From positions 3,537,001 to 3,601,000 of the forward strand of contig NZ_CM001023.1 in assembly GCF_000166275.1 (NCBI RefSeq): DNA of 64,000 nt. Direction: 5' to 3'. Source of the stretch: Algoriphagus machipongonensis (lineage in GTDB: Bacteria > Bacteroidota > Bacteroidia > Cytophagales > Cyclobacteriaceae). This document shows, one piece after another, positions 1-64,000 of this stretch (positions are counted from its first letter, which is position 1; each line of letters opens with the position of its first letter). The notes beneath the pieces were generated by a model, which saw only the letters and a list, made by a program, of their open reading frames with translations, was not told where the DNA came from and searched no databases. Both the position numbers and the translations under genes were made by a program.

Positions 1-164
1 GCAACTTCAATTCTGAAAGAAAAGATGAATCTTATGAGGAAAAGTATCCGTATGTCCTCACCAAAGAAGTTCACTTGAAAAACGTGACCACCACCAGTGG
101 TAAAGACATTAGGCGAAGTAATAATGAGGTGATGTTTAAAGAAGTGAAGGTTAAAAAGAATTGA
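1..164 (+). CDS. C-terminal fragment of an unidentified protein
   Basis: An open frame enters from the left edge (first full codon at 3) and stops with TGA at 162-164, giving about 53 residues. The fragment is polar, with alternating charged and hydrophobic residues (YPYVLTKEVHLKNVTTTSGK), compatible with the last strands of a beta-rich or beta-helix exported protein. That is a guess from composition. The 205 bases that follow hold no gene and must carry the promoter of the next one. The coding reading rests on an uninterrupted frame and plausible codon use only. Confidence 0.5.
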   Translation, partial: NFNSERKDESYEEKYPYVLTKEVHLKNVTTTSGKDIRRSNNEVMFKEVKVKKN

Positions 165-369
165 TTTTTGCTGATTTCATGGTCTCGGGTTTAAACCGGA
201 TGAAAAAAGAAATTACCAATCTTTTGTCTGCATCTCACAGAGATCTACCCTAACTTCTATCTATAAAATTTAATACCAAGGTATGTGTTAATAATGTTGA
301 ATTATCTGCGATACATTAAGAAAAAAAAATAAATTTTATGAAAGTTTTCCCTAATGGAAACACCTAAAT

Positions 370-1596
370 ATGACAGGTAATAAAAAGAAAGGAGTACAGC
401 CAATAACTGCCATCTTACTTACGGTATTCCTGGATATGTTGGGAGTTGGTATCATTATTCCAGTTATGCCTGCCCTTTTTTTTCAACCCGACAGCTCTAT
501 TCTTCCAGTAATGGCTAGTGAGGCTTATCGGTCGATAATGTTTGGGTTATTGGTAGGTTGCTATCCATTGATGCAGTTCTTTGGAGCTCCTATTTTGGGT
601 GCTTTATCAGACAGGTTTGGAAGAAAAAAAATGCTGATCCTGTCCATAATTGGTGTCCTTATTGGTTATTTACTTTTTGCCTGGGCGATCATCATTAAAA
701 ACCTTTGGCTTCTATTTTTTAGCAGGTTATTACCCGGTTTTGCTGGAGGAAATGTGTCCATTGCTATGTCAGCCATTTCTGATATTAGCGAGGAGAAAGA
801 AAAAACCAAGAATTTTGGACTGGCAGGTATGGCTTTTGGCATTGGTTTTATTCTTGGCCCAGCCCTTGGAGGATTTTTGGGAGACGATTCCATAGTAAGT
901 TGGTTTCGTTCTGACACTCCGTTTTGGTTTGCCGCCATATTAGCATTAGTCAATCTTATTGTTGTGCATTTCTTTTTTTCAGAAACGTTAATTACCAAGC
1001 GAGAATCCAAATTCAGTTTATTCATGGCACTTCGTAATATTGTATATTCTTTTTCTTTGCCTGATTTGAGAGGGACATTTACCGTTGTCTTACTTTTATC
1101 AATAGGCTTTTCGCTTTTCACTCAATTTTATGCGGTTTTCTTAATCCAAAAATTTGCGTTTACAGAATTGGATATCGGATTACTTTATTGCTGGATTGGA
1201 TTATGGTTCGCATTTACCCAAGGCGGTATAGTACGCGTTTTGGCAGATCGATTTCGTCCACAGAAATTGCTTTCAATTTGCGTCTTACTTCTGGGCTTTT
1301 CGCTTTTGGCAGTTTTGCTTCCTTCTAAGGCATCCTGGTTGTATCTCATTTCACCATTTATTGCCATATTCCAAGGAATAATAATGCCAAATATAGCTTC
1401 ACTTGTCTCTTCAAAAGCAGATGAAGGACGACAAGGGGAAATGCTCGGAATCAATCAATCCATGCAATCACTCGGTGAAGTCATCCCCCCATTTATTGCG
1501 GGCACCTTATTTGCCATCAATTATAACTTGCCTTTTATCACCGCTTCACTATTAATTTTCATAGGATGGGCTATCTTTTTACGAATCAATAAATAA
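370..1596 (+). CDS. MFS efflux transporter, TetA-like
   Basis: A 408-residue inner-membrane protein of the major facilitator superfamily with about 12 hydrophobic segments. The first helix carries the signature of TetA-type drug:proton antiporters (FLDMLGVGIIIPVMP, residues 20-34). The loop between helices 2 and 3 holds motif A (GALSDRFGRKKML, about 77-89). Length and the central hydrophilic loop match the TetA/DHA1 group. It probably exports a small hydrophobic compound by proton exchange, but the substrate cannot be read from sequence, and most chromosomal TetA-like proteins in Bacteroidota do not confer tetracycline resistance. It stands alone: the next gene is convergent, 18 bases away, and no TetR-type regulator is adjacent. 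Confidence 0.85.
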   Translation: MTGNKKKGVQPITAILLTVFLDMLGVGIIIPVMPALFFQPDSSILPVMASEAYRSIMFGLLVGCYPLMQFFGAPILGALSDRFGRKKMLILSIIGVLIGYLLFAWAIIIKNLWLLFFSRLLPGFAGGNVSIAMSAISDISEEKEKTKNFGLAGMAFGIGFILGPALGGFLGDDSIVSWFRSDTPFWFAAILALVNLIVVHFFFSETLITKRESKFSLFMALRNIVYSFSLPDLRGTFTVVLLLSIGFSLFTQFYAVFLIQKFAFTELDIGLLYCWIGLWFAFTQGGIVRVLADRFRPQKLLSICVLLLGFSLLAVLLPSKASWLYLISPFIAIFQGIIMPNIASLVSSKADEGRQGEMLGINQSMQSLGEVIPPFIAGTLFAINYNLPFITASLLIFIGWAIFLRINK

Positions 1597-1614
1597 TCCT
1601 GATCCTTGAAAAAA

Positions 1615-2964
1615 TCACCTTTTTAATTGCATCACCTTTCTATCAGTAATGGAATCCAAAGAAGTAAATACACCTGAAAGCGTCTTTGCAACCAACCATT
1701 TAAAAGGTTCAGGAGGTGCAGGAAAAACTCTTCGTTTTAAAACTTTTGCAAGTGGATGATCAAGGCCTTGGATCTGGGCAGCGAGCAGTTCTCCAACCAG
1801 CAGGGTTTGGGGAATCCCATGGCCCGAGAATCCCAACCCATAATGGATATTTTGGTGTTTGCCAGTTTTGCCGATAACAGGCATAAAATCTAGACTCATC
1901 CCTATCCAACCGCCCCAGAATGTATGTACTTTAAGGTCAGCATAATCTACAAATCGTTCCCGAAAAATCATTTCTATTTTCTTAAACAGATCGGGCATAT
2001 AAGTTGAACCTGACACCTGAAATCCAAATGGAATTTTGACATATTTACCTCCTGTGATGATGGTATTGCGGGCAGTCAGTCGGTAATTTTCCAGCTGCTC
2101 ATGAGCAGTATATATTCCTTCCCTACCAGCCCATCCTAAAACAGAAAGTTGTTCTGAATTCAAAGGTTCTGTCTCACACATGGCTGCATAAATCGGTGTG
2201 ACCATTCTCTTTTTCCATCCCAGTTCATTAGAGTATGCATTGGTAGCAATTACAGCGGATTTGGCCGATACAACTCCATTTTCACAATATGCCCTTACAG
2301 GCTGGGTTTCTGTCAGATTTAATACTTTTGTCTTTTCGAATAACTGAACTCCTTTTTCTATAGCAAGTTTTCGAATCCCGTTGATTAATAATCCTGGATT
2401 CAAAGTTCCTCCTACTGAATCAAAAATTCCTGCCACAAAAGAAGACGGAATTCCTCGCTCCCGCATGGCTTCCGGTCCTAAATAAGTGAAATCCATCCCT
2501 AAAGCCTCACTTGCATGGGCTACTTTATTTAGTCTTTTAATTTGATCTGGGTGCACTGCCGCCATAATATTTCCATTGGGCGCATATTCACAGGCAATGT
2601 GATTTTTTTGAATAAAATCTTCCAGCTTCCTAACTGCCTCCATTGCAAAATCACACAATTCCCTCGCTCGCTCAATCTTATACAATTTTAAAAGTGAAGG
2701 AAAGTCTTTACCGATTAATCCATCCACATATCCAGAGTTTCGGCCACTACCTCCAGAACCAGAAAATTCTTGCTCCAAAACTGCAACGGACATTCCTGCT
2801 TTCCTTAGTTCGAGTGCAGTATATAATCCTGTATACCCCCCACCTACGATGACCACATCAACTGATATATCTTGGTTCAGTGAAGGCTGAATATTTTCTG
2901 GTTCATTCAACCAGGCACTAATAGGACTGAAGGGAAAATTATTCATTATTGGTGTTTGGTTCAT
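1615..2964 (-). CDS. FAD-dependent oxidoreductase, DAO family (PuuB/OrdL-like)
   Basis: A 449-residue flavoprotein of the glycine/D-amino-acid oxidase superfamily. The N-terminal dinucleotide-binding fold shows VIVGGGYTGLYTALELRKAG (about 38-57), followed by the glycine-rich SGSGGSGRNSGYVDG typical of gamma-glutamylputrescine oxidoreductase-like enzymes. A C-terminal FMPVIGKTG...HYGLGFSGHGIPQT stretch closes the FAD site. It probably oxidises an amine or amino acid; the substrate is unknown, and no polyamine genes flank it. It follows the patatin gene on the same strand, and its first ATG overlaps that gene by 26 bases; a second ATG at residue 7 (2946) would cut the overlap to 8. The two are probably co-transcribed. 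Confidence 0.82.
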   Translation of the reverse strand: MNQTPIMNNFPFSPISAWLNEPENIQPSLNQDISVDVVIVGGGYTGLYTALELRKAGMSVAVLEQEFSGSGGSGRNSGYVDGLIGKDFPSLLKLYKIERARELCDFAMEAVRKLEDFIQKNHIACEYAPNGNIMAAVHPDQIKRLNKVAHASEALGMDFTYLGPEAMRERGIPSSFVAGIFDSVGGTLNPGLLINGIRKLAIEKGVQLFEKTKVLNLTETQPVRAYCENGVVSAKSAVIATNAYSNELGWKKRMVTPIYAAMCETEPLNSEQLSVLGWAGREGIYTAHEQLENYRLTARNTIITGGKYVKIPFGFQVSGSTYMPDLFKKIEMIFRERFVDYADLKVHTFWGGWIGMSLDFMPVIGKTGKHQNIHYGLGFSGHGIPQTLLVGELLAAQIQGLDHPLAKVLKRRVFPAPPEPFKWLVAKTLSGVFTSLDSITDRKVMQLKR

Positions 2965-4756
2965 CCATTATTCCTAGTTCTTCTTTCCATTTCTCTATTT
3001 GAGAAAGACCATATTTATAACCAAACTCAACGAGCCCAACCCCAGAATCCACGTCCATACTTTGAAATTCATCAATCGGGGGATGGATGAATAAATCTAC
3101 CGGAGCATCTGCAAAAATGCGATATTGGAGATGATCCGAAGCGATATACATAGACTGCAATATATTCGTCGCTAAACTCGGAGTAATTTTCTCCCGATTA
3201 AATGGATTTAATTTTTGGAGCAATATGCTCCATCCAGACGCGTGAGGTGAAAAGGGCTTACCCATAGAAATACCACTTTTACTAGAAGCAATAATTGCAA
3301 TGGATTTTCCTGCTCCCAATTTAGCGAGCATATCCGTCGGGCAGGCATTTACTAACCCTCCATCGACTAAACAATCTCCATCTTTCATAAAAGGTGGAAT
3401 AATTCCGTTTACTGCAGTACTTGCTCGAATCGCCTCCCAAAGCGGCCCTGTTCTATGTACGACTAATTTCCGGTTGACTAAACTTAGTGAAATACAGAAG
3501 AAATCAATCCAAAGATCTTCAATATTCCGACCATGTGAAACGGTCTTAATCGCCTTTGTAAAATTATTCCCGGAAAAAAGGGAGACTAATGGCACGGTTA
3601 GCTTTTTTGCCTTCTTAAATTTATCATCAGCTTCTTTTACTATTGGATGGAATTCTTTTGGATCAGTGATTTGGGCAAAGCCTCCCCCAATCAATGCTCC
3701 TCCTGAAGTACCTCCAATAATATCTACTGGAATCCCTCCTTCCATCATTGCCTGAAGTATCCCCATCTGCACAGATGAACGAACTCCACCTCCACTCAAC
3801 GCTACTCCAATCGCATTCCCAGTTAAAAAACGAGCCAACCGTTGTATATCTCCTAGATTATTCCTTGATATATGATAATGCTTGCTGAGCTTGCGTTTTT
3901 CGAACCATTTCAAGGTGTTTTTTGGATAATTTTCCTTGGATGGATGTAGTAAAACAAGTTCATGATCCGCATGATTTAGAGAAAGACAAGCCTGATTGAC
4001 ACGATTTTCAAAAATGGTAGGATCTGAATGTTGACTGGAATCTGCCAACCAAATAATTTTATCAGCTCTAGCCAAACAAGTTTCAGTCCACTTATTCCAT
4101 TGGTCATCTGCCTGATACAAGACTAATGAATAATTATCTTCATATCGAATTAGAACTTCCTTCAAAACATCCTCCTCATTGAGAGGAATTGATCCATTCA
4201 ATTCAGATTGTAAAATTTGGGAAGATAAATGGCGGACACTTGAATACTTTTCTATCGCATGACTTAAACTTTCTAAAAAACCTTCAACTGAAACATTGGA
4301 GGAAAGTGGAATAAATGCGACAGTAGAAATTCTGTGATTAGGAACAAAAGAACGTTTTGTCCTATTTACAATCGTTTTTATAAAGTCAAGAGATGTGTTT
4401 TTCTGCTCCTTCAAAAGCTGAATAAAATCATTTTTACTCAACTGAAGTAAAGTGGAATTTCTAACTGCAATAATGGTGGCATTGCGCTTTGTTCCAAAAA
4501 CTGCTCCCATTTCCCCTACTACTTCACCTCGAGCGATCTCACCTAAAACTTCACTTTCTTTTTCATCTATTTCAAGAATAGCCCTTAATCGGCCTTCAAA
4601 CAATATATAAGCCTCCTGGGAATTATCTCCCTGTTGCAGGAGAGCATGTCCACATTTAATCTCTATAAGTCTACCTCTATTTAGTAAATCATTAAAAATC
4701 TCATCATTTAGGTCTTTAAAATAAGGCGCTTCTTTTAATAATTTCTGAATAAACAT
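2939..4756 (-). CDS. Patatin-like phospholipase with N-terminal cyclic-nucleotide-binding domain
   Basis: 605 residues in three parts. Residues 1-120 form a cNMP-binding (cupin) domain with GHALLQQGDNSQEAYILFEG and GEVVGEMG. Residues about 140-310 are a middle region like that of bacterial neuropathy-target-esterase relatives. Residues 315-590 are a patatin domain with oxyanion motif SGGGVR (321-326), nucleophile elbow GTSGG (Ser351) and dyad Asp465 in DGG. All catalytic elements of the Ser-Asp hydrolase are present. Members hydrolyse phospholipids or lysophospholipids; control by cyclic nucleotides is inferred from the domain. No signal peptide is visible. The oxidoreductase gene overlaps its 3' end. 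Confidence 0.85.
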   Translation of the reverse strand: MFIQKLLKEAPYFKDLNDEIFNDLLNRGRLIEIKCGHALLQQGDNSQEAYILFEGRLRAILEIDEKESEVLGEIARGEVVGEMGAVFGTKRNATIIAVRNSTLLQLSKNDFIQLLKEQKNTSLDFIKTIVNRTKRSFVPNHRISTVAFIPLSSNVSVEGFLESLSHAIEKYSSVRHLSSQILQSELNGSIPLNEEDVLKEVLIRYEDNYSLVLYQADDQWNKWTETCLARADKIIWLADSSQHSDPTIFENRVNQACLSLNHADHELVLLHPSKENYPKNTLKWFEKRKLSKHYHISRNNLGDIQRLARFLTGNAIGVALSGGGVRSSVQMGILQAMMEGGIPVDIIGGTSGGALIGGGFAQITDPKEFHPIVKEADDKFKKAKKLTVPLVSLFSGNNFTKAIKTVSHGRNIEDLWIDFFCISLSLVNRKLVVHRTGPLWEAIRASTAVNGIIPPFMKDGDCLVDGGLVNACPTDMLAKLGAGKSIAIIASSKSGISMGKPFSPHASGWSILLQKLNPFNREKITPSLATNILQSMYIASDHLQYRIFADAPVDLFIHPPIDEFQSMDVDSGVGLVEFGYKYGLSQIEKWKEELGIMDEPNTNNE

Positions 4757-4864
4757 GAATGGTATAATTAAAAAACAATTTCACTAAATATAATACTATT
4801 TCATGAAGGACAATCCTCTATCAAGTCCAAAAAATCACTAGATAAAAAGAAAAATCAGTTATAA

Positions 4865-4915
4865 ACTTTATAAAGTAGTTATATGTAGATACGCTACTAA
4901 TTCTAGAACTAGAAT
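4865..4915. promoter_or_regulatory. Two perfect palindromes in the 307-bp gap upstream of the patatin gene
   Basis: The AT-rich gap 4757-5063 has no gene. It contains two perfect dyads: ACTTTATAAAGT at 4865-4876, and ATTCTAG-AA-CTAGAAT at 4900-4915. They lie about 110-160 bases upstream of the patatin start, where an operator or upstream activator site would sit. No T tract follows either, so they are not terminators. AT-rich DNA produces short palindromes by chance, so this is only a candidate. The rest of the gap must also carry the promoter, which I could not place. Confidence 0.25.
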
Positions 4916-5063
4916 GAAAATAAATAACCTAGATTTATATCCATAATAACAAAAACTCAATCTTCCCGGTACTCATATAATTCATGGATAAATTGGTAGG
5001 AACAGTTTTTTTCATTCTTTTAGTTTTCTAAAAAAAACAAAAATTAATTAGGATCGACCAAAT

Positions 5064-6548
5064 CTAACTGCCACTTAACTCCATCATCTTATCCACTGCA
5101 TCAGGAACATCCTCTGTATAATGACTGACATAGATCAACGTAATGTCACTTTGCTCACAAATTTGTTGAACAGTTTCCTTAAATAGTTTCCGTTGAAATT
5201 CATCCATACCCTGAGAAGCTTCATCAAGGATTAGCAATTTGGGTTGTTTAATTAATGCTCTCGCCAATAAAGTCCAACGCTGATGTTCTAATGAAACTCT
5301 TTGTATTACGGTATCCTTTAAGGGAGTCAATTCAAACAGTTTCATCCATTCCTCAGCTAAAGCTTCTTGTTCTGGGCTAACTTTTTTAAATAATCCCATA
5401 GTATCAAAAAGCCCAGATAAAATCACTTTTCGACAGGTTTGATTAGCAGGAAAATACCGGCTGAGTTCTGGCGCCACAAAACCTGTTGGACGCTTTACAT
5501 CCCAAATACTTTCACCTGTTCCTCTTTTACGACCAAAAAGCCAGAAATCTTGAGAATATGCTTGAGGGTTCTCTCCTATCAGCAAGCTCAATAAGGTTGA
5601 TTTTCCTGCTCCATTTCTTCCTTTTAGCAGCCATCTTTCACCAGGCTGAATCTCCCAATTGAGTTTATCTAAAATCGTATGATCCTCGTATTTTATCGTT
5701 ACATTCTTCAGTTTCACAACCGATTCATCCACTTTTTCCTGCTTTTCGGGGAGCAAGCTTTTTAATAATTCCCAATCCCAAGTTGGCACATTTAAAGGTT
5801 CAATTTGAGTCCCATGGAAATCTTTTTTCTCCCAACTTTTGAGAACACCATTTTTGGAAATCCTTGCTATGTGGCTAATTCCATCTGGAATTTCATTTCC
5901 TGAAGTTGTAATCAACACCAATACTCCATGATCGCTGATTACTTTTAAAATTTCACCAAATTCCTCCCTACTTTTCACATCCAAGCCAGTCATGGGTTGG
6001 TCCATTAAGTATACTTTGGGTTGACGCATTAAGCCTAATCCTATCGCCAGTCTCCGGGATTCACCATTTGACAACTTGAGTAGTGACTCCTCCATCAAAG
6101 GCTCTAAATTTAATAGCTCGGAAACCTTTTGAATGGTCCAAGGCCCAGGAAGCTTTGGATCTACTTCCAATAAGTATTCACGAACGGTCACTGTTTCTTC
6201 AGACTCCGATGAATTGAATCGCTGTTGGAAATAAAAATTCTGGATATGAGAACGGTTTTTAAAAACATACTTCTGAGAGACATAAGCAATCAGATCTCGG
6301 AAACTGTTAACTTCTCCGGCATTCGTTTTCTCTTCTACGTAACTTTTAGAAAAAGGCCTTTCGATCTTGCCAGATGAAAGCACCGTATTCCCTCTTAAAG
6401 TCTCAATAAATGCTGTGAGTTCCCATCCGGAATCACCTATAATCGCCCAATTCTGACCTTTCTCCCATTGGAAGTTGAGGTTTTGAAAAGCTTGTTGCGC
6501 CTTAAATAAAATAGTGGCCTCCTGAATGGATAAAATTAAATCAAACAA
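5064..6548 (-). CDS. modF: Tandem ABC ATPase, ModF/PhrA-like
   Basis: A 494-residue soluble protein of two fused ABC ATPase domains, alignable in outline with E. coli ModF (about 490 residues; FWLFGRKRGTGESIWDVKR matches the ModF hallmark region). Domain 1 has a ruined Walker A (GDSGWELTA, 38-46), an intact signature (LSNGES, 159-164) and a Walker B ending DQ rather than DE (Gln184). Domain 2 has an intact Walker A (GRNGAGKST, 310-318) and Walker B (LLILDEA), but a lost signature (VSLEHQ, 418-423). Only one composite ATP site is therefore complete. No membrane partner and no molybdate genes are adjacent, so a link to molybdenum is not supported. The cellular role of ModF is poorly known. Confidence 0.8.
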   Translation of the reverse strand: MFDLILSIQEATILFKAQQAFQNLNFQWEKGQNWAIIGDSGWELTAFIETLRGNTVLSSGKIERPFSKSYVEEKTNAGEVNSFRDLIAYVSQKYVFKNRSHIQNFYFQQRFNSSESEETVTVREYLLEVDPKLPGPWTIQKVSELLNLEPLMEESLLKLSNGESRRLAIGLGLMRQPKVYLMDQPMTGLDVKSREEFGEILKVISDHGVLVLITTSGNEIPDGISHIARISKNGVLKSWEKKDFHGTQIEPLNVPTWDWELLKSLLPEKQEKVDESVVKLKNVTIKYEDHTILDKLNWEIQPGERWLLKGRNGAGKSTLLSLLIGENPQAYSQDFWLFGRKRGTGESIWDVKRPTGFVAPELSRYFPANQTCRKVILSGLFDTMGLFKKVSPEQEALAEEWMKLFELTPLKDTVIQRVSLEHQRWTLLARALIKQPKLLILDEASQGMDEFQRKLFKETVQQICEQSDITLIYVSHYTEDVPDAVDKMMELSGS

Positions 6549-6641
6549 AGTAGTTTATTTTTAAGGCTCGAAAGATTGAAAAATAATCTCAGCCTATCAA
6601 TAAAGTTCAGGTGAAAAGCTAGAAATACCCTTTCAGAATTT

Positions 6642-8117
6642 TCATCTATTGATTTCGAGATAATTTTCTGCTCTAAGACTATCTGTACGATCATAGAGGT
6701 AATTCCACTGGTTCATGTATTCATCAGCAGGCCAAAATTTATCATTAATTTCCTTTAGCTTTTTACTCAATGACTTTTCCAATTTTTTCTGTAATGAATT
6801 GTATTCGCTTTGATTGACCAGATTATTTAACTGAAATGGATCGTTTTCATTATCATACAAAAGCCAAGGTCCCAATAAATCTTTAACATAAGTATAGCGT
6901 CTCGTTCTAATGCCACGGTATTCCCTGCCTCCATTTTTAAACTGCCATTCATGAAAAGGAACCGGCAGCATAATTAAAGTCGCATCATTTTCAAGATCCT
7001 TACCTGATAAAAGATTTTTCGAAAAGTCTTTTCCTTCAATTGATTTAGGTATGGGTATATCACTCAATCCCAATAGAGTTGGAAGGATATCCGGAGTGCC
7101 AATTGGGTCCAAAACCCTTCTGCTCTCCAGTTTACCGGGATACCTAATCAACATCGGTACTTTGATCGCCTCATCCCAGGGCCTTTGTTTCTTCACTACT
7201 CCCCTTGACATCAACATATCTCCATGCTCAGAGGTAAATACAAAAATGGTATTATCTGCAACTCCTGCTTTCTCTATTCCTTCCAGCAAATCCCCAATGG
7301 CCTTATCGATGGCAGTAGCATGAGCATAGTATCCGGCCAAAACTCTTCTGGCACTATCTTGATATTCCTCAGGCACATTAGGTCTCAATTTCAGCGTGCC
7401 GGCATCATATAAATCCTGATACTCTTTGGGTGCAGAAAAATAGGGATCATGGGGAGGTCCATAGGAAAGCATAAGTACAAAAGGCTTTTCCTTATTCTTT
7501 GAGATATAACTGATCGCACTATCTGTCTGAGGAAACACATCATACCCTTCCCAAACATGCTTCTTATCTTCCTCATCAAAATAAAAACTGTTGTTATAAT
7601 TATGGGTCACCTCTCTGACTTTCCAATAATCAAACCCTTGTCTTCTATCCTTTGGAACCGGCTGATCTCTTGCACTGAATGGGTCGGCACCTCTGGCATG
7701 ACCGTTAAGATGCCATTTACCGATGTACCCTGTTTGATACCCAGCCTCTTTATAGATTTCCGCAAAGGTATAAGCTTCATTAGGAAGTGGTTTATCATTA
7801 TAAAACACTCCATGTGTCAATGGATATTGTCCTGTTAGAAAACTAGCCCTCCAAGGCGCACAAACAGCCATGGTAGTTACCGCATTCTCAAAAATCAAAC
7901 TTTCGGTAGCAAGCTTATTTAGGTTTGGAGTGATAATCTGATCATTTCCTGCGTATCCCACTTCCTGAGCTCTCCATTGATCAGCTAAGACAAAAACAAT
8001 ATTTGGAGGAGTTTGAACATTAGAAATTGGTTCATTTGGAGTATCACTTCTAAAGCCAAAAAAATAAACAGGTATTAAAATTAATACCGACAATACGATG
8101 GGTAGGACGATCTTCAT
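6642..8117 (-). CDS. Exported type I sulfatase
   Basis: A 491-residue sulfatase of the alkaline-phosphatase fold. Residues 1-22 are a hydrophobic signal or anchor segment. The catalytic signature VCAPWRASFLTGQYP places the formylglycine precursor at Cys86 (CxPxR form, with Trp where Ser or Ala is commoner). Calcium ligands include Asp46-Gln47 in LADQWRA and the downstream FTSEHGDMLMSRG. The family hydrolyses sulfate esters, often on algal polysaccharides in marine Bacteroidota, and needs a formylglycine-generating enzyme, not present here. No SusC/SusD pair or glycoside hydrolase lies next to it, so the substrate is open. Confidence 0.87.
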   Translation of the reverse strand: MKIVLPIVLSVLILIPVYFFGFRSDTPNEPISNVQTPPNIVFVLADQWRAQEVGYAGNDQIITPNLNKLATESLIFENAVTTMAVCAPWRASFLTGQYPLTHGVFYNDKPLPNEAYTFAEIYKEAGYQTGYIGKWHLNGHARGADPFSARDQPVPKDRRQGFDYWKVREVTHNYNNSFYFDEEDKKHVWEGYDVFPQTDSAISYISKNKEKPFVLMLSYGPPHDPYFSAPKEYQDLYDAGTLKLRPNVPEEYQDSARRVLAGYYAHATAIDKAIGDLLEGIEKAGVADNTIFVFTSEHGDMLMSRGVVKKQRPWDEAIKVPMLIRYPGKLESRRVLDPIGTPDILPTLLGLSDIPIPKSIEGKDFSKNLLSGKDLENDATLIMLPVPFHEWQFKNGGREYRGIRTRRYTYVKDLLGPWLLYDNENDPFQLNNLVNQSEYNSLQKKLEKSLSKKLKEINDKFWPADEYMNQWNYLYDRTDSLRAENYLEINR

Positions 8118-8203
8118 TAAGGTAAAGTAGTTTCAAAAAGTATGAATCCTATCCTGCCCTCACCCGATCAGACATTAAATGAAGGGATTAATTACAGCTT
8201 CAA

Positions 8204-8656
8204 TTATACTTTATTCTTACTGTCTATCACAATAGTCACCGGGCCATCATTAACGAGGGAAACTTTCATGTCTGCTCCGAATTCGCCTGTTCCAATGGCT
8301 TTGCCCAATTCAGCTTCCAAAGTAGCGATCATCTTTTCATACATCGGGATTGCGATATCGGGTTTCGCAGCTTTGATGTAAGAAGGACGATTCCCTTTTT
8401 TTGTACTTGCATGAAGTGTAAACTGAGAAATCAATAAAATCTCCCCATTGACATCAAGAAGACTTTTGTTCATAACTTCATTTTCATCGGGAAATATCCT
8501 CAGGTTGATTATTTTTTTAGAAAGCCATGAAATATCCTCTACCGTGTCTGCCTCTTCAATTCCCAGCAAAATCATTAATCCTGTACCGATTTCCGACTTA
8601 ATTTCCCCTTCAATTTTTACCGATGCTTCGGATGCTCTTTGAATTACTACAATCAT
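8204..8656 (-). CDS. dtd: D-aminoacyl-tRNA deacylase
   Basis: A 150-residue protein matching DTD along its whole length. The N-terminus MIVVIQRASEASVKIEG, the catalytic-site motif SQFTLHASTKKGNRPS and the C-terminal NDGPVTIVID are all present. It hydrolyses D-amino acids from mischarged tRNA and so protects translation. The usual SQFTL and NxGPVT signatures that position the substrate are intact. It is the last gene of a five-gene minus-strand operon; its ATG overlaps the stop of the preceding gene by 4 bases (ATGA type), suggesting translational coupling. Confidence 0.95.
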   Translation of the reverse strand: MIVVIQRASEASVKIEGEIKSEIGTGLMILLGIEEADTVEDISWLSKKIINLRIFPDENEVMNKSLLDVNGEILLISQFTLHASTKKGNRPSYIKAAKPDIAIPMYEKMIATLEAELGKAIGTGEFGADMKVSLVNDGPVTIVIDSKNKV

Positions 8657-9366
8657 TTACTTAGGTCTTGCATTTCTCCAGAGGAGATAATTTCAACTGA
8701 ATTTGTTTTTTGTGCCTTGGCAATCTTAACCAGAGCTTTGGCAACTTGATAATCATAGATCGGACGGAGATTTTTAAAAACCCCTAACCAAACTAAGGGC
8801 TTCATCACTAGGGTTGCAATCTGCTCACCTAATCTAAATTCAGATCTATTCCCCAAAAGTAAAGAGGGTCTAAAAAGCCCCAAAAAGTCAAAACCAACGG
8901 ATTTTAAATCTTCTTCAATTTTTCCTTTTGTTTGACTGTAAAAAATAGAGGAGTCTTTATTTGCTCCTGAGGCAGAAACATATAGAAATTTAGTCGCACC
9001 AAGGGACTTTGCCCACTCAGCAAACCTCATGACCATATCATGGTCAATTTGATAAAATTTTTCCTTCGAACCAGCTTGCTTGATGGTAGTACCAAGAGAG
9101 GAAAACCCATGGATTTCTGCCTTTTGCTCCAAAATAGCTTCCTTCAAAGAATATAACTCCCCGCCCAAAGTGTCAGCCACGAGTAGATTTTCCCAATCCC
9201 AGCTTTTGATTTCGAGTAAATCGCCCTCCAGTTGTACGAGTTTTTGATGCTTTAGCGCAAGCTTCCTTCTACCAACACTGATTACATAATCATATTGATT
9301 TAAAAGTTGATGCAAAAGCTGCATCCCTACCATACCGGAAGTACCTGAGATTAGTGCTACGTTCAT
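8653..9366 (-). CDS. NAD(P)-binding oxidoreductase, atypical SDR (HTATIP2-like)
   Basis: A 237-residue Rossmann protein. It begins MNVALISGTSGMVGMQLLHQ, with the GxxGxxG nucleotide loop at about 8-14, and continues with VISVGRR typical of NAD(P)H-dependent atypical short-chain dehydrogenases. A YSQTKGKIEEDLK stretch contains the YxxxK pattern. The group includes HTATIP2/TIP30-like and NmrA-like proteins, some catalytic and some redox sensors. The substrate is unknown. It overlaps both the thioredoxin-like gene upstream and dtd downstream by 4 bases each. Confidence 0.75.
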   Translation of the reverse strand: MNVALISGTSGMVGMQLLHQLLNQYDYVISVGRRKLALKHQKLVQLEGDLLEIKSWDWENLLVADTLGGELYSLKEAILEQKAEIHGFSSLGTTIKQAGSKEKFYQIDHDMVMRFAEWAKSLGATKFLYVSASGANKDSSIFYSQTKGKIEEDLKSVGFDFLGLFRPSLLLGNRSEFRLGEQIATLVMKPLVWLGVFKNLRPIYDYQVAKALVKIAKAQKTNSVEIISSGEMQDLSK

Positions 9367-9989
9367 GCCATGACATATTCAGAAATGAGTTTCATAATTT
9401 CTTTCTCTAATGACCTATTTCGATCTCTTGCATACCAAAGGTAGGTTCCTTCGGAAAATTCCTTCGAACTCACTCCATGTGTATTTTCTTTGTAAGCTAA
9501 CAATCTATCTTGAAGAAATTTCGGTCTAGGTCCCCAAGTATACAATTCTTCCTCAAGGTTTTGATCAAAAGCTATTAATTTAGGAATCGACCTTGCCCCA
9601 TTGGTTAAGTATCGATCCATAACTTCAGGGTTTTCATCTCTGAAGATAATTTTTATCGAAATCAACGGGTTTAATTCCGCAATTTTTGCTAGAAACGGAA
9701 TGCTTTGTGAGCCATCTCCACACCAAGCTTCTGTCAAAATCACCCAAACTTGAGGTTCACTTATATTTTTGATCAAAGCTTCCATTTCAGGAGAAATCTT
9801 TGATGTTTTCTCTACCCGCTTCATTCTGACCATATTCATTCGGGTATAGTCCAAATAGGACTCCGACTGATTCATGCCAGTGGTTTTTCCTTGGGCAATT
9901 AAATCAAGAGTCAATTGCTTTAAGCCTGGATAATCAAGTGCTTTTTCTAATGTTTTTTTGGTAATAACTGGCGTACTTTGATCAAGCAT
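9363..9989 (-). CDS. Thioredoxin-fold protein with a single active-site cysteine
   Basis: A 208-residue cytoplasmic protein with a thioredoxin-like core. VWVILTEAWCGDGSQSIPFL (81-100) places one cysteine (Cys90) at the start of the active-site helix, and the cis-proline region is GARSIPKLIAF. The CxxC partner cysteine is absent (CGDG), so it cannot act as an ordinary dithiol oxidoreductase. Related proteins with an A/PWCGD motif are widespread in Firmicutes and Bacteroidota without an assigned reaction. It sits third in the operon and overlaps the next gene by 4 bases. Confidence 0.75.
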   Translation of the reverse strand: MLDQSTPVITKKTLEKALDYPGLKQLTLDLIAQGKTTGMNQSESYLDYTRMNMVRMKRVEKTSKISPEMEALIKNISEPQVWVILTEAWCGDGSQSIPFLAKIAELNPLISIKIIFRDENPEVMDRYLTNGARSIPKLIAFDQNLEEELYTWGPRPKFLQDRLLAYKENTHGVSSKEFSEGTYLWYARDRNRSLEKEIMKLISEYVMA

Positions 9990-10020
9990 AATTTCTGGAT
10001 TTGGGAGGTAACAGTCAGAA

Positions 10021-10434
10021 TTACTGTTGAGTTCTCTCCCAATCTAAAAATTCGTCAATTTCGTCTTTTACCTTGGCATAAACAGCCAATACTACCGATA
10101 GGTCATCGGCAAAGCCAAAAAATCCCAGAAAGTCAGGAATCATATCAATCGGAGCTATGAAATAAACCATGGCTAGAACTATGAGCCCAAGCGTACTAAA
10201 CGAAAGTTTATGTGCCCCATTAAAGTGAGCTTTGATCATTCTGATAAATACCCCCAAAGGTTCTATCAACTTCTTAACTCTAGAGTTTCCTCCTACACTA
10301 ACCACCTTCTCTTTTACCTGAACTAGTAATTCTTTGACTTTCTCCTCTTGTTTCACCAAAGCATTCACTTGTTTACCATACAAATTCTTTGCCTGGTCAA
10401 GTACATTAGTTGCTTTAGATTTAAAGGATGTCAT
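10021..10434 (-). CDS. DUF1232 (YkvA-like) membrane protein
   Basis: A 137-residue protein whose C-terminal half matches the DUF1232/YkvA domain. A hydrophobic segment (STLGLIVLAMVYFIAPIDMIPDF) carries the hallmark YxxxPxDxxPD, followed by GFADDLSVVLA. The N-terminal 70 residues are charged and probably helical (VKQEEKVKELLVQVKEKV). The function of the family is unknown; the segment probably lies in the inner membrane. The gene starts 4 bases after the preceding gene. Confidence 0.8.
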   Translation of the reverse strand: MTSFKSKATNVLDQAKNLYGKQVNALVKQEEKVKELLVQVKEKVVSVGGNSRVKKLIEPLGVFIRMIKAHFNGAHKLSFSTLGLIVLAMVYFIAPIDMIPDFLGFFGFADDLSVVLAVYAKVKDEIDEFLDWERTQQ

Positions 10435-10438
10435 CGTA

Positions 10439-10960
10439 TTAAAAGAATAATTGAATTTCTGATTTTACTAATTTCAACGCATAAGATACCGCGTCGTTTT
10501 TTTGCTCCAGAGATTTGGCAAAAATAGACTTAGCCAGATCCATACCTGAAGCTTCGTTGTCTAAACTTTGCCTGCTTTGATTTAGTAGCGTAATCACACT
10601 TTCCACAGCATTTTTTACCCCTTCCCAGGTTTGTTCTGAAAAATACACTTGCTGAGAGAAATTATGGTTAAACTCCTCTCTTACCTCATGCAATAATAAG
10701 GCATGGAGTTCATTGGCGGTCATGGAAGCAGGGTTTGATCTTCTCACCAAATTATTTGGAGAAATCCGCTCCAATAGTAAACAAAGCCTTTCGGCAGCCT
10801 GTAAACGAATGGGCAGTACAGTCTTTGTATTTTGAGTTTTCAATTCAACCAGCATTTTCTCACGCTCTTTGGAAAGAAAAGATACCACAACTAAATACAT
10901 ACCATATAGCACGATGCCAGCTGGTAAAAGAATTTTAAGCAAATCTATTAGATAATCCAT
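10439..10960 (-). CDS. Membrane-anchored hypothetical protein of a Bacteroidota family (DUF7935-like)
   Basis: A 173-residue protein with one N-terminal hydrophobic segment (LLKILLPAGIVLYGMYLVVVS, about 7-27) followed by a helical cytoplasmic domain (ERLCLLLERISPNNLVRR, then LLLHEVREEFNHNFSQQVY). I recall this pattern from an uncharacterised Bacteroidota family named DUF7935, but cannot confirm it here. No catalytic motif is visible. It is the first gene of the operon running to dtd, with a divergent gene starting 111 bases away, so the operon promoter should lie in 10961-11071. Confidence 0.6.
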   Translation of the reverse strand: MDYLIDLLKILLPAGIVLYGMYLVVVSFLSKEREKMLVELKTQNTKTVLPIRLQAAERLCLLLERISPNNLVRRSNPASMTANELHALLLHEVREEFNHNFSQQVYFSEQTWEGVKNAVESVITLLNQSRQSLDNEASGMDLAKSIFAKSLEQKNDAVSYALKLVKSEIQLFF

Positions 10961-11071
10961 TTTCAGGTAATTTCATTCGAATATCTACAAATTATCCCTG
11001 CCAAAAAACAAGAGAGATTGTAAATTTGAATTCGAAAGGAACCAATTTCGAGCCAAAAACATTGGATTCAC

Positions 11072-11386
11072 ATGATTATCCCCGTTCAAATAACAGAAAA
11101 AGCTGAGGCCGAGATCAAAAACATCATGGCTAACAAAAATATCCCCGCGGAATATAGCCTTCGAGTAGGTGTAAAAGGCGGTGGATGCGGCGGAATGGCA
11201 TATGCTCTAGGCTTTGACAAGCCAAAACCTGAAGATCAACAATTTGAAGTGGCAGGAATTCCTGTGTTAATCGAAAAAAGACACTACATGTTCCTCATGG
11301 GTATGCAAATTGATTTTTTTGAAGGGGATGAAGCGAGAGGCTTTACTTTTATCAATCCGGACTTACCAAAGCGTCACGATCAATAA
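11072..11386 (+). CDS. A-type Fe-S carrier-like protein (HesB/IscA fold) lacking the C-terminal cysteines
   Basis: A 104-residue protein aligned with IscA/HesB proteins from start to end: ITEKAEAEIKNIM, then LRVGVKGGGCGGMAYALGFD (Cys39), then VLIEKRHYMFLMGMQIDFF. Canonical carriers bind iron-sulfur through three cysteines, the last two in a C-terminal CGCGxSF. Here the corresponding region reads GFTFINPDL, with no cysteine. Only one ligand remains, so cluster transfer by the known mechanism is doubtful; a cluster shared across a dimer or a structural role is possible. No isc or suf genes are adjacent. Confidence 0.78.
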   Translation: MIIPVQITEKAEAEIKNIMANKNIPAEYSLRVGVKGGGCGGMAYALGFDKPKPEDQQFEVAGIPVLIEKRHYMFLMGMQIDFFEGDEARGFTFINPDLPKRHDQ

Positions 11387-11418
11387 GATTTTTTATATTC
11401 ATTGGAAAATGACTTTCT

Positions 11419-11922
11419 ATGAAAAAGCTGCTCCTTATAATTTTATTGAATATCCTATGGGTACCGGTATTTAGCCAAGTAAAACACCTAAAAGATGGGG
11501 AAAGTCCGGGAACTGGTTCAATTGAAGATTTGGACTGGCTTGTCGGGTACTGGACTGGGACTGGTCTTGGCGGTGAATGTGATGAGACCTGGATGCCAGC
11601 AGTGGATGGAAATATGGTGGGAACGTTTCGGTTTTGGAGCGAAGGCAAATTGGTATTCACCGAATTCATGAATATGGTTCAAGAAGGAGATACTTTTTAC
11701 CTGAAATTAAAACACTTCAATCCTGATCTTTCTGGCTGGGAAGAAAAAGAAAAATGGACCACTTTTCGTTTGGTGGAAACTGGCGATAAAACCATCTGGT
11801 TTCATGGGTTTACGATGAAACGCGTGGGCGATAAAATGCAGCTTTGGCTAGAATTGGAAGAGAATGGAGAAAAAACCACCATGGAGTTTTTCTATTCAAA
11901 GCAGAAACAACTTGGGTTTTAA
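11419..11922 (+). CDS. Exported DUF6265-family protein
   Basis: A 167-residue protein with a signal peptide (MKKLLLIILLNILWVPVFSQ) followed by a compact beta-rich domain typical of DUF6265: IEDLDWLVGYWTGTG, then CDETWMPAVDGNMVGTFRF and WTTFRLVE. The WLxGxW start recalls lipocalin-like barrels that bind small ligands, but no function is established. It begins 32 bases after the IscA-like gene on the same strand and may be read from the same transcript. Confidence 0.75.
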   Translation: MKKLLLIILLNILWVPVFSQVKHLKDGESPGTGSIEDLDWLVGYWTGTGLGGECDETWMPAVDGNMVGTFRFWSEGKLVFTEFMNMVQEGDTFYLKLKHFNPDLSGWEEKEKWTTFRLVETGDKTIWFHGFTMKRVGDKMQLWLELEENGEKTTMEFFYSKQKQLGF

Positions 11923-12049
11923 GCCTAACAAATTGATACTTAAAACATAAAGCTAAAGATTTTTAAAAGCTTGAAATTCTAATAATAGACTTTTAGTAAA
12001 CTAAATTCCTTTTTTTTCGTAAATTCATAGCATCTAACCCCTTTTTAAT

Positions 12050-12544
12050 ATGAAAAATCTACTTTTAGTTGCCGGAATTCTTTTCACCTTAATTTCATGT
12101 AAAACTCCTGAAAATATTATCGTAGATCAGGTTATTAATAATTCTGGATTATCCGGTAATAAAACCTTCCAAGTGATCACCAAAGCGGATGCTTCCAGAG
12201 ATATCCTCATGCTTAATAAGCTTTTTGAGAAAAAAATGAAAGAAAGAGGGTATTCCATAGATGAGCAAAACCCAGATCTTCTGGTCCAATCTGTAATCGC
12301 TTCGATCGATTATGAAAAAGAAGTTCTGGAGTATGCAGGCATTGGCTTACCGGCTAATGCAACGTCAATTTCTAATCACTTTGAGTCAGGAAAATATGGA
12401 AAAGTCATTTTTTTAATCCAAAATGCTGAAACATATGAAGTCTTATGGATGGGTACAGGAACTGGGGTCTTGACAACAAATGAAATAATTGACAAAGGTT
12501 CCATAAACTCCGCCTTAGACCAATTAATAGCCGGATTAAATTAA
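12050..12544 (+). CDS. Lipoprotein, DUF4136-like, copy 1 of a tandem pair
   Basis: A 164-residue lipoprotein. The signal peptide ends in the lipobox LISC with Cys17, so the mature protein starts CKTPENIIVDQ. The remainder has the order of DUF4136-like proteins: KTFQVITKADA, then LLVQSVIASIDYEK, and a C-terminal GKVIFLIQNAETYEVLWMGTG segment. Function is unknown; members sit in the cell envelope. This copy has the variable segment YAGIGLPANATSISNHF (about 103-119). The family assignment is tentative, the lipoprotein call firm. Confidence 0.75.
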   Translation: MKNLLLVAGILFTLISCKTPENIIVDQVINNSGLSGNKTFQVITKADASRDILMLNKLFEKKMKERGYSIDEQNPDLLVQSVIASIDYEKEVLEYAGIGLPANATSISNHFESGKYGKVIFLIQNAETYEVLWMGTGTGVLTTNEIIDKGSINSALDQLIAGLN

Positions 12545-12644
12545 TTTCCTAAAGAATTCTAGTCGGAAATTTTCAAATAATGGGCTTTTAGTAAACTAAA
12601 CTTCTCTTTATTTCTGAATTCATAGCATCTAACCCCTTTTTAAT

Positions 12645-13139
12645 ATGAAAAATCTGCTTTTAGTTGCCGGAATTCTTTTCACCTTAATTTCATGTAAAAC
12701 TCCTGAAAATATTATCGTAGATCAGGTTATTAATAATTCTGGATTATCCAATAAAAAAACATTTCAAGTGATCACCAAAGCGGATGCTTCCAAAGATATC
12801 CTCATGCTTAATAAGCTTTTTGAGAAAAAAATGAAAGAAAGAGGGTTTTCTAAAGAGGAGCAAAACCCAGATCTTCTGGTCCAATCAGTAATTTCTTCGA
12901 TTGATTATGAAAAAGAAGTTTTGGGATATGGCAGCGTTGGCAATGCTTTTTCTACAATGTATTATCCTGTTAAACTTGAGTCAGGAAAATATGGAAAAGT
13001 CATTTTTTTAATCCAAAATGCTGAAACATATGAAGTCTTATGGATGGGTACAGGAACTGGGGTCTTGACAACAAATGAAATAATTGACAAAGGTTCCATA
13101 AACTCCGCCTTAGACCAATTAATAGCCGGATTAAATTAA
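12645..13139 (+). CDS. Lipoprotein, DUF4136-like, copy 2 of a tandem pair
   Basis: The second 164-residue copy, with an identical signal peptide and lipobox (Cys17) and an identical last 45 residues. Differences concentrate in residues about 36-45 and 88-120, where it reads YGSVGNAFSTMYYPVKL in place of copy 1's segment. It has its own copy of the upstream DNA, so both genes may be transcribed independently. Total length is unchanged despite the different centre, which suggests selection for a functional product. It converges with the DUF4268 gene 33 bases downstream. Confidence 0.75.
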   Translation: MKNLLLVAGILFTLISCKTPENIIVDQVINNSGLSNKKTFQVITKADASKDILMLNKLFEKKMKERGFSKEEQNPDLLVQSVISSIDYEKEVLGYGSVGNAFSTMYYPVKLESGKYGKVIFLIQNAETYEVLWMGTGTGVLTTNEIIDKGSINSALDQLIAGLN

Positions 13140-13172
13140 TTTCCTAAAGAATTCTAGTCGGAAATTTTCAAA

Positions 13173-13631
13173 CTAAAACTCTTCAAATCCAGGTTTTACA
13201 TTATCCCAAAATGCATCCAGCTTGATAATCCTTGGTTTCAAAAAAGAGATGATATCGGGCCAATCCTTTTGATCCATTACATTCACTCCCGGAAGTACTT
13301 TTTCAATTTTACTGATAGTCTGTCCTATTTCATTTTCAGCATGTAACTGCCAACTCCACTCCTCCTCTTGCTCAACCTCCAGAAGCTTTTTAAATTGTAC
13401 AAATTGCTCAAAAAATAATTCCTGAAGCTCTACATCTGAATGGCATATTTCAATACCCACTGAAGCAAAATCTCGCTCTGCCTTCATTCGAAAGTACACG
13501 TCTTTGACTCCCGTTTTATAATTTGGCCAATTGACCCTAAAACCTGAAGCACTGCGTATTGGCTTCAAATATTGACCAAAAGCAAGCCAAAATTCTTTTC
13601 GAATTCTAGAAGTTTCTGCTCTACTGTACAT
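13173..13631 (-). CDS. DUF4268 domain protein
   Basis: A 152-residue soluble protein matching the stand-alone DUF4268 proteins of Bacteroidota: RIRKEFWLAFGQYLKPI, then FRVNWPNYKTGVKDVYFRM and FASVGIEICH. DUF4268 is related to nuclease-fold domains and in other proteins follows restriction-like domains, but this short form is found beside housekeeping genes and has no assigned role. It is the last gene of the minus operon starting with the WD40 gene, 5 bases after the ChaN-like gene. Confidence 0.75.
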   Translation of the reverse strand: MYSRAETSRIRKEFWLAFGQYLKPIRSASGFRVNWPNYKTGVKDVYFRMKAERDFASVGIEICHSDVELQELFFEQFVQFKKLLEVEQEEEWSWQLHAENEIGQTISKIEKVLPGVNVMDQKDWPDIISFLKPRIIKLDAFWDNVKPGFEEF

Positions 13632-13636
13632 GTTTT

Positions 13637-14500
13637 TTAATAGGATTCGTGACTATCCTTTGGCAAGACCAAAATTATTTCTCCTGACTCTTTGTATTGA
13701 GGGTCCAACTTATCCAAACTATCCTGAGTAATGGTATGAATATTTAGAATGTTAAGCTCGGGAAACTCTCTTTTTAAATACCATAATATACCCTCTCCAT
13801 CTTTGGAGTGATACGAACCATTCACATGCAATATTTTCTTTTTTGCAGAGATAGCCGAAAAAAGGGATTCTGCCATAGTAGCATCCTTTAATGCTTGAGC
13901 TTGAACCATGTAATCAGAATTCCCCGGTGCTCCATGCATCATGTCTTTCATGGCCACATAACCTGGTAAATCCATATCAATTTCATAGGGCAATTGAGCA
14001 AAGTATCTCTTTGCCTCATCAGACAAACTATCCAAGGCCACTTTCCCAGATCTACTTACTAAAGAGGCATACTTTCTAGGCACATTACTGGCAATAAACT
14101 CAAGGTTATTTTCTTTGGCAAAGCGCATCAAAGGCCTATAATCCGTACTGTAATTATTCCAAAGTTTTGCTTCAGCCTCAAAGTTTTTCTCGGTGATAAA
14201 ACCCGAAAACCATTCATCTATTGACAATTGATCATCTCTTTCAAAAAATTCTGCACCCAAAACTAAATCAGGAATTTCGGCTTGCATTCCTTTTAGAACC
14301 TCCAATTGAAGCCAGTGGGCCAGACTATTGTTATGAAGCTCTCCAAAGAAAGTAATATCCGCTTCCGAGCTTTTCTTGAGCACATCTTTAAGCTCTATTT
14401 TTTTGCCTTTGCTAGTGAAAAACTGATAGGCTTCTCCCTGTGCGATAGCTCCCAAAATTGTCATAATATTCAACAAAAGGAACAGAGAAATCTTAGTCAT
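13637..14500 (-). CDS. ChaN-family exported lipoprotein-like protein
   Basis: About 287 residues. An exported N-terminus (MTKISLFLLLNIMTILGAIAQ) precedes a ChaN domain (haem-binding Tiki superfamily): FFGELHNNSLAHWLQ, LGAEFFERDDQ, RPLMRFAKENNLEFIASN and HVNGSYHSKDGEG. ChaN of Campylobacter binds haem, and Tiki-type relatives are metalloproteases using the GEXH-type histidine; which applies here is unknown. An upstream in-frame ATG at 14524 would add eight residues and overlap folB by 32 bases; the ATG at 14500 leaves 8 and a more typical signal peptide. Confidence 0.78.
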   Translation of the reverse strand: MTKISLFLLLNIMTILGAIAQGEAYQFFTSKGKKIELKDVLKKSSEADITFFGELHNNSLAHWLQLEVLKGMQAEIPDLVLGAEFFERDDQLSIDEWFSGFITEKNFEAEAKLWNNYSTDYRPLMRFAKENNLEFIASNVPRKYASLVSRSGKVALDSLSDEAKRYFAQLPYEIDMDLPGYVAMKDMMHGAPGNSDYMVQAQALKDATMAESLFSAISAKKKILHVNGSYHSKDGEGILWYLKREFPELNILNIHTITQDSLDKLDPQYKESGEIILVLPKDSHESY

Positions 14501-14858
14501 AATCTTGCGGGTAGTGTATTTCAACGGCTGAGTATTTTACCAAGCCACCCAAGGACGGGTGATGCTTTTTTAAAGTGATTTTTATTTCTTTTGTGTCGGG
14601 ATAATATTTTAAAATATCCTCAATGATTAAGTGTCCAAGGTGTTCCAATAGTTTCACCCGAACATCCATCCTATCCTTAATAATCTTATACAATTTTGTA
14701 TAATCTACAGTGGACTTTAGATCGTCTTGGAGCATTGCTTTTTTAAAATCTGTTTCAAGCTCCAAATCCAGTGTAAACCTATTCCCAAGGACATTCTCCT
14801 CAGGATAAGCACCATGATAGGCATGAAACTCAATCCCTTCTAGCGATACTTTTCCCAT
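14493..14858 (-). CDS. folB: Dihydroneopterin aldolase
   Basis: A 121-residue folate-pathway enzyme converting 7,8-dihydroneopterin to 6-hydroxymethyl-7,8-dihydropterin and glycolaldehyde. Diagnostic features are MGKVSLEGIEFHAYHGAYPEE with the catalytic-site glutamate near residue 21, the central STVDYTKLYKII, and ITLKKHHPSLGG with the conserved lysine near 100. Length is normal. Its start codon shares one base with the stop of the divIVA-like gene, and the chaN-like gene overlaps its end, so all three are coupled. No other folate gene is in the window. Confidence 0.93.
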   Translation of the reverse strand: MGKVSLEGIEFHAYHGAYPEENVLGNRFTLDLELETDFKKAMLQDDLKSTVDYTKLYKIIKDRMDVRVKLLEHLGHLIIEDILKYYPDTKEIKITLKKHHPSLGGLVKYSAVEIHYPQDYD

Positions 14859-15880
14859 TAGTCAAATTGGTCGAAAAATGATCCTGACTTTTTACTGGAA
14901 TCCTCACTGGATTTATTAGACTCAGGTTCTTCTGCTTTAGGATTTGTTTCTTTTTTGGGTTCTACTTCTTGTTTAGGAAGCTCCGCTTGAGTTTTGGGTT
15001 TTTCTTCTACAATTGGCTCTTCTTCAGCTACCGGAGTTTCGACAATTTCCTCCTCTACTTCGATTTCCTCCTCCGCTTCTGAAACTATTTCCTCCTCTTC
15101 TTTGGGAGCTTCTTCTACTTCCTGCTGGATATCCGGAGATCCATCATGCATTTCCAACTCAATATTCTCCTCTATTACTTCCATTTCAGCAATAGGATCT
15201 TCCTTTTTGGGGACCTCTATTTCCTCTTGCTTGGTCTCTTGAACCAAGTTTTCAATATTGGCATATGTAAAAGCATTGGATCGACTCAACTCATCAATTG
15301 CGCGTTGATGTGCTTTGGCATCTATCCTGGCAAAATGAGCATCGGATAAATCAATTTGATTGAGCATGTCTTGGGAAATCCTTTTCAGGCTTTTCACCAA
15401 AGCCTCTCTTTGCTCCACCAGTCCTTCGTAAGACCTCACCAAGCCCTGCATACTTTCTCTCAATTCGACAATCGTTTCTTTGGCTTTTACCTCCGCAGCT
15501 CCCAAGAGAATACCCGCTTGTTCTTCGGCATGAGCTTGAACTTTTTTGGCATATTCCTTGGCCTCAGCTACCGTTTTATCTGCCAAGGTATTGGATTCCG
15601 CAATAATCAAATCAGCAGCTTCATTAGCTTCCTCAATCATCGAAGCACCTGTATCCTCTGCAGTTTTTAAGGTTCGGAATAAAGATTCCTCCACATCCTT
15701 AAGCCTCTTGGCCTCAGCTTGAGTATTTTGAAGTTTCGATTTCAGCTCAATATTTTCCTGATGAACCTGATCTAAAACCTGGCTTACCTCTTCTAAAAAT
15801 TGCGCTACTTCTTTTTTTTCATAGCCTCTGAAGGCTGTTTCAAATGATTGTTGCCGAACGGCTGCAGGTGTTATTTTCAT
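14858..15880 (-). CDS. DivIVA-domain coiled-coil protein with acidic tail
   Basis: 340 residues. The first 60 match the DivIVA membrane-targeting domain (MKITPAAVRQQSFETAFRGYEKKEVAQFLEEV), with the FxxxxRGYxxxEVxxFL pattern. Residues about 35-180 are predicted coiled coil (IEEANEAADLIIAESN, AAEVKAKETIVELRE). From about 215 to 325 the tail is extremely rich in Glu with many Pro and Lys, probably disordered. DivIVA proteins mark curved membrane and recruit division or growth factors, mainly in Gram-positives; a role here is inferred. The gene starts 3 bases after the WD40 gene. Confidence 0.82.
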   Translation of the reverse strand: MKITPAAVRQQSFETAFRGYEKKEVAQFLEEVSQVLDQVHQENIELKSKLQNTQAEAKRLKDVEESLFRTLKTAEDTGASMIEEANEAADLIIAESNTLADKTVAEAKEYAKKVQAHAEEQAGILLGAAEVKAKETIVELRESMQGLVRSYEGLVEQREALVKSLKRISQDMLNQIDLSDAHFARIDAKAHQRAIDELSRSNAFTYANIENLVQETKQEEIEVPKKEDPIAEMEVIEENIELEMHDGSPDIQQEVEEAPKEEEEIVSEAEEEIEVEEEIVETPVAEEEPIVEEKPKTQAELPKQEVEPKKETNPKAEEPESNKSSEDSSKKSGSFFDQFD

Positions 15881-15883
15881 GTG

Positions 15884-16798
15884 TTAATTCTCTTCAATTT
15901 GCCATATGGAGATGGTCCTATCATCTGATACAGAAACTACCTGCCCAGAGTAAGAGCTCCATAAAACTTTATTTATTGATGTACCGTGTCCGGCATTCCT
16001 TGCTTTATCTATTACTTTCAGCAGCTTTCGCTCTTCTACGTCCCAAACTTTAATGGATTTATCCATGGAACAGGACACCATGTATTTGCCATCCTCCTTG
16101 AAAGATAAATAATTAATAGCATACATGTGTGCTACAATTGTTTCATCTAAGGCATAATCCGAGACATTCCAAAATTTCAATCTGGCATCTCTTGACCCAC
16201 TAACCAAAGTCTTTTCATCTGGCGAATAAGTCAAGCCAAAAACGGATTTCTCATGCCCTGAAAGATTGGCAATTGGCTGGTAATCATTTCTGAGATCTAA
16301 TACTTTGATGGAATTATCGCTTAGCCCTAAAGCTAAATGCAGGTTATTCGGAGAAATTGACATCACTCGAATACTCTTAGAACTCAATTTCACTCTCTTT
16401 TTCAAAGATTGATTTGGGATATCAATGATCGTCAAAATACCATCCCCAGTCCCTATGAATGCCTCACTCCCAAAGATTTTAATATCAAAAATGGCTTGAT
16501 CAGTAAACTTAATCGACCAGATTTCCTTGTTTTCATTTAGGTCAATGACATGAATTCCTTCAAAATTATGACCAATGAAAAGTAAATTTCTCTCTTTGTC
16601 CACTTCCAAAGCATAAACAGAATGCGGAAGCTTTGCGATCAGCTTCCCATCGTCGGGTTGATCAAGATCCCACTCGACCACCATTCCATCTCCTGCACCA
16701 GTATAAAAAAATCTTGGATCGGTTCCTTCAGTCAAAGCATAAATGCAGTCATTATGCCCGGTCAGCGTATGTAATTTATTAACTTGAATTTTTGACAT
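15884..16798 (-). CDS. WD40-repeat beta-propeller protein
   Basis: A 304-residue cytoplasmic protein built of seven WD40-like blades, enough for one closed propeller. Blades end in typical dipeptides (GMVVEWDL, IHVIDL, LTIIDI, IKVLDL, LKFWNV, IKVWDV, ISIWQI), with GH pairs in LTGHNDCIYAL and LSGHEKSVFGL. No signal peptide or enzymatic domain is present. Such proteins scaffold protein complexes. As first gene of the operon it stands directly in front of the DivIVA-like gene, so a shared scaffold role at the membrane is possible but untested. Confidence 0.88.
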   Translation of the reverse strand: MSKIQVNKLHTLTGHNDCIYALTEGTDPRFFYTGAGDGMVVEWDLDQPDDGKLIAKLPHSVYALEVDKERNLLFIGHNFEGIHVIDLNENKEIWSIKFTDQAIFDIKIFGSEAFIGTGDGILTIIDIPNQSLKKRVKLSSKSIRVMSISPNNLHLALGLSDNSIKVLDLRNDYQPIANLSGHEKSVFGLTYSPDEKTLVSGSRDARLKFWNVSDYALDETIVAHMYAINYLSFKEDGKYMVSCSMDKSIKVWDVEERKLLKVIDKARNAGHGTSINKVLWSSYSGQVVSVSDDRTISIWQIEEN

Positions 16799-16835
16799 AT
16801 ATTGGACGGTGACTTAAGCAAAGCCCTATTGGCGT

Positions 16836-17465
16836 ATGCAAACAAAAATAGAAAAAATTGACGCTTCATCGGCCTTAGCCATCAAGATAATTGAATCACA
16901 ACAAGAAGAAGATCTTGATTTTCTCAGCTTTCGAGAAAAACTTTCCTATGCCAACATCTCTCACATCGAAAAGAGAAAGGAATGGGCGACAGCAAGGTTG
17001 GCTATTAAGGATGCCCTAGAAGTGCTACATATCCCCTATCCTGGCTTTTTTAAGGATGAGCATGGCAAATCTCAATCCATGACTGGAAATGGCTACGTGT
17101 CCCTTTCCCATACGGAAGGATTTGCTGGAGCTATCTTTCACAGGGAACTTCCTGTGGGGATTGACATGGATTTTATCCGTGAAAAAATATTGAGAATTGG
17201 TTTCCGGTTTCTAGATCCCTCAGAATTAGATTTCTTGGAAAAGGATCCTCTCCACTATACTTTGGCTTGGTCTGCAAAAGAGTCTATCTTTAAATGTCAA
17301 GGAAGGAGAGGCGTAAGTTTCCGGGAAAATATACTCTTGGAGCCTTTTGAGCCCGGAGCTACTGTTATCAAAGCCAAGATCCGAGGAACAGAGTTTGCCG
17401 ATCACTACTACAAGGTGCAAGCAAGAATTCTTCAAGATGTGGTTTTAACTTATACCATTTGGTAG
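16836..17465 (+). CDS. 4'-phosphopantetheinyl transferase superfamily protein
   Basis: A 209-residue enzyme that moves phosphopantetheine from CoA to a serine of a carrier protein. The magnesium-site motif appears as LPVGIDMDFI and the second motif as LAWSAKESIFKCQGRRG (WSxKES). Upstream motif GYVSLSHTEGFAGAIF is the usual SHS/T element. It resembles the Sfp/EntD class more than the short AcpS. No polyketide or peptide synthase is nearby, so the acceptor may be the housekeeping acyl carrier protein. It starts 37 bases from the divergent WD40 gene, so the two share a very short promoter region. Confidence 0.87.
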   Translation: MQTKIEKIDASSALAIKIIESQQEEDLDFLSFREKLSYANISHIEKRKEWATARLAIKDALEVLHIPYPGFFKDEHGKSQSMTGNGYVSLSHTEGFAGAIFHRELPVGIDMDFIREKILRIGFRFLDPSELDFLEKDPLHYTLAWSAKESIFKCQGRRGVSFRENILLEPFEPGATVIKAKIRGTEFADHYYKVQARILQDVVLTYTIW

Positions 17466-17541
17466 TTTAGAATAAAACCCTTTTCCGACTTCCTCTGTAC
17501 GAGTCAATATTTCTGAAATCAGAAAATTCATCAAATACACT

Positions 17542-18120
17542 ATGAAGAAACATCTCTTATTTTTCTACCTAATTTTCTCTTTGGGCCTTAGTTCACATGC
17601 GCAAAATATTGGAGACATGTCTCTAAATGATGCGGTGACAGATAAAAACACTTCGATTTCCAGTTCTCTCAAGGAGAAGGCATTGGTTTTAGTTTTTCAT
17701 AGTATGAATTGCCCTTTTGCAAAGCTTTATGAGGAAAGAATCATAGACATCAGAACCAGATTTCAGAATCAAGGAATTTCCTTTGCATTGGTTAATTCTG
17801 AGTCTGTTGGAAAAGAGCAAAACCCCGAATTACTTCGAAGTCATATTGATGAAACAGGTCTAAACATGCCCTATCTTATGGATGAGGATCATGAGTGGGT
17901 CAAGCAATTTGAGATCACAAAACTTCCTGAAGTGATCGTTCTGGTACCGGGTGAGGATGGAATAAAAATCGCTTACCGAGGTGCTATTGACAATAATGCA
18001 CAAGCAGAGAGTGCCGTCACAGAAAAATTCTTGGAAAGAGCTTTAAATCAAATTTTGAAAGGAGAGCAGCCCGGACCATCTCAAGTCCGAGCGGTAGGTT
18101 GCAATGTCAGAAGCTTCTAA
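17542..18120 (+). CDS. Exported redoxin/thioredoxin-family protein
   Basis: 192 residues with a signal peptide (MKKHLLFFYLIFSLGLSSHA) and a thioredoxin-fold domain. The active-site helix starts LVFHSMNCPFAKLYEERI with one cysteine (Cys57) in a CPFA setting, as in the AhpC/TSA-like redoxins of Bacteroidota. The cis-proline region is ITKLPEVIVLVPG. A second cysteine lies near the C-terminus (VGCNVRSF, Cys187) and could form a disulfide with Cys57, as in atypical two-cysteine peroxiredoxins; that pairing is inferred. Its stop overlaps the convergent gene by 4 bases. Confidence 0.8.
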   Translation: MKKHLLFFYLIFSLGLSSHAQNIGDMSLNDAVTDKNTSISSSLKEKALVLVFHSMNCPFAKLYEERIIDIRTRFQNQGISFALVNSESVGKEQNPELLRSHIDETGLNMPYLMDEDHEWVKQFEITKLPEVIVLVPGEDGIKIAYRGAIDNNAQAESAVTEKFLERALNQILKGEQPGPSQVRAVGCNVRSF

Positions 18121-18965
18121 GCTTGCAATATTTCGATCAATTCTTTGATCTCCTCGACTTTTTCCATCTCACCCAATTTCTCAAATGAATTACCTAGATT
18201 CCGTAAGGTCCTAAGCAAGATTTGCAGGTAAGCACAAGGTTCAAAATACTCCTCTTTAGGATCTAACTTTAAGTGCTCTAGGTAATTGTATATATCTTGT
18301 TTACTAAAAATCAATCCTTTATTAAATGCATTAATGTAGAAGGTTAGACTTTCCGTTTTATAGGTTAAAACAAAGAGGTTTGGGAGATTCACTCCATAAA
18401 CTGGTAAACCCAGCTTCTTCCCCACCAATAAGTAAATAGCACATAAACTTAAGGGGTTTCCTTTTTTAGAATCCAAAACAGCCGACAACATACTGTTTGC
18501 TGGCGAGTGGAAATTCTTTGTATTTGCAGAGAACCTTAAGTTATTAAAAAGCACGTTATTGATTATCCTTATTTGATCATAAGGAGGCAGATCATTTTTA
18601 AAAGCTGTCCATACTTCGAAATAGATTTGATGCATTTCTGCATTCAACTTTTCATATTCCAAATCTGGATATTGATAGGTGTTGATAATCCAAAGTCCAG
18701 TGAGCAAGTCCCTGTCCTCTGAATCTCTCCATTGGATCAATCTTCTTTTCAACAATGAAAACTGCAAATCATGCACCAACTCCTCAATCTCCTTCTGAAT
18801 TTCGGGATTAAAGCTATTCTCCCATTTCTCTTCTAAAAATGGGATGATCTCCGTTCCCAGAGAAATGATTCTTTCCCTAACATGATTCCGCACCTCGTTA
18901 TCAGTGTCATCCAACAGAGAAACCAAAGCATTAAGCTCTCCATTTGTCAAGGTACTCATAGGCAA
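18117..18965 (-). CDS. Transglutaminase-like (SirB1 family) protein
   Basis: A 282-residue protein. The N-terminal 80 residues look like HEAT-type helices (NALVSLLDDTDNEVRNHVRERI). The rest matches the SirB1/Transglut_core2 family: NNVLFNNLRFSANTKNFHSP, then GNPLSLCAIYLLVGKKLGLPVYGVNLPNLF. The usual cysteine position of the transglutaminase triad falls in LSLCAIY; the histidine expected near the second motif (normally PGHF-like) is replaced by NLFVL, so activity is doubtful. Function is unknown. Confidence 0.75.
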   Translation of the reverse strand: MPMSTLTNGELNALVSLLDDTDNEVRNHVRERIISLGTEIIPFLEEKWENSFNPEIQKEIEELVHDLQFSLLKRRLIQWRDSEDRDLLTGLWIINTYQYPDLEYEKLNAEMHQIYFEVWTAFKNDLPPYDQIRIINNVLFNNLRFSANTKNFHSPANSMLSAVLDSKKGNPLSLCAIYLLVGKKLGLPVYGVNLPNLFVLTYKTESLTFYINAFNKGLIFSKQDIYNYLEHLKLDPKEEYFEPCAYLQILLRTLRNLGNSFEKLGEMEKVEEIKELIEILQA

Positions 18966-19011
18966 AATTCTATTTTAATAAGTTGGTTTTAATAAGTTAG
19001 CAAAAAAGCGT

Positions 19012-20622
19012 TTAAGTCTGAATAACCCCAACGTTAAATCTATCCGTGATGGGAGCATGATTTGCTGCCTCTATCCCTGTACTGATCACCTTTCTGGTTT
19101 CTCTTGGATCAATCACTCCATCTACCCAAAGTCTAGAAGCAGCATAATAGGGACTTAATTCTTCCTGATATTTATTCGTAATTTCATCAAGAAGTTCCTT
19201 TTCATCTTCTTCCGAAATCTCTTTCCCTTTCTTCTTTAGTGATGCTACTTTTATCTGAAGTAAAGTCTTAGCAGCAGAAGCACCTGACATGACTGCCATT
19301 TGAGCTGTAGGCCAAGAGTAAATCAATCTAGGGTCATAGGCTTTGCCACACATGGCATAGTTTCCTGCGCCGTAAGAATTCCCAAGTACAATCGTAAACT
19401 TTGGGACTACTGAGTTTGCCATGGCATTCACCATTTTTGCTCCATCTTTAATAATCCCTCCATGCTCGGCTTTACTTCCTACCATAAAACCACTCACATC
19501 TTGTAAAAATACGAGCGGTATTTTCCTTTGGTTACAATTCATAATAAACCTGGCTGCCTTATCTGCAGAGTCAGAATATATCACTCCTCCCATTTGCATT
19601 TCCCCATCGGCAGTTTTGACAATTTTCCGTTGGTTTGCTACGATTCCTACGGCCCAACCGTCAATTCTTGCGACCCCGCAAATGAGCGTCTTGCCATAAT
19701 CTTTTTTATATTCATCTATTTCTCCCCCATCTACCAATCCTTTGATCACCTCCAGCATATCATAGGGCTTAACACGTTCCATTGGGAATTTCTCCAGCAA
19801 TTCATCACCTGAGATCATTGGGGCTTTAGGCTCCATTCTATCAAACCCTGCTTGAGGGTTAGATCCTAGTTTATCAAAAATATTTCTGATCGCATCTAAG
19901 CAATCTTGATCAGAATCAAATTTATTGTCGGTGACACCAGAAATCTCACAATGGGTGGATGCCCCTCCTAAGGTTTCATTATCTACACTTTCTCCTATCG
20001 CAGCTTTTACCAAGTACGAACCCGCTAAAAAAATGGAACCTGTCTTATCAACGATCATCGCCTCATCCGACATGATTGGTAAATAAGCACCACCCGCCAC
20101 GCAGCTTCCCATAATTGCAGCAATCTGTACGATTCCCATGGAAGACATTTTAGCGTTATTTCGAAACTGCCGCCCAAAGTGCTCTTTGTCCGGAAAGATC
20201 TCATTTTGCATTGGGAGAAAGACCCCGGCACTATCTACCAAATAGATGATTGGCAAGTGATTCTCCATAGCTATTTCCTGAGCTCTTAAGTTCTTTTTAG
20301 CGGTCATAGGAAACCAAGCTCCAGCTTTAACAGTGGCATCATTGGCTACAATGACGACCATTCTTCCTTTCACAGTACCAATACCTGTAACTACTCCAGC
20401 AGAAGGACAGCCTCCTTCTTCCACGTACATCCCATCGGCAGCAAAAGCCCCAACTTCCAAAAAGTCAGAATTATCATCTATCAGGTATTCAATTCTCTCT
20501 CTCGCTGTAAGCTTACCCTTTGCATGTTCTTTTTCTATTCTTTTGGCTCCGCCTCCCTGCTTTACTTTTTCTGATTTAGCATGAAGTTGGTCTAATAATG
20601 ATTGAAAAGATTGTGTTGTCAT
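19012..20622 (-). CDS. Acyl-CoA carboxylase carboxyltransferase (beta) subunit
   Basis: About 536 residues of the carboxyltransferase family acting with a biotin carboxylase on propionyl- or methylcrotonyl-type CoA esters. The N-terminus has GGGAKRIEKEHAKGKLTARERI, the first crotonase half VDSAGVFLPMQNEIFPD, and the second GFMVGSKAEHGGIIKDGAK, with oxyanion glycines. GASTHCEISGVTDN and the length favour a methylcrotonyl-CoA carboxylase-like enzyme, but the substrate cannot be settled. No biotin-carrying alpha subunit is adjacent. The start is placed at ATG 20622 (MTTQSFQSLL); an upstream ATG at 20667 would add 15 unconserved-looking residues. Confidence 0.88.
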   Translation of the reverse strand: MTTQSFQSLLDQLHAKSEKVKQGGGAKRIEKEHAKGKLTARERIEYLIDDNSDFLEVGAFAADGMYVEEGGCPSAGVVTGIGTVKGRMVVIVANDATVKAGAWFPMTAKKNLRAQEIAMENHLPIIYLVDSAGVFLPMQNEIFPDKEHFGRQFRNNAKMSSMGIVQIAAIMGSCVAGGAYLPIMSDEAMIVDKTGSIFLAGSYLVKAAIGESVDNETLGGASTHCEISGVTDNKFDSDQDCLDAIRNIFDKLGSNPQAGFDRMEPKAPMISGDELLEKFPMERVKPYDMLEVIKGLVDGGEIDEYKKDYGKTLICGVARIDGWAVGIVANQRKIVKTADGEMQMGGVIYSDSADKAARFIMNCNQRKIPLVFLQDVSGFMVGSKAEHGGIIKDGAKMVNAMANSVVPKFTIVLGNSYGAGNYAMCGKAYDPRLIYSWPTAQMAVMSGASAAKTLLQIKVASLKKKGKEISEEDEKELLDEITNKYQEELSPYYAASRLWVDGVIDPRETRKVISTGIEAANHAPITDRFNVGVIQT

Positions 20623-20969
20623 CGAGTAATTGTGATTAAAAGATTTATTTGGGTTTATATATCTCAAACCTAAATTTTAGGGTAAGAGTTTGCCTTAATA
20701 TAAACAAAAGCCCATTTCCGAATAAGAATTTGGCTGAATTCGAATGAGGATCATGGTGATTTCAAGATTAAGGGAATGGAATTGAAAAATTAAAGGCCAC
20801 TTTCCGGAATCCTTGGGGGTATTTTCATATTTGGATAGGTTAAAGAAAAAATAGGGAGCCAACAATTTTAAAAAACAAATTTTAGTATTGAATTACATTT
20901 TACTAGCTCTTTAAGTAACTAACTGTTAAATTACATTAAAAGTTGCTAGCCCTTTAAATTTAACGCTTG

Positions 20970-21001
20970 GCCTATCAAAGAGATTTGGTAGGCTTTTTTT
21001 T
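20970..21001 (+). terminator. Orphan plus-strand intrinsic terminator
   Basis: Arms GCCTATCAAA (20970-20979) and TTTGGTAGGC (20984-20993) form a 10-bp stem with one G-U pair and a GAGA loop, followed by eight T. The orientation is plus, but no plus-strand gene lies upstream: the carboxylase gene on the left is transcribed away. In the gap 20623-21196 I see no ORF. The terminator may end an unannotated small RNA lying within about 20650-20970. Confidence 0.6.
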
Positions 21002-21138
21002 GGATCGTTGTCCTATTGAAATGGGTGAGAGTTTAGATTGAATATTCGTTCCAAAAAGACAAATCTTTAAATGAATCTATTTCTCCTTTAGACCAAATCG
21101 AAGATAAGGATCTAAATAATTTCTTTACCCATTTAAAA

Positions 21139-21180
21139 AAACAACAGCCCTTTTTCTCTCGAAAAAGGGCTGTTGTTTTT
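21139..21180 (-). terminator. Intrinsic terminator of the amidase gene
   Basis: A near-perfect hairpin with arms AACAACAGCCCTTTTTC and GAAAAAGGGCTGTTGTT around a TCTC loop, flanked by A6 on the left and T5 on the right, so it can stop transcription in either direction. It begins about 17 bases beyond the amidase stop on the minus strand, which is its most likely user. Confidence 0.85.
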
Positions 21181-21196
21181 GAAGACCTACTCGATC

Positions 21197-21997
21197 TTAT
21201 CTAGCCTCAATACTTTCTTTATAGTCTCTTATTGATCTAAAAATCGCTGATGCCATGTATTCCTGACCTTGTTTACTCATCAGGAATCGTTCTTCATTGG
21301 AGTTAGATAAAAAACCCAACTCAACCAATACGCTCGGCATGGAAGGAGTCCACAAAACATAAAAAGGTCCTTGCTTTACTCCTCTACTTTTTCTTCCTAC
21401 CCTATCTTTAAATTGAGCTTCAACATTTCCTGCCAAGGTCACAGAATTTTCGAAATAGGCTTTGGACATGAGGTTAAACATCATGTATGATTCCGGAGAG
21501 GAAGGGTCAAACCCTTCGTAGTTTTCTTCGTAATTATCTTCCAGTAAGATTACTGAGTTTTCTCTTTTGACAATGTCAAAATTCGCATCAAAGTGTTTCA
21601 TCCCCATGACCCAAGTTTCTGTCCCATATGCTGATCGATTGGCAGCAGAATTGGAGTGGATGGAAACAAATAGATGTGCCTTGTTTTTATTAGCTATGAT
21701 AGGTCTTTCTTTAAGTTCTGGAAAGCTATCATCCTTTCGTGTATATATGATTTCAACATCTGGCAAAAACTCTTCGATATACTTACCGACCAAAAGTGTA
21801 ACCGCCAGGTTTATGTCCTTTTCTTTTGACCTAGATCCTAAATTTCCAGGATCTCTACCGCCGTGTCCAGCATCTAAAACAATCTTAGTCATTTTATAGG
21901 CTGGCTCCATAGATTCATTTTTTATGAAGCCCCCAAAAACAATTGGAATGCATATTATAAGACTTAGAAGAATTTTTTTGTTATTAAACCGTTCCAT
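21197..21997 (-). CDS. N-acetylmuramoyl-L-alanine amidase (Amidase_3)
   Basis: About 266 residues, exported. After a hydrophobic N-terminus (NNKKILLSLIICIPIVFGGF) comes the amidase_3 fold with zinc ligands in IVLDAGHGGRDPG (His), a glutamate in SKEKDINLAV, LFVSIHSNSA (His), and the catalytic glutamate in VLVELGFLSN. It cleaves the bond between muramic acid and the stem peptide, in cell separation or wall turnover. The frame is open 79 codons further upstream (to 22234), but that extension lacks envelope features and lies inside lptD, so ATG 21997 (MERFNNKK) is preferred. Confidence 0.9.
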   Translation of the reverse strand: MERFNNKKILLSLIICIPIVFGGFIKNESMEPAYKMTKIVLDAGHGGRDPGNLGSRSKEKDINLAVTLLVGKYIEEFLPDVEIIYTRKDDSFPELKERPIIANKNKAHLFVSIHSNSAANRSAYGTETWVMGMKHFDANFDIVKRENSVILLEDNYEENYEGFDPSSPESYMMFNLMSKAYFENSVTLAGNVEAQFKDRVGRKSRGVKQGPFYVLWTPSMPSVLVELGFLSNSNEERFLMSKQGQEYMASAIFRSIRDYKESIEAR

Positions 21998-24791
21998 GAG
22001 GGCAATAAAATTAACTTTACGCGAAATTTCACTCAAATTAAACAAAGAGAAAGCATCTGTGCAGGGTATTAGGCTCCTTTTATTTTCAGTACTCGGACTT
22101 TTCATGGTTCCTTTTTTGGCAACTGCACAACAACCTACCAAACAGGCAGAGAGAAGGTTAGTTGTGCCAGACTCACTTGCCTTTCCAAATTTGGACACCA
22201 TACCGGAAGCTAACCCACCCGCATTAAGTGACACTTTACCTTCCGATAGTGTGGCAAATATTGTGCCTACAGGCCCTATTCAATCAGATATCACTTATTA
22301 TGCTGAAGATAGTATCGTTTCTGATTTTAGCGAAAATAAGGTTTATCTCTACAATAAAGCCTGGTTTGAATATGGGGAAATGAAGCTAGAAGCAGATCTG
22401 ATTGTCATAGATTGGAAAAATTCGACCCTTTATGCCTCAGGAGTGACGGACAGTTTGGGTAATGTTACCGGGAATCCATTTTTTAAAGATGGATCCAGTG
22501 TCTATGAAATCCGGAAGGAAATGCGTTATAATTTCGTCACGCAGAAAGCAATTATCAAAGATGTTGTTACCGAACAACAAGATGGAGTTTTAAGAGGTGA
22601 GACTATCAAAAAAACAGAAGATGGTAGTATCTATCTGAGCCATGGCTATTATACCACCTGTTTGCTCACTAAGCCTCACTGGCACATATCTTCCAACAAA
22701 ATCAAGTCAATCCAAGGAAAGCAGGTGGTTTCAGGACCGTTTAACCTATACTTCAATGGCATCCCTACTCCCCTTGGATTACCCTTCGGTATTATACCTG
22801 ATACGCCCGAGGAAAAAGCATCTGGAATCGTATTTCCATCTTATGGTAGTGAGCAAGTAAGAGGTCTTTATTTGCGGGACTTTGGGTATTATTTTGCTAT
22901 CAACGATTACGTCCATGCCAGAGTCACAGGAGATATTTATTCCAAAGGAGGCTGGGGAGCAAAACTACAGTCTATTTATAAAAAACGGTATCGATTCAAT
23001 GGTAGCTTTAATCTGGATTTCCAGAAATTCGTATCTCCAGAAACCGAGTTAAATCCCACGAACTACAACACGTTTAGAATTCAGTGGAGTCATACTCCCG
23101 AAACCAGGGGAACCAGTCAATTTTCTGCCTCAGTAAATGCAGGTAGCACCAGTTATTTTAACAATGTGATTAATCAAAATAACTATCAAAATAACGTTAC
23201 CTCTGACTTTACCTCGAATGTCTCCTATTCGAAGACGTTTACCGGAACCCCATTTTCCCTTTCTGCCAATATGAGACACTCACAAAGTGTGACAACGGGG
23301 GAAGTAAGAGTGGATTTACCGACGATTTCAATGAACATGAACCGTCAAACTCCATTTAGAAATGTAAGATTTGAACCCTTAAAGACGTTGAATGTCGCTT
23401 GGAACTTCAACTTGCAGAACTCGATCACCAACCGAATTGATAATTCATTTGGGGTTTCGAATGACTTGAATACCGGAAACGAAGAGGCAGACATTGTTCC
23501 ATTTAATTTTGCAAATGCCCCGCTCCTTCTAGACAATGCAAAAAATGGTATTAGAAACAATATCCCGATCAGCTCCAACTTTACACTTTTCAAGTATTTT
23601 ACAGGAAGTATCGGCGCAAATTTAACGGACCTTTGGTATCTCAACCGAATTAATTACTACTACAACCCAGAGGAAGAAAGGGTAGACAAAATATTAGAGG
23701 ATGGGTTTAATAGAGTGACAACCTACAATACTTCAGTATCTCTTCAGACTAACATATATGGATTTTTTAATTTCAAAGGAAAAGGAAAACTTCAAACCAT
23801 AAGGCAACATATTCAACCTTCCATTGGCTTTAGCTTTACTCCTGATTTCTCAGACCCATCTTTTGGTTACTATCAGGATGTTCAAATTAATGAAGAAGGC
23901 GATAGAAGATTATTCTCAAGGCATCAAGGCTTTGTTTATAGTGGAGCTCCATTGGGAGAGTCACGTTCCATGACTTTTAACATCCGAAATGTAATAGAAG
24001 CAAAACTTAGAAATGACTCTGATTCTGCTGAAGAAAGCACCCGAAAAATACCGCTTCTTGAGACTTTAAATTTAAGTTCCAGCTACAATTTTGCTGCTGA
24101 TTCTTTTAACCTATCCCCAGTCAGTATCAGTGCCAGAACCAGTTTTTTTGACAGGAAGCTTTCCGTCAATATGAGCTCAACACTTGACCCTTATGCTACA
24201 CGTACATTTGTAGATGCAGAGGGTGGGGAAACCATAAGAAGAGTGAATGAATTCGCCTGGAAATATGGACAGGGAATTGGAACCATTCGAAATGCTTCTC
24301 TGAACATGAATATCTCATTAAACCCAGGAAACAATCAAACCCAAGGAGAAGTACGGGATGAGGTGACCAACAATTTCCTGGAGCAAGGTGGTGTTTTGGA
24401 TGACTTTGCCCAAAGTGAAATCAATAGGATCGTTACAGACCCCAGCCAATATATAGACTGGAATATCCCTTGGAATGTCAGCATAGGCTATAATCTGAGC
24501 TATAGTAAACAAACTTCAGGGACGATTATGGTCACTCAGGGGATGAACTTAAGCGGAAATGTATCACTCTCTGAAAAATGGAAAATCAACTTTAATACGG
24601 GACTTGACTTACAAGCTCAAAAGATCACTCAATCCATGATTGGAATCGCCAGAGATCTACACTGTTGGCAGATGAATGTCAACTGGATTCCGTTTGGACG
24701 ATTTACCTCTTACAACATAGACATCCGTGTCAAATCCAGTATCCTTCAGGATTTGAAGGTTTCAAGAAGAAGATCATTCTTTGATAATTAG
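21996..24791 (+). CDS. lptD: LPS-assembly outer membrane protein LptD, Bacteroidota type
   Basis: About 931 residues. A signal peptide (LLLFSVLGLFMVPFLATAQ) precedes an OstA-like jellyroll (SDITYYAEDSIVSDFSENKVYLYNKAW in part, then LEADLIVIDWKNSTLYASG) and a large outer-membrane barrel with many alternating strands. Conserved middle elements are YYTTCLLTKPHWHI and GIPTPLGLPFGIIPD. The short end after SSILQDLKVSRRRS is typical for the family. It inserts lipopolysaccharide into the outer leaflet. The start is uncertain: ATG 21996 shares bases with the divergent amidase ATG, while GTG 22059 gives an ideal signal peptide (MQGIRLLLF). Its stop overlaps the arcA stop by 4 bases. Confidence 0.85.
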   Translation: MRAIKLTLREISLKLNKEKASVQGIRLLLFSVLGLFMVPFLATAQQPTKQAERRLVVPDSLAFPNLDTIPEANPPALSDTLPSDSVANIVPTGPIQSDITYYAEDSIVSDFSENKVYLYNKAWFEYGEMKLEADLIVIDWKNSTLYASGVTDSLGNVTGNPFFKDGSSVYEIRKEMRYNFVTQKAIIKDVVTEQQDGVLRGETIKKTEDGSIYLSHGYYTTCLLTKPHWHISSNKIKSIQGKQVVSGPFNLYFNGIPTPLGLPFGIIPDTPEEKASGIVFPSYGSEQVRGLYLRDFGYYFAINDYVHARVTGDIYSKGGWGAKLQSIYKKRYRFNGSFNLDFQKFVSPETELNPTNYNTFRIQWSHTPETRGTSQFSASVNAGSTSYFNNVINQNNYQNNVTSDFTSNVSYSKTFTGTPFSLSANMRHSQSVTTGEVRVDLPTISMNMNRQTPFRNVRFEPLKTLNVAWNFNLQNSITNRIDNSFGVSNDLNTGNEEADIVPFNFANAPLLLDNAKNGIRNNIPISSNFTLFKYFTGSIGANLTDLWYLNRINYYYNPEEERVDKILEDGFNRVTTYNTSVSLQTNIYGFFNFKGKGKLQTIRQHIQPSIGFSFTPDFSDPSFGYYQDVQINEEGDRRLFSRHQGFVYSGAPLGESRSMTFNIRNVIEAKLRNDSDSAEESTRKIPLLETLNLSSSYNFAADSFNLSPVSISARTSFFDRKLSVNMSSTLDPYATRTFVDAEGGETIRRVNEFAWKYGQGIGTIRNASLNMNISLNPGNNQTQGEVRDEVTNNFLEQGGVLDDFAQSEINRIVTDPSQYIDWNIPWNVSIGYNLSYSKQTSGTIMVTQGMNLSGNVSLSEKWKINFNTGLDLQAQKITQSMIGIARDLHCWQMNVNWIPFGRFTSYNIDIRVKSSILQDLKVSRRRSFFDN

Positions 24792-26002
24792 AACCTAGCT
24801 CGACTCAAGGGCATCGTCATACATCTAGGGCCACCTAAGCCTCTAGATAGCTCTGAGGAAGGTATCTCCAGCACATCTACACCCAATTGCCTTAAAGCTC
24901 GGTTGGTGTGAATATTACGGTTGTAGGAAATCACTCTTCTCGGCCCGATCGCAAAAACATTGGCTCCATCAAACCATTGTTCCCGTTGGGAATAATCAGG
25001 ATTCCCATCTGCAGTATGTAGAATCTCAAGGTGAGGAATCTCTCTCTCCAAGACTGTCAACAAAGACTCATTCAAAACCTCTCGTTTGATTTGGGCTTTT
25101 CCATCTTTAATACCTTTCAGGGTGTAAAGTGATGTTTGCAAGACCGAATTCATCGCATCCGGATAGGTTAAAACCAAATTTTCATCCAAAATGGTGAATA
25201 CCGTATCCAGGTGCATGTATTGGCGTTTTTGAGGTAAATGAACTTCATAAACTCTTTCTACTGGACCTTCTGCCAACATCGCTTTTGCGGCATGATAAAT
25301 AGCTTTCTCATCCGTTCTTTCTGAATTCCCAATAGCCACCGCTTTACTGGAAAGCACAATAACATCTCCCCCTTCAATACTTGGTGGGTTATCATGACCT
25401 AAAACCGGATAAAGTCTTTTAACATTATCCTTGAAATCCATGTGGTTTTCAAAAATCGTCCGAAGCAAGTCAGCTTCTCTTTGCCTTCCATCCATTTTCA
25501 TACTTGAAAAAATAATTCCAGAGGGAGTAATCGCCATGGGATCACGCTGGAAATATAAATTTGGGCAAGGTGAAATCACAAAAGCTGACTCCATCAATTC
25601 TCCTGCTTTTAGATTGGGGATTTTTCTTCTTAATTCGTGGATTTTCAATCCAGCAGTTAGAATCGTAGCACATTCGGCGGTTGAATAACGCTCCAAAATA
25701 TCTTCAGCCAAATAAACCATCCCCGATTTCAATAAAGCTTCACGCATCAGGCTGAGAAGTATGGTTTGATCATACAAAACCCGTATCAACAACTCCCTCA
25801 ACTGATATACATGAGCACCAGTAGAATCCTTTATCAAATTCGAAAAAGCATCATGTTCGCGCTGCAATGCCTCTAAATAAGGCACATCCTCAAAAAGCAA
25901 AAAATCTTTATTATATGGGGTAAGACGATCAATTTCCTTTCCTGGCCGATGCATCAGAACTGCTTTAAGCGTTCCAAATTCAGAATTGAGCCTTAGATTC
26001 AT
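24788..26002 (-). CDS. arcA: Arginine deiminase
   Basis: A 404-residue guanidino-group modifying enzyme hydrolysing arginine to citrulline and ammonia. Features are SEFGTLKAVLMHRPG at the N-terminus, FQRDPMAITPSG, the catalytic HLDTVF segment (His plus Asp), and the nucleophile Cys394 in GGPRCMTMPLSR. Length is that of true ArcA rather than of the shorter amidinohydrolase relatives. No arcB, arcC or arginine/ornithine antiporter is adjacent, so the ATP-yielding pathway is not assembled here and the enzyme may serve arginine catabolism alone. Confidence 0.9.
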   Translation of the reverse strand: MNLRLNSEFGTLKAVLMHRPGKEIDRLTPYNKDFLLFEDVPYLEALQREHDAFSNLIKDSTGAHVYQLRELLIRVLYDQTILLSLMREALLKSGMVYLAEDILERYSTAECATILTAGLKIHELRRKIPNLKAGELMESAFVISPCPNLYFQRDPMAITPSGIIFSSMKMDGRQREADLLRTIFENHMDFKDNVKRLYPVLGHDNPPSIEGGDVIVLSSKAVAIGNSERTDEKAIYHAAKAMLAEGPVERVYEVHLPQKRQYMHLDTVFTILDENLVLTYPDAMNSVLQTSLYTLKGIKDGKAQIKREVLNESLLTVLEREIPHLEILHTADGNPDYSQREQWFDGANVFAIGPRRVISYNRNIHTNRALRQLGVDVLEIPSSELSRGLGGPRCMTMPLSRARF

Positions 26003-26221
26003 ATTATTAATATTCTAGTATTGTGATTCAATTATTATTAACATTTAAATAATATATGCCAATATTTAATATAATTGAAATTCTTCCTCCGATATATTTA
26101 ATTCCGCTCAGGAAAGGGAAACCTGATTTAAGTGAAAACAAAAAGTATTTTTTTCAAAGCTTTTGACAATTGGGGTACTATTGTTGTCTTGATAAATGCA
26201 CAAGAATTTAAACCAACACCA

Positions 26222-26974
26222 ATGAAAAGTAACTATATAAAAATTTGGGGTGCTCAGCTCTGCATCCTAGCCAGTCTATTTTTAGCTGCTTGCGATACTT
26301 TAACCCAGTTGGGTAGTCAAGTGGGGCTTGGCACACCGACAGAAGCTGAAATAAACTCTGGACTGAAACAGGCTTTGGAATATGGAACGAGCTATGCATC
26401 TGACAGACTTTCTCAGGAAGATGGATATTTGGGGAATTTAGCAATCAAAATCGCATTTCCAGAAGAAGCTAAGAAAGTTGAAAACACTCTCCGGTCCATT
26501 GGCCTAGGGAATTTATGCGACCAAGTAATCACTAGTGTCAATAGAGCTGCGGAAGACGCTGCAAAAGAAGCTAAACCTATCTTCGTGGCTGCGATAAAAG
26601 AGATGTCAATCAATGATGTAAAAAACATCTTAATGGGTGAAAATGATGCTGCTACCCAATATTTTGAAAACAAAACCACCACTTCATTGGAAACTAAATT
26701 TAAGCCGGTGATTGAAGGGAGTTTAGAAAAAGTAGGAGCCACAAAATATTGGGGAGATGTGGTTAGCCAATATAACAAAGTGCCATTAGTGAAAAAGATT
26801 GACCCTGATCTCACCAGCTTTGTCACACAAAAAGCGATTGACGGATTGTTTTATGAAATCGCGAAAGAAGAACTGAAAATCCGAGAAAATGTCACCTCAA
26901 GAAGCACTTTATTACTTCAAAAGGTTTTTGGGTACGCTGACCGCGAGAAAGCTTCAGGAACAACGACACCATAA
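26222..26974 (+). CDS. DUF4197 lipoprotein
   Basis: About 250 residues. The signal peptide ends in lipobox LAAC (MKSNYIKIWGAQLCILASLF, then LAACDTLTQLG). The mature part matches DUF4197: INSGLKQALEYGTSYASDRLS, then GNLAIKIAFPEEAKKVENTL and CDQVITSVNRAAEDAAKEA, ending TVKIDPDLTSFVTQKAIDGLF-like helices. Function is unknown. The frame is open 30 codons further (26132), but the lipobox decides for ATG 26222. Confidence 0.85.
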   Translation: MKSNYIKIWGAQLCILASLFLAACDTLTQLGSQVGLGTPTEAEINSGLKQALEYGTSYASDRLSQEDGYLGNLAIKIAFPEEAKKVENTLRSIGLGNLCDQVITSVNRAAEDAAKEAKPIFVAAIKEMSINDVKNILMGENDAATQYFENKTTTSLETKFKPVIEGSLEKVGATKYWGDVVSQYNKVPLVKKIDPDLTSFVTQKAIDGLFYEIAKEELKIRENVTSRSTLLLQKVFGYADREKASGTTTP

Positions 26975-27089
26975 CCTATTTCCTCATTAGCCTTGTTTAA
27001 AGCACATTTACCCATTCCTGAAGCAGGTGAGACCTCTTATTTATTTGGGACTGATAATCAATTAATTAAAATGTAATCTTCACATATTT

Positions 27090-27118
27090 TTGATTATTGC
27101 CCCACTTTGCTACCTTGG
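27090..27118 (+). promoter_or_regulatory. Candidate Bacteroidota promoter of the response regulator gene
   Basis: TTG at 27090-27092, an 18-base spacer, then TACCTTGG at 27111-27118, seven of eight matches to the Bacteroidota -7 consensus TAnnTTTG. Transcription would start near 27125, about 12 bases before ATG 27137. Short elements like this occur by chance, so confidence is low. Confidence 0.3.
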
Positions 27119-27136
27119 TGTCTGACACCCTACCTA

Positions 27137-27574
27137 ATGAGAGATACATTAACTATATTTTATGCAGACGATGATCTGGATGATTTAGAATTCTTTAAGA
27201 AGATAATACAAATGAATGGGGGAAACTACAGGCTTATCACCCATAAGAACGGTGATCAATTGCTTCAGGCATTGGAAAACCCACCACCATCACCAGCCTT
27301 GTTGTTTCTAGATATCAATATGCCAGGAATGAATGGCCTGGATATTTTGAAAACACTTCGGGAATCCGAGCGCTACATGAAATTACCTATAATAATGCTT
27401 TCTACTACGAAGGAGGATTCAGTCATTCAGAAATCTCTAGAATTAGGAGCCTCTTATTATGTCCCAAAAGCAAGTAATTTTAAAGAGCTCAAACAATCCA
27501 TTGAATTTGCACTCCAAATCAATTGGGGAAACTTCGTCCCGAACCAAAACAACTTCCTTTACCACAGTAATTAA
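27137..27574 (+). CDS. Single-domain response regulator
   Basis: About 145 residues, a lone receiver domain. The acidic pocket is FYADDDLDD, the phosphoacceptor aspartate lies in LLFLDINMPGMNG, the Thr/Ser switch in MLSTTKED, and the conserved lysine in YYVPKASN. There is no output domain, so it works as a phosphotransfer or protein-binding relay. This subtype, often next to hybrid histidine kinases, is common in Cytophagales; no kinase is adjacent here. ATG 27137 is chosen because the ten residues before it (from 27107) lie upstream of the first beta strand. Confidence 0.88.
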   Translation: MRDTLTIFYADDDLDDLEFFKKIIQMNGGNYRLITHKNGDQLLQALENPPPSPALLFLDINMPGMNGLDILKTLRESERYMKLPIIMLSTTKEDSVIQKSLELGASYYVPKASNFKELKQSIEFALQINWGNFVPNQNNFLYHSN

Positions 27575-27611
27575 CTGGGTTTTGAAAAAACTTTCAATTC
27601 ATTAAGAGCAT

Positions 27612-27645
27612 AAAAAAAACCGGACTTTTCAGCCCGGTTTTTTTA
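27612..27645. terminator. Bidirectional intrinsic terminator between response regulator and lysS
   Basis: A hairpin of A-rich arm plus CCGG, loop around ACTTTTCAGC, and CCGG plus T7 arm. One internal mismatch. It has A8 on the left and T8 on the right, so it can serve both convergent genes, whose stops lie 38 and 18 bases away. Confidence 0.8.
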
Positions 27646-27662
27646 TTTATATCTGTTGCGAA

Positions 27663-29369
27663 TTAATCTACTAATGAGACAGTCAGGGTATCCCCTTCTT
27701 TAGTCACTTTAGCAACTCCTTTGCCCGTCAAACCTTTCATAGAAACATCCCACTTTTTATTGCTCAATCCTGCTTTAGCCTTCAAGTCAGGCAAAGAGGC
27801 TGGTGACTCTGCTTTAAGAAGTTCGAAAATTACTTTTTCCTCTTCCGTCATTTCCACCTGTTTTTTCTCAGGTCTCATTTGTGGGAAGAACAAGACTTCC
27901 TGAATCGTGGTCTTATTGGTTAAAAGCATGGTCAAACGGTCGATTCCGATTCCTAGCCCTGATGTTGGTGGCATTCCATATTCCAAGGCACGAAGGAAAT
28001 CTGTATCCATAGCCATGGCTTCATCATCACCTCTTGCAGCCAATTTTAATTGATCCTCAAATCGTTCCCTTTGATCAATCGGATCATTTAATTCTGTATA
28101 GGCATTGGCGATCTCTTTACCATTGACAAATAGTTCGAATCGCTCTACCAATCCTGGCTCTGTTCTATGCTTTTTCGCCAGCGGTGTCATTTCAATTGGG
28201 TAATCTGTGATATAGGTAGGCTGAATTAGGTTTGCCTCCACTTTTTCACCAAAAATCTCATCTACCAATTTGCCTTTACCCATGGAATCATCTACTGCGA
28301 TTCCCATTTCAGAACATACTTTGCGCAAGCCTTCCTCATCCATCTTGCTCACATCAATACCTGCATATTCTTTGATGGAATCATACATTGTCAGCCTTCT
28401 ATAAGGACCTGCAAATTCGATTTCGTTGGCTCCAACTTTAATTTTTGTCTTACCATGAATGGATTCGGTCACCTGTTCTATCAACTCCTCCACCATTTCC
28501 ATCATCCATACATAATCCTTATAGGCCACGTAAATTTCCATGGAGGTAAACTCAGGATTGTGCGTACGGTCCATTCCTTCATTTCGGAACATTTTACCGA
28601 ATTCATACACCCCATCAAATCCACCTACAATTAATCTCTTCAAATAAAGCTCATTTGCAATACGCAAGAACAAAGGCATGTCCAAGGTATTGTGATGAGT
28701 AGCAAATGGTCGTGCTGCCGCACCACCATGAACCGCCTGCAAAATGGGAGTTTCCACTTCCAGCCAGCCATGATCATCAAAATAGCGACGCATGGTAGAA
28801 ATAATTTTTGATCGGGTTTTGAAAGTAGCTTTGACCTCTGGATTTACAGTAAGGTCTACATATCGCTGCCTATATCTTAATTCAGGATCCGTGAAACCGT
28901 CGTGTACATTACCATCCTCATCTCGCTTCACTACAGGTAATGGCTTCACAGATTTAGACAATAAAGTAAGTTCAGTCACATGCAAAGAAATCTCACCTGT
29001 TTGGGTGGTAAAAATATATCCCTTCACACCAATGAAATCTCCGATTCCAAGAAGCTTCTTAAATACTGTATTATAGAGTGTTTTATCCTCTTCAGTACAG
29101 ATATCATCTCTACGAACGTAAATCTGCAACCTTCCAGTAGAGTCTTGAATTTCTGCAAAAGAGGCAGACCCCATAATCCTTCTACTCATCAATCGTCCAG
29201 CTATAGAGATGCTCTTGTAGTCGTTCTTTCGGTTTTCGTAGTTTCTATGAATATCCTCTGCTGTGACATTGATAGGAAAAGCCTCCGCAGGATAGGGATT
29301 GATTCCCAACCGCATCAATTCTTCCCGATCTTTTCTTCGCTCTAATTCCTGTTCGCTCAAAAGTTGCAT
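27663..29369 (-). CDS. lysS: Lysyl-tRNA synthetase, class II, with C-terminal extension
   Basis: A 568-residue enzyme charging tRNA-Lys. The N-terminal OB-fold (about 50-150) contains [22 protein letters not shown]; the catalytic core carries class II motif 2 ([19 protein letters not shown]) and motif 3 ([12 protein letters not shown]). Ordinary bacterial LysS ends near residue 500, just after RPEKK. Here about 65 further residues follow ([21 protein letters not shown], ending DTLTVSLVD), resembling a small winged-helix domain. This extension is, as far as I recall, usual in Bacteroidota LysS. Monocistronic, with a terminator downstream. Confidence 0.95.
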
Positions 29370-29477
29370 TTTCTGTATTTGAAATTTATTACTTCTTTAT
29401 TTATTCTTTTTGTTATCGAAAGTGGCCTATTTAACTGCAAATTAAAAACCTACTTCCCTAGGGCAAGCTGGTACATT

Positions 29478-30659
29478 CTACTGCTTTTTCCTTCTTGCCA
29501 TTTCTCTTTTTATTAACTCAAACTCACGGCTACTTTGTCCCGCAATACTTGAGTTTTCGGATGCTCTGCGAGTCAAATAAGGCATTACCTTCTCTACCGG
29601 TCCATAAGGCACATATTTCACCACTCTATAACCAGCATTCGCCAAGTTAAAAGAGATATTATCACTCATACCATATAGCTGCGCAAAGAAAACCTGATCC
29701 GAATCAGGGTCAATGTTATATTTCTCCATTAATCTAGTCACCAAAAGGTTACTATTTTCATTATGGGAACCACTCATTAAAAATACTTTCTCATGGTTTG
29801 CTATGGCAAACTCTACTCCAGCATTATAATCGTGATCTGTAGCAGACTTATTCGGTTGGATAGGACTTGGATAATCAAACTTTTCAGCTCTTTCCCTTTC
29901 CTTTTCCATATAAGCACCTCTTACTAATTTGGCTCCCAGGAAATATCCTTTTTGGGCAGCATCCTCTTTTGCGCTCTTAAGCCTGCCGAGCATATCATGG
30001 CGATACATCTGGAAAGTATTATAAACCACGCAACGTTCGCGGTTGTACTTTTCCATCATCTCATAAGTCATGGCATCAACCGTATCCTGAAACCAAGACT
30101 CCTCTGCATCAATCAATATTTTCAAACCTAAGTCATGAGCAGTCTTACAAAGCATATCCACTCGCGCTTTAGTTTTATCAAAGCCCTTTTGCTCCTCTGC
30201 AGTAAGCTTCTCACCAGCCTGAATTTTGATCAAGTGGTGATAATCTCCTAGACCTGTCACTTTGATCACCCCAAAAGGCATGTAATCTGTCTTTGCAGAT
30301 TCGATCATGGTCTGTTTTATTTCTTCTGTAGTCCTCTCAAAACTCTCTTCATCTCCTTTTCCTTCTACTGAGTAATCCAAGATGGCTTCTATACCAAATT
30401 GAGAAAGCTTTTCACAAGCCTGAATACTTTTCTTAATTGTCTCTCCACCACAAAAATGACCAAAAATTGTCTGTTTCATGATCCATTTAATAGGCAGCTT
30501 CAATTTTAAAGCTATATGAGTAAGTGAAATACCTAGATCAGATAGTGCTTTATTATTGAGTAAAGAAAACACTAGGTGCATTTTTCTTAACTCTGCATCT
30601 GATTTTGAGGCAAAGGCCACTTCCAAATTCTCAAAGGATATAGACGATTTTGTGGACAT
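29478..30659 (-). CDS. Proline dehydrogenase
   Basis: About 393 residues of the FAD-dependent PutA/PRODH barrel, oxidising proline to pyrroline-5-carboxylate at the membrane with electrons passing to quinone. Recognisable parts are ILDYSVEGKGDEESFERT, VNTFQMYRHDMLGRL-like (VVYNTFQMYRHDML), GAKLVRGAYMEKER, FAQLYGMSDNISFNL and the substrate-site ending VPYGPVEKVMPYLTRRASENSS. The P5C dehydrogenase half is not attached, so it must be encoded elsewhere. ATG 30659 (MSTKSSISFEN) is preferred to the upstream ATG at 30710, which adds 17 residues outside the family pattern. Confidence 0.92.
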   Translation of the reverse strand: MSTKSSISFENLEVAFASKSDAELRKMHLVFSLLNNKALSDLGISLTHIALKLKLPIKWIMKQTIFGHFCGGETIKKSIQACEKLSQFGIEAILDYSVEGKGDEESFERTTEEIKQTMIESAKTDYMPFGVIKVTGLGDYHHLIKIQAGEKLTAEEQKGFDKTKARVDMLCKTAHDLGLKILIDAEESWFQDTVDAMTYEMMEKYNRERCVVYNTFQMYRHDMLGRLKSAKEDAAQKGYFLGAKLVRGAYMEKERERAEKFDYPSPIQPNKSATDHDYNAGVEFAIANHEKVFLMSGSHNENSNLLVTRLMEKYNIDPDSDQVFFAQLYGMSDNISFNLANAGYRVVKYVPYGPVEKVMPYLTRRASENSSIAGQSSREFELIKREMARRKKQ

Positions 30660-30981
30660 GTTTATAAAATAAGGTGCAAAGATATCAAAAAATCTACTTT
30701 TGGGGGACATCCTTGATTAAGAATACGCACTCCTTTTTTATTGGCTTTTTACTAGAGGAGAATATATTCTCTTAATTAAAGTCAATCCCTTGGAAAGCAT
30801 AGAAAGAAAAATAACCTATTCGAACTCAAATATTTATTCATTTTATTTCAGGAACATTCAAAACAAAATTAAAACCTAAACAGAATTTTATTCTGAATTA
30901 CCTTCTTTCCACCAGTGAATTTAAAATATGAAAAGAAAAACAGGCTTAAATTATGGACTTATTAAAATTTGGACGAAAAAT
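30660..30981. other. Gene-free region between proline dehydrogenase and the aromatic operon leader
   Basis: An AT-rich stretch with no credible ORF on either strand. It must contain the proline dehydrogenase promoter at its left end and upstream elements of the aromatic operon promoter at its right end. I found no strong dyad or repeat in it. Confidence 0.5.
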
Positions 30982-30989
30982 TAATTTTG
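30959..30989 (+). promoter_or_regulatory. Candidate promoter of the aromatic amino acid operon
   Basis: TAATTTTG at 30982-30989 is a perfect match to the Bacteroidota -7 box TAnnTTTG. Twenty bases before it lies TTA (30959-30961), two of three matches to the -33 TTG. Transcription would start near 30996, leaving about 25 bases before the leader-peptide ATG at 31021. Its spacing to the leader supports it. Confidence 0.4.
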
Positions 30990-31020
30990 ATTTTAAAAAG
31001 TACTCACTTACATTTGGGGC

Positions 31021-31116
31021 ATGTTAATCACAGCAGCGATTTATTTTACCTTCTTTTACTTTTACTTTCGAAGCCAAAATCGAATCGGAGCTGCCTATTG
31101 TCTAGACAAAATCTAA
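31021..31116 (+). CDS. Phe/Tyr-rich leader peptide of the aromatic operon
   Basis: A 31-codon ORF, ATG at 31021, TAA at 31114-31116. Residues 8-16 read YFTFFYFYF: five Phe and three Tyr codons in nine, with one more Tyr at 26. The operon behind it makes exactly these two amino acids. Its position between a promoter-like box and a terminator, and the overlap of its 3' part with one arm of an alternative hairpin, are the arrangement of classical attenuation leaders such as pheL and trpL. No start-site or expression data are available, and it is too short for domain evidence, so the call rests on codon content and RNA architecture. Confidence 0.8.
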   Translation: MLITAAIYFTFFYFYFRSQNRIGAAYCLDKI

Positions 31117-31165
31117 AAGAAAATAAACTATACAAAGAGCCCGATTCGAAAGAGTCGGGTTTTTT
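31080..31165 (+). terminator. Attenuator: mutually exclusive antiterminator and terminator hairpins
   Basis: The terminator stem is CCCGATTC (31140-31147), loop GAAA, GAGTCGGG (31152-31159), 8 bp with one G-U pair, followed by T6 (31160-31165). Its left arm can instead pair with TCGAATCGG at 31080-31088 (pairing to CCGATTCGA, 31141-31149), extended by three pairs past a bulged A (31090-31092 with 31138-31140). The antiterminator arm lies inside the leader ORF just after the Phe/Tyr run. A small stem TTCGA (31067-31071) with TCGAA (31080-31084) could hold that arm when no ribosome stalls. Stalling at Phe/Tyr codons would free it and allow read-through. Confidence 0.75.
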
Positions 31166-31183
31166 CATTTAATGCTTAGCCGT

Positions 31184-32281
31184 ATGAAAACGCACAAACA
31201 AATCAAAGACTGGGGCCTGGGACTATCAGGACCATTAATCATCGCCGGCCCATGTAGCGCCGAGTCACCTGAGCAAATCGAGAAGATTTGTATTGAAATG
31301 AAAGAGGAGAATGTTATCCCTTCTATGTTCAGAGCAGGTATCTGGAAGCCAAGAACAAGACCAGGAAGCTTCGAAGGTATTGGAGAAGAAGGCTTAAAGT
31401 GGATGGAGATCGTTCGTCATCACCTTAACATCCCTATTACTGTGGAAGTTGGAAATGCTGCTCACGCAGAAATTGCCCTTCGAAACAAAGTGGATGTAGT
31501 ATGGGTAGGTGCAAGAACTACAGTAAACCCATTTGCTGTTCAGGAAATTGCCGACGCATTAAAAGGAACTGATATTCCTGTGATGGTGAAAAACCCAATG
31601 AACCCAGATTTAGACCTATGGATGGGTGCATTAGAGAGATTCCATGCCGTTGGGTTAACCAAACTTGCAGCAATTCACAGAGGTTTCTCTGATGCTTATG
31701 ACAAGCGATTCAGAAATAAGCCAAACTGGTCTATGCCAATGCACTTGAAGCGTGTTTGGACTGGAATGGAAGTAATCAATGATCCTAGCCACATTGTAGG
31801 TAAAAGAGACGGGATTCTTGAAATCTCTCAAAAGGCAATGAACTTCGGTCTAGACGGATTGATGATCGAAACTCATCACGATCCAGACAATGCATGGTCT
31901 GATGCCAAGCAGCAGGTGACTCCAAAGAGATTGAAAGAAATCCTTGCTGCCATTGACTTCAAGAAACCATTGGAATCTGAGCAGCCAAATGAGCGTCTTA
32001 ATGACCTTAGAAGAGCAGTGGATCACTTAGATGATCAATTGTTGGATATCCTTCAGGAAAGATTCGCAGTAATCGATCAAATCGGTGCCCACAAAAGAGA
32101 ACATCACCTTTCTGTATTCCAATCTGATCGATGGAAAGACGTAATGGAAAGCCGTACTCAAAAAGGAGTACAGAAAAACCTAAGTGAGAAATTTATGAAG
32201 GAGTTACTTTATTCTATTCATGAAGAATCAGTGAAGCGTCAGGAAAAACAACTTCGCGAATCTGAAGCTGTTAAAAAATAA
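31184..32281 (+). CDS. Bifunctional DAHP synthase / chorismate mutase (AroQ type)
   Basis: About 365 residues. Residues 1-260 are a type I-beta DAHP synthase (LIIAGPCSAESPEQIEKIC, FRAGIWKPRTRPGSFEGIG, LAAIHRGFS, LMIETHHDPDNAWSDA), joining phosphoenolpyruvate and erythrose 4-phosphate at the head of the pathway. Residues about 270-355 are an AroQ chorismate mutase (NDLRRAVDHLDDQLLDILQERFAVI in part, with IGAHKRE). The mutase makes prephenate, the branch point to Phe and Tyr. ATG 31184 (MKTHKQIKDWGL) is preferred to ATG 31172. First structural gene after the attenuator. Confidence 0.92.
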   Translation: MKTHKQIKDWGLGLSGPLIIAGPCSAESPEQIEKICIEMKEENVIPSMFRAGIWKPRTRPGSFEGIGEEGLKWMEIVRHHLNIPITVEVGNAAHAEIALRNKVDVVWVGARTTVNPFAVQEIADALKGTDIPVMVKNPMNPDLDLWMGALERFHAVGLTKLAAIHRGFSDAYDKRFRNKPNWSMPMHLKRVWTGMEVINDPSHIVGKRDGILEISQKAMNFGLDGLMIETHHDPDNAWSDAKQQVTPKRLKEILAAIDFKKPLESEQPNERLNDLRRAVDHLDDQLLDILQERFAVIDQIGAHKREHHLSVFQSDRWKDVMESRTQKGVQKNLSEKFMKELLYSIHEESVKRQEKQLRESEAVKK

Positions 32282-32303
32282 ATACACAGGCTAAGCAATT
32301 TAT

Positions 32304-32336
32304 AGTTTTGGGCGGAATTGTCCGCCCAAAACTTTT
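32304..32336 (+). terminator. Strong hairpin between the first two aromatic genes
   Basis: A perfect 13-bp stem: AGTTTTGGGCGGA (32304-32316), loop ATTG, TCCGCCCAAAACT (32321-32333), followed by only T3 (T4 counting the last stem base), then GCC. The T tract is short, so it may be a weak terminator or a processing and stability element setting the ratio of the first gene to the rest of the operon. It lies 22 bases after the first gene's stop and about 30 bases before the likely aroB start. Confidence 0.55.
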
Positions 32337-32367
32337 GCCTACCCCTTTTCTATTCAAATCAATTCCT

Positions 32368-33411
32368 GTGGACCCAGTAATTTTCTCTACCGCTATTGCC
32401 TCAGACTTGGAAAAAGTGCTTAAAAGCATTTCCTTTTCCCAACTTTTTGTTCTGACAGATCAAAACACAAATCAGCATTGTCTGCCCAAAGTAAAATCTG
32501 TTTTCCCTGAGAACACCTTTTTTCACACAGTATCGGCAGGAGAAAAAAATAAAAACCTGAGTACTTGTGCTGATATTTGGTCTGCCATGACTAAGGCAAG
32601 TCTTGACCGAAAAGCTCTATTTATCAATATTGGCGGTGGAGTCATAGGTGATATGGGTGGCTTTTGTGCCAGTATTTATAAAAGAGGGATTCGATTTATC
32701 AATATTCCCACTACGCTTCTTTCTCAAGTAGATGCAAGCGTAGGCGGAAAACTAGGAGTGGATTTTGAAGGTCTAAAAAATCATTTAGGTACTTTCAATG
32801 AACCGGAAACGGTGATGATTTCTCCTGAATTCTTAACCACTCTCCTCGCTGAGGAACTACGTTCTGGTTATGCGGAAATCATCAAACACGGATTAATCCA
32901 AGACCGTGATTATTTCGAAAAACTCGAAATCCATCATTGGGAAAACCAATCTTGGATGGACCTAATAAAACATTCCGTAGGAATCAAAAAAAAGGTGGTC
33001 GAAGAGGATCCAAAAGAAGGAGGACTTCGAAAAATACTTAATTTTGGACATACCATTGGACATGCCTTTGAATCCTATTTTCTTGATAGCCCAAAGCACT
33101 TGCTTCATGGTGAGGCCATCGCTATCGGCATGATTGCCGAAGGATATCTTTCTTATCAAAAATTAGATTTGAGTAAGTCAGAATTAGATATTCTTACCGA
33201 TTTTTTTCTGACTATTTATGGCAAATTCGATTTCGAGGAAAAGGATCTCTCTCCGATTCTTGATCTTTGTCTCCAAGACAAGAAAAATGAAGGTTCTGTC
33301 CTGATGTTTTCCTTGCTTAATGAAATTGGAGATTGCGGCTACAATATTCCCGTGAGCCGAAACGAAATTGAGGAAGCCATATACTATTATAAAAACCTAG
33401 CAAAGTCTTAA
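32368..33411 (+). CDS. aroB: 3-Dehydroquinate synthase
   Basis: About 347 residues, the NAD- and zinc-dependent second enzyme of the shikimate pathway. Key parts are LFINIGGGVIGDMGGFCAS, the hallmark RFINIPTTLLSQVDASVGGK, SGYAEIIKHGLI, KILNFGHTIGHAFE and LLHGEAIAIGM, which hold the zinc and substrate ligands. The frame is open to a TTG at 32308, but that codon lies in the left arm of a 13-bp hairpin. GTG 32368 (read M-DPVIFSTAIASDLEKVL) fits the normal N-terminus and is preferred. Confidence 0.93.
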   Translation: MDPVIFSTAIASDLEKVLKSISFSQLFVLTDQNTNQHCLPKVKSVFPENTFFHTVSAGEKNKNLSTCADIWSAMTKASLDRKALFINIGGGVIGDMGGFCASIYKRGIRFINIPTTLLSQVDASVGGKLGVDFEGLKNHLGTFNEPETVMISPEFLTTLLAEELRSGYAEIIKHGLIQDRDYFEKLEIHHWENQSWMDLIKHSVGIKKKVVEEDPKEGGLRKILNFGHTIGHAFESYFLDSPKHLLHGEAIAIGMIAEGYLSYQKLDLSKSELDILTDFFLTIYGKFDFEEKDLSPILDLCLQDKKNEGSVLMFSLLNEIGDCGYNIPVSRNEIEEAIYYYKNLAKS

Positions 33412-33421
33412 ACCAATTCCC

Positions 33422-34663
33422 GTGAGTACCGATACCAAAGAACATTTGCAGTTGAACCAAAAAAGTGATTTCTCAACTGTCACTATCCCCCTATCCGCTT
33501 CAAAAAGTGAATCAAACAGAGTTTTGATCATTGATGCTCTCACTGAGGTAAGCAATAAAATTTCCAATCTGGCAGAGGCAAGAGATACTCAAACTATGAT
33601 CCGCTTGCTGCAGACAAACCCTCCGGTTTTTGATGTTTTGGATGCCGGAACCACCATGAGGTTTTTAACTGCTTTTGCGGCAGCAACCAATCAAAATAAA
33701 GTAATGACCGGTACTCCTAGAATGTGCGAAAGGCCTATAGGAATATTGGTGGATGCATTAAGAACAGTGGGTGCAGAAATCCATTACATGGGAGTGGAAG
33801 GCTATCCTCCATTGGCAATTCACGGCTTAAGTGAACAAACCACGAATCAGGTGAAAATCAGAGGAGATGTCTCTTCTCAATACATTTCGGCTATGTTGAT
33901 GATTGCCCCGACTTTACCAAAAGGCCTGGAACTGGAGTTGGAAGGGAAAGTTGGTTCTAGAACTTACATTGAAATGACCTTAGAGTTGATGGCTCAATTT
34001 GGCATCAAGTATGAGTGGAAAGGCAATAAAATTTCTGTTGATTCACAGCAGTATCAACCAACCACCTTCGCGGTAGAAAGTGATTGGTCTGGAGCAAGCT
34101 ATTGGTTTAGTTTACTTGCATGTGCAGATTCAGGGTCTTTATTTTTAGAAGGCTTGAAAGAAAACAGCCTGCAGGGAGATTCCAAAATCGTAGAAATCAT
34201 GGACCTTCTTGGAATAAAAAGCACGTTCAAAGAAGGGGGCGTCTTACTACAAAAACAAGAGGTAAAAGGCCTAAAGGAATGGGATTTTACCCACTGTCCA
34301 GATTTGGCTCAGACAGTTGCTGTAACCTGCGCCATTCTAGGTCAAAATGCGATTTTCACAGGGCTGGAAAGTTTAAAAATCAAAGAAACCGATCGGATTT
34401 TAGCTCTTCAGCAAGAGTTGGCAAAATTCAATGCAGAACTGAAAGAGATAGAAACAGAGGTATATCAAGTGATTCCTTCCGTGACAATGCCACAAGAAGT
34501 AAAAATCCATACTTATGAAGATCACAGAATGGCCATGGCATTTATGCCTTTAGTCACTAAAACCCAAGTGGTTTTTGATGACCCTGAAGTAGTAAACAAA
34601 TCCTATCCTAGTTTTTGGAAGCATTGCGAACTTGTAGGTATTACCTTGGTTAATCAAGCCTAA
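33422..34663 (+). CDS. aroA: 3-Phosphoshikimate 1-carboxyvinyltransferase (EPSP synthase)
   Basis: A 413-residue enzyme adding phosphoenolpyruvate to shikimate 3-phosphate. Motifs include PLSASKSESNRVLII (in place of the usual SKS), DAGTTMRFLTAFAA, the PRMCERPIGILVDALR stretch, IRGDVSSQYISAML, KIKETDRILALQQEL-like (LKIKETDRI) and TYEDHRMAMAF. Start codon is GTG, 11 bases after the aroB stop. Both phosphate- and PEP-binding lysines and arginines appear intact. The sequence is rather divergent in the N-terminal substrate loop, as usual in Bacteroidota. Confidence 0.93.
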   Translation: MSTDTKEHLQLNQKSDFSTVTIPLSASKSESNRVLIIDALTEVSNKISNLAEARDTQTMIRLLQTNPPVFDVLDAGTTMRFLTAFAAATNQNKVMTGTPRMCERPIGILVDALRTVGAEIHYMGVEGYPPLAIHGLSEQTTNQVKIRGDVSSQYISAMLMIAPTLPKGLELELEGKVGSRTYIEMTLELMAQFGIKYEWKGNKISVDSQQYQPTTFAVESDWSGASYWFSLLACADSGSLFLEGLKENSLQGDSKIVEIMDLLGIKSTFKEGGVLLQKQEVKGLKEWDFTHCPDLAQTVAVTCAILGQNAIFTGLESLKIKETDRILALQQELAKFNAELKEIETEVYQVIPSVTMPQEVKIHTYEDHRMAMAFMPLVTKTQVVFDDPEVVNKSYPSFWKHCELVGITLVNQA

Positions 34664-34666
34664 ACC

Positions 34667-35491
34667 ATGAGCAATTTAAAAATCGCCATTCAAGGAGTCC
34701 CAGGATCCTTTCACCATCAAGTCGCTTTGGCAAATTTTGGTGAAGAAACAGAAATCCTTCCTTTCAACACTTTTGAACTAGTAGCAAAATCAGTGGCCAC
34801 AGGTGATGCAGATTTCGCTGTGATGGCTATTGAGAACTCAATTGCGGGAGCAATTTTACCCAATTATGAACTAATTGATCGATATGAACTGACGATCAGG
34901 GATGAATTTTACCTACCGATTGCACATCAGCTCATGGCCTTACCAGGTCAGAAAATTGAAGACATTCATGAAGTTCGTTCACATCCCATGGCATTACTTC
35001 AGTGTAAATCTTTCTTTGCTCAATATCCTGACATTATCTTAAAAGACGATGTGGATACAGCAGCAGTAGCCAAGCAAATTGCTACTGAAAAATGGACAGG
35101 AATCGGAGCTATTGCCTCCAGTATTGCAGCTGAAATTTATGGTTTAGAAATCATCGGCAAGAATATTCAAACAGTTCAAAGTAATTTCACGAGATTTATC
35201 ATTCTTCAAAGCCAAAAAGAGACAAACCCGTCCAACCCGAATAAAGCTTCCATTAAAGTGACTATTCAAAATAATAAAGGGGGACTTGCCAAACTATTGA
35301 CACTAATGAGTGATAATGACCTGGATTTAAGTAAAATTCAATCCATTCCAGTGATACAAAAACCTTGGGAGTATGCATTCTTTATGGATACTGTGTTTGA
35401 GGATTATGTAAAATTCAAACAGACCATGATTGAGATACAAAAACGCTTCGGTGAGGTGAAAATTTTCGGAGAATATATCAGCAGAAAATAA
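34667..35491 (+). CDS. pheA: Prephenate dehydratase
   Basis: A 274-residue stand-alone enzyme converting prephenate to phenylpyruvate. The catalytic domain shows IAIQGVPGSFHHQVALANF, FAVMAIENSIAGAILPNYELI, RSHPMALLQCKSF and NFTRFIIL (the conserved T-R-F). A C-terminal ACT domain (KASIKVTIQNNKGGLAKLLTLMSDNDLDLSKI in part, IQSIPVI) should bind phenylalanine for feedback control, giving a second layer of control beside the leader. It starts 3 bases after aroA, and its stop shares a base with the next ATG. Confidence 0.93.
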   Translation: MSNLKIAIQGVPGSFHHQVALANFGEETEILPFNTFELVAKSVATGDADFAVMAIENSIAGAILPNYELIDRYELTIRDEFYLPIAHQLMALPGQKIEDIHEVRSHPMALLQCKSFFAQYPDIILKDDVDTAAVAKQIATEKWTGIGAIASSIAAEIYGLEIIGKNIQTVQSNFTRFIILQSQKETNPSNPNKASIKVTIQNNKGGLAKLLTLMSDNDLDLSKIQSIPVIQKPWEYAFFMDTVFEDYVKFKQTMIEIQKRFGEVKIFGEYISRK

Positions 35492-36645
35492 TGAAAGGAT
35501 TTTCAAGCAAAATCGAAACAGTTGAGGAGTACTATTTTTCTGCTAAGCTCAGGGAAGTTTCAAAAATGATTTCTGAAGGAAAAGCAGTGATCAATTTAGG
35601 CATTGGAAGCCCAGACCTCGCTCCTGACCCCAAAGTCATTGAAGCGATGAAAAATACTGTTGACAATACGCAATCTCACGGCTACCAGAGCTATCAGGGC
35701 ATCCCTGAGTTGAGGGTTTCCATTGCCAACTACTATCAAAAATCCTATGGAGTCAGTCTAGACCCAAACACTGAAATCCTACCACTCATGGGTTCGAAGG
35801 AAGGAATTATGCATTTGAGCATGACATTTCTTAATCCAGGCGATGAGGTTTTAATACCAAACCCAGGCTACCCTACTTATGCTTCGGTGACAAAATTATT
35901 GGAAGCTTCCCCAGTATATTATTCCTTGGATTTACATAAAAACGGGAGACCTAATCTTGAGGAACTGGAATCGAGAGACCTTAGCAAGGTAAAGTTGATG
36001 TGGATAAACTACCCGCATATGCCTACTGGAGCCAAAGGTTCGAGAATAATTCTTGAGGAACTTGTGGCATTTGCAAAAAAGCATCAAATCGTCCTTTTAC
36101 ATGACAATCCTTATAGCCATATTCTTACCGAAGAACCGCTAAGTATTTTAAGTATTCCCGGCGCTAAAGATGTTGCTATGGAGCTAAACTCTTTGAGCAA
36201 AACTTTCAATATGCCAGGTTGGAGAATCGGGATGTTGGTGGGTCGAGCGGATTGGTTGCAAAAAGTATTGAAAGTCAAAAGCAATATGGACTCGGGAATG
36301 TTTTTGGGACTTCAAAAAGGAGCCATCACTGCATTGAACTTAGGCCAAAGCTGGTTTGACGATCTACAAGAGCTTTATGGAAACCGTAGAAAACTGGTTT
36401 GGAAACTTGCTGACAAATTAGGATTAAGTTACGACCAGAATTCTGCTGGAATGTTTGTTTGGTGTAAAGTTCCTGAAGGAAAAACAGCAGATGAGATCGT
36501 GGACCATTTGCTTTACGAACACCATATATTTATCACACCTGGGAGGATTTTTGGTCCCGCGGGAGAAAATCACGTACGAATTTCACTTTGTATGCCTGAA
36601 TTCAAAATTTTAGAAGCCTTCCACCGCATAAAAACATCATCATGA
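35491..36645 (+). CDS. PLP-dependent aminotransferase of the aromatic operon
   Basis: A 384-residue class I/II aminotransferase. It has the N-terminal INLGIGSPDLAPDPKVI, LMGSKEGIMHLSMTFLNPGD, VLIPNPGYPTYASV and the PLP lysine in LNSLSKTFNMPGWRIGMLVG. The family spans aspartate, diaminopimelate and aromatic aminotransferases. Between prephenate dehydratase and prephenate dehydrogenase its job is most likely the last transamination giving phenylalanine and tyrosine, an inference from position. Its ATG overlaps the pheA stop (TAATG), and its stop overlaps tyrA by 4 bases. Confidence 0.88.
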   Translation: MKGFSSKIETVEEYYFSAKLREVSKMISEGKAVINLGIGSPDLAPDPKVIEAMKNTVDNTQSHGYQSYQGIPELRVSIANYYQKSYGVSLDPNTEILPLMGSKEGIMHLSMTFLNPGDEVLIPNPGYPTYASVTKLLEASPVYYSLDLHKNGRPNLEELESRDLSKVKLMWINYPHMPTGAKGSRIILEELVAFAKKHQIVLLHDNPYSHILTEEPLSILSIPGAKDVAMELNSLSKTFNMPGWRIGMLVGRADWLQKVLKVKSNMDSGMFLGLQKGAITALNLGQSWFDDLQELYGNRRKLVWKLADKLGLSYDQNSAGMFVWCKVPEGKTADEIVDHLLYEHHIFITPGRIFGPAGENHVRISLCMPEFKILEAFHRIKTSS

Positions 36646-37490
36646 AAAAAATACACATCATCGGACTAGGTCTTCTAGGGGGATCTTTTTCTCTTGGAGC
36701 CAAAAAGAAACTAAATGACTTAGTCATTACAGGTTTTGACATCGATCCAAAAAATCAAAAAGATGCGCTCACCTTAGGTATTATTTCGGAGGTGAAAGAA
36801 ACTCCGGATTTAGATACAGACCTAGTGATTTTAGCTACGCCTGCAGATACTTTAGGAGGCCTATTAGTAAAAACCTTAGATCAGATTGGGCCTGAGACAT
36901 TGGTCTTTGATGTAGGGTCAACCAAATCTTCCTTAACGAAACTGACTGCAGGCCACCCAAAAAGATCTCAATATTTAGCAGCGCACCCAATTGCAGGAAC
37001 GGAATATTCAGGACCAAAAGCAGCTTTTGAAGATCTATTGGACAGGAAAGTGATGATTATTTGCGAATTGGAGAAAACAGATCTTCACCTCAAGGAAAAA
37101 GCTTATGAGCTCTTCGATGCACTTAATTTAAAACTTAGGTTCATGGACCCAGAAGAGCATGACAGGCACTTGGCTTTTGTCTCCCATCTTTCTCATATAT
37201 CTTCTTTCATGTTAGGTCAAACCGTATTGCAGAAAATGGCTGATGAAAAGAACATTTTCGATATGGCAGGATCTGGCTTTGCTTCAACCGTGAGGCTTGC
37301 AAAATCTAGCCCCGCTATGTGGGCTCCAATTTTAACGGAAAACAAAGAGAATATTTTGAACGCCTTAGATGGGTACATTGCAAATCTTTCCTCATTCAGG
37401 GAGAAAATAGCCCAGGGAGAAACAAAAGAACTGTTTGATGAAATGGCTTCCATAAATAAAATCAGAGATATTCTAGAACTTGGAAAATAG
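36642..37490 (+). CDS. tyrA: Prephenate dehydrogenase
   Basis: A 282-residue NAD(P)-dependent enzyme making 4-hydroxyphenylpyruvate, the tyrosine branch. The nucleotide fold reads IHIIGLGLLGGSFSLGAK, the active site includes DVGSTKSSL and AAHPIAGTEYSGPKAA (His-Pro-Ile-Ala-Gly), and DRHLAFVSHLSHISSFML is the helical dimer domain with its conserved HLxH. No chorismate mutase or ACT domain is fused; the mutase is on the first gene. It is the last gene before a strong terminator. Confidence 0.92.
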   Translation: MKKIHIIGLGLLGGSFSLGAKKKLNDLVITGFDIDPKNQKDALTLGIISEVKETPDLDTDLVILATPADTLGGLLVKTLDQIGPETLVFDVGSTKSSLTKLTAGHPKRSQYLAAHPIAGTEYSGPKAAFEDLLDRKVMIICELEKTDLHLKEKAYELFDALNLKLRFMDPEEHDRHLAFVSHLSHISSFMLGQTVLQKMADEKNIFDMAGSGFASTVRLAKSSPAMWAPILTENKENILNALDGYIANLSSFREKIAQGETKELFDEMASINKIRDILELGK

Positions 37491-37510
37491 GTTTTCTGGA
37501 TGCAAACAAG

Positions 37511-37546
37511 ACGTCACTTATCGAATCGATAGGTGACGTTTTTTTT
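37511..37546 (+). terminator. Terminator of the aromatic amino acid operon
   Basis: A 13-bp stem ACGTCACTTATCG / CGATAGGTGACGT with one G-U pair and an AAT loop, followed by T8 (37539-37546), 20 bases after the tyrA stop. Confidence 0.92.
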
Positions 37547-37651
37547 GATAGAAACTTTTTTAGCTCGCAACATTTTAATTCATGACATAAATGAATGATT
37601 AAAGCAATTCTAATTTTTGTATTTTCATAACCTCAACTAACCTAAAATATC

Positions 37652-38629
37652 ATGAAGCCTATTTTATTTTTTCTAGCGATTTTATTTTCAATAAGTTCTT
37701 TTGCTCAGTCAAGTGATCAATGGATCATTTTGGACACAAAAAACGAGGCCTCTCCTCGACATGAAAATTCATTTGTGGAGTGCGATGGAAAGTTTTATGC
37801 CTTGGGAGGCAGAGCTGACCGTCCTGTGGAAGAATTTGATCCTGAAACGAAAACTTGGAAACAACTTGCGGACGTTCCAATGAATTTCCATCATTTCCAA
37901 GCGATATCTTTAAACCATGAAATCTATGTAATCGGAGCATTCACAGGAGGATATCCTCATGAAACTCCTATCCCAAACTTCTTGATTTTCAACCCAAAAA
38001 CGAACCAATGGAGAGAAGGCCCTGAAATCCCAAAAGATAGACTTCGTGGATCTACAGGTGTTTTTACTAGAGATGGCAAAATCTATTTGGTTTGCGGAAT
38101 CATAGATGGACATTGGGATGGACATGTGACATGGTTTGATGAATATGATCCTGCTACTGGAAAATGGACAGTTTTACCAGATGCACCAAGAGCCCGAGAT
38201 CATTTTAGCGCCACATTGATTGATGATAAAGCCTATGTCGCGGGTGGAAGAAAGTCATCTGCAGTGATTGGAAAAGTATTAGACCTCACTGTTCCGGAAG
38301 TGGATTATTTTGATTTTGAAACAAACACCTGGCACACAGTAGCTAAACCATTACCCACTGAGCGAGCAGGAACATCCAATGTTGCGGTTGGCCCCTACCT
38401 TATCGTCATGAATGGAGAAAGTGTTGCTCAAGTTCCTGCGCATGCTGAAGTTGAAGCATTAGACACTCGAACCGGTTCTTGGTCAAGATTACCAGATTTA
38501 AATCAGGGAAGACATGGAACGGGAGTCGTTTATTACCAGGGAAAAATCTATGTAGCTGCAGGCTCGGCCAATCGAGGCGGTGGCCCTGAACTGAATAATA
38601 TTGAGATGCTTCCATGGGAAAACAAATAA
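37652..38629 (+). CDS. Exported Kelch-repeat beta-propeller protein
   Basis: 325 residues: signal peptide MKPILFFLAILFSISSFAQ, then six or so Kelch repeats with typical GG and distant Tyr/Trp pairs (FYALGGRADRPVEEFDP, IYVIGAFTGGYPHE, IYLVCGIIDGHW, AYVAGGRKSSA, IYVAAGSANRGGGPE). The Kelch fold is a propeller like that of galactose oxidase, but the copper ligands of galactose oxidase are not evident, so binding rather than catalysis is likely. It has its own transcript after the aromatic operon terminator. Confidence 0.83.
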   Translation: MKPILFFLAILFSISSFAQSSDQWIILDTKNEASPRHENSFVECDGKFYALGGRADRPVEEFDPETKTWKQLADVPMNFHHFQAISLNHEIYVIGAFTGGYPHETPIPNFLIFNPKTNQWREGPEIPKDRLRGSTGVFTRDGKIYLVCGIIDGHWDGHVTWFDEYDPATGKWTVLPDAPRARDHFSATLIDDKAYVAGGRKSSAVIGKVLDLTVPEVDYFDFETNTWHTVAKPLPTERAGTSNVAVGPYLIVMNGESVAQVPAHAEVEALDTRTGSWSRLPDLNQGRHGTGVVYYQGKIYVAAGSANRGGGPELNNIEMLPWENK

Positions 38630-38736
38630 TAGTTCCTCACTTCCCTTATTAACATCATTTAGTGAGACAAAAAATTACAGTGATACTTTCTGGCCTCGGT
38701 TTTGACTAATTAAATGTATAAACCAACAAAAGAATT

Positions 38737-39429
38737 ATGAAATATCTACTATCACTTTTAATCGGGCTAGCGCTTACTATGCCTGCAATAGCTCAAGAAG
38801 ATTTATCTATTCCACTGATAGAAGTTGAAGGATATTCTGTAAGAAAAATGGCGCCTGATGAAGCTGTATTTTCCATTAACCTACAAGAAAAATCTATGAA
38901 GGTATCGGAGGCTATTGAGGTCTTGAATGCAAAGACAAAAAACTTAGCCAAGGCATTGGATAAAGCAAGAATCAAAGACTATAAATTGGTGGCAGATAAC
39001 TACGCTGTAAATATCAATAGAATCTATAGAAGCGGATATTCTAGAGACAGTGGTTACGTGGCTTCCCAAACTTTGAAAATCACTACCAACAGTAAAAATG
39101 AGGACTTACAAAAAATCGTTGAGTCAATTCAGGACGCTGGAGATATGAGCTTTAATTTACATTTCCAAGTCTCTGAAGAAACCCAAAAGTCTTTGGAAGA
39201 TCAACTACTCACTGAAGCTTTAAAAAATGCAGAAAGTCGCGCAAGGTTGATCTCTGAAACTTTAGGCATCAAAAGTATTCGAGTTCACCGTGTCTCCTTA
39301 AACTCTCCTAATCAACCCGTTTACAAAATGCAGGCAATGAGAGCTAGTGCTGATAGTTCAAATGAGGCTATGATTGCTCCTGATGAAATGAGCTTGGAGA
39401 AACGAATAATTGTAAAATACACCTATTAA
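38737..39429 (+). CDS. Exported SIMPL-domain (DUF541) protein
   Basis: 230 residues with a signal peptide (MKYLLSLLIGLALTMPAIAQ) and one SIMPL domain: LIEVEGYSVRKMAPDEAVFSI, an ALDKARIKDYKLVADNYAV segment, SQTLKITTNSKNEDLQKIV, and the C-terminal AESRARLISETLGI. Family members such as YggE/BP26 form periplasmic channel-like oligomers and are linked to oxidative stress tolerance, without a defined reaction. Monocistronic, followed by a terminator. Confidence 0.87.
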   Translation: MKYLLSLLIGLALTMPAIAQEDLSIPLIEVEGYSVRKMAPDEAVFSINLQEKSMKVSEAIEVLNAKTKNLAKALDKARIKDYKLVADNYAVNINRIYRSGYSRDSGYVASQTLKITTNSKNEDLQKIVESIQDAGDMSFNLHFQVSEETQKSLEDQLLTEALKNAESRARLISETLGIKSIRVHRVSLNSPNQPVYKMQAMRASADSSNEAMIAPDEMSLEKRIIVKYTY

Positions 39430-39446
39430 TTAGGCTCCTAATTGAT

Positions 39447-39476
39447 AAAAGAGACTCACACGAGTCTCTTTTTTTT
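39447..39476 (+). terminator. Terminator of the SIMPL gene
   Basis: Arms AAAAGAGACTC and GAGTCTCTTTT with an ACAC loop, followed by T4 beyond the stem, 18 bases after the stop. Confidence 0.88.
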
Positions 39477-39575
39477 GTCCTTTCAAAAGCGGAGAACCAT
39501 CATTTCAGTTTCAAAAAAAGTTTTTAATGTTGATCTTTCATTTTCAATACTCTTTAAACCCAAGACTAGAAATCA

Positions 39576-41849
39576 ATGGAGGAATTAAAATCCTTGCTAA
39601 GAAAGGAATTTGGATTTGACCAAACCACCATAAAAAAGCTCAATGGCTATTTCAATCAGAATTTTGAGATTACTCAAAAAACTGAGAAACACATCTTAAA
39701 AACTTATCCTTTTGAGCAAGAACTTTTTGACACTTTAGAGGCTGAAACTAAAGTCCTCACCTATCTTAACCTTAAGGAAAATAACTATTTTCCGAGACCT
39801 ATTCCTTCCTTAAATGGAAATAAAATTCAAGTAGTTTCCATCGCCGGAAACAAAACAATCGTCAGATTACTTTCCTATTTAGAAGGTGAGTTCATAGCTA
39901 ATGCAGCCCCCAAAACCGAACTCTATCATTCATTAGGGCAGTTTCTAGGTAAAATGGACAATCAACTGAAAAGCCATTCAGACTATGTTTTAAAAGCCAG
40001 GGTTTTAGATTGGGATCTACAAAATTTACAGTTGAACAAAGAATTCTTAGAAGAGATCCCCCATCCTTCAGATAGAAATTTGGTAAGACATTTCTTTCTC
40101 CAATTTGAAGAGCATGTAAGTCCAAAGCTTCCAGGTCTTCGAAAACAAGTCATCCATTGTGATGCAAATGAATGGAATGTTTTAGTGCAAAATCACCAAG
40201 TAAGTGGAATCATCGATTTTGGAGATTTATGCTACTCCCAATTAATCAATGAAGTGGCCATCGCTTTGACCTATGTCATCTATGACAAAGAGGATCCTTT
40301 GGCTTGGAGCATTGATTTTTTAAAAGGGTACCACCATGAAAACCCACTATTAGAGGAGGAAATAGATTTATTGTACTACTTGATTGGAGCCAGACTTTGC
40401 ATCAGTCTCTCACAGTCGGCTCACGCCCGAAATGCTGATCCTGAAAATTCATATGCTTCGATAAGTGAAAAATCAGCTTGGAAGCTATTGAGAAAATGGA
40501 TTTCTATCAGTCCTTTAGAAGCTACAAACTGCTTTAGAAAAGCGGTAAATCTACCGACTCCAGAGGCTCCTAAACCCCAAATGCAATTAGAGCGTCGACA
40601 TCAATCGATTAGCTCCATACTTTCTGTAAGCTATAAATCGCCCATCCCCATGTTAGGTGCTACTTTCCAATACATGTATGATGCATTTGGCAATTCAATA
40701 TTGGATGCATATAACAATATACCCCATGTTGGACATTGTCATCCTAAGGTTGTTGAAGCGGGTCAAAGACAAATGGCAACGCTCAACACCAACACTCGAT
40801 ATCTGTATGATTTACTCCCTGCCTATGCTGAAAAGCTTTTAGCAAAGTTTCCACCATCCCTGAGCAAAGTTTACTTTGTCAACTCAGGCAGTGCGGCCAG
40901 CGATTTGGCAATGCGATTAGCTCAAGCACATACCGGCAGCAAAAACTTCATGGTGATGGAACATGGGTATCATGGCAACACTCAAATCGCCATGGATATC
41001 AGTGATTACAAGTTTTCCAACAAAAAAGGTTTGGGACAAAAACCCAATATTTTGAAAGTACCCATTCCAGACAGCTATTTAGGAAAGTACCAAGAGGATG
41101 ACGGAAGTGCTGGAAAGAAATATGCTCAGGATGCGATCTCAATGATGGGAGATTTCCATGATAAAATAGGTGCATTTATTACAGAACCCATCGTAGGCTG
41201 TGGTGGGCAAGTTCCCCTAGCCAAAGGTTATTTAAAAGAGCTTTACCCTGCTATCAGAAAACAAGGTGGTATCTGTATTAGTGATGAAGTACAAACTGGT
41301 TTTGGAAGGATCGGCCATCATTTCTGGGGCTATGAAGCTCAGGAAGTAGTTCCCGATATGGTTATTCTAGGAAAACCCATGGGAAATGGACATCCTATTG
41401 GAGCCGTCATTACGACGGATGAAATTGCCGCTTCTTTTAGCCAAGGAGTAGAATTTTTCAGTTCTTTTGGAGGCAACCCAGTTTCTTGCGCAATAGGATT
41501 AAGTGTTTTGGAAGTATTGGAGGAAGAGCAATTACAGCAAAACGCGCTTGAGGTAGGCACCCATTACATGGACTTATTTAAAGATCTTCAAACAAGGCAT
41601 TCCTGTATTGGTGATGTGAGAGGATCAGGTTTATTCTTAGGGGTTGAGATTGTTCAGGAAGGGACTAAAAACCCAAACACCTCACTTGCTTCCTTACTCA
41701 AAAATGAACTTAGAAACAGAAATATTCTGATCAGCACAGATGGTCCAAATGACAATGTACTGAAGACCAAACCCCCACTCTGTTTTAATAAAGCGAATGC
41801 AGAAACAGTGGTTTCAACCATTGAAGATGTACTGAAAGAGATACAATAA
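39576..41849 (+). CDS. Fusion of APH-fold kinase and class III aminotransferase-fold phospho-lyase
   Basis: 757 residues in two enzymes. Residues 1-325 are an aminoglycoside-phosphotransferase-fold kinase with catalytic HCDANEWN (194-201) and metal site IDFGD (213-217). Residues 330-757 are a class III PLP enzyme with [37 protein letters not shown] (570-578) and the PLP lysine Lys600 in [12 protein letters not shown]. Animal hydroxylysine kinase and the phospho-lyases AGXT2L1/AGXT2L2 match these two halves, and fused bacterial forms helped reveal those activities. The likely job is phosphorylating an amino alcohol (hydroxylysine- or ethanolamine-like), then eliminating phosphate and ammonia. 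Substrate is inferred. Confidence 0.82.
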
Positions 41850-41902
41850 TTGTGACTTTTTAAACACAACAAAACTAATTTCCCAGCCTTTAAAATTGAA
41901 TT

Positions 41903-42484
41903 ATGGAAGATCATAAGATCCGGAACAAACCAGCTATACACCCTCAAATCGAAGCTAAATCAGCAGAAATAGGTTTCACCATGCCTTCTGATTTATATAT
42001 TGGGTCACTTTTAAAATCGCTCGTTGCAAGCAAACCGAAAGGTCATTTTCTAGAGCTAGGTACTGGGATTGGGTTATCGCTTTCTTGGATGATTGACGGT
42101 ATGGATTCTGATTCCACTTTAACCACCGTGGATAATGACTCTCAGCTTATTGAAATCTGCCAAGGTTTTTTTGGTCATGATTCAAGAATAGATCTGGTTT
42201 TGGAAGATGGAAAGACCTGGCTAAAAAATTATAAAGGACCTAAGTTTGATTTAATTTTTGCAGATGCTTGGCCAGGTAAATACAGCCATTTGGAAGAGGT
42301 TTTTGAGATGTTAAAAGTTGGAGGTATCTATCTAATCGACGATATGGATGAGCAGCCCAATTGGCCAGAAGGTCATGCAGAAAATGCTGCTGCATTGATT
42401 GAAAAATTAGAACAGCGTAAAGATTTTCATTTAACTAAAATGAACTGGTCTACTGGAGTGATCCTAATGACCAAAATCTGCTAA
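41903..42484 (+). CDS. SAM-dependent O-methyltransferase-like protein
   Basis: A 193-residue class I methyltransferase. Motif I is FLELGTGIGLSLSWM, motif II LTTVDNDSQLIEI, and FDLIFADAWPGKY with the downstream GGIYLIDDM is the metal-site region seen in catechol-O-methyltransferase-like proteins. The substrate is unknown. It starts 53 bases after the kinase-aminotransferase fusion and may share its transcript. Confidence 0.8.
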   Translation: MEDHKIRNKPAIHPQIEAKSAEIGFTMPSDLYIGSLLKSLVASKPKGHFLELGTGIGLSLSWMIDGMDSDSTLTTVDNDSQLIEICQGFFGHDSRIDLVLEDGKTWLKNYKGPKFDLIFADAWPGKYSHLEEVFEMLKVGGIYLIDDMDEQPNWPEGHAENAAALIEKLEQRKDFHLTKMNWSTGVILMTKIC

Positions 42485-42578
42485 AAAGTAACAGTATGTA
42501 AATACCAGTATTGGATTGGCGGTATTCCATATGTTGTTCAAAATTAAGATATTGGACCACACCCTTGATCTACCCAAA

Positions 42579-43889
42579 ATGAAATCATCTTTCCGAATTC
42601 TCACATTCTTTATCATTAGTTTGAGTTTTTCCTGTTCAAAACCTGACTCCGTCATTGGAACATCAGAAATCACCAAATGGCCTAATGGTAAAACAGGAGC
42701 AGTTTCTATCACATTTGATGATGGAATAATCAATCAGTTAACCATTGCAAAGCCTATTCTTGATAGTTTGGCATTACCTGCCACCTTTTATATCATCACA
42801 GGGAAAGTAGAAGGTTCTGGGAAAGGGAAGTTTATCGGGAGAAGTCCTGAGGAAATCATCCAAGAAACTCAAATCACCCCTACCGATTCAAATAGTTTCT
42901 TTGAAAGAGCCTCACTTATTGCCTTCACAGGAACTACCGAGGCAGAGGATTATCATGCCAGAGTCGGCTCTTTGTATGAATCTGGTAAAAAAGACGAAGC
43001 TTACAAATTACTAGATGAAGGATATGAGAAAATAAGGAACGGAAAAATGATTAACACCGGCGAGGTGATATTTCATAATAATGTAGAAGACACAACTACT
43101 TGGGAGCAATACAAGCTCTATTCATCTCAAGGTCATGAAATAGCATCACATACGGTGACCCACCCAAGGTTAGCTGTGCTAGATGAGAAAAACATGCTTT
43201 ATGAATTGGAGCAAAGCAAAGCGGACCTATTAAAATTTATTGGTGAAGAGTCAATTTTCTCGGCCGAAGGTCCCTATGGAACGGAAAATGAGCGGGTCAT
43301 GGAATATGCTCATGAGATTTATCCTGCTTTACGTAACAGAATGCCAGAAGATTGGCTAGAAGAAATTAACCGTGGAAGTGATGCTAATCCAGGGGAATCA
43401 AACCGAGAGTATGTTCAATGGCAGAGAGGTCCTCAAACACGGCATTCTATTGAGGAAATGAAAAGCTGGGTAGACACGGTAATGAACCGTGATAATATTT
43501 GGCTGGTATTAGTGATTCATGGAGTTGAAAACTTAGGTTGGGAACCCAAAACCAAAGAGGAATTAACCCAGTATTTCTCCTATATGAAAGCTAAGGAAAA
43601 CGACTTATGGATAGAAACTTTTAGAGATGTTACCAAATTCATTCGTGCTAGGCAAAACAGCCAAGTAAAAAGCAGCATGGAAGATGGAACTATATCTATT
43701 TCTTTAGAATCTGAATTGGATCCATCGGTTTATTCAGTCCCCTTAACCGTTAAAACCTATATTCCAGAAAACTGGAAACAAGCAAAAAATAGTAATCAGG
43801 AATCTTTAGAAATAAAATCAGACTCGAAAGGAAGATATGTGATGTTTCCATTGAAATTATCAGAATCCTCGACATTTATTACCAATTAA
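42579..43889 (+). CDS. Polysaccharide deacetylase family lipoprotein
   Basis: About 436 residues. Lipoprotein signal MKSSFRILTFFIISLSFSC with Cys at 19; a longer frame starting at 42516 lacks this. The NodB homology domain shows VSITFDDGIINQL (catalytic Asp-Asp) and HEIASHTVTHPRLAVL (metal histidines), split by an insert of about 120 residues. AEGPYGTENERVMEYA and LVIHGVENLG close the domain. The C-terminal 70 residues look like a beta-sandwich. It probably deacetylates an N- or O-acetylated glycan at the cell envelope. Confidence 0.82.
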   Translation: MKSSFRILTFFIISLSFSCSKPDSVIGTSEITKWPNGKTGAVSITFDDGIINQLTIAKPILDSLALPATFYIITGKVEGSGKGKFIGRSPEEIIQETQITPTDSNSFFERASLIAFTGTTEAEDYHARVGSLYESGKKDEAYKLLDEGYEKIRNGKMINTGEVIFHNNVEDTTTWEQYKLYSSQGHEIASHTVTHPRLAVLDEKNMLYELEQSKADLLKFIGEESIFSAEGPYGTENERVMEYAHEIYPALRNRMPEDWLEEINRGSDANPGESNREYVQWQRGPQTRHSIEEMKSWVDTVMNRDNIWLVLVIHGVENLGWEPKTKEELTQYFSYMKAKENDLWIETFRDVTKFIRARQNSQVKSSMEDGTISISLESELDPSVYSVPLTVKTYIPENWKQAKNSNQESLEIKSDSKGRYVMFPLKLSESSTFITN

Positions 43890-43935
43890 AGGTTAATTAG
43901 TATTATTAGAAACGAAAATCAAACCAGTTATTTGA

Positions 43936-44613
43936 ATGATTCAGAAGCTCACAGCTGTTTTTTTCCTTATGCTAATTTTTTGTCTTAACACATTTGCTCA
44001 AAAAAAGATAGAAGGAAAATTCTATCTAAAAACTCCAAAATCGATAATAGATCAATACCAAAAGTTTGAGTTCTCAAAAGATGGCACATTTCAATATGAG
44101 TCTGGTGGAGATTTGGGTCCTGAAACTTTTGGACATGGCAATTACCAACTTTCGAAAGAAAAATTGACACTTAATTACTCTCCCCATAAAGATTCAATTA
44201 GAAGTGAAATTTATACTAACTCTCTAGAAATCAAAACAGCACCTGATCTGGTGGAATTTCAATTTGAATTTTATGATTTGGAAAATAAAATGCCAATACC
44301 CGCAACAGTTTTTAAATTTTTTGAAGACAAATCGAAAAACAAATTTTTTCAATCAAACCAGAATGGAATTTGCAATTTAACTCTACCAAAAGGTGAAGAA
44401 AACCAGACATACACTATTTCATTTTTAGGATATGAGAAAATAGAATTAGACCTTAAAAATGACACTTCCAAAAAAGTAAAGGTTGGTTTAGCCTATAGTT
44501 TAGGAACTCAAATAATCGATAAATCAATCGAATATAGCTTAGAAAAAACTTCTAAAAACAGCATTGATTTTACTAGTGGAAGTAAGCTGGTTAGAATTAA
44601 GAACAAAAATTAA
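43936..44613 (+). CDS. Exported protein of unknown function
   Basis: 225 residues with a clear signal peptide (LTAVFFLMLIFCLNTFAQ). The first half resembles lipocalin-like hypothetical proteins (FEFSKDGTFQYESGGDLG). The second half, about residues 110-180, resembles a carboxypeptidase-regulatory-type beta-sandwich (ATVFKFFEDKSKNKFFQSNQ, then GICNLTLPKGEENQTYTISF). I do not recognise a named family. Composition is Lys- and Asn-rich and more AT-rich than neighbours. It follows the deacetylase by 46 bases. Confidence 0.6.
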   Translation: MIQKLTAVFFLMLIFCLNTFAQKKIEGKFYLKTPKSIIDQYQKFEFSKDGTFQYESGGDLGPETFGHGNYQLSKEKLTLNYSPHKDSIRSEIYTNSLEIKTAPDLVEFQFEFYDLENKMPIPATVFKFFEDKSKNKFFQSNQNGICNLTLPKGEENQTYTISFLGYEKIELDLKNDTSKKVKVGLAYSLGTQIIDKSIEYSLEKTSKNSIDFTSGSKLVRIKNKN

Positions 44614-44773
44614 AGTGTGCTTTCCTCTGAATAGAATTAAATCCTCCCATTGATTCTTGAGAACCATTCAAAAATCACAACAATTCAAGGCCAGCACCTT
44701 TTACTTCGTATAAAATCATTATCAAATCATTCTGATTTTTAATATCTTATCTACCAAACAAAATAACCCTACC

Positions 44774-45664
44774 ATGAAAGAACTTAAAAAAGAAGATATT
44801 AAACAGGAGGTATTTGATCTATATGATGCCTATGCTCATAACAAACTTGATCGAAGAACATTTGTAGAGAAATTATCTACCTATGCGGTAGGCGGAATTA
44901 CAGTTGCCTCCCTTATGAGTGCCATGATGCCAAATTATGTTGACACCAAAACCATCCTACCAGATGATGAGCGATTGGAGTCAGAATACATCACGTATAA
45001 TTCTCCAAAAGGTGGCGGAGAAATCAAAGGGCTTTTATCCACCCCAACGGGAATGAGCGGAAAAGTACCAGGCATTGTAGTGGTCCACGAAAACAGAGGA
45101 TTGAACCCTTACATCGAGGATGTTGGGAAAAGATGTGCAGTTGCAGGATTTATTTCATTAGCTCCAGATGCTTTAACCCCTCTGGGAGGTTATCCTGGAA
45201 ATGATGATGATGGTAGGGCAATGCAATCCAAAAGAGATAGAAATGAAATGTTGGAAGATTTTATCGCAGCATACGAAACCTTAAAAAACCATCCAAATTG
45301 CACAGGAGAAGTTGGGGTTGTAGGATTTTGTTTTGGAGGATGGATTTCCAATATGATGGCTGTAAGGATTCCAGATTTAGGAGCTGCGGTCCCATTTTAT
45401 GGAGGTCAACCGTCGGCTGAGGAAACTGCTAAAATCAATGCACCTTTGATGCTTCAATATGCAGGTTTGGATGAGCGAGTTAATGCTGGCTGGCCAGCCT
45501 ATGAAGAGGCTTTAAAAGCTAACAATGTGGAATATCAAGCTTATGTCTATCCAGATGTTAACCATGGATTTCATAATAATACCACATCGAGGTACGACGA
45601 AGCAGCAGCAACGTTAGCTTGGGAACGCACTATTAGCTTTTTCAAAGAACATCTGAAAGGATAA
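44774..45664 (+). CDS. Dienelactone hydrolase family protein with Tat-like N-terminus
   Basis: 296 residues. Residues 20-52 hold [28 protein letters not shown], a twin-arginine plus hydrophobic stretch, suggesting export in folded form, although it begins unusually far (25 residues) from the start. The alpha/beta hydrolase core has nucleophile Cys186 in [11 protein letters not shown], Asp in GLDERVNAG and His in NHGFHNNT, the Cys-His-Asp triad of dienelactone hydrolases. It cleaves a lactone or ester not identified. Separate transcript, with a terminator after it. Confidence 0.87.
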
Positions 45665-45668
45665 CAGA

Positions 45669-45706
45669 AATAAAAAAGAGAGGTCTATAAGCCTCTCTTT
45701 TTTATT
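45669..45706. terminator. Bidirectional terminator between hydrolase and PycTM genes
   Basis: Perfect 15-bp arms AATAAAAAAGAGAGG and CCTCTCTTTTTTATT around an 8-base loop TCTATAAG. The A-rich and T-rich flanks allow termination in both directions; the convergent PycTM stop codon abuts its right arm. Confidence 0.9.
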
Positions 45707-46283
45707 AATAGATCATTCCGATATAAATCAGGAAGGTGGCAATACCCATTGCTAAGCCTGCTATAAAAACATTATATGCATGTCTTAAAAGCTTGTATTT
45801 TTTACTCAGGACTTTGGCTTGGTAAAAAAGTGCAATTGACATTTGCTCTTGGATCTCATTTTTTGAAGGTAAAATTCTTTTAACCTCTGCCAAGTATTCC
45901 TCCATAGATAAGTCAGCACTTGTTCCAAAAAACAGAATACTCGATTTTGGAACCACGTGGTCGATGGTTTTCTTCCCCATGATTTTGGGTTTCGCAGACT
46001 GGACCGCTAAAATGGTAGACACAAAACAAGTAGCAAGCATCAATATTACTGGAAGCAATGTAAGAGGGTTTAAAACCTCAATTTGATGAGAAATTGTCCC
46101 ATAGCCCATGATTGCCACGACAGAAGAAATCACCAATGCATTGATACTAATAATGATATTGGCTTTATTATCTGCAATCTGTAAAAGGTTGCAATTATTC
46201 TTAAAAGTTACTCTGAAAAATGTCTGATGTTCGCGATCAGCTTTTTCCTTTTTTATAGGTACAGGTTGTTCCATTGATATCAT
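45705..46283 (-). CDS. PycTM (DUF5706)-like membrane protein
   Basis: 192 residues. The N-terminal signature FFRVTFKNNCNLLQIADNKANIIISINALVISSVV spans the first helix of the Pycsar effector membrane domain (only its key part DNKANIIISINALVIS need be compared). Three membrane segments are visible: about 43-65, 70-92 and 170-192, with a cytoplasmic loop between the second and third. In Pycsar antiphage systems such a protein opens the membrane when a pyrimidine cyclase makes cCMP or cUMP. No cyclase gene is adjacent; the neighbours are a hydrolase and a radical SAM gene. It may be a housekeeping relative. Confidence 0.72.
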   Translation of the reverse strand: MISMEQPVPIKKEKADREHQTFFRVTFKNNCNLLQIADNKANIIISINALVISSVVAIMGYGTISHQIEVLNPLTLLPVILMLATCFVSTILAVQSAKPKIMGKKTIDHVVPKSSILFFGTSADLSMEEYLAEVKRILPSKNEIQEQMSIALFYQAKVLSKKYKLLRHAYNVFIAGLAMGIATFLIYIGMIY

Positions 46284-46369
46284 TTAAGATGATGGAATTT
46301 ACATAAAAAATTAACAATAAATTTGGTAAAAAGAGCTTTCGGCAAAATCAATCTAGCAATCCTTTTAAA

Positions 46370-48550
46370 CTAAACTTTAAAAAATAAAAGACCTTGATCT
46401 CTTAATATTTCCCACACTTCTGATTCTATCAACTCCTCAAAGTCACCCATTTCTTCTTCATAATTTTCTCTTATTACTTTCAAACGGTTAAGTTCCTGAA
46501 CATAAGACACTTTCAACAACATCTTATAAACCCATTCTCCAAATTGCACCGGTAACTCCATTGCAAAATCTTCCTTTTTTCCTGAAAAGATCAACTCACA
46601 AATATCGTCTTCCTCATAAATAACCATCTCAGGCTCAGCCCCAATCCACAATATCCTATGTTGGTCTTGGTATGAAAATTTCTTTTCTCCTGTCAATGCG
46701 TTTCCAATAAACTGAGGTGAAATGCTAGTCTTTGGAACATCCACTTCAAACCAATCTTGATGCGGGATATCAAAACCTACCCCATGCATATAATTGAAAA
46801 GAGACTTTCTAAGGCCCTCCGAAAACTCAGCATGGTCCGTCCCTACAGGATCTTCAAAAGGAAGCTCGTTATTAGCAAAAGACCCTTGGCCTTCTCCTAC
46901 TCTTTGCACTCGAAAAAATTCAGGATCCAAACCAACCGGACTATGTGCTGTCATCGCAAAACGATGCCAAAAAGCCGACTGTAATACTCCTACTTCAAAA
47001 AGCTGTCTAACCATTTCCATTGAATCAATAGTTTCTTGGGAAGTTTGAGTAGGAAATCCGTACATCAAATAAGCGTGCACCATTATCCCGGCCTGACTGA
47101 AATGATTGCAAACTTGGGAAACCTGACTAACGGTCACCCCTTTCTTGATTAAAGACAATAACCTATCTGAGGCCACCTCTAAGCCACCCGACACCGCAAT
47201 GCAACCAGAAGCTCTCAAGAGACGACAAAGGTCTTTAGAGAAACTAATTTCAAAACGAATATTTGTCCACCAAACTACAGAGAGTCCTCGTCTCAATATT
47301 TCTATTGCCACGTCGCGCATTAAAGCTGGAGGAGCGGCCTCATCCACAAAATGAAATCCGTTTTCACCTGTTTGCTCCATGATAGTTTCGATTCTATCAC
47401 AAATAATAGAAGCTGTAATCGGCTCATATCGTGCGATGTAATCCAAGGAGATATCACAAAAAGTACATTTTCCCCAGTAGCACCCATGGGCTAATGTCAG
47501 CTTGTTCCACCGCCCATCACTCCATAGACGATGCATGGGGTTCGCTACTTCAATCACAGATAAATAATCTTTCAAATGTAAGCCTTCATAATCTGGAGTG
47601 CCCACATCCCGCTGAGAGACATCCTTTTGACTCGAATTCGTATTAAATCTAACTTCTCCATCCTCCCTATAGAATGTTCTTTTCAAATTTTCCAGGGATG
47701 ACTGCCCTCTCAAATATTCTAAAAGAATACGGATGGGAGCTTCCCCATCATCCAATGTGATATAATCGATGTAATTAAAAATCCGCGGATCTTTTAAGGT
47801 TCTCAACTCGGTATTTGGATAGCCTCCACCCATAATTATAGGTAACTCCGGAAACATCTCTTTTAGGTATTGCCCACACTTTAAGGCTCCGTATAAATTC
47901 CCTGGGAAAGGCACCGAAAAAGCTACCACAGTTGGCATCACTTCCAGCATTTTGTCAGAAAGAAGGCTGATCATCATTTTATCAATGAGTCCATTTTCTC
48001 CCTGTAAAGCTTGATCCAACTCATCAAATTCATTTGCAGATAAACCCAACTGTTCGGCATATCTGCTAAAGCCAAAATTGGGGTCAATCACTTCAGTTAT
48101 CAGATCTCCAATATCCTCTAGATAGTGTGTTGAAAAATAGCGGGCTTTATCTCGTACTCCCAAAGTACCAAAAGCCCAATCAAGATCATCTAACTGCTCA
48201 AACCTACTCGCTTCAGGTAAGAAATCACCCTCAGAGATTCTATAGGCAAGTGTTGGGTTTTTATCCTGTAGAAAAGCAATGACAGAATCAATGGTCTGTA
48301 AATAACTGGATTTAAGCCTATAAATTCTTGCAGCATTCTCTGAGAGTTCGAAATCATTTTGCTCTATTTCATCGAAAACAGAAGTTAAGCCCTGCTTAGA
48401 GAATAGTTCTAATATCAGTTCAATCCCAAGGTCCATCTGGGCAGAGTCTACACTAATCGTATTCAGGTAGCCTTTTAAATAAGCCGTCGCAGGGTAAGGC
48501 GTGTTTAGCTGAGTAAAAGGAGGCGTTATTAAAAGAACTTTTTGAGACAC
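46370..48550 (-). CDS. B12-binding-type radical SAM protein with CX4CX2C cluster motif
   Basis: 726 residues. An N-terminal cobalamin-binding-like fold begins KVLLITPPFTQLNTPYPATA and continues to IIMGGGYPNTEL; the usual cobalamin motif DxHxxG is not apparent. The radical SAM domain starts LAHGCYWGKCTFCD with Cys357, 362 and 365, a CX4CX2C spacing instead of CX3CX2C. Further parts are FHFVDEAAPPALMRD, GCIAVSGGLEVASDRLL and AYLMYGFPTQT, all typical of B12-radical SAM enzymes. Substrate unknown. Nothing nearby suggests a RiPP or lipid pathway. Divergent from the NYN gene. Confidence 0.83.
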   Translation of the reverse strand: MSQKVLLITPPFTQLNTPYPATAYLKGYLNTISVDSAQMDLGIELILELFSKQGLTSVFDEIEQNDFELSENAARIYRLKSSYLQTIDSVIAFLQDKNPTLAYRISEGDFLPEASRFEQLDDLDWAFGTLGVRDKARYFSTHYLEDIGDLITEVIDPNFGFSRYAEQLGLSANEFDELDQALQGENGLIDKMMISLLSDKMLEVMPTVVAFSVPFPGNLYGALKCGQYLKEMFPELPIIMGGGYPNTELRTLKDPRIFNYIDYITLDDGEAPIRILLEYLRGQSSLENLKRTFYREDGEVRFNTNSSQKDVSQRDVGTPDYEGLHLKDYLSVIEVANPMHRLWSDGRWNKLTLAHGCYWGKCTFCDISLDYIARYEPITASIICDRIETIMEQTGENGFHFVDEAAPPALMRDVAIEILRRGLSVVWWTNIRFEISFSKDLCRLLRASGCIAVSGGLEVASDRLLSLIKKGVTVSQVSQVCNHFSQAGIMVHAYLMYGFPTQTSQETIDSMEMVRQLFEVGVLQSAFWHRFAMTAHSPVGLDPEFFRVQRVGEGQGSFANNELPFEDPVGTDHAEFSEGLRKSLFNYMHGVGFDIPHQDWFEVDVPKTSISPQFIGNALTGEKKFSYQDQHRILWIGAEPEMVIYEEDDICELIFSGKKEDFAMELPVQFGEWVYKMLLKVSYVQELNRLKVIRENYEEEMGDFEELIESEVWEILRDQGLLFFKV

Positions 48551-48693
48551 AGTAAATGAATTGAATACTTGCCCAATTTCGTAAAGAATCCCGACTCCAT
48601 TGCCAGTCTTTTAAAGATTTAACCAAAGTACCATCAGCAAATCCGTTTATCGGCTTAATATTTGGTAGATTTAATTGTCACAAATTTTTAATC

Positions 48694-49464
48694 ATGCGAG
48701 ACAACAAATTCAACATTGCCGTATTAATTGACGGCGACAACGCCTCAGCCAAGTTAATCAAGGAGATTTTAGAGGAAGTTTCAAAATATGGAAAAGCCAC
48801 GATTCGTAGAATTTATGGTGACTGGACTACTCCCCAAATGAATAGCTGGAAAGAAATGATCAATCTTCATTCTTTCAGTCCTATTCAGAAGTTTTCCTAC
48901 ACTACTGGTAAAAACTCAACAGACAGTTCATTGATCATCGATGCTATGGACATTTTACATAGTAGTAGCGTGGATGGATTCTGCATCGTATCAAGCGACT
49001 CTGATTATACAGGTTTGGCCAAAAGAATTCGTGAGGAAGGCATGTTTGTCATGGGTATAGGGAGAAGGATTACTCCAAAAGCTTTTGTACAATCTTGTGA
49101 GATTTTCACTTTCGCTGAAAACCTCGGACCCGATACGGATGAAGAAAAATCAACGGAAACAAAAGCAGAAAAGCCAAGCTCAGGCAATACCAAATCTGGA
49201 GCGAGCAAATCAGATTCTTCTAAAAAAGAATCGCCTAAACTGGATCTAAACTTGATAAATAAAGCTTTTGAGATCTCTTCCGATGAAGAGGATGAAATTC
49301 ATATTGCTAAAATCGGGGCTTCCTTAAGAAAAATCGACCCCTCATTTGACCCTAGATCTTATGGCTTCAGGAATTTAACTGAGCTATTTAGGAGTCTGAA
49401 AAAATATCAAGTGATCAAGAATGAGGTTAACGGACTGAATTATCCCCTAGTTAAATTGAAATAA
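48694..49464 (+). CDS. NYN-domain nuclease-like protein with C-terminal OST-HTH/LOTUS domain
   Basis: 256 residues. Residues 5-145 are a PIN-like NYN domain of the limkain type: IAVLIDGDNASAKLIKEIL, YGDWTTPQMNSWK, SSLIIDAMDILHS and CIVSSDSDYTGLAKRIRE, with the aspartates of a metal-dependent RNase. A Lys/Ser-rich linker (about 150-180) leads to a LOTUS domain (LINKAFEISSDEEDEIHIAKIG, then FDPRSYGFRNLTELFRSLKKY), which binds RNA, reportedly G-rich. Probably an RNA-processing or RNA-decay factor. Monocistronic. Confidence 0.88.
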   Translation: MRDNKFNIAVLIDGDNASAKLIKEILEEVSKYGKATIRRIYGDWTTPQMNSWKEMINLHSFSPIQKFSYTTGKNSTDSSLIIDAMDILHSSSVDGFCIVSSDSDYTGLAKRIREEGMFVMGIGRRITPKAFVQSCEIFTFAENLGPDTDEEKSTETKAEKPSSGNTKSGASKSDSSKKESPKLDLNLINKAFEISSDEEDEIHIAKIGASLRKIDPSFDPRSYGFRNLTELFRSLKKYQVIKNEVNGLNYPLVKLK

Positions 49465-49703
49465 TTTCATTTAAATCATGGAAGGTGCTGCTTCAATTAT
49501 TCTATTATATCAGAACTTCCATGACTTCTCTTCTAAAATGAGTCCTTCTCAAAGAATTATCAATTCTTTATCTATCCCCAATTATACCGGACGATTTGCT
49601 TTTAAGTCATTTTAAAAGGTCAAGAGAGCATAGGTTCGATTTTCTTCATTCCCAACAAAAACCTGTATGTTTTTATTGGGACATATTGATATACTGAAAA
49701 AAA

Positions 49704-49834
49704 AGGCTGTCTCATAAATCTGTTTTTTGTCGAACTGAGCCTCCACGATGAGTTTTGGTATAGAAGGCTTGATATAGCAATCAATCCACTTCTCGTATCG
49801 CGCAATATGACAAAATGCATTATTGAGACAGCCT
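49704..49834. repeat. 131-bp fold-back element (MITE-like or long terminator hairpin)
   Basis: Terminal inverted repeats AGGCTGTCTCATAA (49704-49717) and TTATTGAGACAGCCT (49820-49834) pair over 14 bp with one bulge. Inside, TTTTGTC (49725-49731) pairs with GACAAAA (49809-49815). The whole could fold into a long stem. The sequence resembles dispersed GAGGCTGTCTCA-type intergenic repeats I recall from Bacteroidota genomes. No transposase is present. It lies between the convergent NYN and DsrE genes and may also block read-through. The rest of the gap 49465-49856 shows nothing recognisable. Confidence 0.6.
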
Positions 49835-49856
49835 CTTTACATTGGTTTGGAAATAA

Positions 49857-50270
49857 TTATTTACTCTCTTTAATATAGCCCCATCCTGCCTGCTGCTTCA
49901 TGATGATTTCTAAAATTCCATCGGGAACAGTTTCTACACCAGGAATAAGGTTGGACATTTCTAACTTATGTCGATTGAGTGTCATTTCACACACTTTAAA
50001 GGACACATTGTTTTTGGAAGCCAGCATTTCAAGCTCTTTTTGAACTGATGATTTATACTTTACGACCATATCTATCGATCCACTATAAATGACCATTTCA
50101 AATTCTGATTCGGGATATTGGTTGGACATCATAGTTATATGACGCATGGCAGATTGATGTACGCTTGGGTCGGCACTTGTTACATCAAAAACAATTTTCA
50201 CGGGTCTCTCCTGGGATTTTGCTGTCCCAAAAACCGCCATGAGGAGGAATATTATTAAGACTTTTTTCAT
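49857..50270 (-). CDS. Exported DsrE-family protein
   Basis: About 137 residues. Signal peptide MKKVLIIFLLMAVFGTAKSQ, then a DsrE/F-like fold: VKIVFDVTSADPSVHQSAMRH, a middle FEMVIYSGSIDMVVKY, and VCEMTLNRHKLEMSNLIPGV with a cysteine at the usual position of the DsrE active-site loop. DsrE proteins carry sulfur in the cytoplasm; exported forms have no assigned role. ATG 50270 is preferred to 50339, which would run into the upstream gene and lose the signal peptide. Confidence 0.78.
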   Translation of the reverse strand: MKKVLIIFLLMAVFGTAKSQERPVKIVFDVTSADPSVHQSAMRHITMMSNQYPESEFEMVIYSGSIDMVVKYKSSVQKELEMLASKNNVSFKVCEMTLNRHKLEMSNLIPGVETVPDGILEIIMKQQAGWGYIKESK

Positions 50271-50281
50271 TGCTGATAATT

Positions 50282-50962
50282 TTATCCTCCTGCAAAAATA
50301 TATCCGCAACCATGTTCCTGAGCTCTTCCAAGAGCCCAAACTCCTGATGGAACAATTTGAATACCTGGCAATACTCCATCTTTAAATTCCTGATATACAT
50401 CTTCCATTTTTAGATTCATGGCTCCAGCTATTTGCCCACTATACACCTGCATAGCCAAATCACAAACACAAAACATGGCACCTCTATCTAGCAAGCCTTT
50501 TATACCTTGAATTTGAGCCATAGGGAAATCCCCCGGCTTTGGATCATAATACGGGTTTCTAAGAGCTGGAGCATTTGTAGCATTATCATTCACCTTAAAT
50601 ACTTCCCCCAACTTGTACTTCGCCCAAATTGCATCATCAAATGCAAATGGAATAGCCCCGTGCCTCAACACAGAAATTGCTGTAATATCTGAGTCCTCGC
50701 TCCCTGTTTGATTATTAGTCAAATAAAAAGCCCAGTTCCAAATAATGGCAAATCCGTTATAAGGTTCTGCACCATCATATACTATCCGATGAGAACCTTT
50801 GATTTTTTTAAGCCATTCTTCGGCCTCATGCATGGATTTCTTACTTTCTCCTGCCTCTTTACCTATAGCAGGATTAAGAATCCCTGAAATCCCCCCGATA
50901 GCTGAACTTAAAGCTATTTTACCAAGAAAATTTCTTCTAGAATTACTATTTATATCGTTCAT
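50282..50962 (-). CDS. Tat-exported DsrE-like protein
   Basis: 226 residues with a twin-arginine signal (NSRRNFLGKIALSSAIGGISG). The mature part has SHRIVYDGAEPYNGFAIIWN, SVLRHGAIPFAFDDAIW, RGAMFCVCDLAMQVY (two cysteines) and PGIQIVPSGVWALGRAQEHG, an order like that of DsrE-fold proteins. It starts the two-gene operon with the other exported DsrE protein, 11 bases apart. A pair of periplasmic DsrE-like proteins suggests a redox or sulfur-carrier partnership outside the cytoplasm. Function unknown. Confidence 0.72.
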   Translation of the reverse strand: MNDINSNSRRNFLGKIALSSAIGGISGILNPAIGKEAGESKKSMHEAEEWLKKIKGSHRIVYDGAEPYNGFAIIWNWAFYLTNNQTGSEDSDITAISVLRHGAIPFAFDDAIWAKYKLGEVFKVNDNATNAPALRNPYYDPKPGDFPMAQIQGIKGLLDRGAMFCVCDLAMQVYSGQIAGAMNLKMEDVYQEFKDGVLPGIQIVPSGVWALGRAQEHGCGYIFAGG

Positions 50963-51275
50963 GGAAATAAAAATTTTATGGTTTAAAAATATTGTCTTAC
51001 TCGAAAAACATGGTATTTAAATTAGTTAATTAAACTAACAATGTCAATTAATACACTGCTTTTCAGATATTTACTAAAAAATCATATTTCTAAATAATTC
51101 AGCAATAAAACACCTTAACCCTTAGATAAACACTAAAAATAATCCTATTTAAAAAATACAATCAGAGTAATAATTTTACAAAATCACATTGAATATTGAT
51201 TTCGATTTGAGCTAAAAACAAAAAAAATCACTTTTTTCTCGTTACCCATTACCACTTTAGGAAAGTTTTGTCGCC

Positions 51276-51301
51276 TATAGAATTACAACCAAAATTCTAT
51301 A
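51276..51301 (+). promoter_or_regulatory. Inverted repeat adjoining the start codon of the cytolysin-like gene
   Basis: Perfect 9-bp arms TATAGAATT (51276-51284) and AATTCTATA (51293-51301) separated by ACAACCAA, ending 4 bases before ATG 51306. It could be an operator or, in the mRNA, a hairpin limiting ribosome access. No T tract follows, so it is not a terminator. The remainder of the 343-base gap 50963-51305 is AT-rich; it must hold the promoters of two divergent transcripts, but I could not place a clear box. Confidence 0.5.
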
Positions 51302-51305
51302 CGCC

Positions 51306-52847
51306 ATGAAATTATTATTTTCATCTAGACTATGGGCTTTTTTTAGCTTTGCCCTACTTCTTTTTATCTTTTCTTCCTGTGATATCGGAAACAAAGAGGA
51401 CCCCATTAAAGTCTCTCCAGATGCCGCAACCATAGGAGATTACATCAGAACCTTAGGAGATGACTCAAAAGGTTTATTAAATACCCAAAATATTTCTGGT
51501 GCCTCACAGAGGACTCAAGTTAATAGCCGAACCTCCAGTTCAGGTTTCAGTGGTGGTTATACGGAATGTAAAACCGTTACTTATGACTTAAAAAATAACT
51601 TTGAGAACATCGCCATTCTAAGACCTACCAACGGAATCATCTATCCAGGTGCCTTGGTAATTGCTGACAAGGAAACCCTGGGAGGCCTTCCGACTCCGGC
51701 TGGTGTGGACCGAGCACCTGTCTCATTAAGGCTTGATTTGCCTGGGATTGGTGAAAACGGAAATATCATCGTGGATAATCCAAGCAATACGACTGTTCAA
51801 CCAAAAATTGATGAGGCTTTAGAATGGTGGAATGCCAATGCCTATCAAGATGGCTATGTTAATGCGGCAAACTCAAGCTATTCTGCCAGTACTTCTTACA
51901 GCTCCAGACAACTTAGCATGGATGTAGGACTAAATGTGGAATGGGCTAGAGGCGACGTTTCAGCTCAATTCAACTATGAGTCAACAAAGACTGAAAGAGT
52001 AGCCATGATGGTATTTAAGCAGGTATTTTATTCAATAACAATGAATGAACCTTTCAGTCCGGGGGAAGTTTTTGGACCAAATACTTCCTTAGAAGATGTA
52101 GAGCTTAAGTTTAGTGCCTCTGCTCCACCTGCCTATGTACAAGCTGTCAACTACGGTAGGATTATCATGTTTAGAATGATATCCACCACAGAAGCTACAG
52201 ATGTCCAATTGGAAGGTGCTTTAAATTACGCGACCGGACTTACTTCAAACATTTCTGCAGAATTAGAAGCGACCTACAAAAACATATTGAACAACTCCTC
52301 CATCACAGTTGTGACAATTGGTGGAAATGCTTCAGTGGCCTCAAAGGCGGTAGAAGCAACAAGTTTTGGAGATTTGAATGAGATTATCACTGGTGAGAAT
52401 GCCGTATACACCAGAAACAATCCAGGAGTACCGATTTCATATAAACTAACTTACCTGAAAGACAATAGCACTGCTAAACTGGGTTACACAACAGAGTATG
52501 AGGTAGAAACCTGTCAAGACTATCAGTACCCTTCCAAACCTGTTTCATTAAACAATAAAAATGGCTTTTTAGGACCAACAGTAAGGTTTACAATCGCCTA
52601 CAAACAAAGAGTCAATGGAATTGAATATAACAAGTCCATTGGAAGTGGATCTATAAAAACTAATACCAAAGCAGTTAAAACAATACCTGCAGGAGCTTAT
52701 GGAATCCGGGTGACTATTGAGGTTTTAGACGGATTTAAATGGAAGTTCCTAAGTGATAAAACCTATAGTAAACCAACCCAAGTTTGCTTACAGACTACCA
52801 CCAATACTTTAAAGACGAAGATATACCTGAATGAAATCTCCTGTTAG
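51306..52847 (+). CDS. Cholesterol-dependent-cytolysin-like lipoprotein (CDCL)
   Basis: 513 residues. The N-terminus is a lipoprotein signal (LLLFIFSSC, Cys25) followed by DIGNKED, whose K-E-D could act as a surface-export signal. The body follows the thiol-activated cytolysin family: IYPGALVIAD (112-121), DRAPVSLRLDLPG (135-147), VFKQVFYSI (236-244), NILNNSSITVVTIGGNAS with the Gly pair 339-340, and NPGVPISYKLTYLKDN (372-387). Residues 421-513 resemble the membrane-binding domain 4, but the tryptophan-rich undecapeptide is replaced by EVLDGFKWKFL. Pore formation is likely, cholesterol binding unlikely. No second CDCL partner gene is nearby. Confidence 0.88.
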   Translation: MKLLFSSRLWAFFSFALLLFIFSSCDIGNKEDPIKVSPDAATIGDYIRTLGDDSKGLLNTQNISGASQRTQVNSRTSSSGFSGGYTECKTVTYDLKNNFENIAILRPTNGIIYPGALVIADKETLGGLPTPAGVDRAPVSLRLDLPGIGENGNIIVDNPSNTTVQPKIDEALEWWNANAYQDGYVNAANSSYSASTSYSSRQLSMDVGLNVEWARGDVSAQFNYESTKTERVAMMVFKQVFYSITMNEPFSPGEVFGPNTSLEDVELKFSASAPPAYVQAVNYGRIIMFRMISTTEATDVQLEGALNYATGLTSNISAELEATYKNILNNSSITVVTIGGNASVASKAVEATSFGDLNEIITGENAVYTRNNPGVPISYKLTYLKDNSTAKLGYTTEYEVETCQDYQYPSKPVSLNNKNGFLGPTVRFTIAYKQRVNGIEYNKSIGSGSIKTNTKAVKTIPAGAYGIRVTIEVLDGFKWKFLSDKTYSKPTQVCLQTTTNTLKTKIYLNEISC

Positions 52848-52869
52848 GTTTCCCTCAGTCAAGGGTATT

Positions 52870-55410
52870 CTAGATTGATTCTCTTGCCGCCAAAAGGGAA
52901 GATTGAATAGACGAAATCTCTTTTTCGGAAGGCTCAGAATTCTTTTGAAAGTTTTCTAAGGCCAGTTCTAAAAATTCTATGGCGGTAGAATAATCCCCAA
53001 TAGCTAACATGCACTCTCCAAGTGCTTGTTGGCTTTGGGCTATTTGTGGGTGACCATTTGGATAGGCTGCTTCTCTTATCTTAAGAGCTTCAAGGAAGTA
53101 CTCCTTCGCCAAGGCATAGTTTTTTTCTTTCATTTTCACTTTCCCCAATCCATTCAAAGGAGAAGCTAACCTAGGATCACCCTCCGGCAATATTTTTTGA
53201 AAATTTTCATGTGATATCTGATAATTTACTCCTGCCTTGGCATATTCACCCGCTTCAAATTGTGCATTTCCTAAGCTGCCAGTTAGCGCCCAATAATAAT
53301 AGTGGCTTTTACCAACGAGGGAATCTGTGATTACCAAGGTCTTTTCATAGATGGGAAATGCATCTTTAGGCATACCCATTTTTACCAATGTTCTTGCATA
53401 ATTCGCCATACTCGCCATAGTCTCCACATGAAATTCACCAAGAATTGATTTCCGTTGATCCAATGACTTTTCTATATAACCCAAAGCAATCGAATCTTTT
53501 TTCATGGACTGGTACAGACTACCTAAATGATTATAGGTATAGGCGATTTCCAAATGCGGCTCCTCAAAAAGCTCTTTTTTCATTTCTAAGGCTTCCAACA
53601 AGTATTTTTCCGCTTTGGCATAATCTCCTCTTTCCCTAGCATTTGCGCCTATCATATGTAGTTCAAACGCCAATTCTATATGAGGAGGATTAACATGCTT
53701 ATTACTTATATTAAATGCTGCTTGGTAAACAGAATCAGCCCTATCAAATTCGCCATAATCATAGAGAACATTCCCCAATTCAACCAATGCATTTGACAAA
53801 AACATACTTTCTTGATCTCCTACCTCTTTTAGCCTTTGTATAGCTTTTTCAGAATAAAATTTAGAGGAATCATAGCCCCCTTTAAGGTAATACATGGCTG
53901 CCATTTGAGACTCATTATCAGACAAGGTTTCTGTAGTCACATCCTCAAGCCCCAGATTGATTTGATAGGCTTTCTTCGTAAGCTCCTCTCCTTTTTCATA
54001 GTCTCCTAAGTTCAAAAATATAGGGGCAAGTCTAGAAATCATCGAGGCATATAAATATGGCTCATCACCTAAATTTTTTTCTAGGTTCTCATAGCCTTGA
54101 TTTAATAACTGGATGGCAGTAATCGTATCTGCTCCACCAACATTTGGGTCTGCAGCCATAAAAACATCAGAAAGTAGATCTGTAATTTGATTTGCTCTCC
54201 TCGCCTCAGATTGGGCTAAATTCCGCTCTTGACTCAGCCTTACCGTGTAAAAAATACCACTTCCCACTAAAATTAATATTGCGATAGAGATTGACATGAC
54301 TGCGGCTCTATTCCGCTTTAAATACTTTTTTCCTGAATAGGCTAAAGTCCTAGGTCGAACAGAAACTGGATAATCATTGAGAAATAATTGCAAATCCCTC
54401 ATCATTAGCTCTACCGACTGATATCTATCTTCAGGCTTTAGTTTTGTTGCCTTTTCATAAATAGCTTCTAAATCAGTCAAGAAAGCCTGCCTTGGCAATT
54501 CCTCGATTTTAAAACTTGGGCTATCGCCCAATAGGATCGATTCTTTGAGTTTGGTAGGCTCTTTGAAAAATTCCTGATAGGGATGAGCTCCAAATAGAAT
54601 TTCATAAAAGATAATTCCTAGTGAATAAACATCTGAAACAGTTCCTGCATTTGTTCTCTGAACCTGCTCAGGAGATGCATAGGCCAAAGTAAAACTTCCT
54701 GCCGCCTCCTCGCTATCTTCCAAAATCTTGGACACCCCAAAATCCAATAATTTCACCTGACCTTCCTCATTGACGATGATATTTTGAGGCTTTAGATCTA
54801 AATGAACTATTAATGATTGATGGGCATATTGAACTGCTTTGCAAACCTGAAGAAACAATTCCAGCTTTTGAATTAAACTAGCATTCTTTTTTTTAATGTA
54901 ATCAGACAGGTAATCTCCTGACACATATTCCATGGTAAAAAAAGGACGATTCGTCTCCGAGTATCCTCCGTCATATAATCTAGCAATATTGGGATGATTT
55001 AATTTAGCCAGGATCTGACGCTCTCTTTGAAAAACCTCCTGCATTGCAGGGTTTAAAATCAAAGGCTTTAATAACTTAATCGCTACTGTTTGGTCAAATT
55101 GCCCGTCATTTCTTTCAGCTAAGAAAACTGTCCCCATAGCGCCACTACCAATAATTTTTTTCAGCTGAAATGACCCTACATTTTCTCCCAAAAGGCTTTC
55201 TTCATCATCTAGTTTGTCAAAAATATTTTTGGGAGATTCTGCAAAAATGTGATGACTTTTTTCATCTGATGCCAGCAAATCCATTAAAAGATCATGGAGT
55301 TCACTATCCTCTTCCTTAATTGTAAAAAGGATTCTCTGTTTTTCCACCTCTGAAACTTCAGTCAGTTTATGAAAAAGGTTTTCAACTTGACCCCATTTTC
55401 CATTCCGCAT
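52870..55410 (-). CDS. Transmembrane Ser/Thr protein kinase with TPR sensor region
   Basis: 846 residues. Kinase domain about 80-345: glycine loop GSGAMGTVFLAE (88-99), Lys112, catalytic HLDLKPQN (203-210, Leu where Arg is usual), DFG 223-225 and ASPEQ. One membrane helix at about 369-390 (AAVMSISIAILILVGSGIFY). Residues 430-830 are TPR repeats outside the cytoplasm (for example YAKAEKYLLEALEMKKELFEEP with repeats at 42-residue spacing). Such kinases are usually encoded just after an ECF sigma factor, as here (13 bases). It probably transmits an envelope signal to the sigma factor. Confidence 0.87.
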   Translation of the reverse strand: MRNGKWGQVENLFHKLTEVSEVEKQRILFTIKEEDSELHDLLMDLLASDEKSHHIFAESPKNIFDKLDDEESLLGENVGSFQLKKIIGSGAMGTVFLAERNDGQFDQTVAIKLLKPLILNPAMQEVFQRERQILAKLNHPNIARLYDGGYSETNRPFFTMEYVSGDYLSDYIKKKNASLIQKLELFLQVCKAVQYAHQSLIVHLDLKPQNIIVNEEGQVKLLDFGVSKILEDSEEAAGSFTLAYASPEQVQRTNAGTVSDVYSLGIIFYEILFGAHPYQEFFKEPTKLKESILLGDSPSFKIEELPRQAFLTDLEAIYEKATKLKPEDRYQSVELMMRDLQLFLNDYPVSVRPRTLAYSGKKYLKRNRAAVMSISIAILILVGSGIFYTVRLSQERNLAQSEARRANQITDLLSDVFMAADPNVGGADTITAIQLLNQGYENLEKNLGDEPYLYASMISRLAPIFLNLGDYEKGEELTKKAYQINLGLEDVTTETLSDNESQMAAMYYLKGGYDSSKFYSEKAIQRLKEVGDQESMFLSNALVELGNVLYDYGEFDRADSVYQAAFNISNKHVNPPHIELAFELHMIGANARERGDYAKAEKYLLEALEMKKELFEEPHLEIAYTYNHLGSLYQSMKKDSIALGYIEKSLDQRKSILGEFHVETMASMANYARTLVKMGMPKDAFPIYEKTLVITDSLVGKSHYYYWALTGSLGNAQFEAGEYAKAGVNYQISHENFQKILPEGDPRLASPLNGLGKVKMKEKNYALAKEYFLEALKIREAAYPNGHPQIAQSQQALGECMLAIGDYSTAIEFLELALENFQKNSEPSEKEISSIQSSLLAARESI

Positions 55411-55423
55411 GATTCTAAAAAAT

Positions 55424-55963
55424 TTAATTCTTTAATTCTTTGCTCAACCAAGCCTTTGCTAATCTCCAATCTCTACGAACTGTGTCGATTGAAACCCCCA
55501 TCATTTGAGCAATTTCTTCATGTTTATATCCTCCGAAAAAATGAAACTCCACCACTCTACAATGTCTATGATTGATGGCTTTTAACCTTGTCAAGGCCTC
55601 ATTTAAATGTAAGACCTCCTCTGGTGTAGTTACGACAGGATTTGAAATCGCCCCATAGGTCAATTGAATCTGATCTCCTCCCCTTTTCACTCGTTGTTTT
55701 TGCCTTGCATAATCAACCAGAAACCTCCTCATTACAATCGCTGCAATCGCCAAAAAATGATTCTTATCCTGAAACCCATTTTCATGTTTATCCATTTTTA
55801 GATAGGCTTCATGAACCAAGGCAGAAGTATCTAAAGTATTTGAATTATATTCAAACCTCAGTCTATGATGAGCAAGTTGACTTAACTCCTCATAGCAAGA
55901 TAAAAATTGATTTTTGATCAAAGAATACTGACTAGTACTAGAATTGTAAGCTGGAGAATACAT
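55424..55963 (-). CDS. ECF RNA polymerase sigma factor, kinase-associated group
   Basis: 179 residues of the ECF subgroup associated with Ser/Thr kinases. Region 2 shows TLDTSALVHEAYLKMDKHEN, then KNHFLAIAAIVMRRFLVDYARQKQRVKRGG; region 4 has LNEALTRLKAINHRHCRVVEFHFFGGYKHEEIAQ in part, with the helix-turn-helix MMGVSIDTVRRDWRLAKAWL. It directs polymerase to a small set of promoters, probably including its own. No anti-sigma factor gene is present; the following kinase gene probably replaces it as regulator. Confidence 0.9.
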   Translation of the reverse strand: MYSPAYNSSTSQYSLIKNQFLSCYEELSQLAHHRLRFEYNSNTLDTSALVHEAYLKMDKHENGFQDKNHFLAIAAIVMRRFLVDYARQKQRVKRGGDQIQLTYGAISNPVVTTPEEVLHLNEALTRLKAINHRHCRVVEFHFFGGYKHEEIAQMMGVSIDTVRRDWRLAKAWLSKELKN

Positions 55964-56162
55964 TTTGAACTACAAAATAATGTGTCTGTAAAAGAAAAAT
56001 ACAGCTCTAAAATAAGCCTATTGTCCAAAAACACCTAATGTAACTCAATTATTATTAAGCGATTAGATAAAAATGCAAGGGAAATTATTGAATAAAGGTC
56101 CCTTAGATGCTTCTTCCATTTTACTTTACTATTTTCATAATTCCATTGTTCACCCTCAAGAG

Positions 56163-57698
56163 ATGAAATACACTTACCTAATTATTGCCCTCTTTCTTAG
56201 TTTCAAAAGTTATTCACAAGCTCTAGACCAAACTTTGCTTAGTCAGCTCACTGACAAAAACTGGCAGCACGGAATCAGTCTTCTTCAAGAAATCGTAAGC
56301 ATCCCAAATGATGCTTTCTACCCAGAACAAGCCGAATTAAATATCAAATGGTCTGAGGAGCAATTTAAAAAGCGAGATTGGTCTACTCAAAGGCTAGAGA
56401 CGGGTGGCATACCTCTTTTACTCGTAGAAAAGTCATCTCTTGGAGCCACAAAAACCATTTTGTTTTATTTCCATATGGATGGGCAAGCAGTAGATAGAAG
56501 CTTATGGGATCAAGAGGATCCTTACACGCCTGAATTAAAGGAGCAAGATGCTCAGGGAAATTGGGTTACCATTTCTAAAGACAGATTAAAATCTGAATAT
56601 AATCCTGATTGGAGAATTTTTGCAAGATCCGCATCAGATGACAAAGGTCCCCTCGCTATGTTTTTGACAGGTATGGATGCTTTAGAAGATGAAGGAATTT
56701 CCCCTGATTTTAACATAAAAGTGATTTTGGATTTTGAGGAAGAAAAGGGGTCCCCAAAGCTTCCGGAAGCTGTAAAAAAATACAAATCCTTATTGGCATC
56801 TGACATGATGCTGATCATGGATGGTCCTCGTCATACCAGCAATGAGCCCACTTTAAGCTATGGCGCAAGAGGCATAGCAGATTTGACCCTCACTACCTAT
56901 GGACCGAGGGTACCGCAGCATAGCGGACATTATGGTAATTACGCTCCAAATCCAGCATTGCTATTATCCCAGCTCTTGGCTTCTATGAAAGATGCAAATG
57001 GAAGGGTAATTATCCCAGGCTATTATGATGGCATAAATCTAACTCAAACTGAAAAGGAGATTTTATCAAAAGTGCCAGATGATGAAAATTCAATTCAGCA
57101 AAAACTAGGCATTGGAAGAACTGATCAAGTGGGTAAGACTTATCAAGAAAGTATTCAATATCCCTCACTGAATATCAGAGGTTTGGAATCTGCATGGGTC
57201 GGCAGCGAAGCACGAACAATCGTACCTGCCACTGCCATTGCAGAAATTGATGTAAGACTTGTTCCTGAATCAGACCCAGAGAGGCTGTTTGGATTGATCA
57301 AAAACCATATCGAAGATCAAGGTTTTCATATTGTTGCTCAAGATCCAACAGATGAAGAAAGAATGAAGTATCCTAAAATTGTAAAAGTAGATTTTATTAT
57401 CTCTTATCAGGCATTTAGGACTCCCATGGACTCTGATGCAGGAAAATGGCTAAGAGCTTCCATGAATAGAGCTTTTGGAAAAGAACCTGTACAGATACGA
57501 ATATCAGGTGGATCCATTCCTATTTCCCCGTTTGTAGATGCTTTAGGCATCCCAGCAGTGACCATCCCTACAGTCAATGCAGATAATAACCAACATAGTC
57601 CAAATGAGAACATCCGCTTAGGGAATTACAAAGACGGAATTATTACTGTCATGTCTATTCTCACTCAAACGACTCAAAATGCTTTAGAATTTAAATAA
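56163..57698 (+). CDS. Exported M20-family metallopeptidase
   Basis: About 511 residues with signal peptide MKYTYLIIALFLSFKSYSQ. Metal and catalytic residues of the M20 family are visible: FYFHMDGQAVD (His-x-Asp), ASDDKGPLA (bridging Asp), DFEEEKGS (Glu-Glu), RISGGSIPISPF, and DNNQHSPNENI (last His). It resembles dipeptidase or carboxypeptidase members that act as dizinc enzymes. ATG 56163 is preferred over 56073, because the first 30 residues of the longer frame lie before the signal peptide. Confidence 0.88.
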   Translation: MKYTYLIIALFLSFKSYSQALDQTLLSQLTDKNWQHGISLLQEIVSIPNDAFYPEQAELNIKWSEEQFKKRDWSTQRLETGGIPLLLVEKSSLGATKTILFYFHMDGQAVDRSLWDQEDPYTPELKEQDAQGNWVTISKDRLKSEYNPDWRIFARSASDDKGPLAMFLTGMDALEDEGISPDFNIKVILDFEEEKGSPKLPEAVKKYKSLLASDMMLIMDGPRHTSNEPTLSYGARGIADLTLTTYGPRVPQHSGHYGNYAPNPALLLSQLLASMKDANGRVIIPGYYDGINLTQTEKEILSKVPDDENSIQQKLGIGRTDQVGKTYQESIQYPSLNIRGLESAWVGSEARTIVPATAIAEIDVRLVPESDPERLFGLIKNHIEDQGFHIVAQDPTDEERMKYPKIVKVDFIISYQAFRTPMDSDAGKWLRASMNRAFGKEPVQIRISGGSIPISPFVDALGIPAVTIPTVNADNNQHSPNENIRLGNYKDGIITVMSILTQTTQNALEFK

Positions 57699-57748
57699 AA
57701 TATAGATATTCATAGATTAATTGTTACTAAACAGCCTTTACTCTGATT

Positions 57749-58918
57749 ATGAAAACCTTTAAAACCGCCCATTTATTTTTTCTTTTAATAGGAATACCCT
57801 TCTGCCTACGTGCACAGGTCAACCAAAATTCATTGGCTGAACAAAACATTAACCCTCACAATGAGCGTTTTGAGCAAACTAGTAATACTTATTATCAACA
57901 ACTTGTACAGAAAAATCATTTTGAAGGTGAAAAAAGCCTTTCTGATACAATTCCTGCAGATCAAGGAATAATCGTAGAAGATGGATATATCGAAAAATTT
58001 GATAATTATCTGATTGGAAGAATCACCACTATAAATGATAATGAGCGTTTTTCTGTCACCTCAAATAACAGTACTACTAAGATCTACCCAAATGGGAATT
58101 TAAGGCTCTTATTAAACTTGAATTATAGGTTTCTCTCATTTAACATCAATATCATTCCTCAATTTAATACTAGTAATAATGATGATTTTGAAAAAGGAAA
58201 AACCACGGGAGTTGGCTTTTCGACAGGTTTGAATTTCAAGCATTGGTTCCAGCAGCTAGAATACACAAGAACCACTGGATATTATTTAGAAAACACCGGG
58301 GATTTTGATCCTGCCTGGCAAGAGGGAGATCCTTATATTCAATTTCCTGAACTCCACTACAGAAGCGTCAGCGGAGTAACAGGCTATAGTTTTAATGAGA
58401 AATTTTCCACCAAAGCATTGATGACGAGCACAGAACGCCAATTAAAAAGCGTAGGCTCATTCATTCCAACACTAGCTTATAGATATTACATTGTAGACAA
58501 TAGAGAAGAGCTAACGGCAACGAACAGCACCCAGAAAAGTAAAAATTTTGAAATTTTGGCCAATGCTGGATACTATTACACCTATGTCTTAAATAAGGAA
58601 TTTTACATTTCAGGAGGAGGAGCCCTTGGATATGGTTTATTAGCCTCTAAAATCACCACCAGATCAATGAATGATCGCATCAATAGCAACCAAACGAATG
58701 GGGTTTTTAAATGGGATGCTAGAGGAGGAATTGGTTACAATGGTGAAAGGTTTTTTTCCGGTTTTTATGTTACCGCAGAAAACAGAAGGTATAGGCAAGC
58801 AAATACGTCTGTAATCAATGAAAACTGGCGTGTTTTCATGCAATTGCATGTGGGCTATCGATTCAATGCTCCTGAAAAACTTCGCAAAACGGTGGAATCA
58901 ATTCCGATTATCAATTAA
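57749..58918 (+). CDS. DUF4421-like outer membrane protein
   Basis: 389 residues with a signal peptide (AHLFFLLIGIPFCLRAQ). After a spacer the protein has repeating amphipathic strands (NLRLLLNLNYRFLSFNINII, GVGFSTGLNFKHWFQQLEY, WRVFMQLHVGYRF) fitting a small outer-membrane barrel. GYIEKFDNYLIGRITTINDN resembles the DUF4421 start. The ligand or role is unknown. It lies 50 bases after the peptidase gene and may be co-transcribed. Its stop overlaps that of the convergent NrtR-like gene by 4 bases. Confidence 0.7.
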   Translation: MKTFKTAHLFFLLIGIPFCLRAQVNQNSLAEQNINPHNERFEQTSNTYYQQLVQKNHFEGEKSLSDTIPADQGIIVEDGYIEKFDNYLIGRITTINDNERFSVTSNNSTTKIYPNGNLRLLLNLNYRFLSFNINIIPQFNTSNNDDFEKGKTTGVGFSTGLNFKHWFQQLEYTRTTGYYLENTGDFDPAWQEGDPYIQFPELHYRSVSGVTGYSFNEKFSTKALMTSTERQLKSVGSFIPTLAYRYYIVDNREELTATNSTQKSKNFEILANAGYYYTYVLNKEFYISGGGALGYGLLASKITTRSMNDRINSNQTNGVFKWDARGGIGYNGERFFSGFYVTAENRRYRQANTSVINENWRVFMQLHVGYRFNAPEKLRKTVESIPIIN

Positions 58919-59628
58919 CCAATCGCGTTGTTTTTTTCCTTAAAGCTGTATAAAAAAGGTGCTTTATGTGATCCTCCAGTATAAAGCTTATCATGGCGTT
59001 TCAAAATATCCAAACTCAGCATTTTACGTTGAAAATTTGCTCTATTCAGGCTTTCTCCCAAAATAGCCTCATAAACTTGTTGCAACTCTTTCATCGTAAA
59101 CTTTTCAGGTAATAGATTAAAGCTCAAAAGTTTATGATCCAAATGAATCCTTAAATGCTCTAAGGCTTTATCTACAATTTCTCTGTGATCCATCATTAAA
59201 TCAGGAAGGTCATCATAATCATACCATCCAATCGAATCCGACAACATATCAGGTTTTGGTGTCACATTTTCGTAATTGATTAATGCATAATACCCCACGG
59301 TAATAAACCTATCCAGCATCCAGTGAGAATCTAAAAAATGACCTTGTTTTTCAAGGATTTCACGCATCGTTTCTGAATCATGTCGATCTTTTGATCCAAA
59401 AGTTTGAAACTGTTGTAAGAAAATTTTATCCAATCCGGTTCTTTCTGAAAGCCCCCTCTTTACAGCATCATCCAAGCTTTCAACTACCTGCACGAATCCA
59501 CCAGGCAAAGCAAACTTCTTTGTGTTATGATATTCTAAGATCAGAATTTTCAGTTTTTCTCCTGAAAATCCGAAAATTACAGAGTCATAAGAAAGATTTG
59601 GGATATACTCACCCTTAGGAAGGTCCAT
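58915..59628 (-). CDS. NrtR-family transcriptional regulator with Nudix-like domain
   Basis: 237 residues. Residues 1-145 are Nudix-like (LILEYHNTKKFALPGGFVQVV); residues about 165-235 are a winged helix (FTMKELQQVYEAILGESLNR, ANFQRKMLSLDILKR). The Nudix box GFVQVVE-X7-RGLSERTGL departs from REUXEEXGU at two metal-binding glutamates (Gly59, Arg63), so hydrolysis is improbable and ligand sensing likely. Members in Bacteroidota regulate sugar or NAD metabolism by binding a metabolite; the ligand here is unknown. No metabolic gene is adjacent. A palindrome 57 bases upstream is the probable operator. Confidence 0.82.
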   Translation of the reverse strand: MDLPKGEYIPNLSYDSVIFGFSGEKLKILILEYHNTKKFALPGGFVQVVESLDDAVKRGLSERTGLDKIFLQQFQTFGSKDRHDSETMREILEKQGHFLDSHWMLDRFITVGYYALINYENVTPKPDMLSDSIGWYDYDDLPDLMMDHREIVDKALEHLRIHLDHKLLSFNLLPEKFTMKELQQVYEAILGESLNRANFQRKMLSLDILKRHDKLYTGGSHKAPFLYSFKEKNNAIG

Positions 59629-59685
59629 GATTTCAAATGGGAAAAACAGTTATTAGAATTGGATTTTCAAAAATAAGCAATTACT

Positions 59686-59706
59686 ATTGTTTCGCAACGA
59701 TACAAT
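59686..59706. promoter_or_regulatory. 21-bp palindrome, candidate NrtR-like operator
   Basis: Arms ATTGTTTCG and CGATACAAT around the centre CAA match in eight of nine positions. The site ends 58 bases upstream of the regulator ATG (59628), where an autoregulatory operator is expected; a divergent plus-strand promoter could share it. Size (21 bp, two half-turn arms) suits a winged-helix dimer. Confidence 0.45.
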
Positions 59707-59978
59707 AAATAATCCATGGAAAACACTTTTAGCAATGATAACTTTAATGTTTTGCACTTACTTTTTCAGTAAGCGTAACGCTATTTTCAGCTAAAAGCTC
59801 AATGGATTATCATTCAAAACGAACAAAAGATGTATTTCGCGCTTGCAAAAGTTGATTCTGTAACGCTAAAAACTAAATAATTGATATGTACTCCATTTAA
59901 AAGGAGACCACCAACCAACCTATATATCAGTTTATAAACAGATGCTACAAAAAATTAAATAGCGAGCTGTTTACACCC

Positions 59979-60004
59979 ACGGGAGCCCACAAGCTCCCGT
60001 TTTT
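59979..60004 (+). terminator. Orphan plus-strand intrinsic terminator
   Basis: Stem ACGGGAGC / GCTCCCGT with loop CCACAA, then T5 (60000-60004). It is oriented plus, but the nearest plus-strand protein gene ends at 58918, with the NrtR-like gene transcribed away in between. The hairpin immediately follows the helicase stop on the minus strand, where no T tract exists. The plus transcript it would end must start in 59629-59978; the only ORFs there are of 17-18 codons. Confidence 0.6.
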
Positions 60005-62264
60005 AGTTAATTTTATTTCCAGCAATCACCATCTTGATTGTGCCGTAATCATACTTCCCATCAAAATGCTCCCTTAGTGAGGACATGCTCGAATGTTTTT
60101 CTAATTGATCATTAATTTCAGCGATCACCTCTTTCGTTAAACAGTCTTCCAATTGTATTCTTCCTGTCTCGATGCCATGGGCCAAATGACTTTTAATGGT
60201 GGATTTAGCCAAACTCCTAGCGCTTGCCATTTCATCAATTGTTTTCCCTTCTTTATACAACATGTAGGTCACTTCAAATGAATCCCCTTTTTGTCTTTTA
60301 GGCTTTAACGTACCACTCTTCTTCCTACCCGTTTTTGACTTAATTCCTTTGAGCTTTTCTTTTGCATTTTCCTTGGCTTGTTGAATAAATTTCCTTCTCA
60401 TTGCCATTAAATCCTCCTCTAAATCTTGCATTTTAGAAGGTACTTGTCCTGTAGAAATAGCCTCAATTATCTTTCCCAGCTTACAGATATCCAAATATTT
60501 TCTAAGGAGACTTTCTTCCACCGCCTCTAAGCCTTCTAGATATTTCTTTGTTCTGGAAAACTGTTCGACCAAGCCTGCCTGAGATAAAATCCTTTTTAAC
60601 GATTCCGTAAGTATTTCACTATAATACTCCTCTCCCTTCGTGATTCTTTCCTGCAATTGCTCCATTTCATTTTCTTGAAGGAGATACAATAGTTGTCTTC
60701 GGAATTTTCCGGTATTCCCAACTTCAGAGGATAGTTTCTGGTATACCTCTGGAATAGCTATTTGCATTTCAGTATCCTCAAATTCCAAACTGCTGCTTTG
60801 CTCTTTTTGAAAACTTTCCAATTCTTTGAGTATCGGCAACAAATCAAAAGTTCGGTTAATTAGGGAGCCTACGTATTGTCGCTGGTGATGGCTCAGGAGT
60901 TCCTGAAGCGAACTTTGATTGCCAGCACTCTGCGTAAAGTTTACCACTTGATGATCTGAGTAAACCAAATGAGACTGGATTCTACTTCTAAGAATCAAAC
61001 CATCTAAGCTCCTCAATCTACTCAAAGCCACGTAAACCTGCCCAGGAGCAAAAGCCTGCCCCACATCTACGATTGCTCGATCAAAGGTTAAACCCTGACT
61101 TTTGTGTACCGTAACAGCCCAAGCAAGCTTGACAGGGAATTGTGCAAAAGTACCTACAACGTCTTCCTCTAATTCCTTTGTATCGGGGTTAACAACGTAT
61201 TTTTTGTTCTCCCAAACCTCTTTCCTTAAAGTAAACTCCTCCTCAGTATCCTTCATTTCCACCAAAACCTCTTCTTTTGAAAGGTGGATGATTTTGGCAA
61301 TCTTCCCATTGAAATAACTCCCGTTTCCAGAACTATCATTTTTAACAAACATGATTTGGGCTCCCTTTTTCAACTCAAGTTTCTTCGGTAAGGGATACAA
61401 ATTTTCAGGAAAATCATCTTCCACATCAGCCTCATAATAAAATGAGCTTTCGGAAAGACTATCCATTTCTTTTTGATTGATCTGGTCGGCCTTGTAATTA
61501 TGCGTGGTAATCGTAATATATTCTTCTTCCAGCTTCTTGATTTCTTCCGCTGACTTATAATGACTGTTTAGGATCTGAACATCATTTTGGGTCACCTTAT
61601 TTTCCCGGAAGTGATTTAAAACATCAATAAATACATCATCCTGTTGTCTAAAAATCTTATCCAGTTCCAAGTACACCATTCCTGAATTATGAAGCGCCTT
61701 GGCCTCAAAAAAATGCATGCTAGCATAAAATCTATTCAGTATTTGCCATTCATGATCTTTAACAATGGGAGGCAATTGATACAAATCTCCGATCATCAGC
61801 AGCTGAACGCCACCAAAAGGCTCCTTAAAGTTCCTTTTGACACTCTTCATCCGATAATCGATAGCATCCAAAATATCAGCACGAAGCATACTTACTTCAT
61901 CAATTACCAATAATTCTACAGCCTTGAGCACACTTTTTCTAATCTGATTCAAAGGATGTCTTCTTCCTAAAGTGTGCTGTGTAAAAAAGCCATACTGATC
62001 GGTATAATTCCCTTCGGGCTCACTAACCGGAAGAAAACTTCCCATAGGCAATAAAAACTGAGAATGAATGGTCACACCTTTTGCATGCAAAGCTGCGATC
62101 CCTGTTGGAGCCAAAATTAAATGCCTCTTATGGGTACGCTTTGCCAAATCCCTCAAAAATGTGGTCTTCCCTGTCCCTGCTTTTCCTGTTAAAAAAATTG
62201 GGGCTCCTGTGTTGTTGACAAACCTTGCGGCGTAGTCAAGTTTATCGGTGGCCTGCTGATCCAT
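60003..62264 (-). CDS. Pif1-like SF1B helicase with C-terminal HTH_40 domain
   Basis: 753 residues. Walker A is GKAGTGKTT (27-35), followed by LILAPTGIAALHAKGVTIHSQF (Ia), LLVIDEVSMLRADI (II), MIGDLYQLPPIV (III) and late motifs AVTVHKSQGLTFDRAIVDVG and VALSRLRSLDGL. The order is that of Pif1/Dda 5'-3' helicases, which unwind G-quadruplexes and stalled replication structures. The C-terminal 100 residues (VTYMLYKEGKTIDEMASARS, LAKSTIKSHLAHGIETGRI) match the HTH_40 domain often found after helicases. A Lys-rich linker joins them. Likely monocistronic. Confidence 0.9.
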   Translation of the reverse strand: MDQQATDKLDYAARFVNNTGAPIFLTGKAGTGKTTFLRDLAKRTHKRHLILAPTGIAALHAKGVTIHSQFLLPMGSFLPVSEPEGNYTDQYGFFTQHTLGRRHPLNQIRKSVLKAVELLVIDEVSMLRADILDAIDYRMKSVKRNFKEPFGGVQLLMIGDLYQLPPIVKDHEWQILNRFYASMHFFEAKALHNSGMVYLELDKIFRQQDDVFIDVLNHFRENKVTQNDVQILNSHYKSAEEIKKLEEEYITITTHNYKADQINQKEMDSLSESSFYYEADVEDDFPENLYPLPKKLELKKGAQIMFVKNDSSGNGSYFNGKIAKIIHLSKEEVLVEMKDTEEEFTLRKEVWENKKYVVNPDTKELEEDVVGTFAQFPVKLAWAVTVHKSQGLTFDRAIVDVGQAFAPGQVYVALSRLRSLDGLILRSRIQSHLVYSDHQVVNFTQSAGNQSSLQELLSHHQRQYVGSLINRTFDLLPILKELESFQKEQSSSLEFEDTEMQIAIPEVYQKLSSEVGNTGKFRRQLLYLLQENEMEQLQERITKGEEYYSEILTESLKRILSQAGLVEQFSRTKKYLEGLEAVEESLLRKYLDICKLGKIIEAISTGQVPSKMQDLEEDLMAMRRKFIQQAKENAKEKLKGIKSKTGRKKSGTLKPKRQKGDSFEVTYMLYKEGKTIDEMASARSLAKSTIKSHLAHGIETGRIQLEDCLTKEVIAEINDQLEKHSSMSSLREHFDGKYDYGTIKMVIAGNKIN

Positions 62265-62361
62265 ATAACTAAACTAATAATACTTTTTCTACCAAAAAAC
62301 TGAATGTTTGGCGATTTTCAAATTTTCCTTTTTATAAATTCAAGCACAAACTAACTTGAAA

Positions 62362-62976
62362 ATGTACATACATCCTCTCAATAAGTGGGAAAATGAACCT
62401 GCTATTATCGATTTAATAAAGAATTACTCCTTTGCAACACTTGTGACTCAGACTGATGGGAAACCTTGGGCAACCCATATCCCCTTAATTCTTTCCAAAA
62501 ATAAACAGGGGGATACCATTTTAACCGGCCATATAGCTAAGGCAAACCCACAATGGAGAAACATTGCTGAAGGAGAAGCCCTTGCAATATTCCAAGGCCC
62601 TCATGCTTACATTTCATCTTCTTGGTATAACCACGAAAACGTCCCTACTTGGAATTACCAAGCGGTTCATATTCAAGGTACCTTAAAAATCATCACTGGA
62701 CATGATTTAATAGACCACTTAAAATCACTGGTCGATAAATTTGAAGAAGGAAGACCCAACAGAGTTTCTGTGGAAGGAATGAGTAAAAACTACCTTGATA
62801 GCCAATTAAAGGGCTTAGTAGGATTAGAAATGACAATTACTGAAGTTCAAGCTGCTTCAAAACTTTCGCAAAACAGAGATAAAGAGAATTTTGATCGAGT
62901 GATTGATCATCTGGATGCTAGCTCAAACCCTCTAGATCGAGAGGTAGCTGCTGAAATGAAAAAGATCAGAAAATAG
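62362..62976 (+). CDS. PaiB-like FMN-binding split-barrel protein
   Basis: About 204 residues of the PaiB family: MYIHPLNKWENEPAIIDLIK, FATLVTQTDGKPWATHIPLIL, GHIAKANPQWRNIAEGEALAIFQGPHAYISSSWY in part, VPTWNYQAVHIQGTL and GLVGLEMTITEVQAASKLSQN. The split barrel binds flavin or haem; in Bacillus PaiB acts with PaiA in repression of sporulation and protease genes, but no paiA is adjacent, and activity here is unknown. ATG 62362 is preferred to the TTG at 62356. Confidence 0.87.
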   Translation: MYIHPLNKWENEPAIIDLIKNYSFATLVTQTDGKPWATHIPLILSKNKQGDTILTGHIAKANPQWRNIAEGEALAIFQGPHAYISSSWYNHENVPTWNYQAVHIQGTLKIITGHDLIDHLKSLVDKFEEGRPNRVSVEGMSKNYLDSQLKGLVGLEMTITEVQAASKLSQNRDKENFDRVIDHLDASSNPLDREVAAEMKKIRK

Positions 62977-62995
62977 AACTTGACCAAATTCTTTC

Positions 62996-64000
62996 TCAAT
63001 CACTCCCAACAAAAATTTTCGCTAATCCTGAAGGAACAATTTCCTCCACTCCCTCTTTGATTGATTCCCAAATCAGGTTAAAAGGACTTCGATAAACATT
63101 TCTCTTAGTCTGGTATGTCGCTGTTTGGTAGCTATTGCTTCCCGGTAAATTATTTTTTGAAGTAAGTAAATTTGCCACGGAGGAGATCAAACCTTTCTTT
63201 TTATTCCCTGTCGAATTTTGATCCAAAACCTCAATTTTTAAGTTTTGGTAATCAAATGCCAAGGAATTTTGTGAAGAATATTGATTGGCTTTCATACTTA
63301 AATTTAAGCCCAGTACACTCCCTGATTCAACTCTTATATTCGCCATTTGAATCAATGTTTGGTTGATCCTCGGTAGCTCAAAGGCCTTTATAAATGCATT
63401 TAATTCAAAAGTTTCATTTCCAAAAGGCACATAAACATCCATCCCAACTTCGGCTTCCTCATTGAATATTGCGTTGGCATGGATCTCCATCGTCTTATCA
63501 AGTTGAAGCGAATCCTTAGAAATCATGTTATAAATATCACCCGAAACACTACTAAATTCTAAACTAGCTGGTTCCGAATTTCCATCTTTAATTTCCTTAT
63601 AAACTATTTTTGAATTCCTGATCGATACTGTATCCAGATAAAGCGGAAAAGGAATTTTTTCGACCATTCCCTCAAACATAGGTTTAACTGGCTCATCGGG
63701 TCGGGGTTTATTTTTATCTCGAAGATCTACCAAAACCAAGCTGTCTACAGTTAATAACCCTGCTTTTACAGACCAGTCCCCATAGATGCTACTTTCTGTA
63801 TCAATATGCCCCAGTTTTACTGTCTGAATATCTAATTCAATTAGGTCCTGTTGATATGCTGCATTTTGGACTGCAGCATCTATTCCCTCCTTAAATTTCA
63901 GGGAAATTCCCTCGAAAAGAATCTCATTATTTAAGGATTTATAGTCAATAGATTCGACGTTAAATTCCTGCTCTGAATCTATTTGTATCTGAACATTTTT
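62996..64000 (-). CDS. C-terminal part of a large AsmA/DUF748-like envelope protein
   Basis: The minus frame is open from the window edge to the stop at 62996, giving 334 residues and no start codon inside the window. The sequence is a run of amphipathic beta strands (FPLYLDTVSIRNSKIVYKE, SLEFSSVSGDIYNMI, ELNAFIKAFELPRINQTLI) like the C-terminal repeats of AsmA/DUF748 proteins, which bridge the periplasm and are thought to move phospholipids. A basic, Ser/Asn-rich insert (GNKKKGLISSVANLLTSKNN) precedes a hydrophobic end (SPFNLIWESIKEGVEEIVP). Family level only. Confidence 0.7.
   Translation of the reverse strand, partial: KNVQIQIDSEQEFNVESIDYKSLNNEILFEGISLKFKEGIDAAVQNAAYQQDLIELDIQTVKLGHIDTESSIYGDWSVKAGLLTVDSLVLVDLRDKNKPRPDEPVKPMFEGMVEKIPFPLYLDTVSIRNSKIVYKEIKDGNSEPASLEFSSVSGDIYNMISKDSLQLDKTMEIHANAIFNEEAEVGMDVYVPFGNETFELNAFIKAFELPRINQTLIQMANIRVESGSVLGLNLSMKANQYSSQNSLAFDYQNLKIEVLDQNSTGNKKKGLISSVANLLTSKNNLPGSNSYQTATYQTKRNVYRSPFNLIWESIKEGVEEIVPSGLAKIFVGSD

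Follow-up and report, generated by a model that had tools for sequence, protein, structure and literature searches.

A candidate phenylalanine/tyrosine leader-peptide attenuator, predicted to be leaderless, at the head of an aromatic amino acid operon in Algoriphagus machipongonensis

Introduction

The pheL attenuator of Enterobacteria controls a Phe gene through a leader ORF rich in codons for the product and through pairings between successive RNA regions (1:2, 2:3 and 3:4). A short ORF with a run of Phe and Tyr codons precedes a set of Phe and Tyr biosynthetic genes in Algoriphagus machipongonensis, a member of the Bacteroidota, which raises the question of whether this operon is governed by a switch of the same type. 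The window analysed here is the whole 64,000-nucleotide stretch of DNA that contains this locus; the genome to which it belongs comprises 4.79 Mb in one contig.

The leader in the window resembles pheL in its product-codon ORF and in its 1:2, 2:3 and 3:4 regions. It differs in mixing Phe and Tyr codons, in having tyrA and DAHP synthase in its operon and in a leader transcript that is predicted to be leaderless. The Rfam model for Phe_leader (RF01859) gave 18.8 bits (E 1.1) against the window, below its cut-off of 55. From its sequence features, the element very probably belongs with pheL and trpL among the ribosome-mediated transcription attenuators and would sense charged tRNA-Phe and tRNA-Tyr.

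Results and discussion

The operon serves the terminal branches of Phe and Tyr synthesis

Pfam confirmed the identities originally assigned to the six genes behind the leader, which are as follows.

31172..32281, + strand: DAHP synthase-chorismate mutase (DAHPS-CM), first structural gene (Pfam PF00793 and PF01817)
32308..33411, + strand: aroB, 3-dehydroquinate synthase (Pfam)
33422..34663, + strand: aroA, EPSP synthase (Pfam)
34667..35491, + strand: pheA, prephenate dehydratase (Pfam; ACT match weak, under the Pfam cut-off)
35491..36645, + strand: class I/II aminotransferase (Pfam)
36642..37490, + strand: tyrA, prephenate dehydrogenase (Pfam)

Judged by eye, homologues of the first gene agree better with a start at the ATG at 31184. 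The closest named relatives of this gene among the best 80 of 131 loci are Algoriphagus species, with 94-96% identity. The order DAHPS-CM, aroB, aroA, pheA, aminotransferase, tyrA is found in 71 of the 80 loci (best 80 of 131), and the other nine have the same order and end early. The operon had been described as complete and as making exactly Phe and Tyr. Both descriptions hold for the terminal branches; the only shikimate steps present are DAHP synthase, aroB and aroA, and because these first three genes serve Trp too, 'exactly Phe and Tyr' must be limited to the terminal branches.

Architecture of the leader

The 31-codon ORF lies exactly at the predicted coordinates, with YFTFFYFYF at residues 8-16, and its translation reads MLITAAIYFTFFYFYFRSQNRIGAAYCLDKI followed by a stop. 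The elements of the leader are listed below.

30986..30989, + strand: -33 promoter element TTTG (TTG at fixed spacing in relatives)
31009..31016, + strand: -7 promoter element TACATTTG (TAnnTTTG; box position conserved, 79 rows)
31021, + strand: predicted transcription start, A of the leader ATG (leaderless; from box spacing compared with Flavobacterium psychrophilum)
31021..31116, + strand: leader peptide ORF, 31 codons plus TAA (translation; kept in 79 of 80 loci, best 80 of 131)
31031..31047, + strand: region 1, pairs with region 2 as the protector hairpin (folds; related register with 86.5% paired cells in 72 sequences)
31042..31068, + strand: control codons YFTFFYFYF, codons 8-16 (pN 0.046 versus pS 0.428)
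31080..31092, + strand: region 2, antiterminator 5' strand, coding for RIGA (codon conservation, pS 0.084; 97.8% of cells paired with region 3)
31138..31149, + strand: region 3, partner of region 2 or terminator 5' arm (folds, alignment)
31140..31165, + strand: intrinsic terminator, regions 3:4 with GAAA loop and T6 (fold; 98.9% of cells paired in 72 sequences)

The intrinsic terminator at 31140-31165 was borne out by folding. Its stem (31140-31147 with 31152-31159) encloses the GAAA loop, is followed by T6 and has a stability of -12.5 kcal/mol (z -5.5). A simple terminator scan of the window listed no site at this position, presumably because the scan, on extending the stem, counts the T-run as paired to the A-rich sequence on its 5' side, so that no T-run remains to be seen. 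The competing pairing of 31080-31092 with 31138-31149 likewise stood up to folding. It comprises 12 bp, arranged as nine pairs, a bulged A at 31089 and three pairs, and the fold of 31078-31151 reaches -19.7 kcal/mol (z -5.6), a value equalled by none of 200 shuffles. The 1:2 protector hairpin of the window, as modelled, is not strong by itself (z -2.2; shuffle p 0.063).

Placement of the control codons is also as expected for an attenuator. The front edge of a ribosome usually lies 16 nt past the first base of the P-site codon. With this footprint, a stall at codon 16 leaves the RNA free from nt 59 onward. Region 2 lies 11 nt past the last control codon and begins at nt 60. When the nascent RNA was folded without a ribosome, lengths of 85 and 112 nt yielded 1:2 (15 pairs). 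At nt 131 the minimum changed to 2:3, and at nt 138 the fold reverted to 1:2 plus 3:4. With a ribosome masked at codon 8, 10, 13 or 16, 2:3 (17 pairs) was present at nt 131 and 138. At nt 145, where the entire T-run has emerged, equilibrium favours the terminator when the stall is at codon 8, 10 or 16 but not when it is at codon 13. Since equilibrium folds return to the terminator, the switch would have to be kinetic and depend on the capture of region 3.

Selection on the leader ORF is split

Relatives were taken as the best 80 named loci of 131 found. Comparison of the regions upstream of these orthologous genes, as originally proposed, revealed a conserved aromatic run in 79 of the 80 (best 80 of 131). 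The first scans detected a leader in 78; L063 was added later to make 79 of 80 (best 80 of 131), having been missed because a second DAHP synthase fragment displaced the match. This fragment, apparently broken, lies upstream of the leader (L063:5905-6230) in a single MAG. The 80th locus, L039, has only 195 nt ahead of the gene before the contig ends.

Codon comparisons were made on 62 unique 31-codon leaders. In this set pN and pS are 0.283 and 0.405 for the N-terminal codons, 0.046 and 0.428 for the aromatic run, 0.318 and 0.367 for the linker (ratio 0.87), 0.012 and 0.084 for region 2, and 0.144 and 0.397 for the leader tail (ratio 0.36). With pN far below pS, the aromatic run is therefore held at the amino-acid level while its synonymous codons are free. 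The low pS of region 2 indicates that this segment is held as nucleotides, with synonymous codons almost frozen; CGA, ATC and GGA are used in 69, 70 and 66 of 70 unique leaders, respectively (L028 and L074 were excluded from this codon table for a length change). Within the run, Tyr and Phe interchange at positions 8, 12 and 13, and Trp also occurs at 8. This division of the ORF into a constrained run, a constrained region 2 and a nearly free linker matches, at the level of sequence, what an attenuator requires.

The tail of the leader (31093-31113, codons 25-31, YCLxKN) is conserved above the linker, though attenuation needs no such thing, and the conservation of codons 26-30 in particular exceeds what the model calls for. 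When extension of the 2:3 helix was examined, the tail's own spacer outpaired shuffled spacers in 54 of 72 rows, so that helix extension accounts for the tail at best in part. A role in trans for the terminated leaderless RNA of about 145 nt, or for its 31-residue peptide, like that of rnTrpL/peTrpL of Sinorhizobium, would explain why the tail (pN/pS 0.36) is better conserved than the linker (0.87). We regard such a role as unlikely, and helix extension may be the duller cause.

A departure from the usual run was seen in one genome of the family (88% complete), where the leader at L217:350-180 (reverse strand) reads YFFYFLLLLSIKSRIGAPYC. Reading and translation by eye show that changes in T-run length replace some of the aromatic residues by Leu, that the frame is restored ahead of RIGA and that the ORF continues into the terminator; the model score is 85 bits. 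This leader reflects either an assembly error or a genuine change in specificity.

A conserved promoter predicts a leaderless transcript

In 76 of 79 rows the element TAnnTTT[G/A] ends 4 nt upstream of the leader ATG (54 with G, 22 with A), and in the other three it ends 5 nt upstream. The distance from the -7 element back to a TTG is 19 nt in 74 of 79 rows and 20 nt in four, and one row lacks the TTG. Among 1024 ORF starts from the same, related loci, the box falls 2-6 nt before the start codon in only 5 of 121 occurrences, and 18 nt before it in 44 of 121. TAnnTTTG occupies -12 to -5 in F. psychrophilum according to the accessible text of PMC9723704. A box that ends 4 nt before the AUG therefore places +1 at the A of the AUG, and the transcript should begin there, i.e. 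be leaderless. A transcription start downstream of 31116, which the original prediction had named as contrary evidence, is unlikely since the conserved promoter sits immediately upstream of the ORF.

The same attenuator might instead be transcribed from a start some 20-40 nt farther upstream and hence be leadered, a proposal that concerns the start site only and not the mechanism. The window does contain another TAnnTTTG-like site, TAATTTTG, which overlaps the -33 region, and pheA leaders in other genera are mostly leadered where a box is found (17 of 35 have it 15-35 nt upstream). However, the upstream site survives in relatives as a TTG at the fixed 19-nt spacing (74 of 79), and all 79 rows have TAnnTTT[G/A] at a distance of 4 or 5 nt before the ATG, so that we think an upstream start improbable.

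In other leaders of the window's family, the box was found 4 nt from the ATG in L084, L085, L086 and L217 (all four by eye) and in L218, L220, L224 and L225. The distance is 5 nt for L223 and L230 and 6 nt for L228. A relaxed box is located at 5 nt in L219 and at 7 nt in L221, and no box was found within 12 nt of the ATG in L222, L226, L227 and L232. For the 35 pheA leaders described below, TAnnTTTG lies 15-35 nt upstream in 17, 6-8 nt in three and farther away in two; the remaining 13 have no TAnnTTTG within 90 nt, although L171 among them carries the TTTA form at 4 nt. Judged by box position, leaders of the window's family would often be transcribed from the AUG or close to it, and pheA leaders of the class seldom so.

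The pairings are maintained in close and distant relatives

Alignment A1 holds 72 rows after duplicates were collapsed and L053 and L057 were dropped (terminator pattern unmatched). Compensatory changes in the hairpins, anticipated by the original prediction, were found for the terminator and the 1:2 helix. The terminator has 98.9% of cells paired and one compensated pair among these 72 sequences. In the 1:2 helix, 86.5% of cells are paired and three pairs are compensated, with C-G/G-C and A-U/G-C exchanges. None of 500 shuffles, controls that retain relatedness, matched its paired fraction, double-change cells or covariation score; its compensated pairs and further pair types do not exceed these shuffles (151 and 249 of 500 were as high). 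The anticipated changes are missing from the antiterminator, for which 97.8% of cells are paired (column shuffles, 97.9%) with no compensated pair in the same close family, because both strands are almost frozen.

This lack of covariation is made good by distant leaders, which pair with different sequence in both strands. We assembled 50 leaders, in which terminator and leader were picked blind to the antiterminator, and compared them with dinucleotide shuffles. Nine are of the window type, six are others located before DAHPS-CM, and 35 lie before pheA in 16 families including the window's own, so that the 50 are not all independent; Fisher combinations treat such kin as independent and were not used as p-values. 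The antiterminator exceeded shuffles in 44 of 50 leaders at p<0.05 and in 36 at p<0.01, and failed to do so in six (L155, L162, L172, L182, L197 and L198). For the 1:2 helix in single sequences, 12 of 50 reached p<0.05. Another 13 divergent leaders of the window's family, in which regions 2 and 3 differ in sequence, all have antiterminators at p<0.05. Nine of these precede DAHPS-CM, one pheA and two an aminotransferase gene, and L232 has no gene assignment. The competing pairing thus exceeds shuffles (p<0.05) in 57 of the 63 leaders tested, 36 of which precede pheA. Counted from the last aromatic codon, the distance to the printed start of region 2 is 0-13 nt in the 50 leaders and 2-17 nt in the 13.

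Related leaders seem widespread in Bacteroidota

Across the order, 60 regions upstream of DAHPS-CM homologues were examined, and nine contain aromatic leaders (L084, L085, L086, L092, L093, L094, L100, L117 and L118). Reading of the remaining 51 revealed no aromatic leader; of their low-scoring candidates, those in L111, L116, L131 and L132 were inspected and rejected. The DAHPS-CM gene may sit inside an operon in many of the genomes.

A sequence search, which will miss some, found pheA in 64 of 247 genomes of the class. Upstream regions were covered for 60 of the 64 (G000, G050, G270 and G364 were left out), and 35 of these 60 carry a leader plus terminator. L196 was excluded, its sole candidate overlapping the terminator and having no ATG. 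In L203, from a genome of the window's own genus, no leader precedes pheA, as expected because pheA there lies inside the operon. Codons for both Phe and Tyr are present in the run of all 50 leaders, and Trp codons too in 16; the leader filter pooled F, Y and W, so having both Phe and Tyr was not required.

A model built from 72 window-type leaders scored at least 125 bits in 38 of 148 family genomes, a count that includes the window's own and may include others used to build the model. Its best match outside the family and within the order (48.3 bits, G198) is leader L100, which had been found independently. Matches near 50 bits are unreliable, as L229 (52.7) and L231 (50.1) hold no leader. 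No Rfam family produced a gathering match in 40 related loci.

In several genera of the same family (L177, L180, L181, L226, L223 and L230) the attenuator precedes pheA or an aminotransferase gene, and in sister genera DAHPS-CM comes first. The attenuator seems to stay at the head of the operon while gene order changes. These surveys suggest that mixed Phe/Tyr leaders, often with Trp, are widespread before pheA or DAHP synthase in Bacteroidota and are missing from Rfam.

Proposed mechanism and alternative explanations

The locus combines a product-codon ORF, a terminator, an excluding 2:3 pairing, a 1:2 hairpin and control codons suitably placed. In the mechanism that we propose, transcription would begin at the A of the leader AUG or about a base to either side. 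A ribosome would initiate on the bare 5' end of the RNA. When tRNA-Phe and tRNA-Tyr are charged, the ribosome would pass the aromatic codons and reach the stop; regions 1 and 2 would be paired or covered, region 3 would pair with region 4, and termination at about 31165 would yield a leader RNA of about 145 nt. If either tRNA is short, the ribosome would stall somewhere in codons 8-16 and thus sit on region 1 or slightly beyond it; even a stall at codon 16 would leave region 2 just clear of the ribosome. Region 2 could then capture the emerging region 3, the terminator would form too late, and polymerase would enter the operon. The ORF, promoter geometry, pairings, conservation and gene content are read directly from the DNA, and from these we infer the start site, the stalling, and termination and its relief; joint sensing of Phe and Tyr would follow from codon content.

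The leader could in principle be a separate gene, with a promoter and a terminator, that encodes a small hydrophobic membrane protein, and the operon could be expressed by plain read-through. The peptide is indeed hydrophobic, has an arginine after the run, is strongly conserved in the family and is fairly conserved at codons 26-30. Such a protein is nevertheless hard to reconcile with a region 2 that is constrained at synonymous sites (pS 0.084) and complementary to a terminator arm, or with a linker that is almost unconstrained (0.318/0.367). Furthermore, other lineages have different and in many cases shorter peptides, yet retain the same aromatic run and pairings. We therefore consider this explanation very improbable. 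Slightly less probable still is nascent-peptide arrest, wherein free Phe or Tyr rather than tRNA charging would be sensed in the exit tunnel, as Trp is by TnaC. Conservation of the aromatic run and its fixed length in most of the family agree with arrest, but F, Y and W interchange, and the order and context of the run vary among lineages. With arrest triggered by the product, expression would also be expected to go up as Phe and Tyr become abundant, which is the opposite of what a biosynthetic operon needs.

A T-box or riboswitch was dropped as a candidate, as no Rfam family has a gathering match in the window. The top weak score in the leader belongs to BTnc231 (20.8 bits, cut-off 80.4), and an unrelated snRNA family has a slightly lower E-value on the other strand. 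Among 247 genomes, the sole BTnc231 match above cut-off (G311) is about 248 kb from the pheA of that genome, and the ORFs surrounding four printed BTnc231 loci look unlike pheA by eye. The tRNA-sensing attenuator remains the preferred reading.

Other amino acid leaders in the same genome

Upstream of trpE (L213:1297-1429), a Trp leader, MKTFANKYWWWHSYSFQKEV, is followed by a terminator. TAnnTTTG ends 11 nt before its ATG, from which a short 5' UTR is predicted, and no Rfam match was found at E up to 0.1. The region before ilvD (L215:1263-1382) contains the leader MYQVVILLSLIILIGC, a terminator and, just behind the ORF, a 10-bp complementary stretch (by eye); it is likely, by its sequence, to be an Ile/Leu/Val attenuator. 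A short ORF ending in HHFHHSS (by eye) precedes hisG (L212:1166-1249) with a TATATTTG box 9 nt upstream, and our script found no clear intrinsic terminator there. No leader was found before the homoserine dehydrogenase gene. Given the trpE and ilvD leaders and the hisG ORF, attenuation seems to be used repeatedly by A. machipongonensis.

Relation to known systems

The Bacteroid-trp RNA is linked to trp genes. Its Rfam model (RF01692) matches neither the window nor the trp leader of the same genome. This RNA is listed as a Bacteroidetes structured RNA in the accessible text of Weinberg (2010, PMC2864571). The original prediction held that an attenuator of this kind is little described in Bacteroidota, which is fair, with two precedents. 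One, in the available portion of Guerin (2021, PMC9723704), is a conserved pheA 5' element in F. psychrophilum and Flavobacteriaceae, together with leader-peptide attenuation before amino acid operons. It comes from the same phylum and a different family, whereas DAHPS-CM is first in the operon here, and that portion offers a mention rather than a sequence or mechanism for comparison.

The other concerns Corynebacterium glutamicum, whose aroF is a DAHP synthase gene. A putative leader peptide with Phe-Tyr-Phe precedes it according to the accessible part of PMC4046766; the organism belongs to the Actinobacteria, three aromatic residues are named, and the likeness is one of description. The accessible part of a survey of Actinobacteria reports no conserved Phe or Tyr elements (PMC1262725).

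Leaderless attenuators have also been described, for other amino acids and in other phyla. Canestrari and co-workers reportedly described leaderless poly-Cys ORFs of mycobacteria in 2020. In the text available from each source, these mycobacterial ORFs were the subject of an earlier proposal (PMC4633059), the attenuator transcript of S. meliloti trpL begins at the leader start codon (PMC7298713), and the C. glutamicum ilvBNC leader is treated as leaderless (PMC11857589). Leaderless mRNAs amount to 5.5% in F. psychrophilum (PMC9723704, accessible text), and about 3.7% of 5' UTRs are under 10 nt in B. thetaiotaomicron. The literature that we searched, which included few subscription papers, yielded no Phe/Tyr attenuator of this family and no leaderless attenuator in Bacteroidota. 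The mechanism, leaderless attenuators and the FYF leader of aroF are thus already known; new are the Algoriphagus member, its predicted leaderless form within Bacteroidota and the family's breadth.

All four regions of an attenuator are found at the locus, together with a conserved promoter and a predicted start that can be tested, in a phylum reported to be without Shine-Dalgarno sequences. The predicted leaderless form poses the question of how ribosomes that load on a bare 5' end could be quick enough to match the polymerase. The interest of this leader family lies in that predicted start, in the putative joint sensing of Phe and Tyr, and in its breadth within a phylum where such switches have hardly been catalogued.
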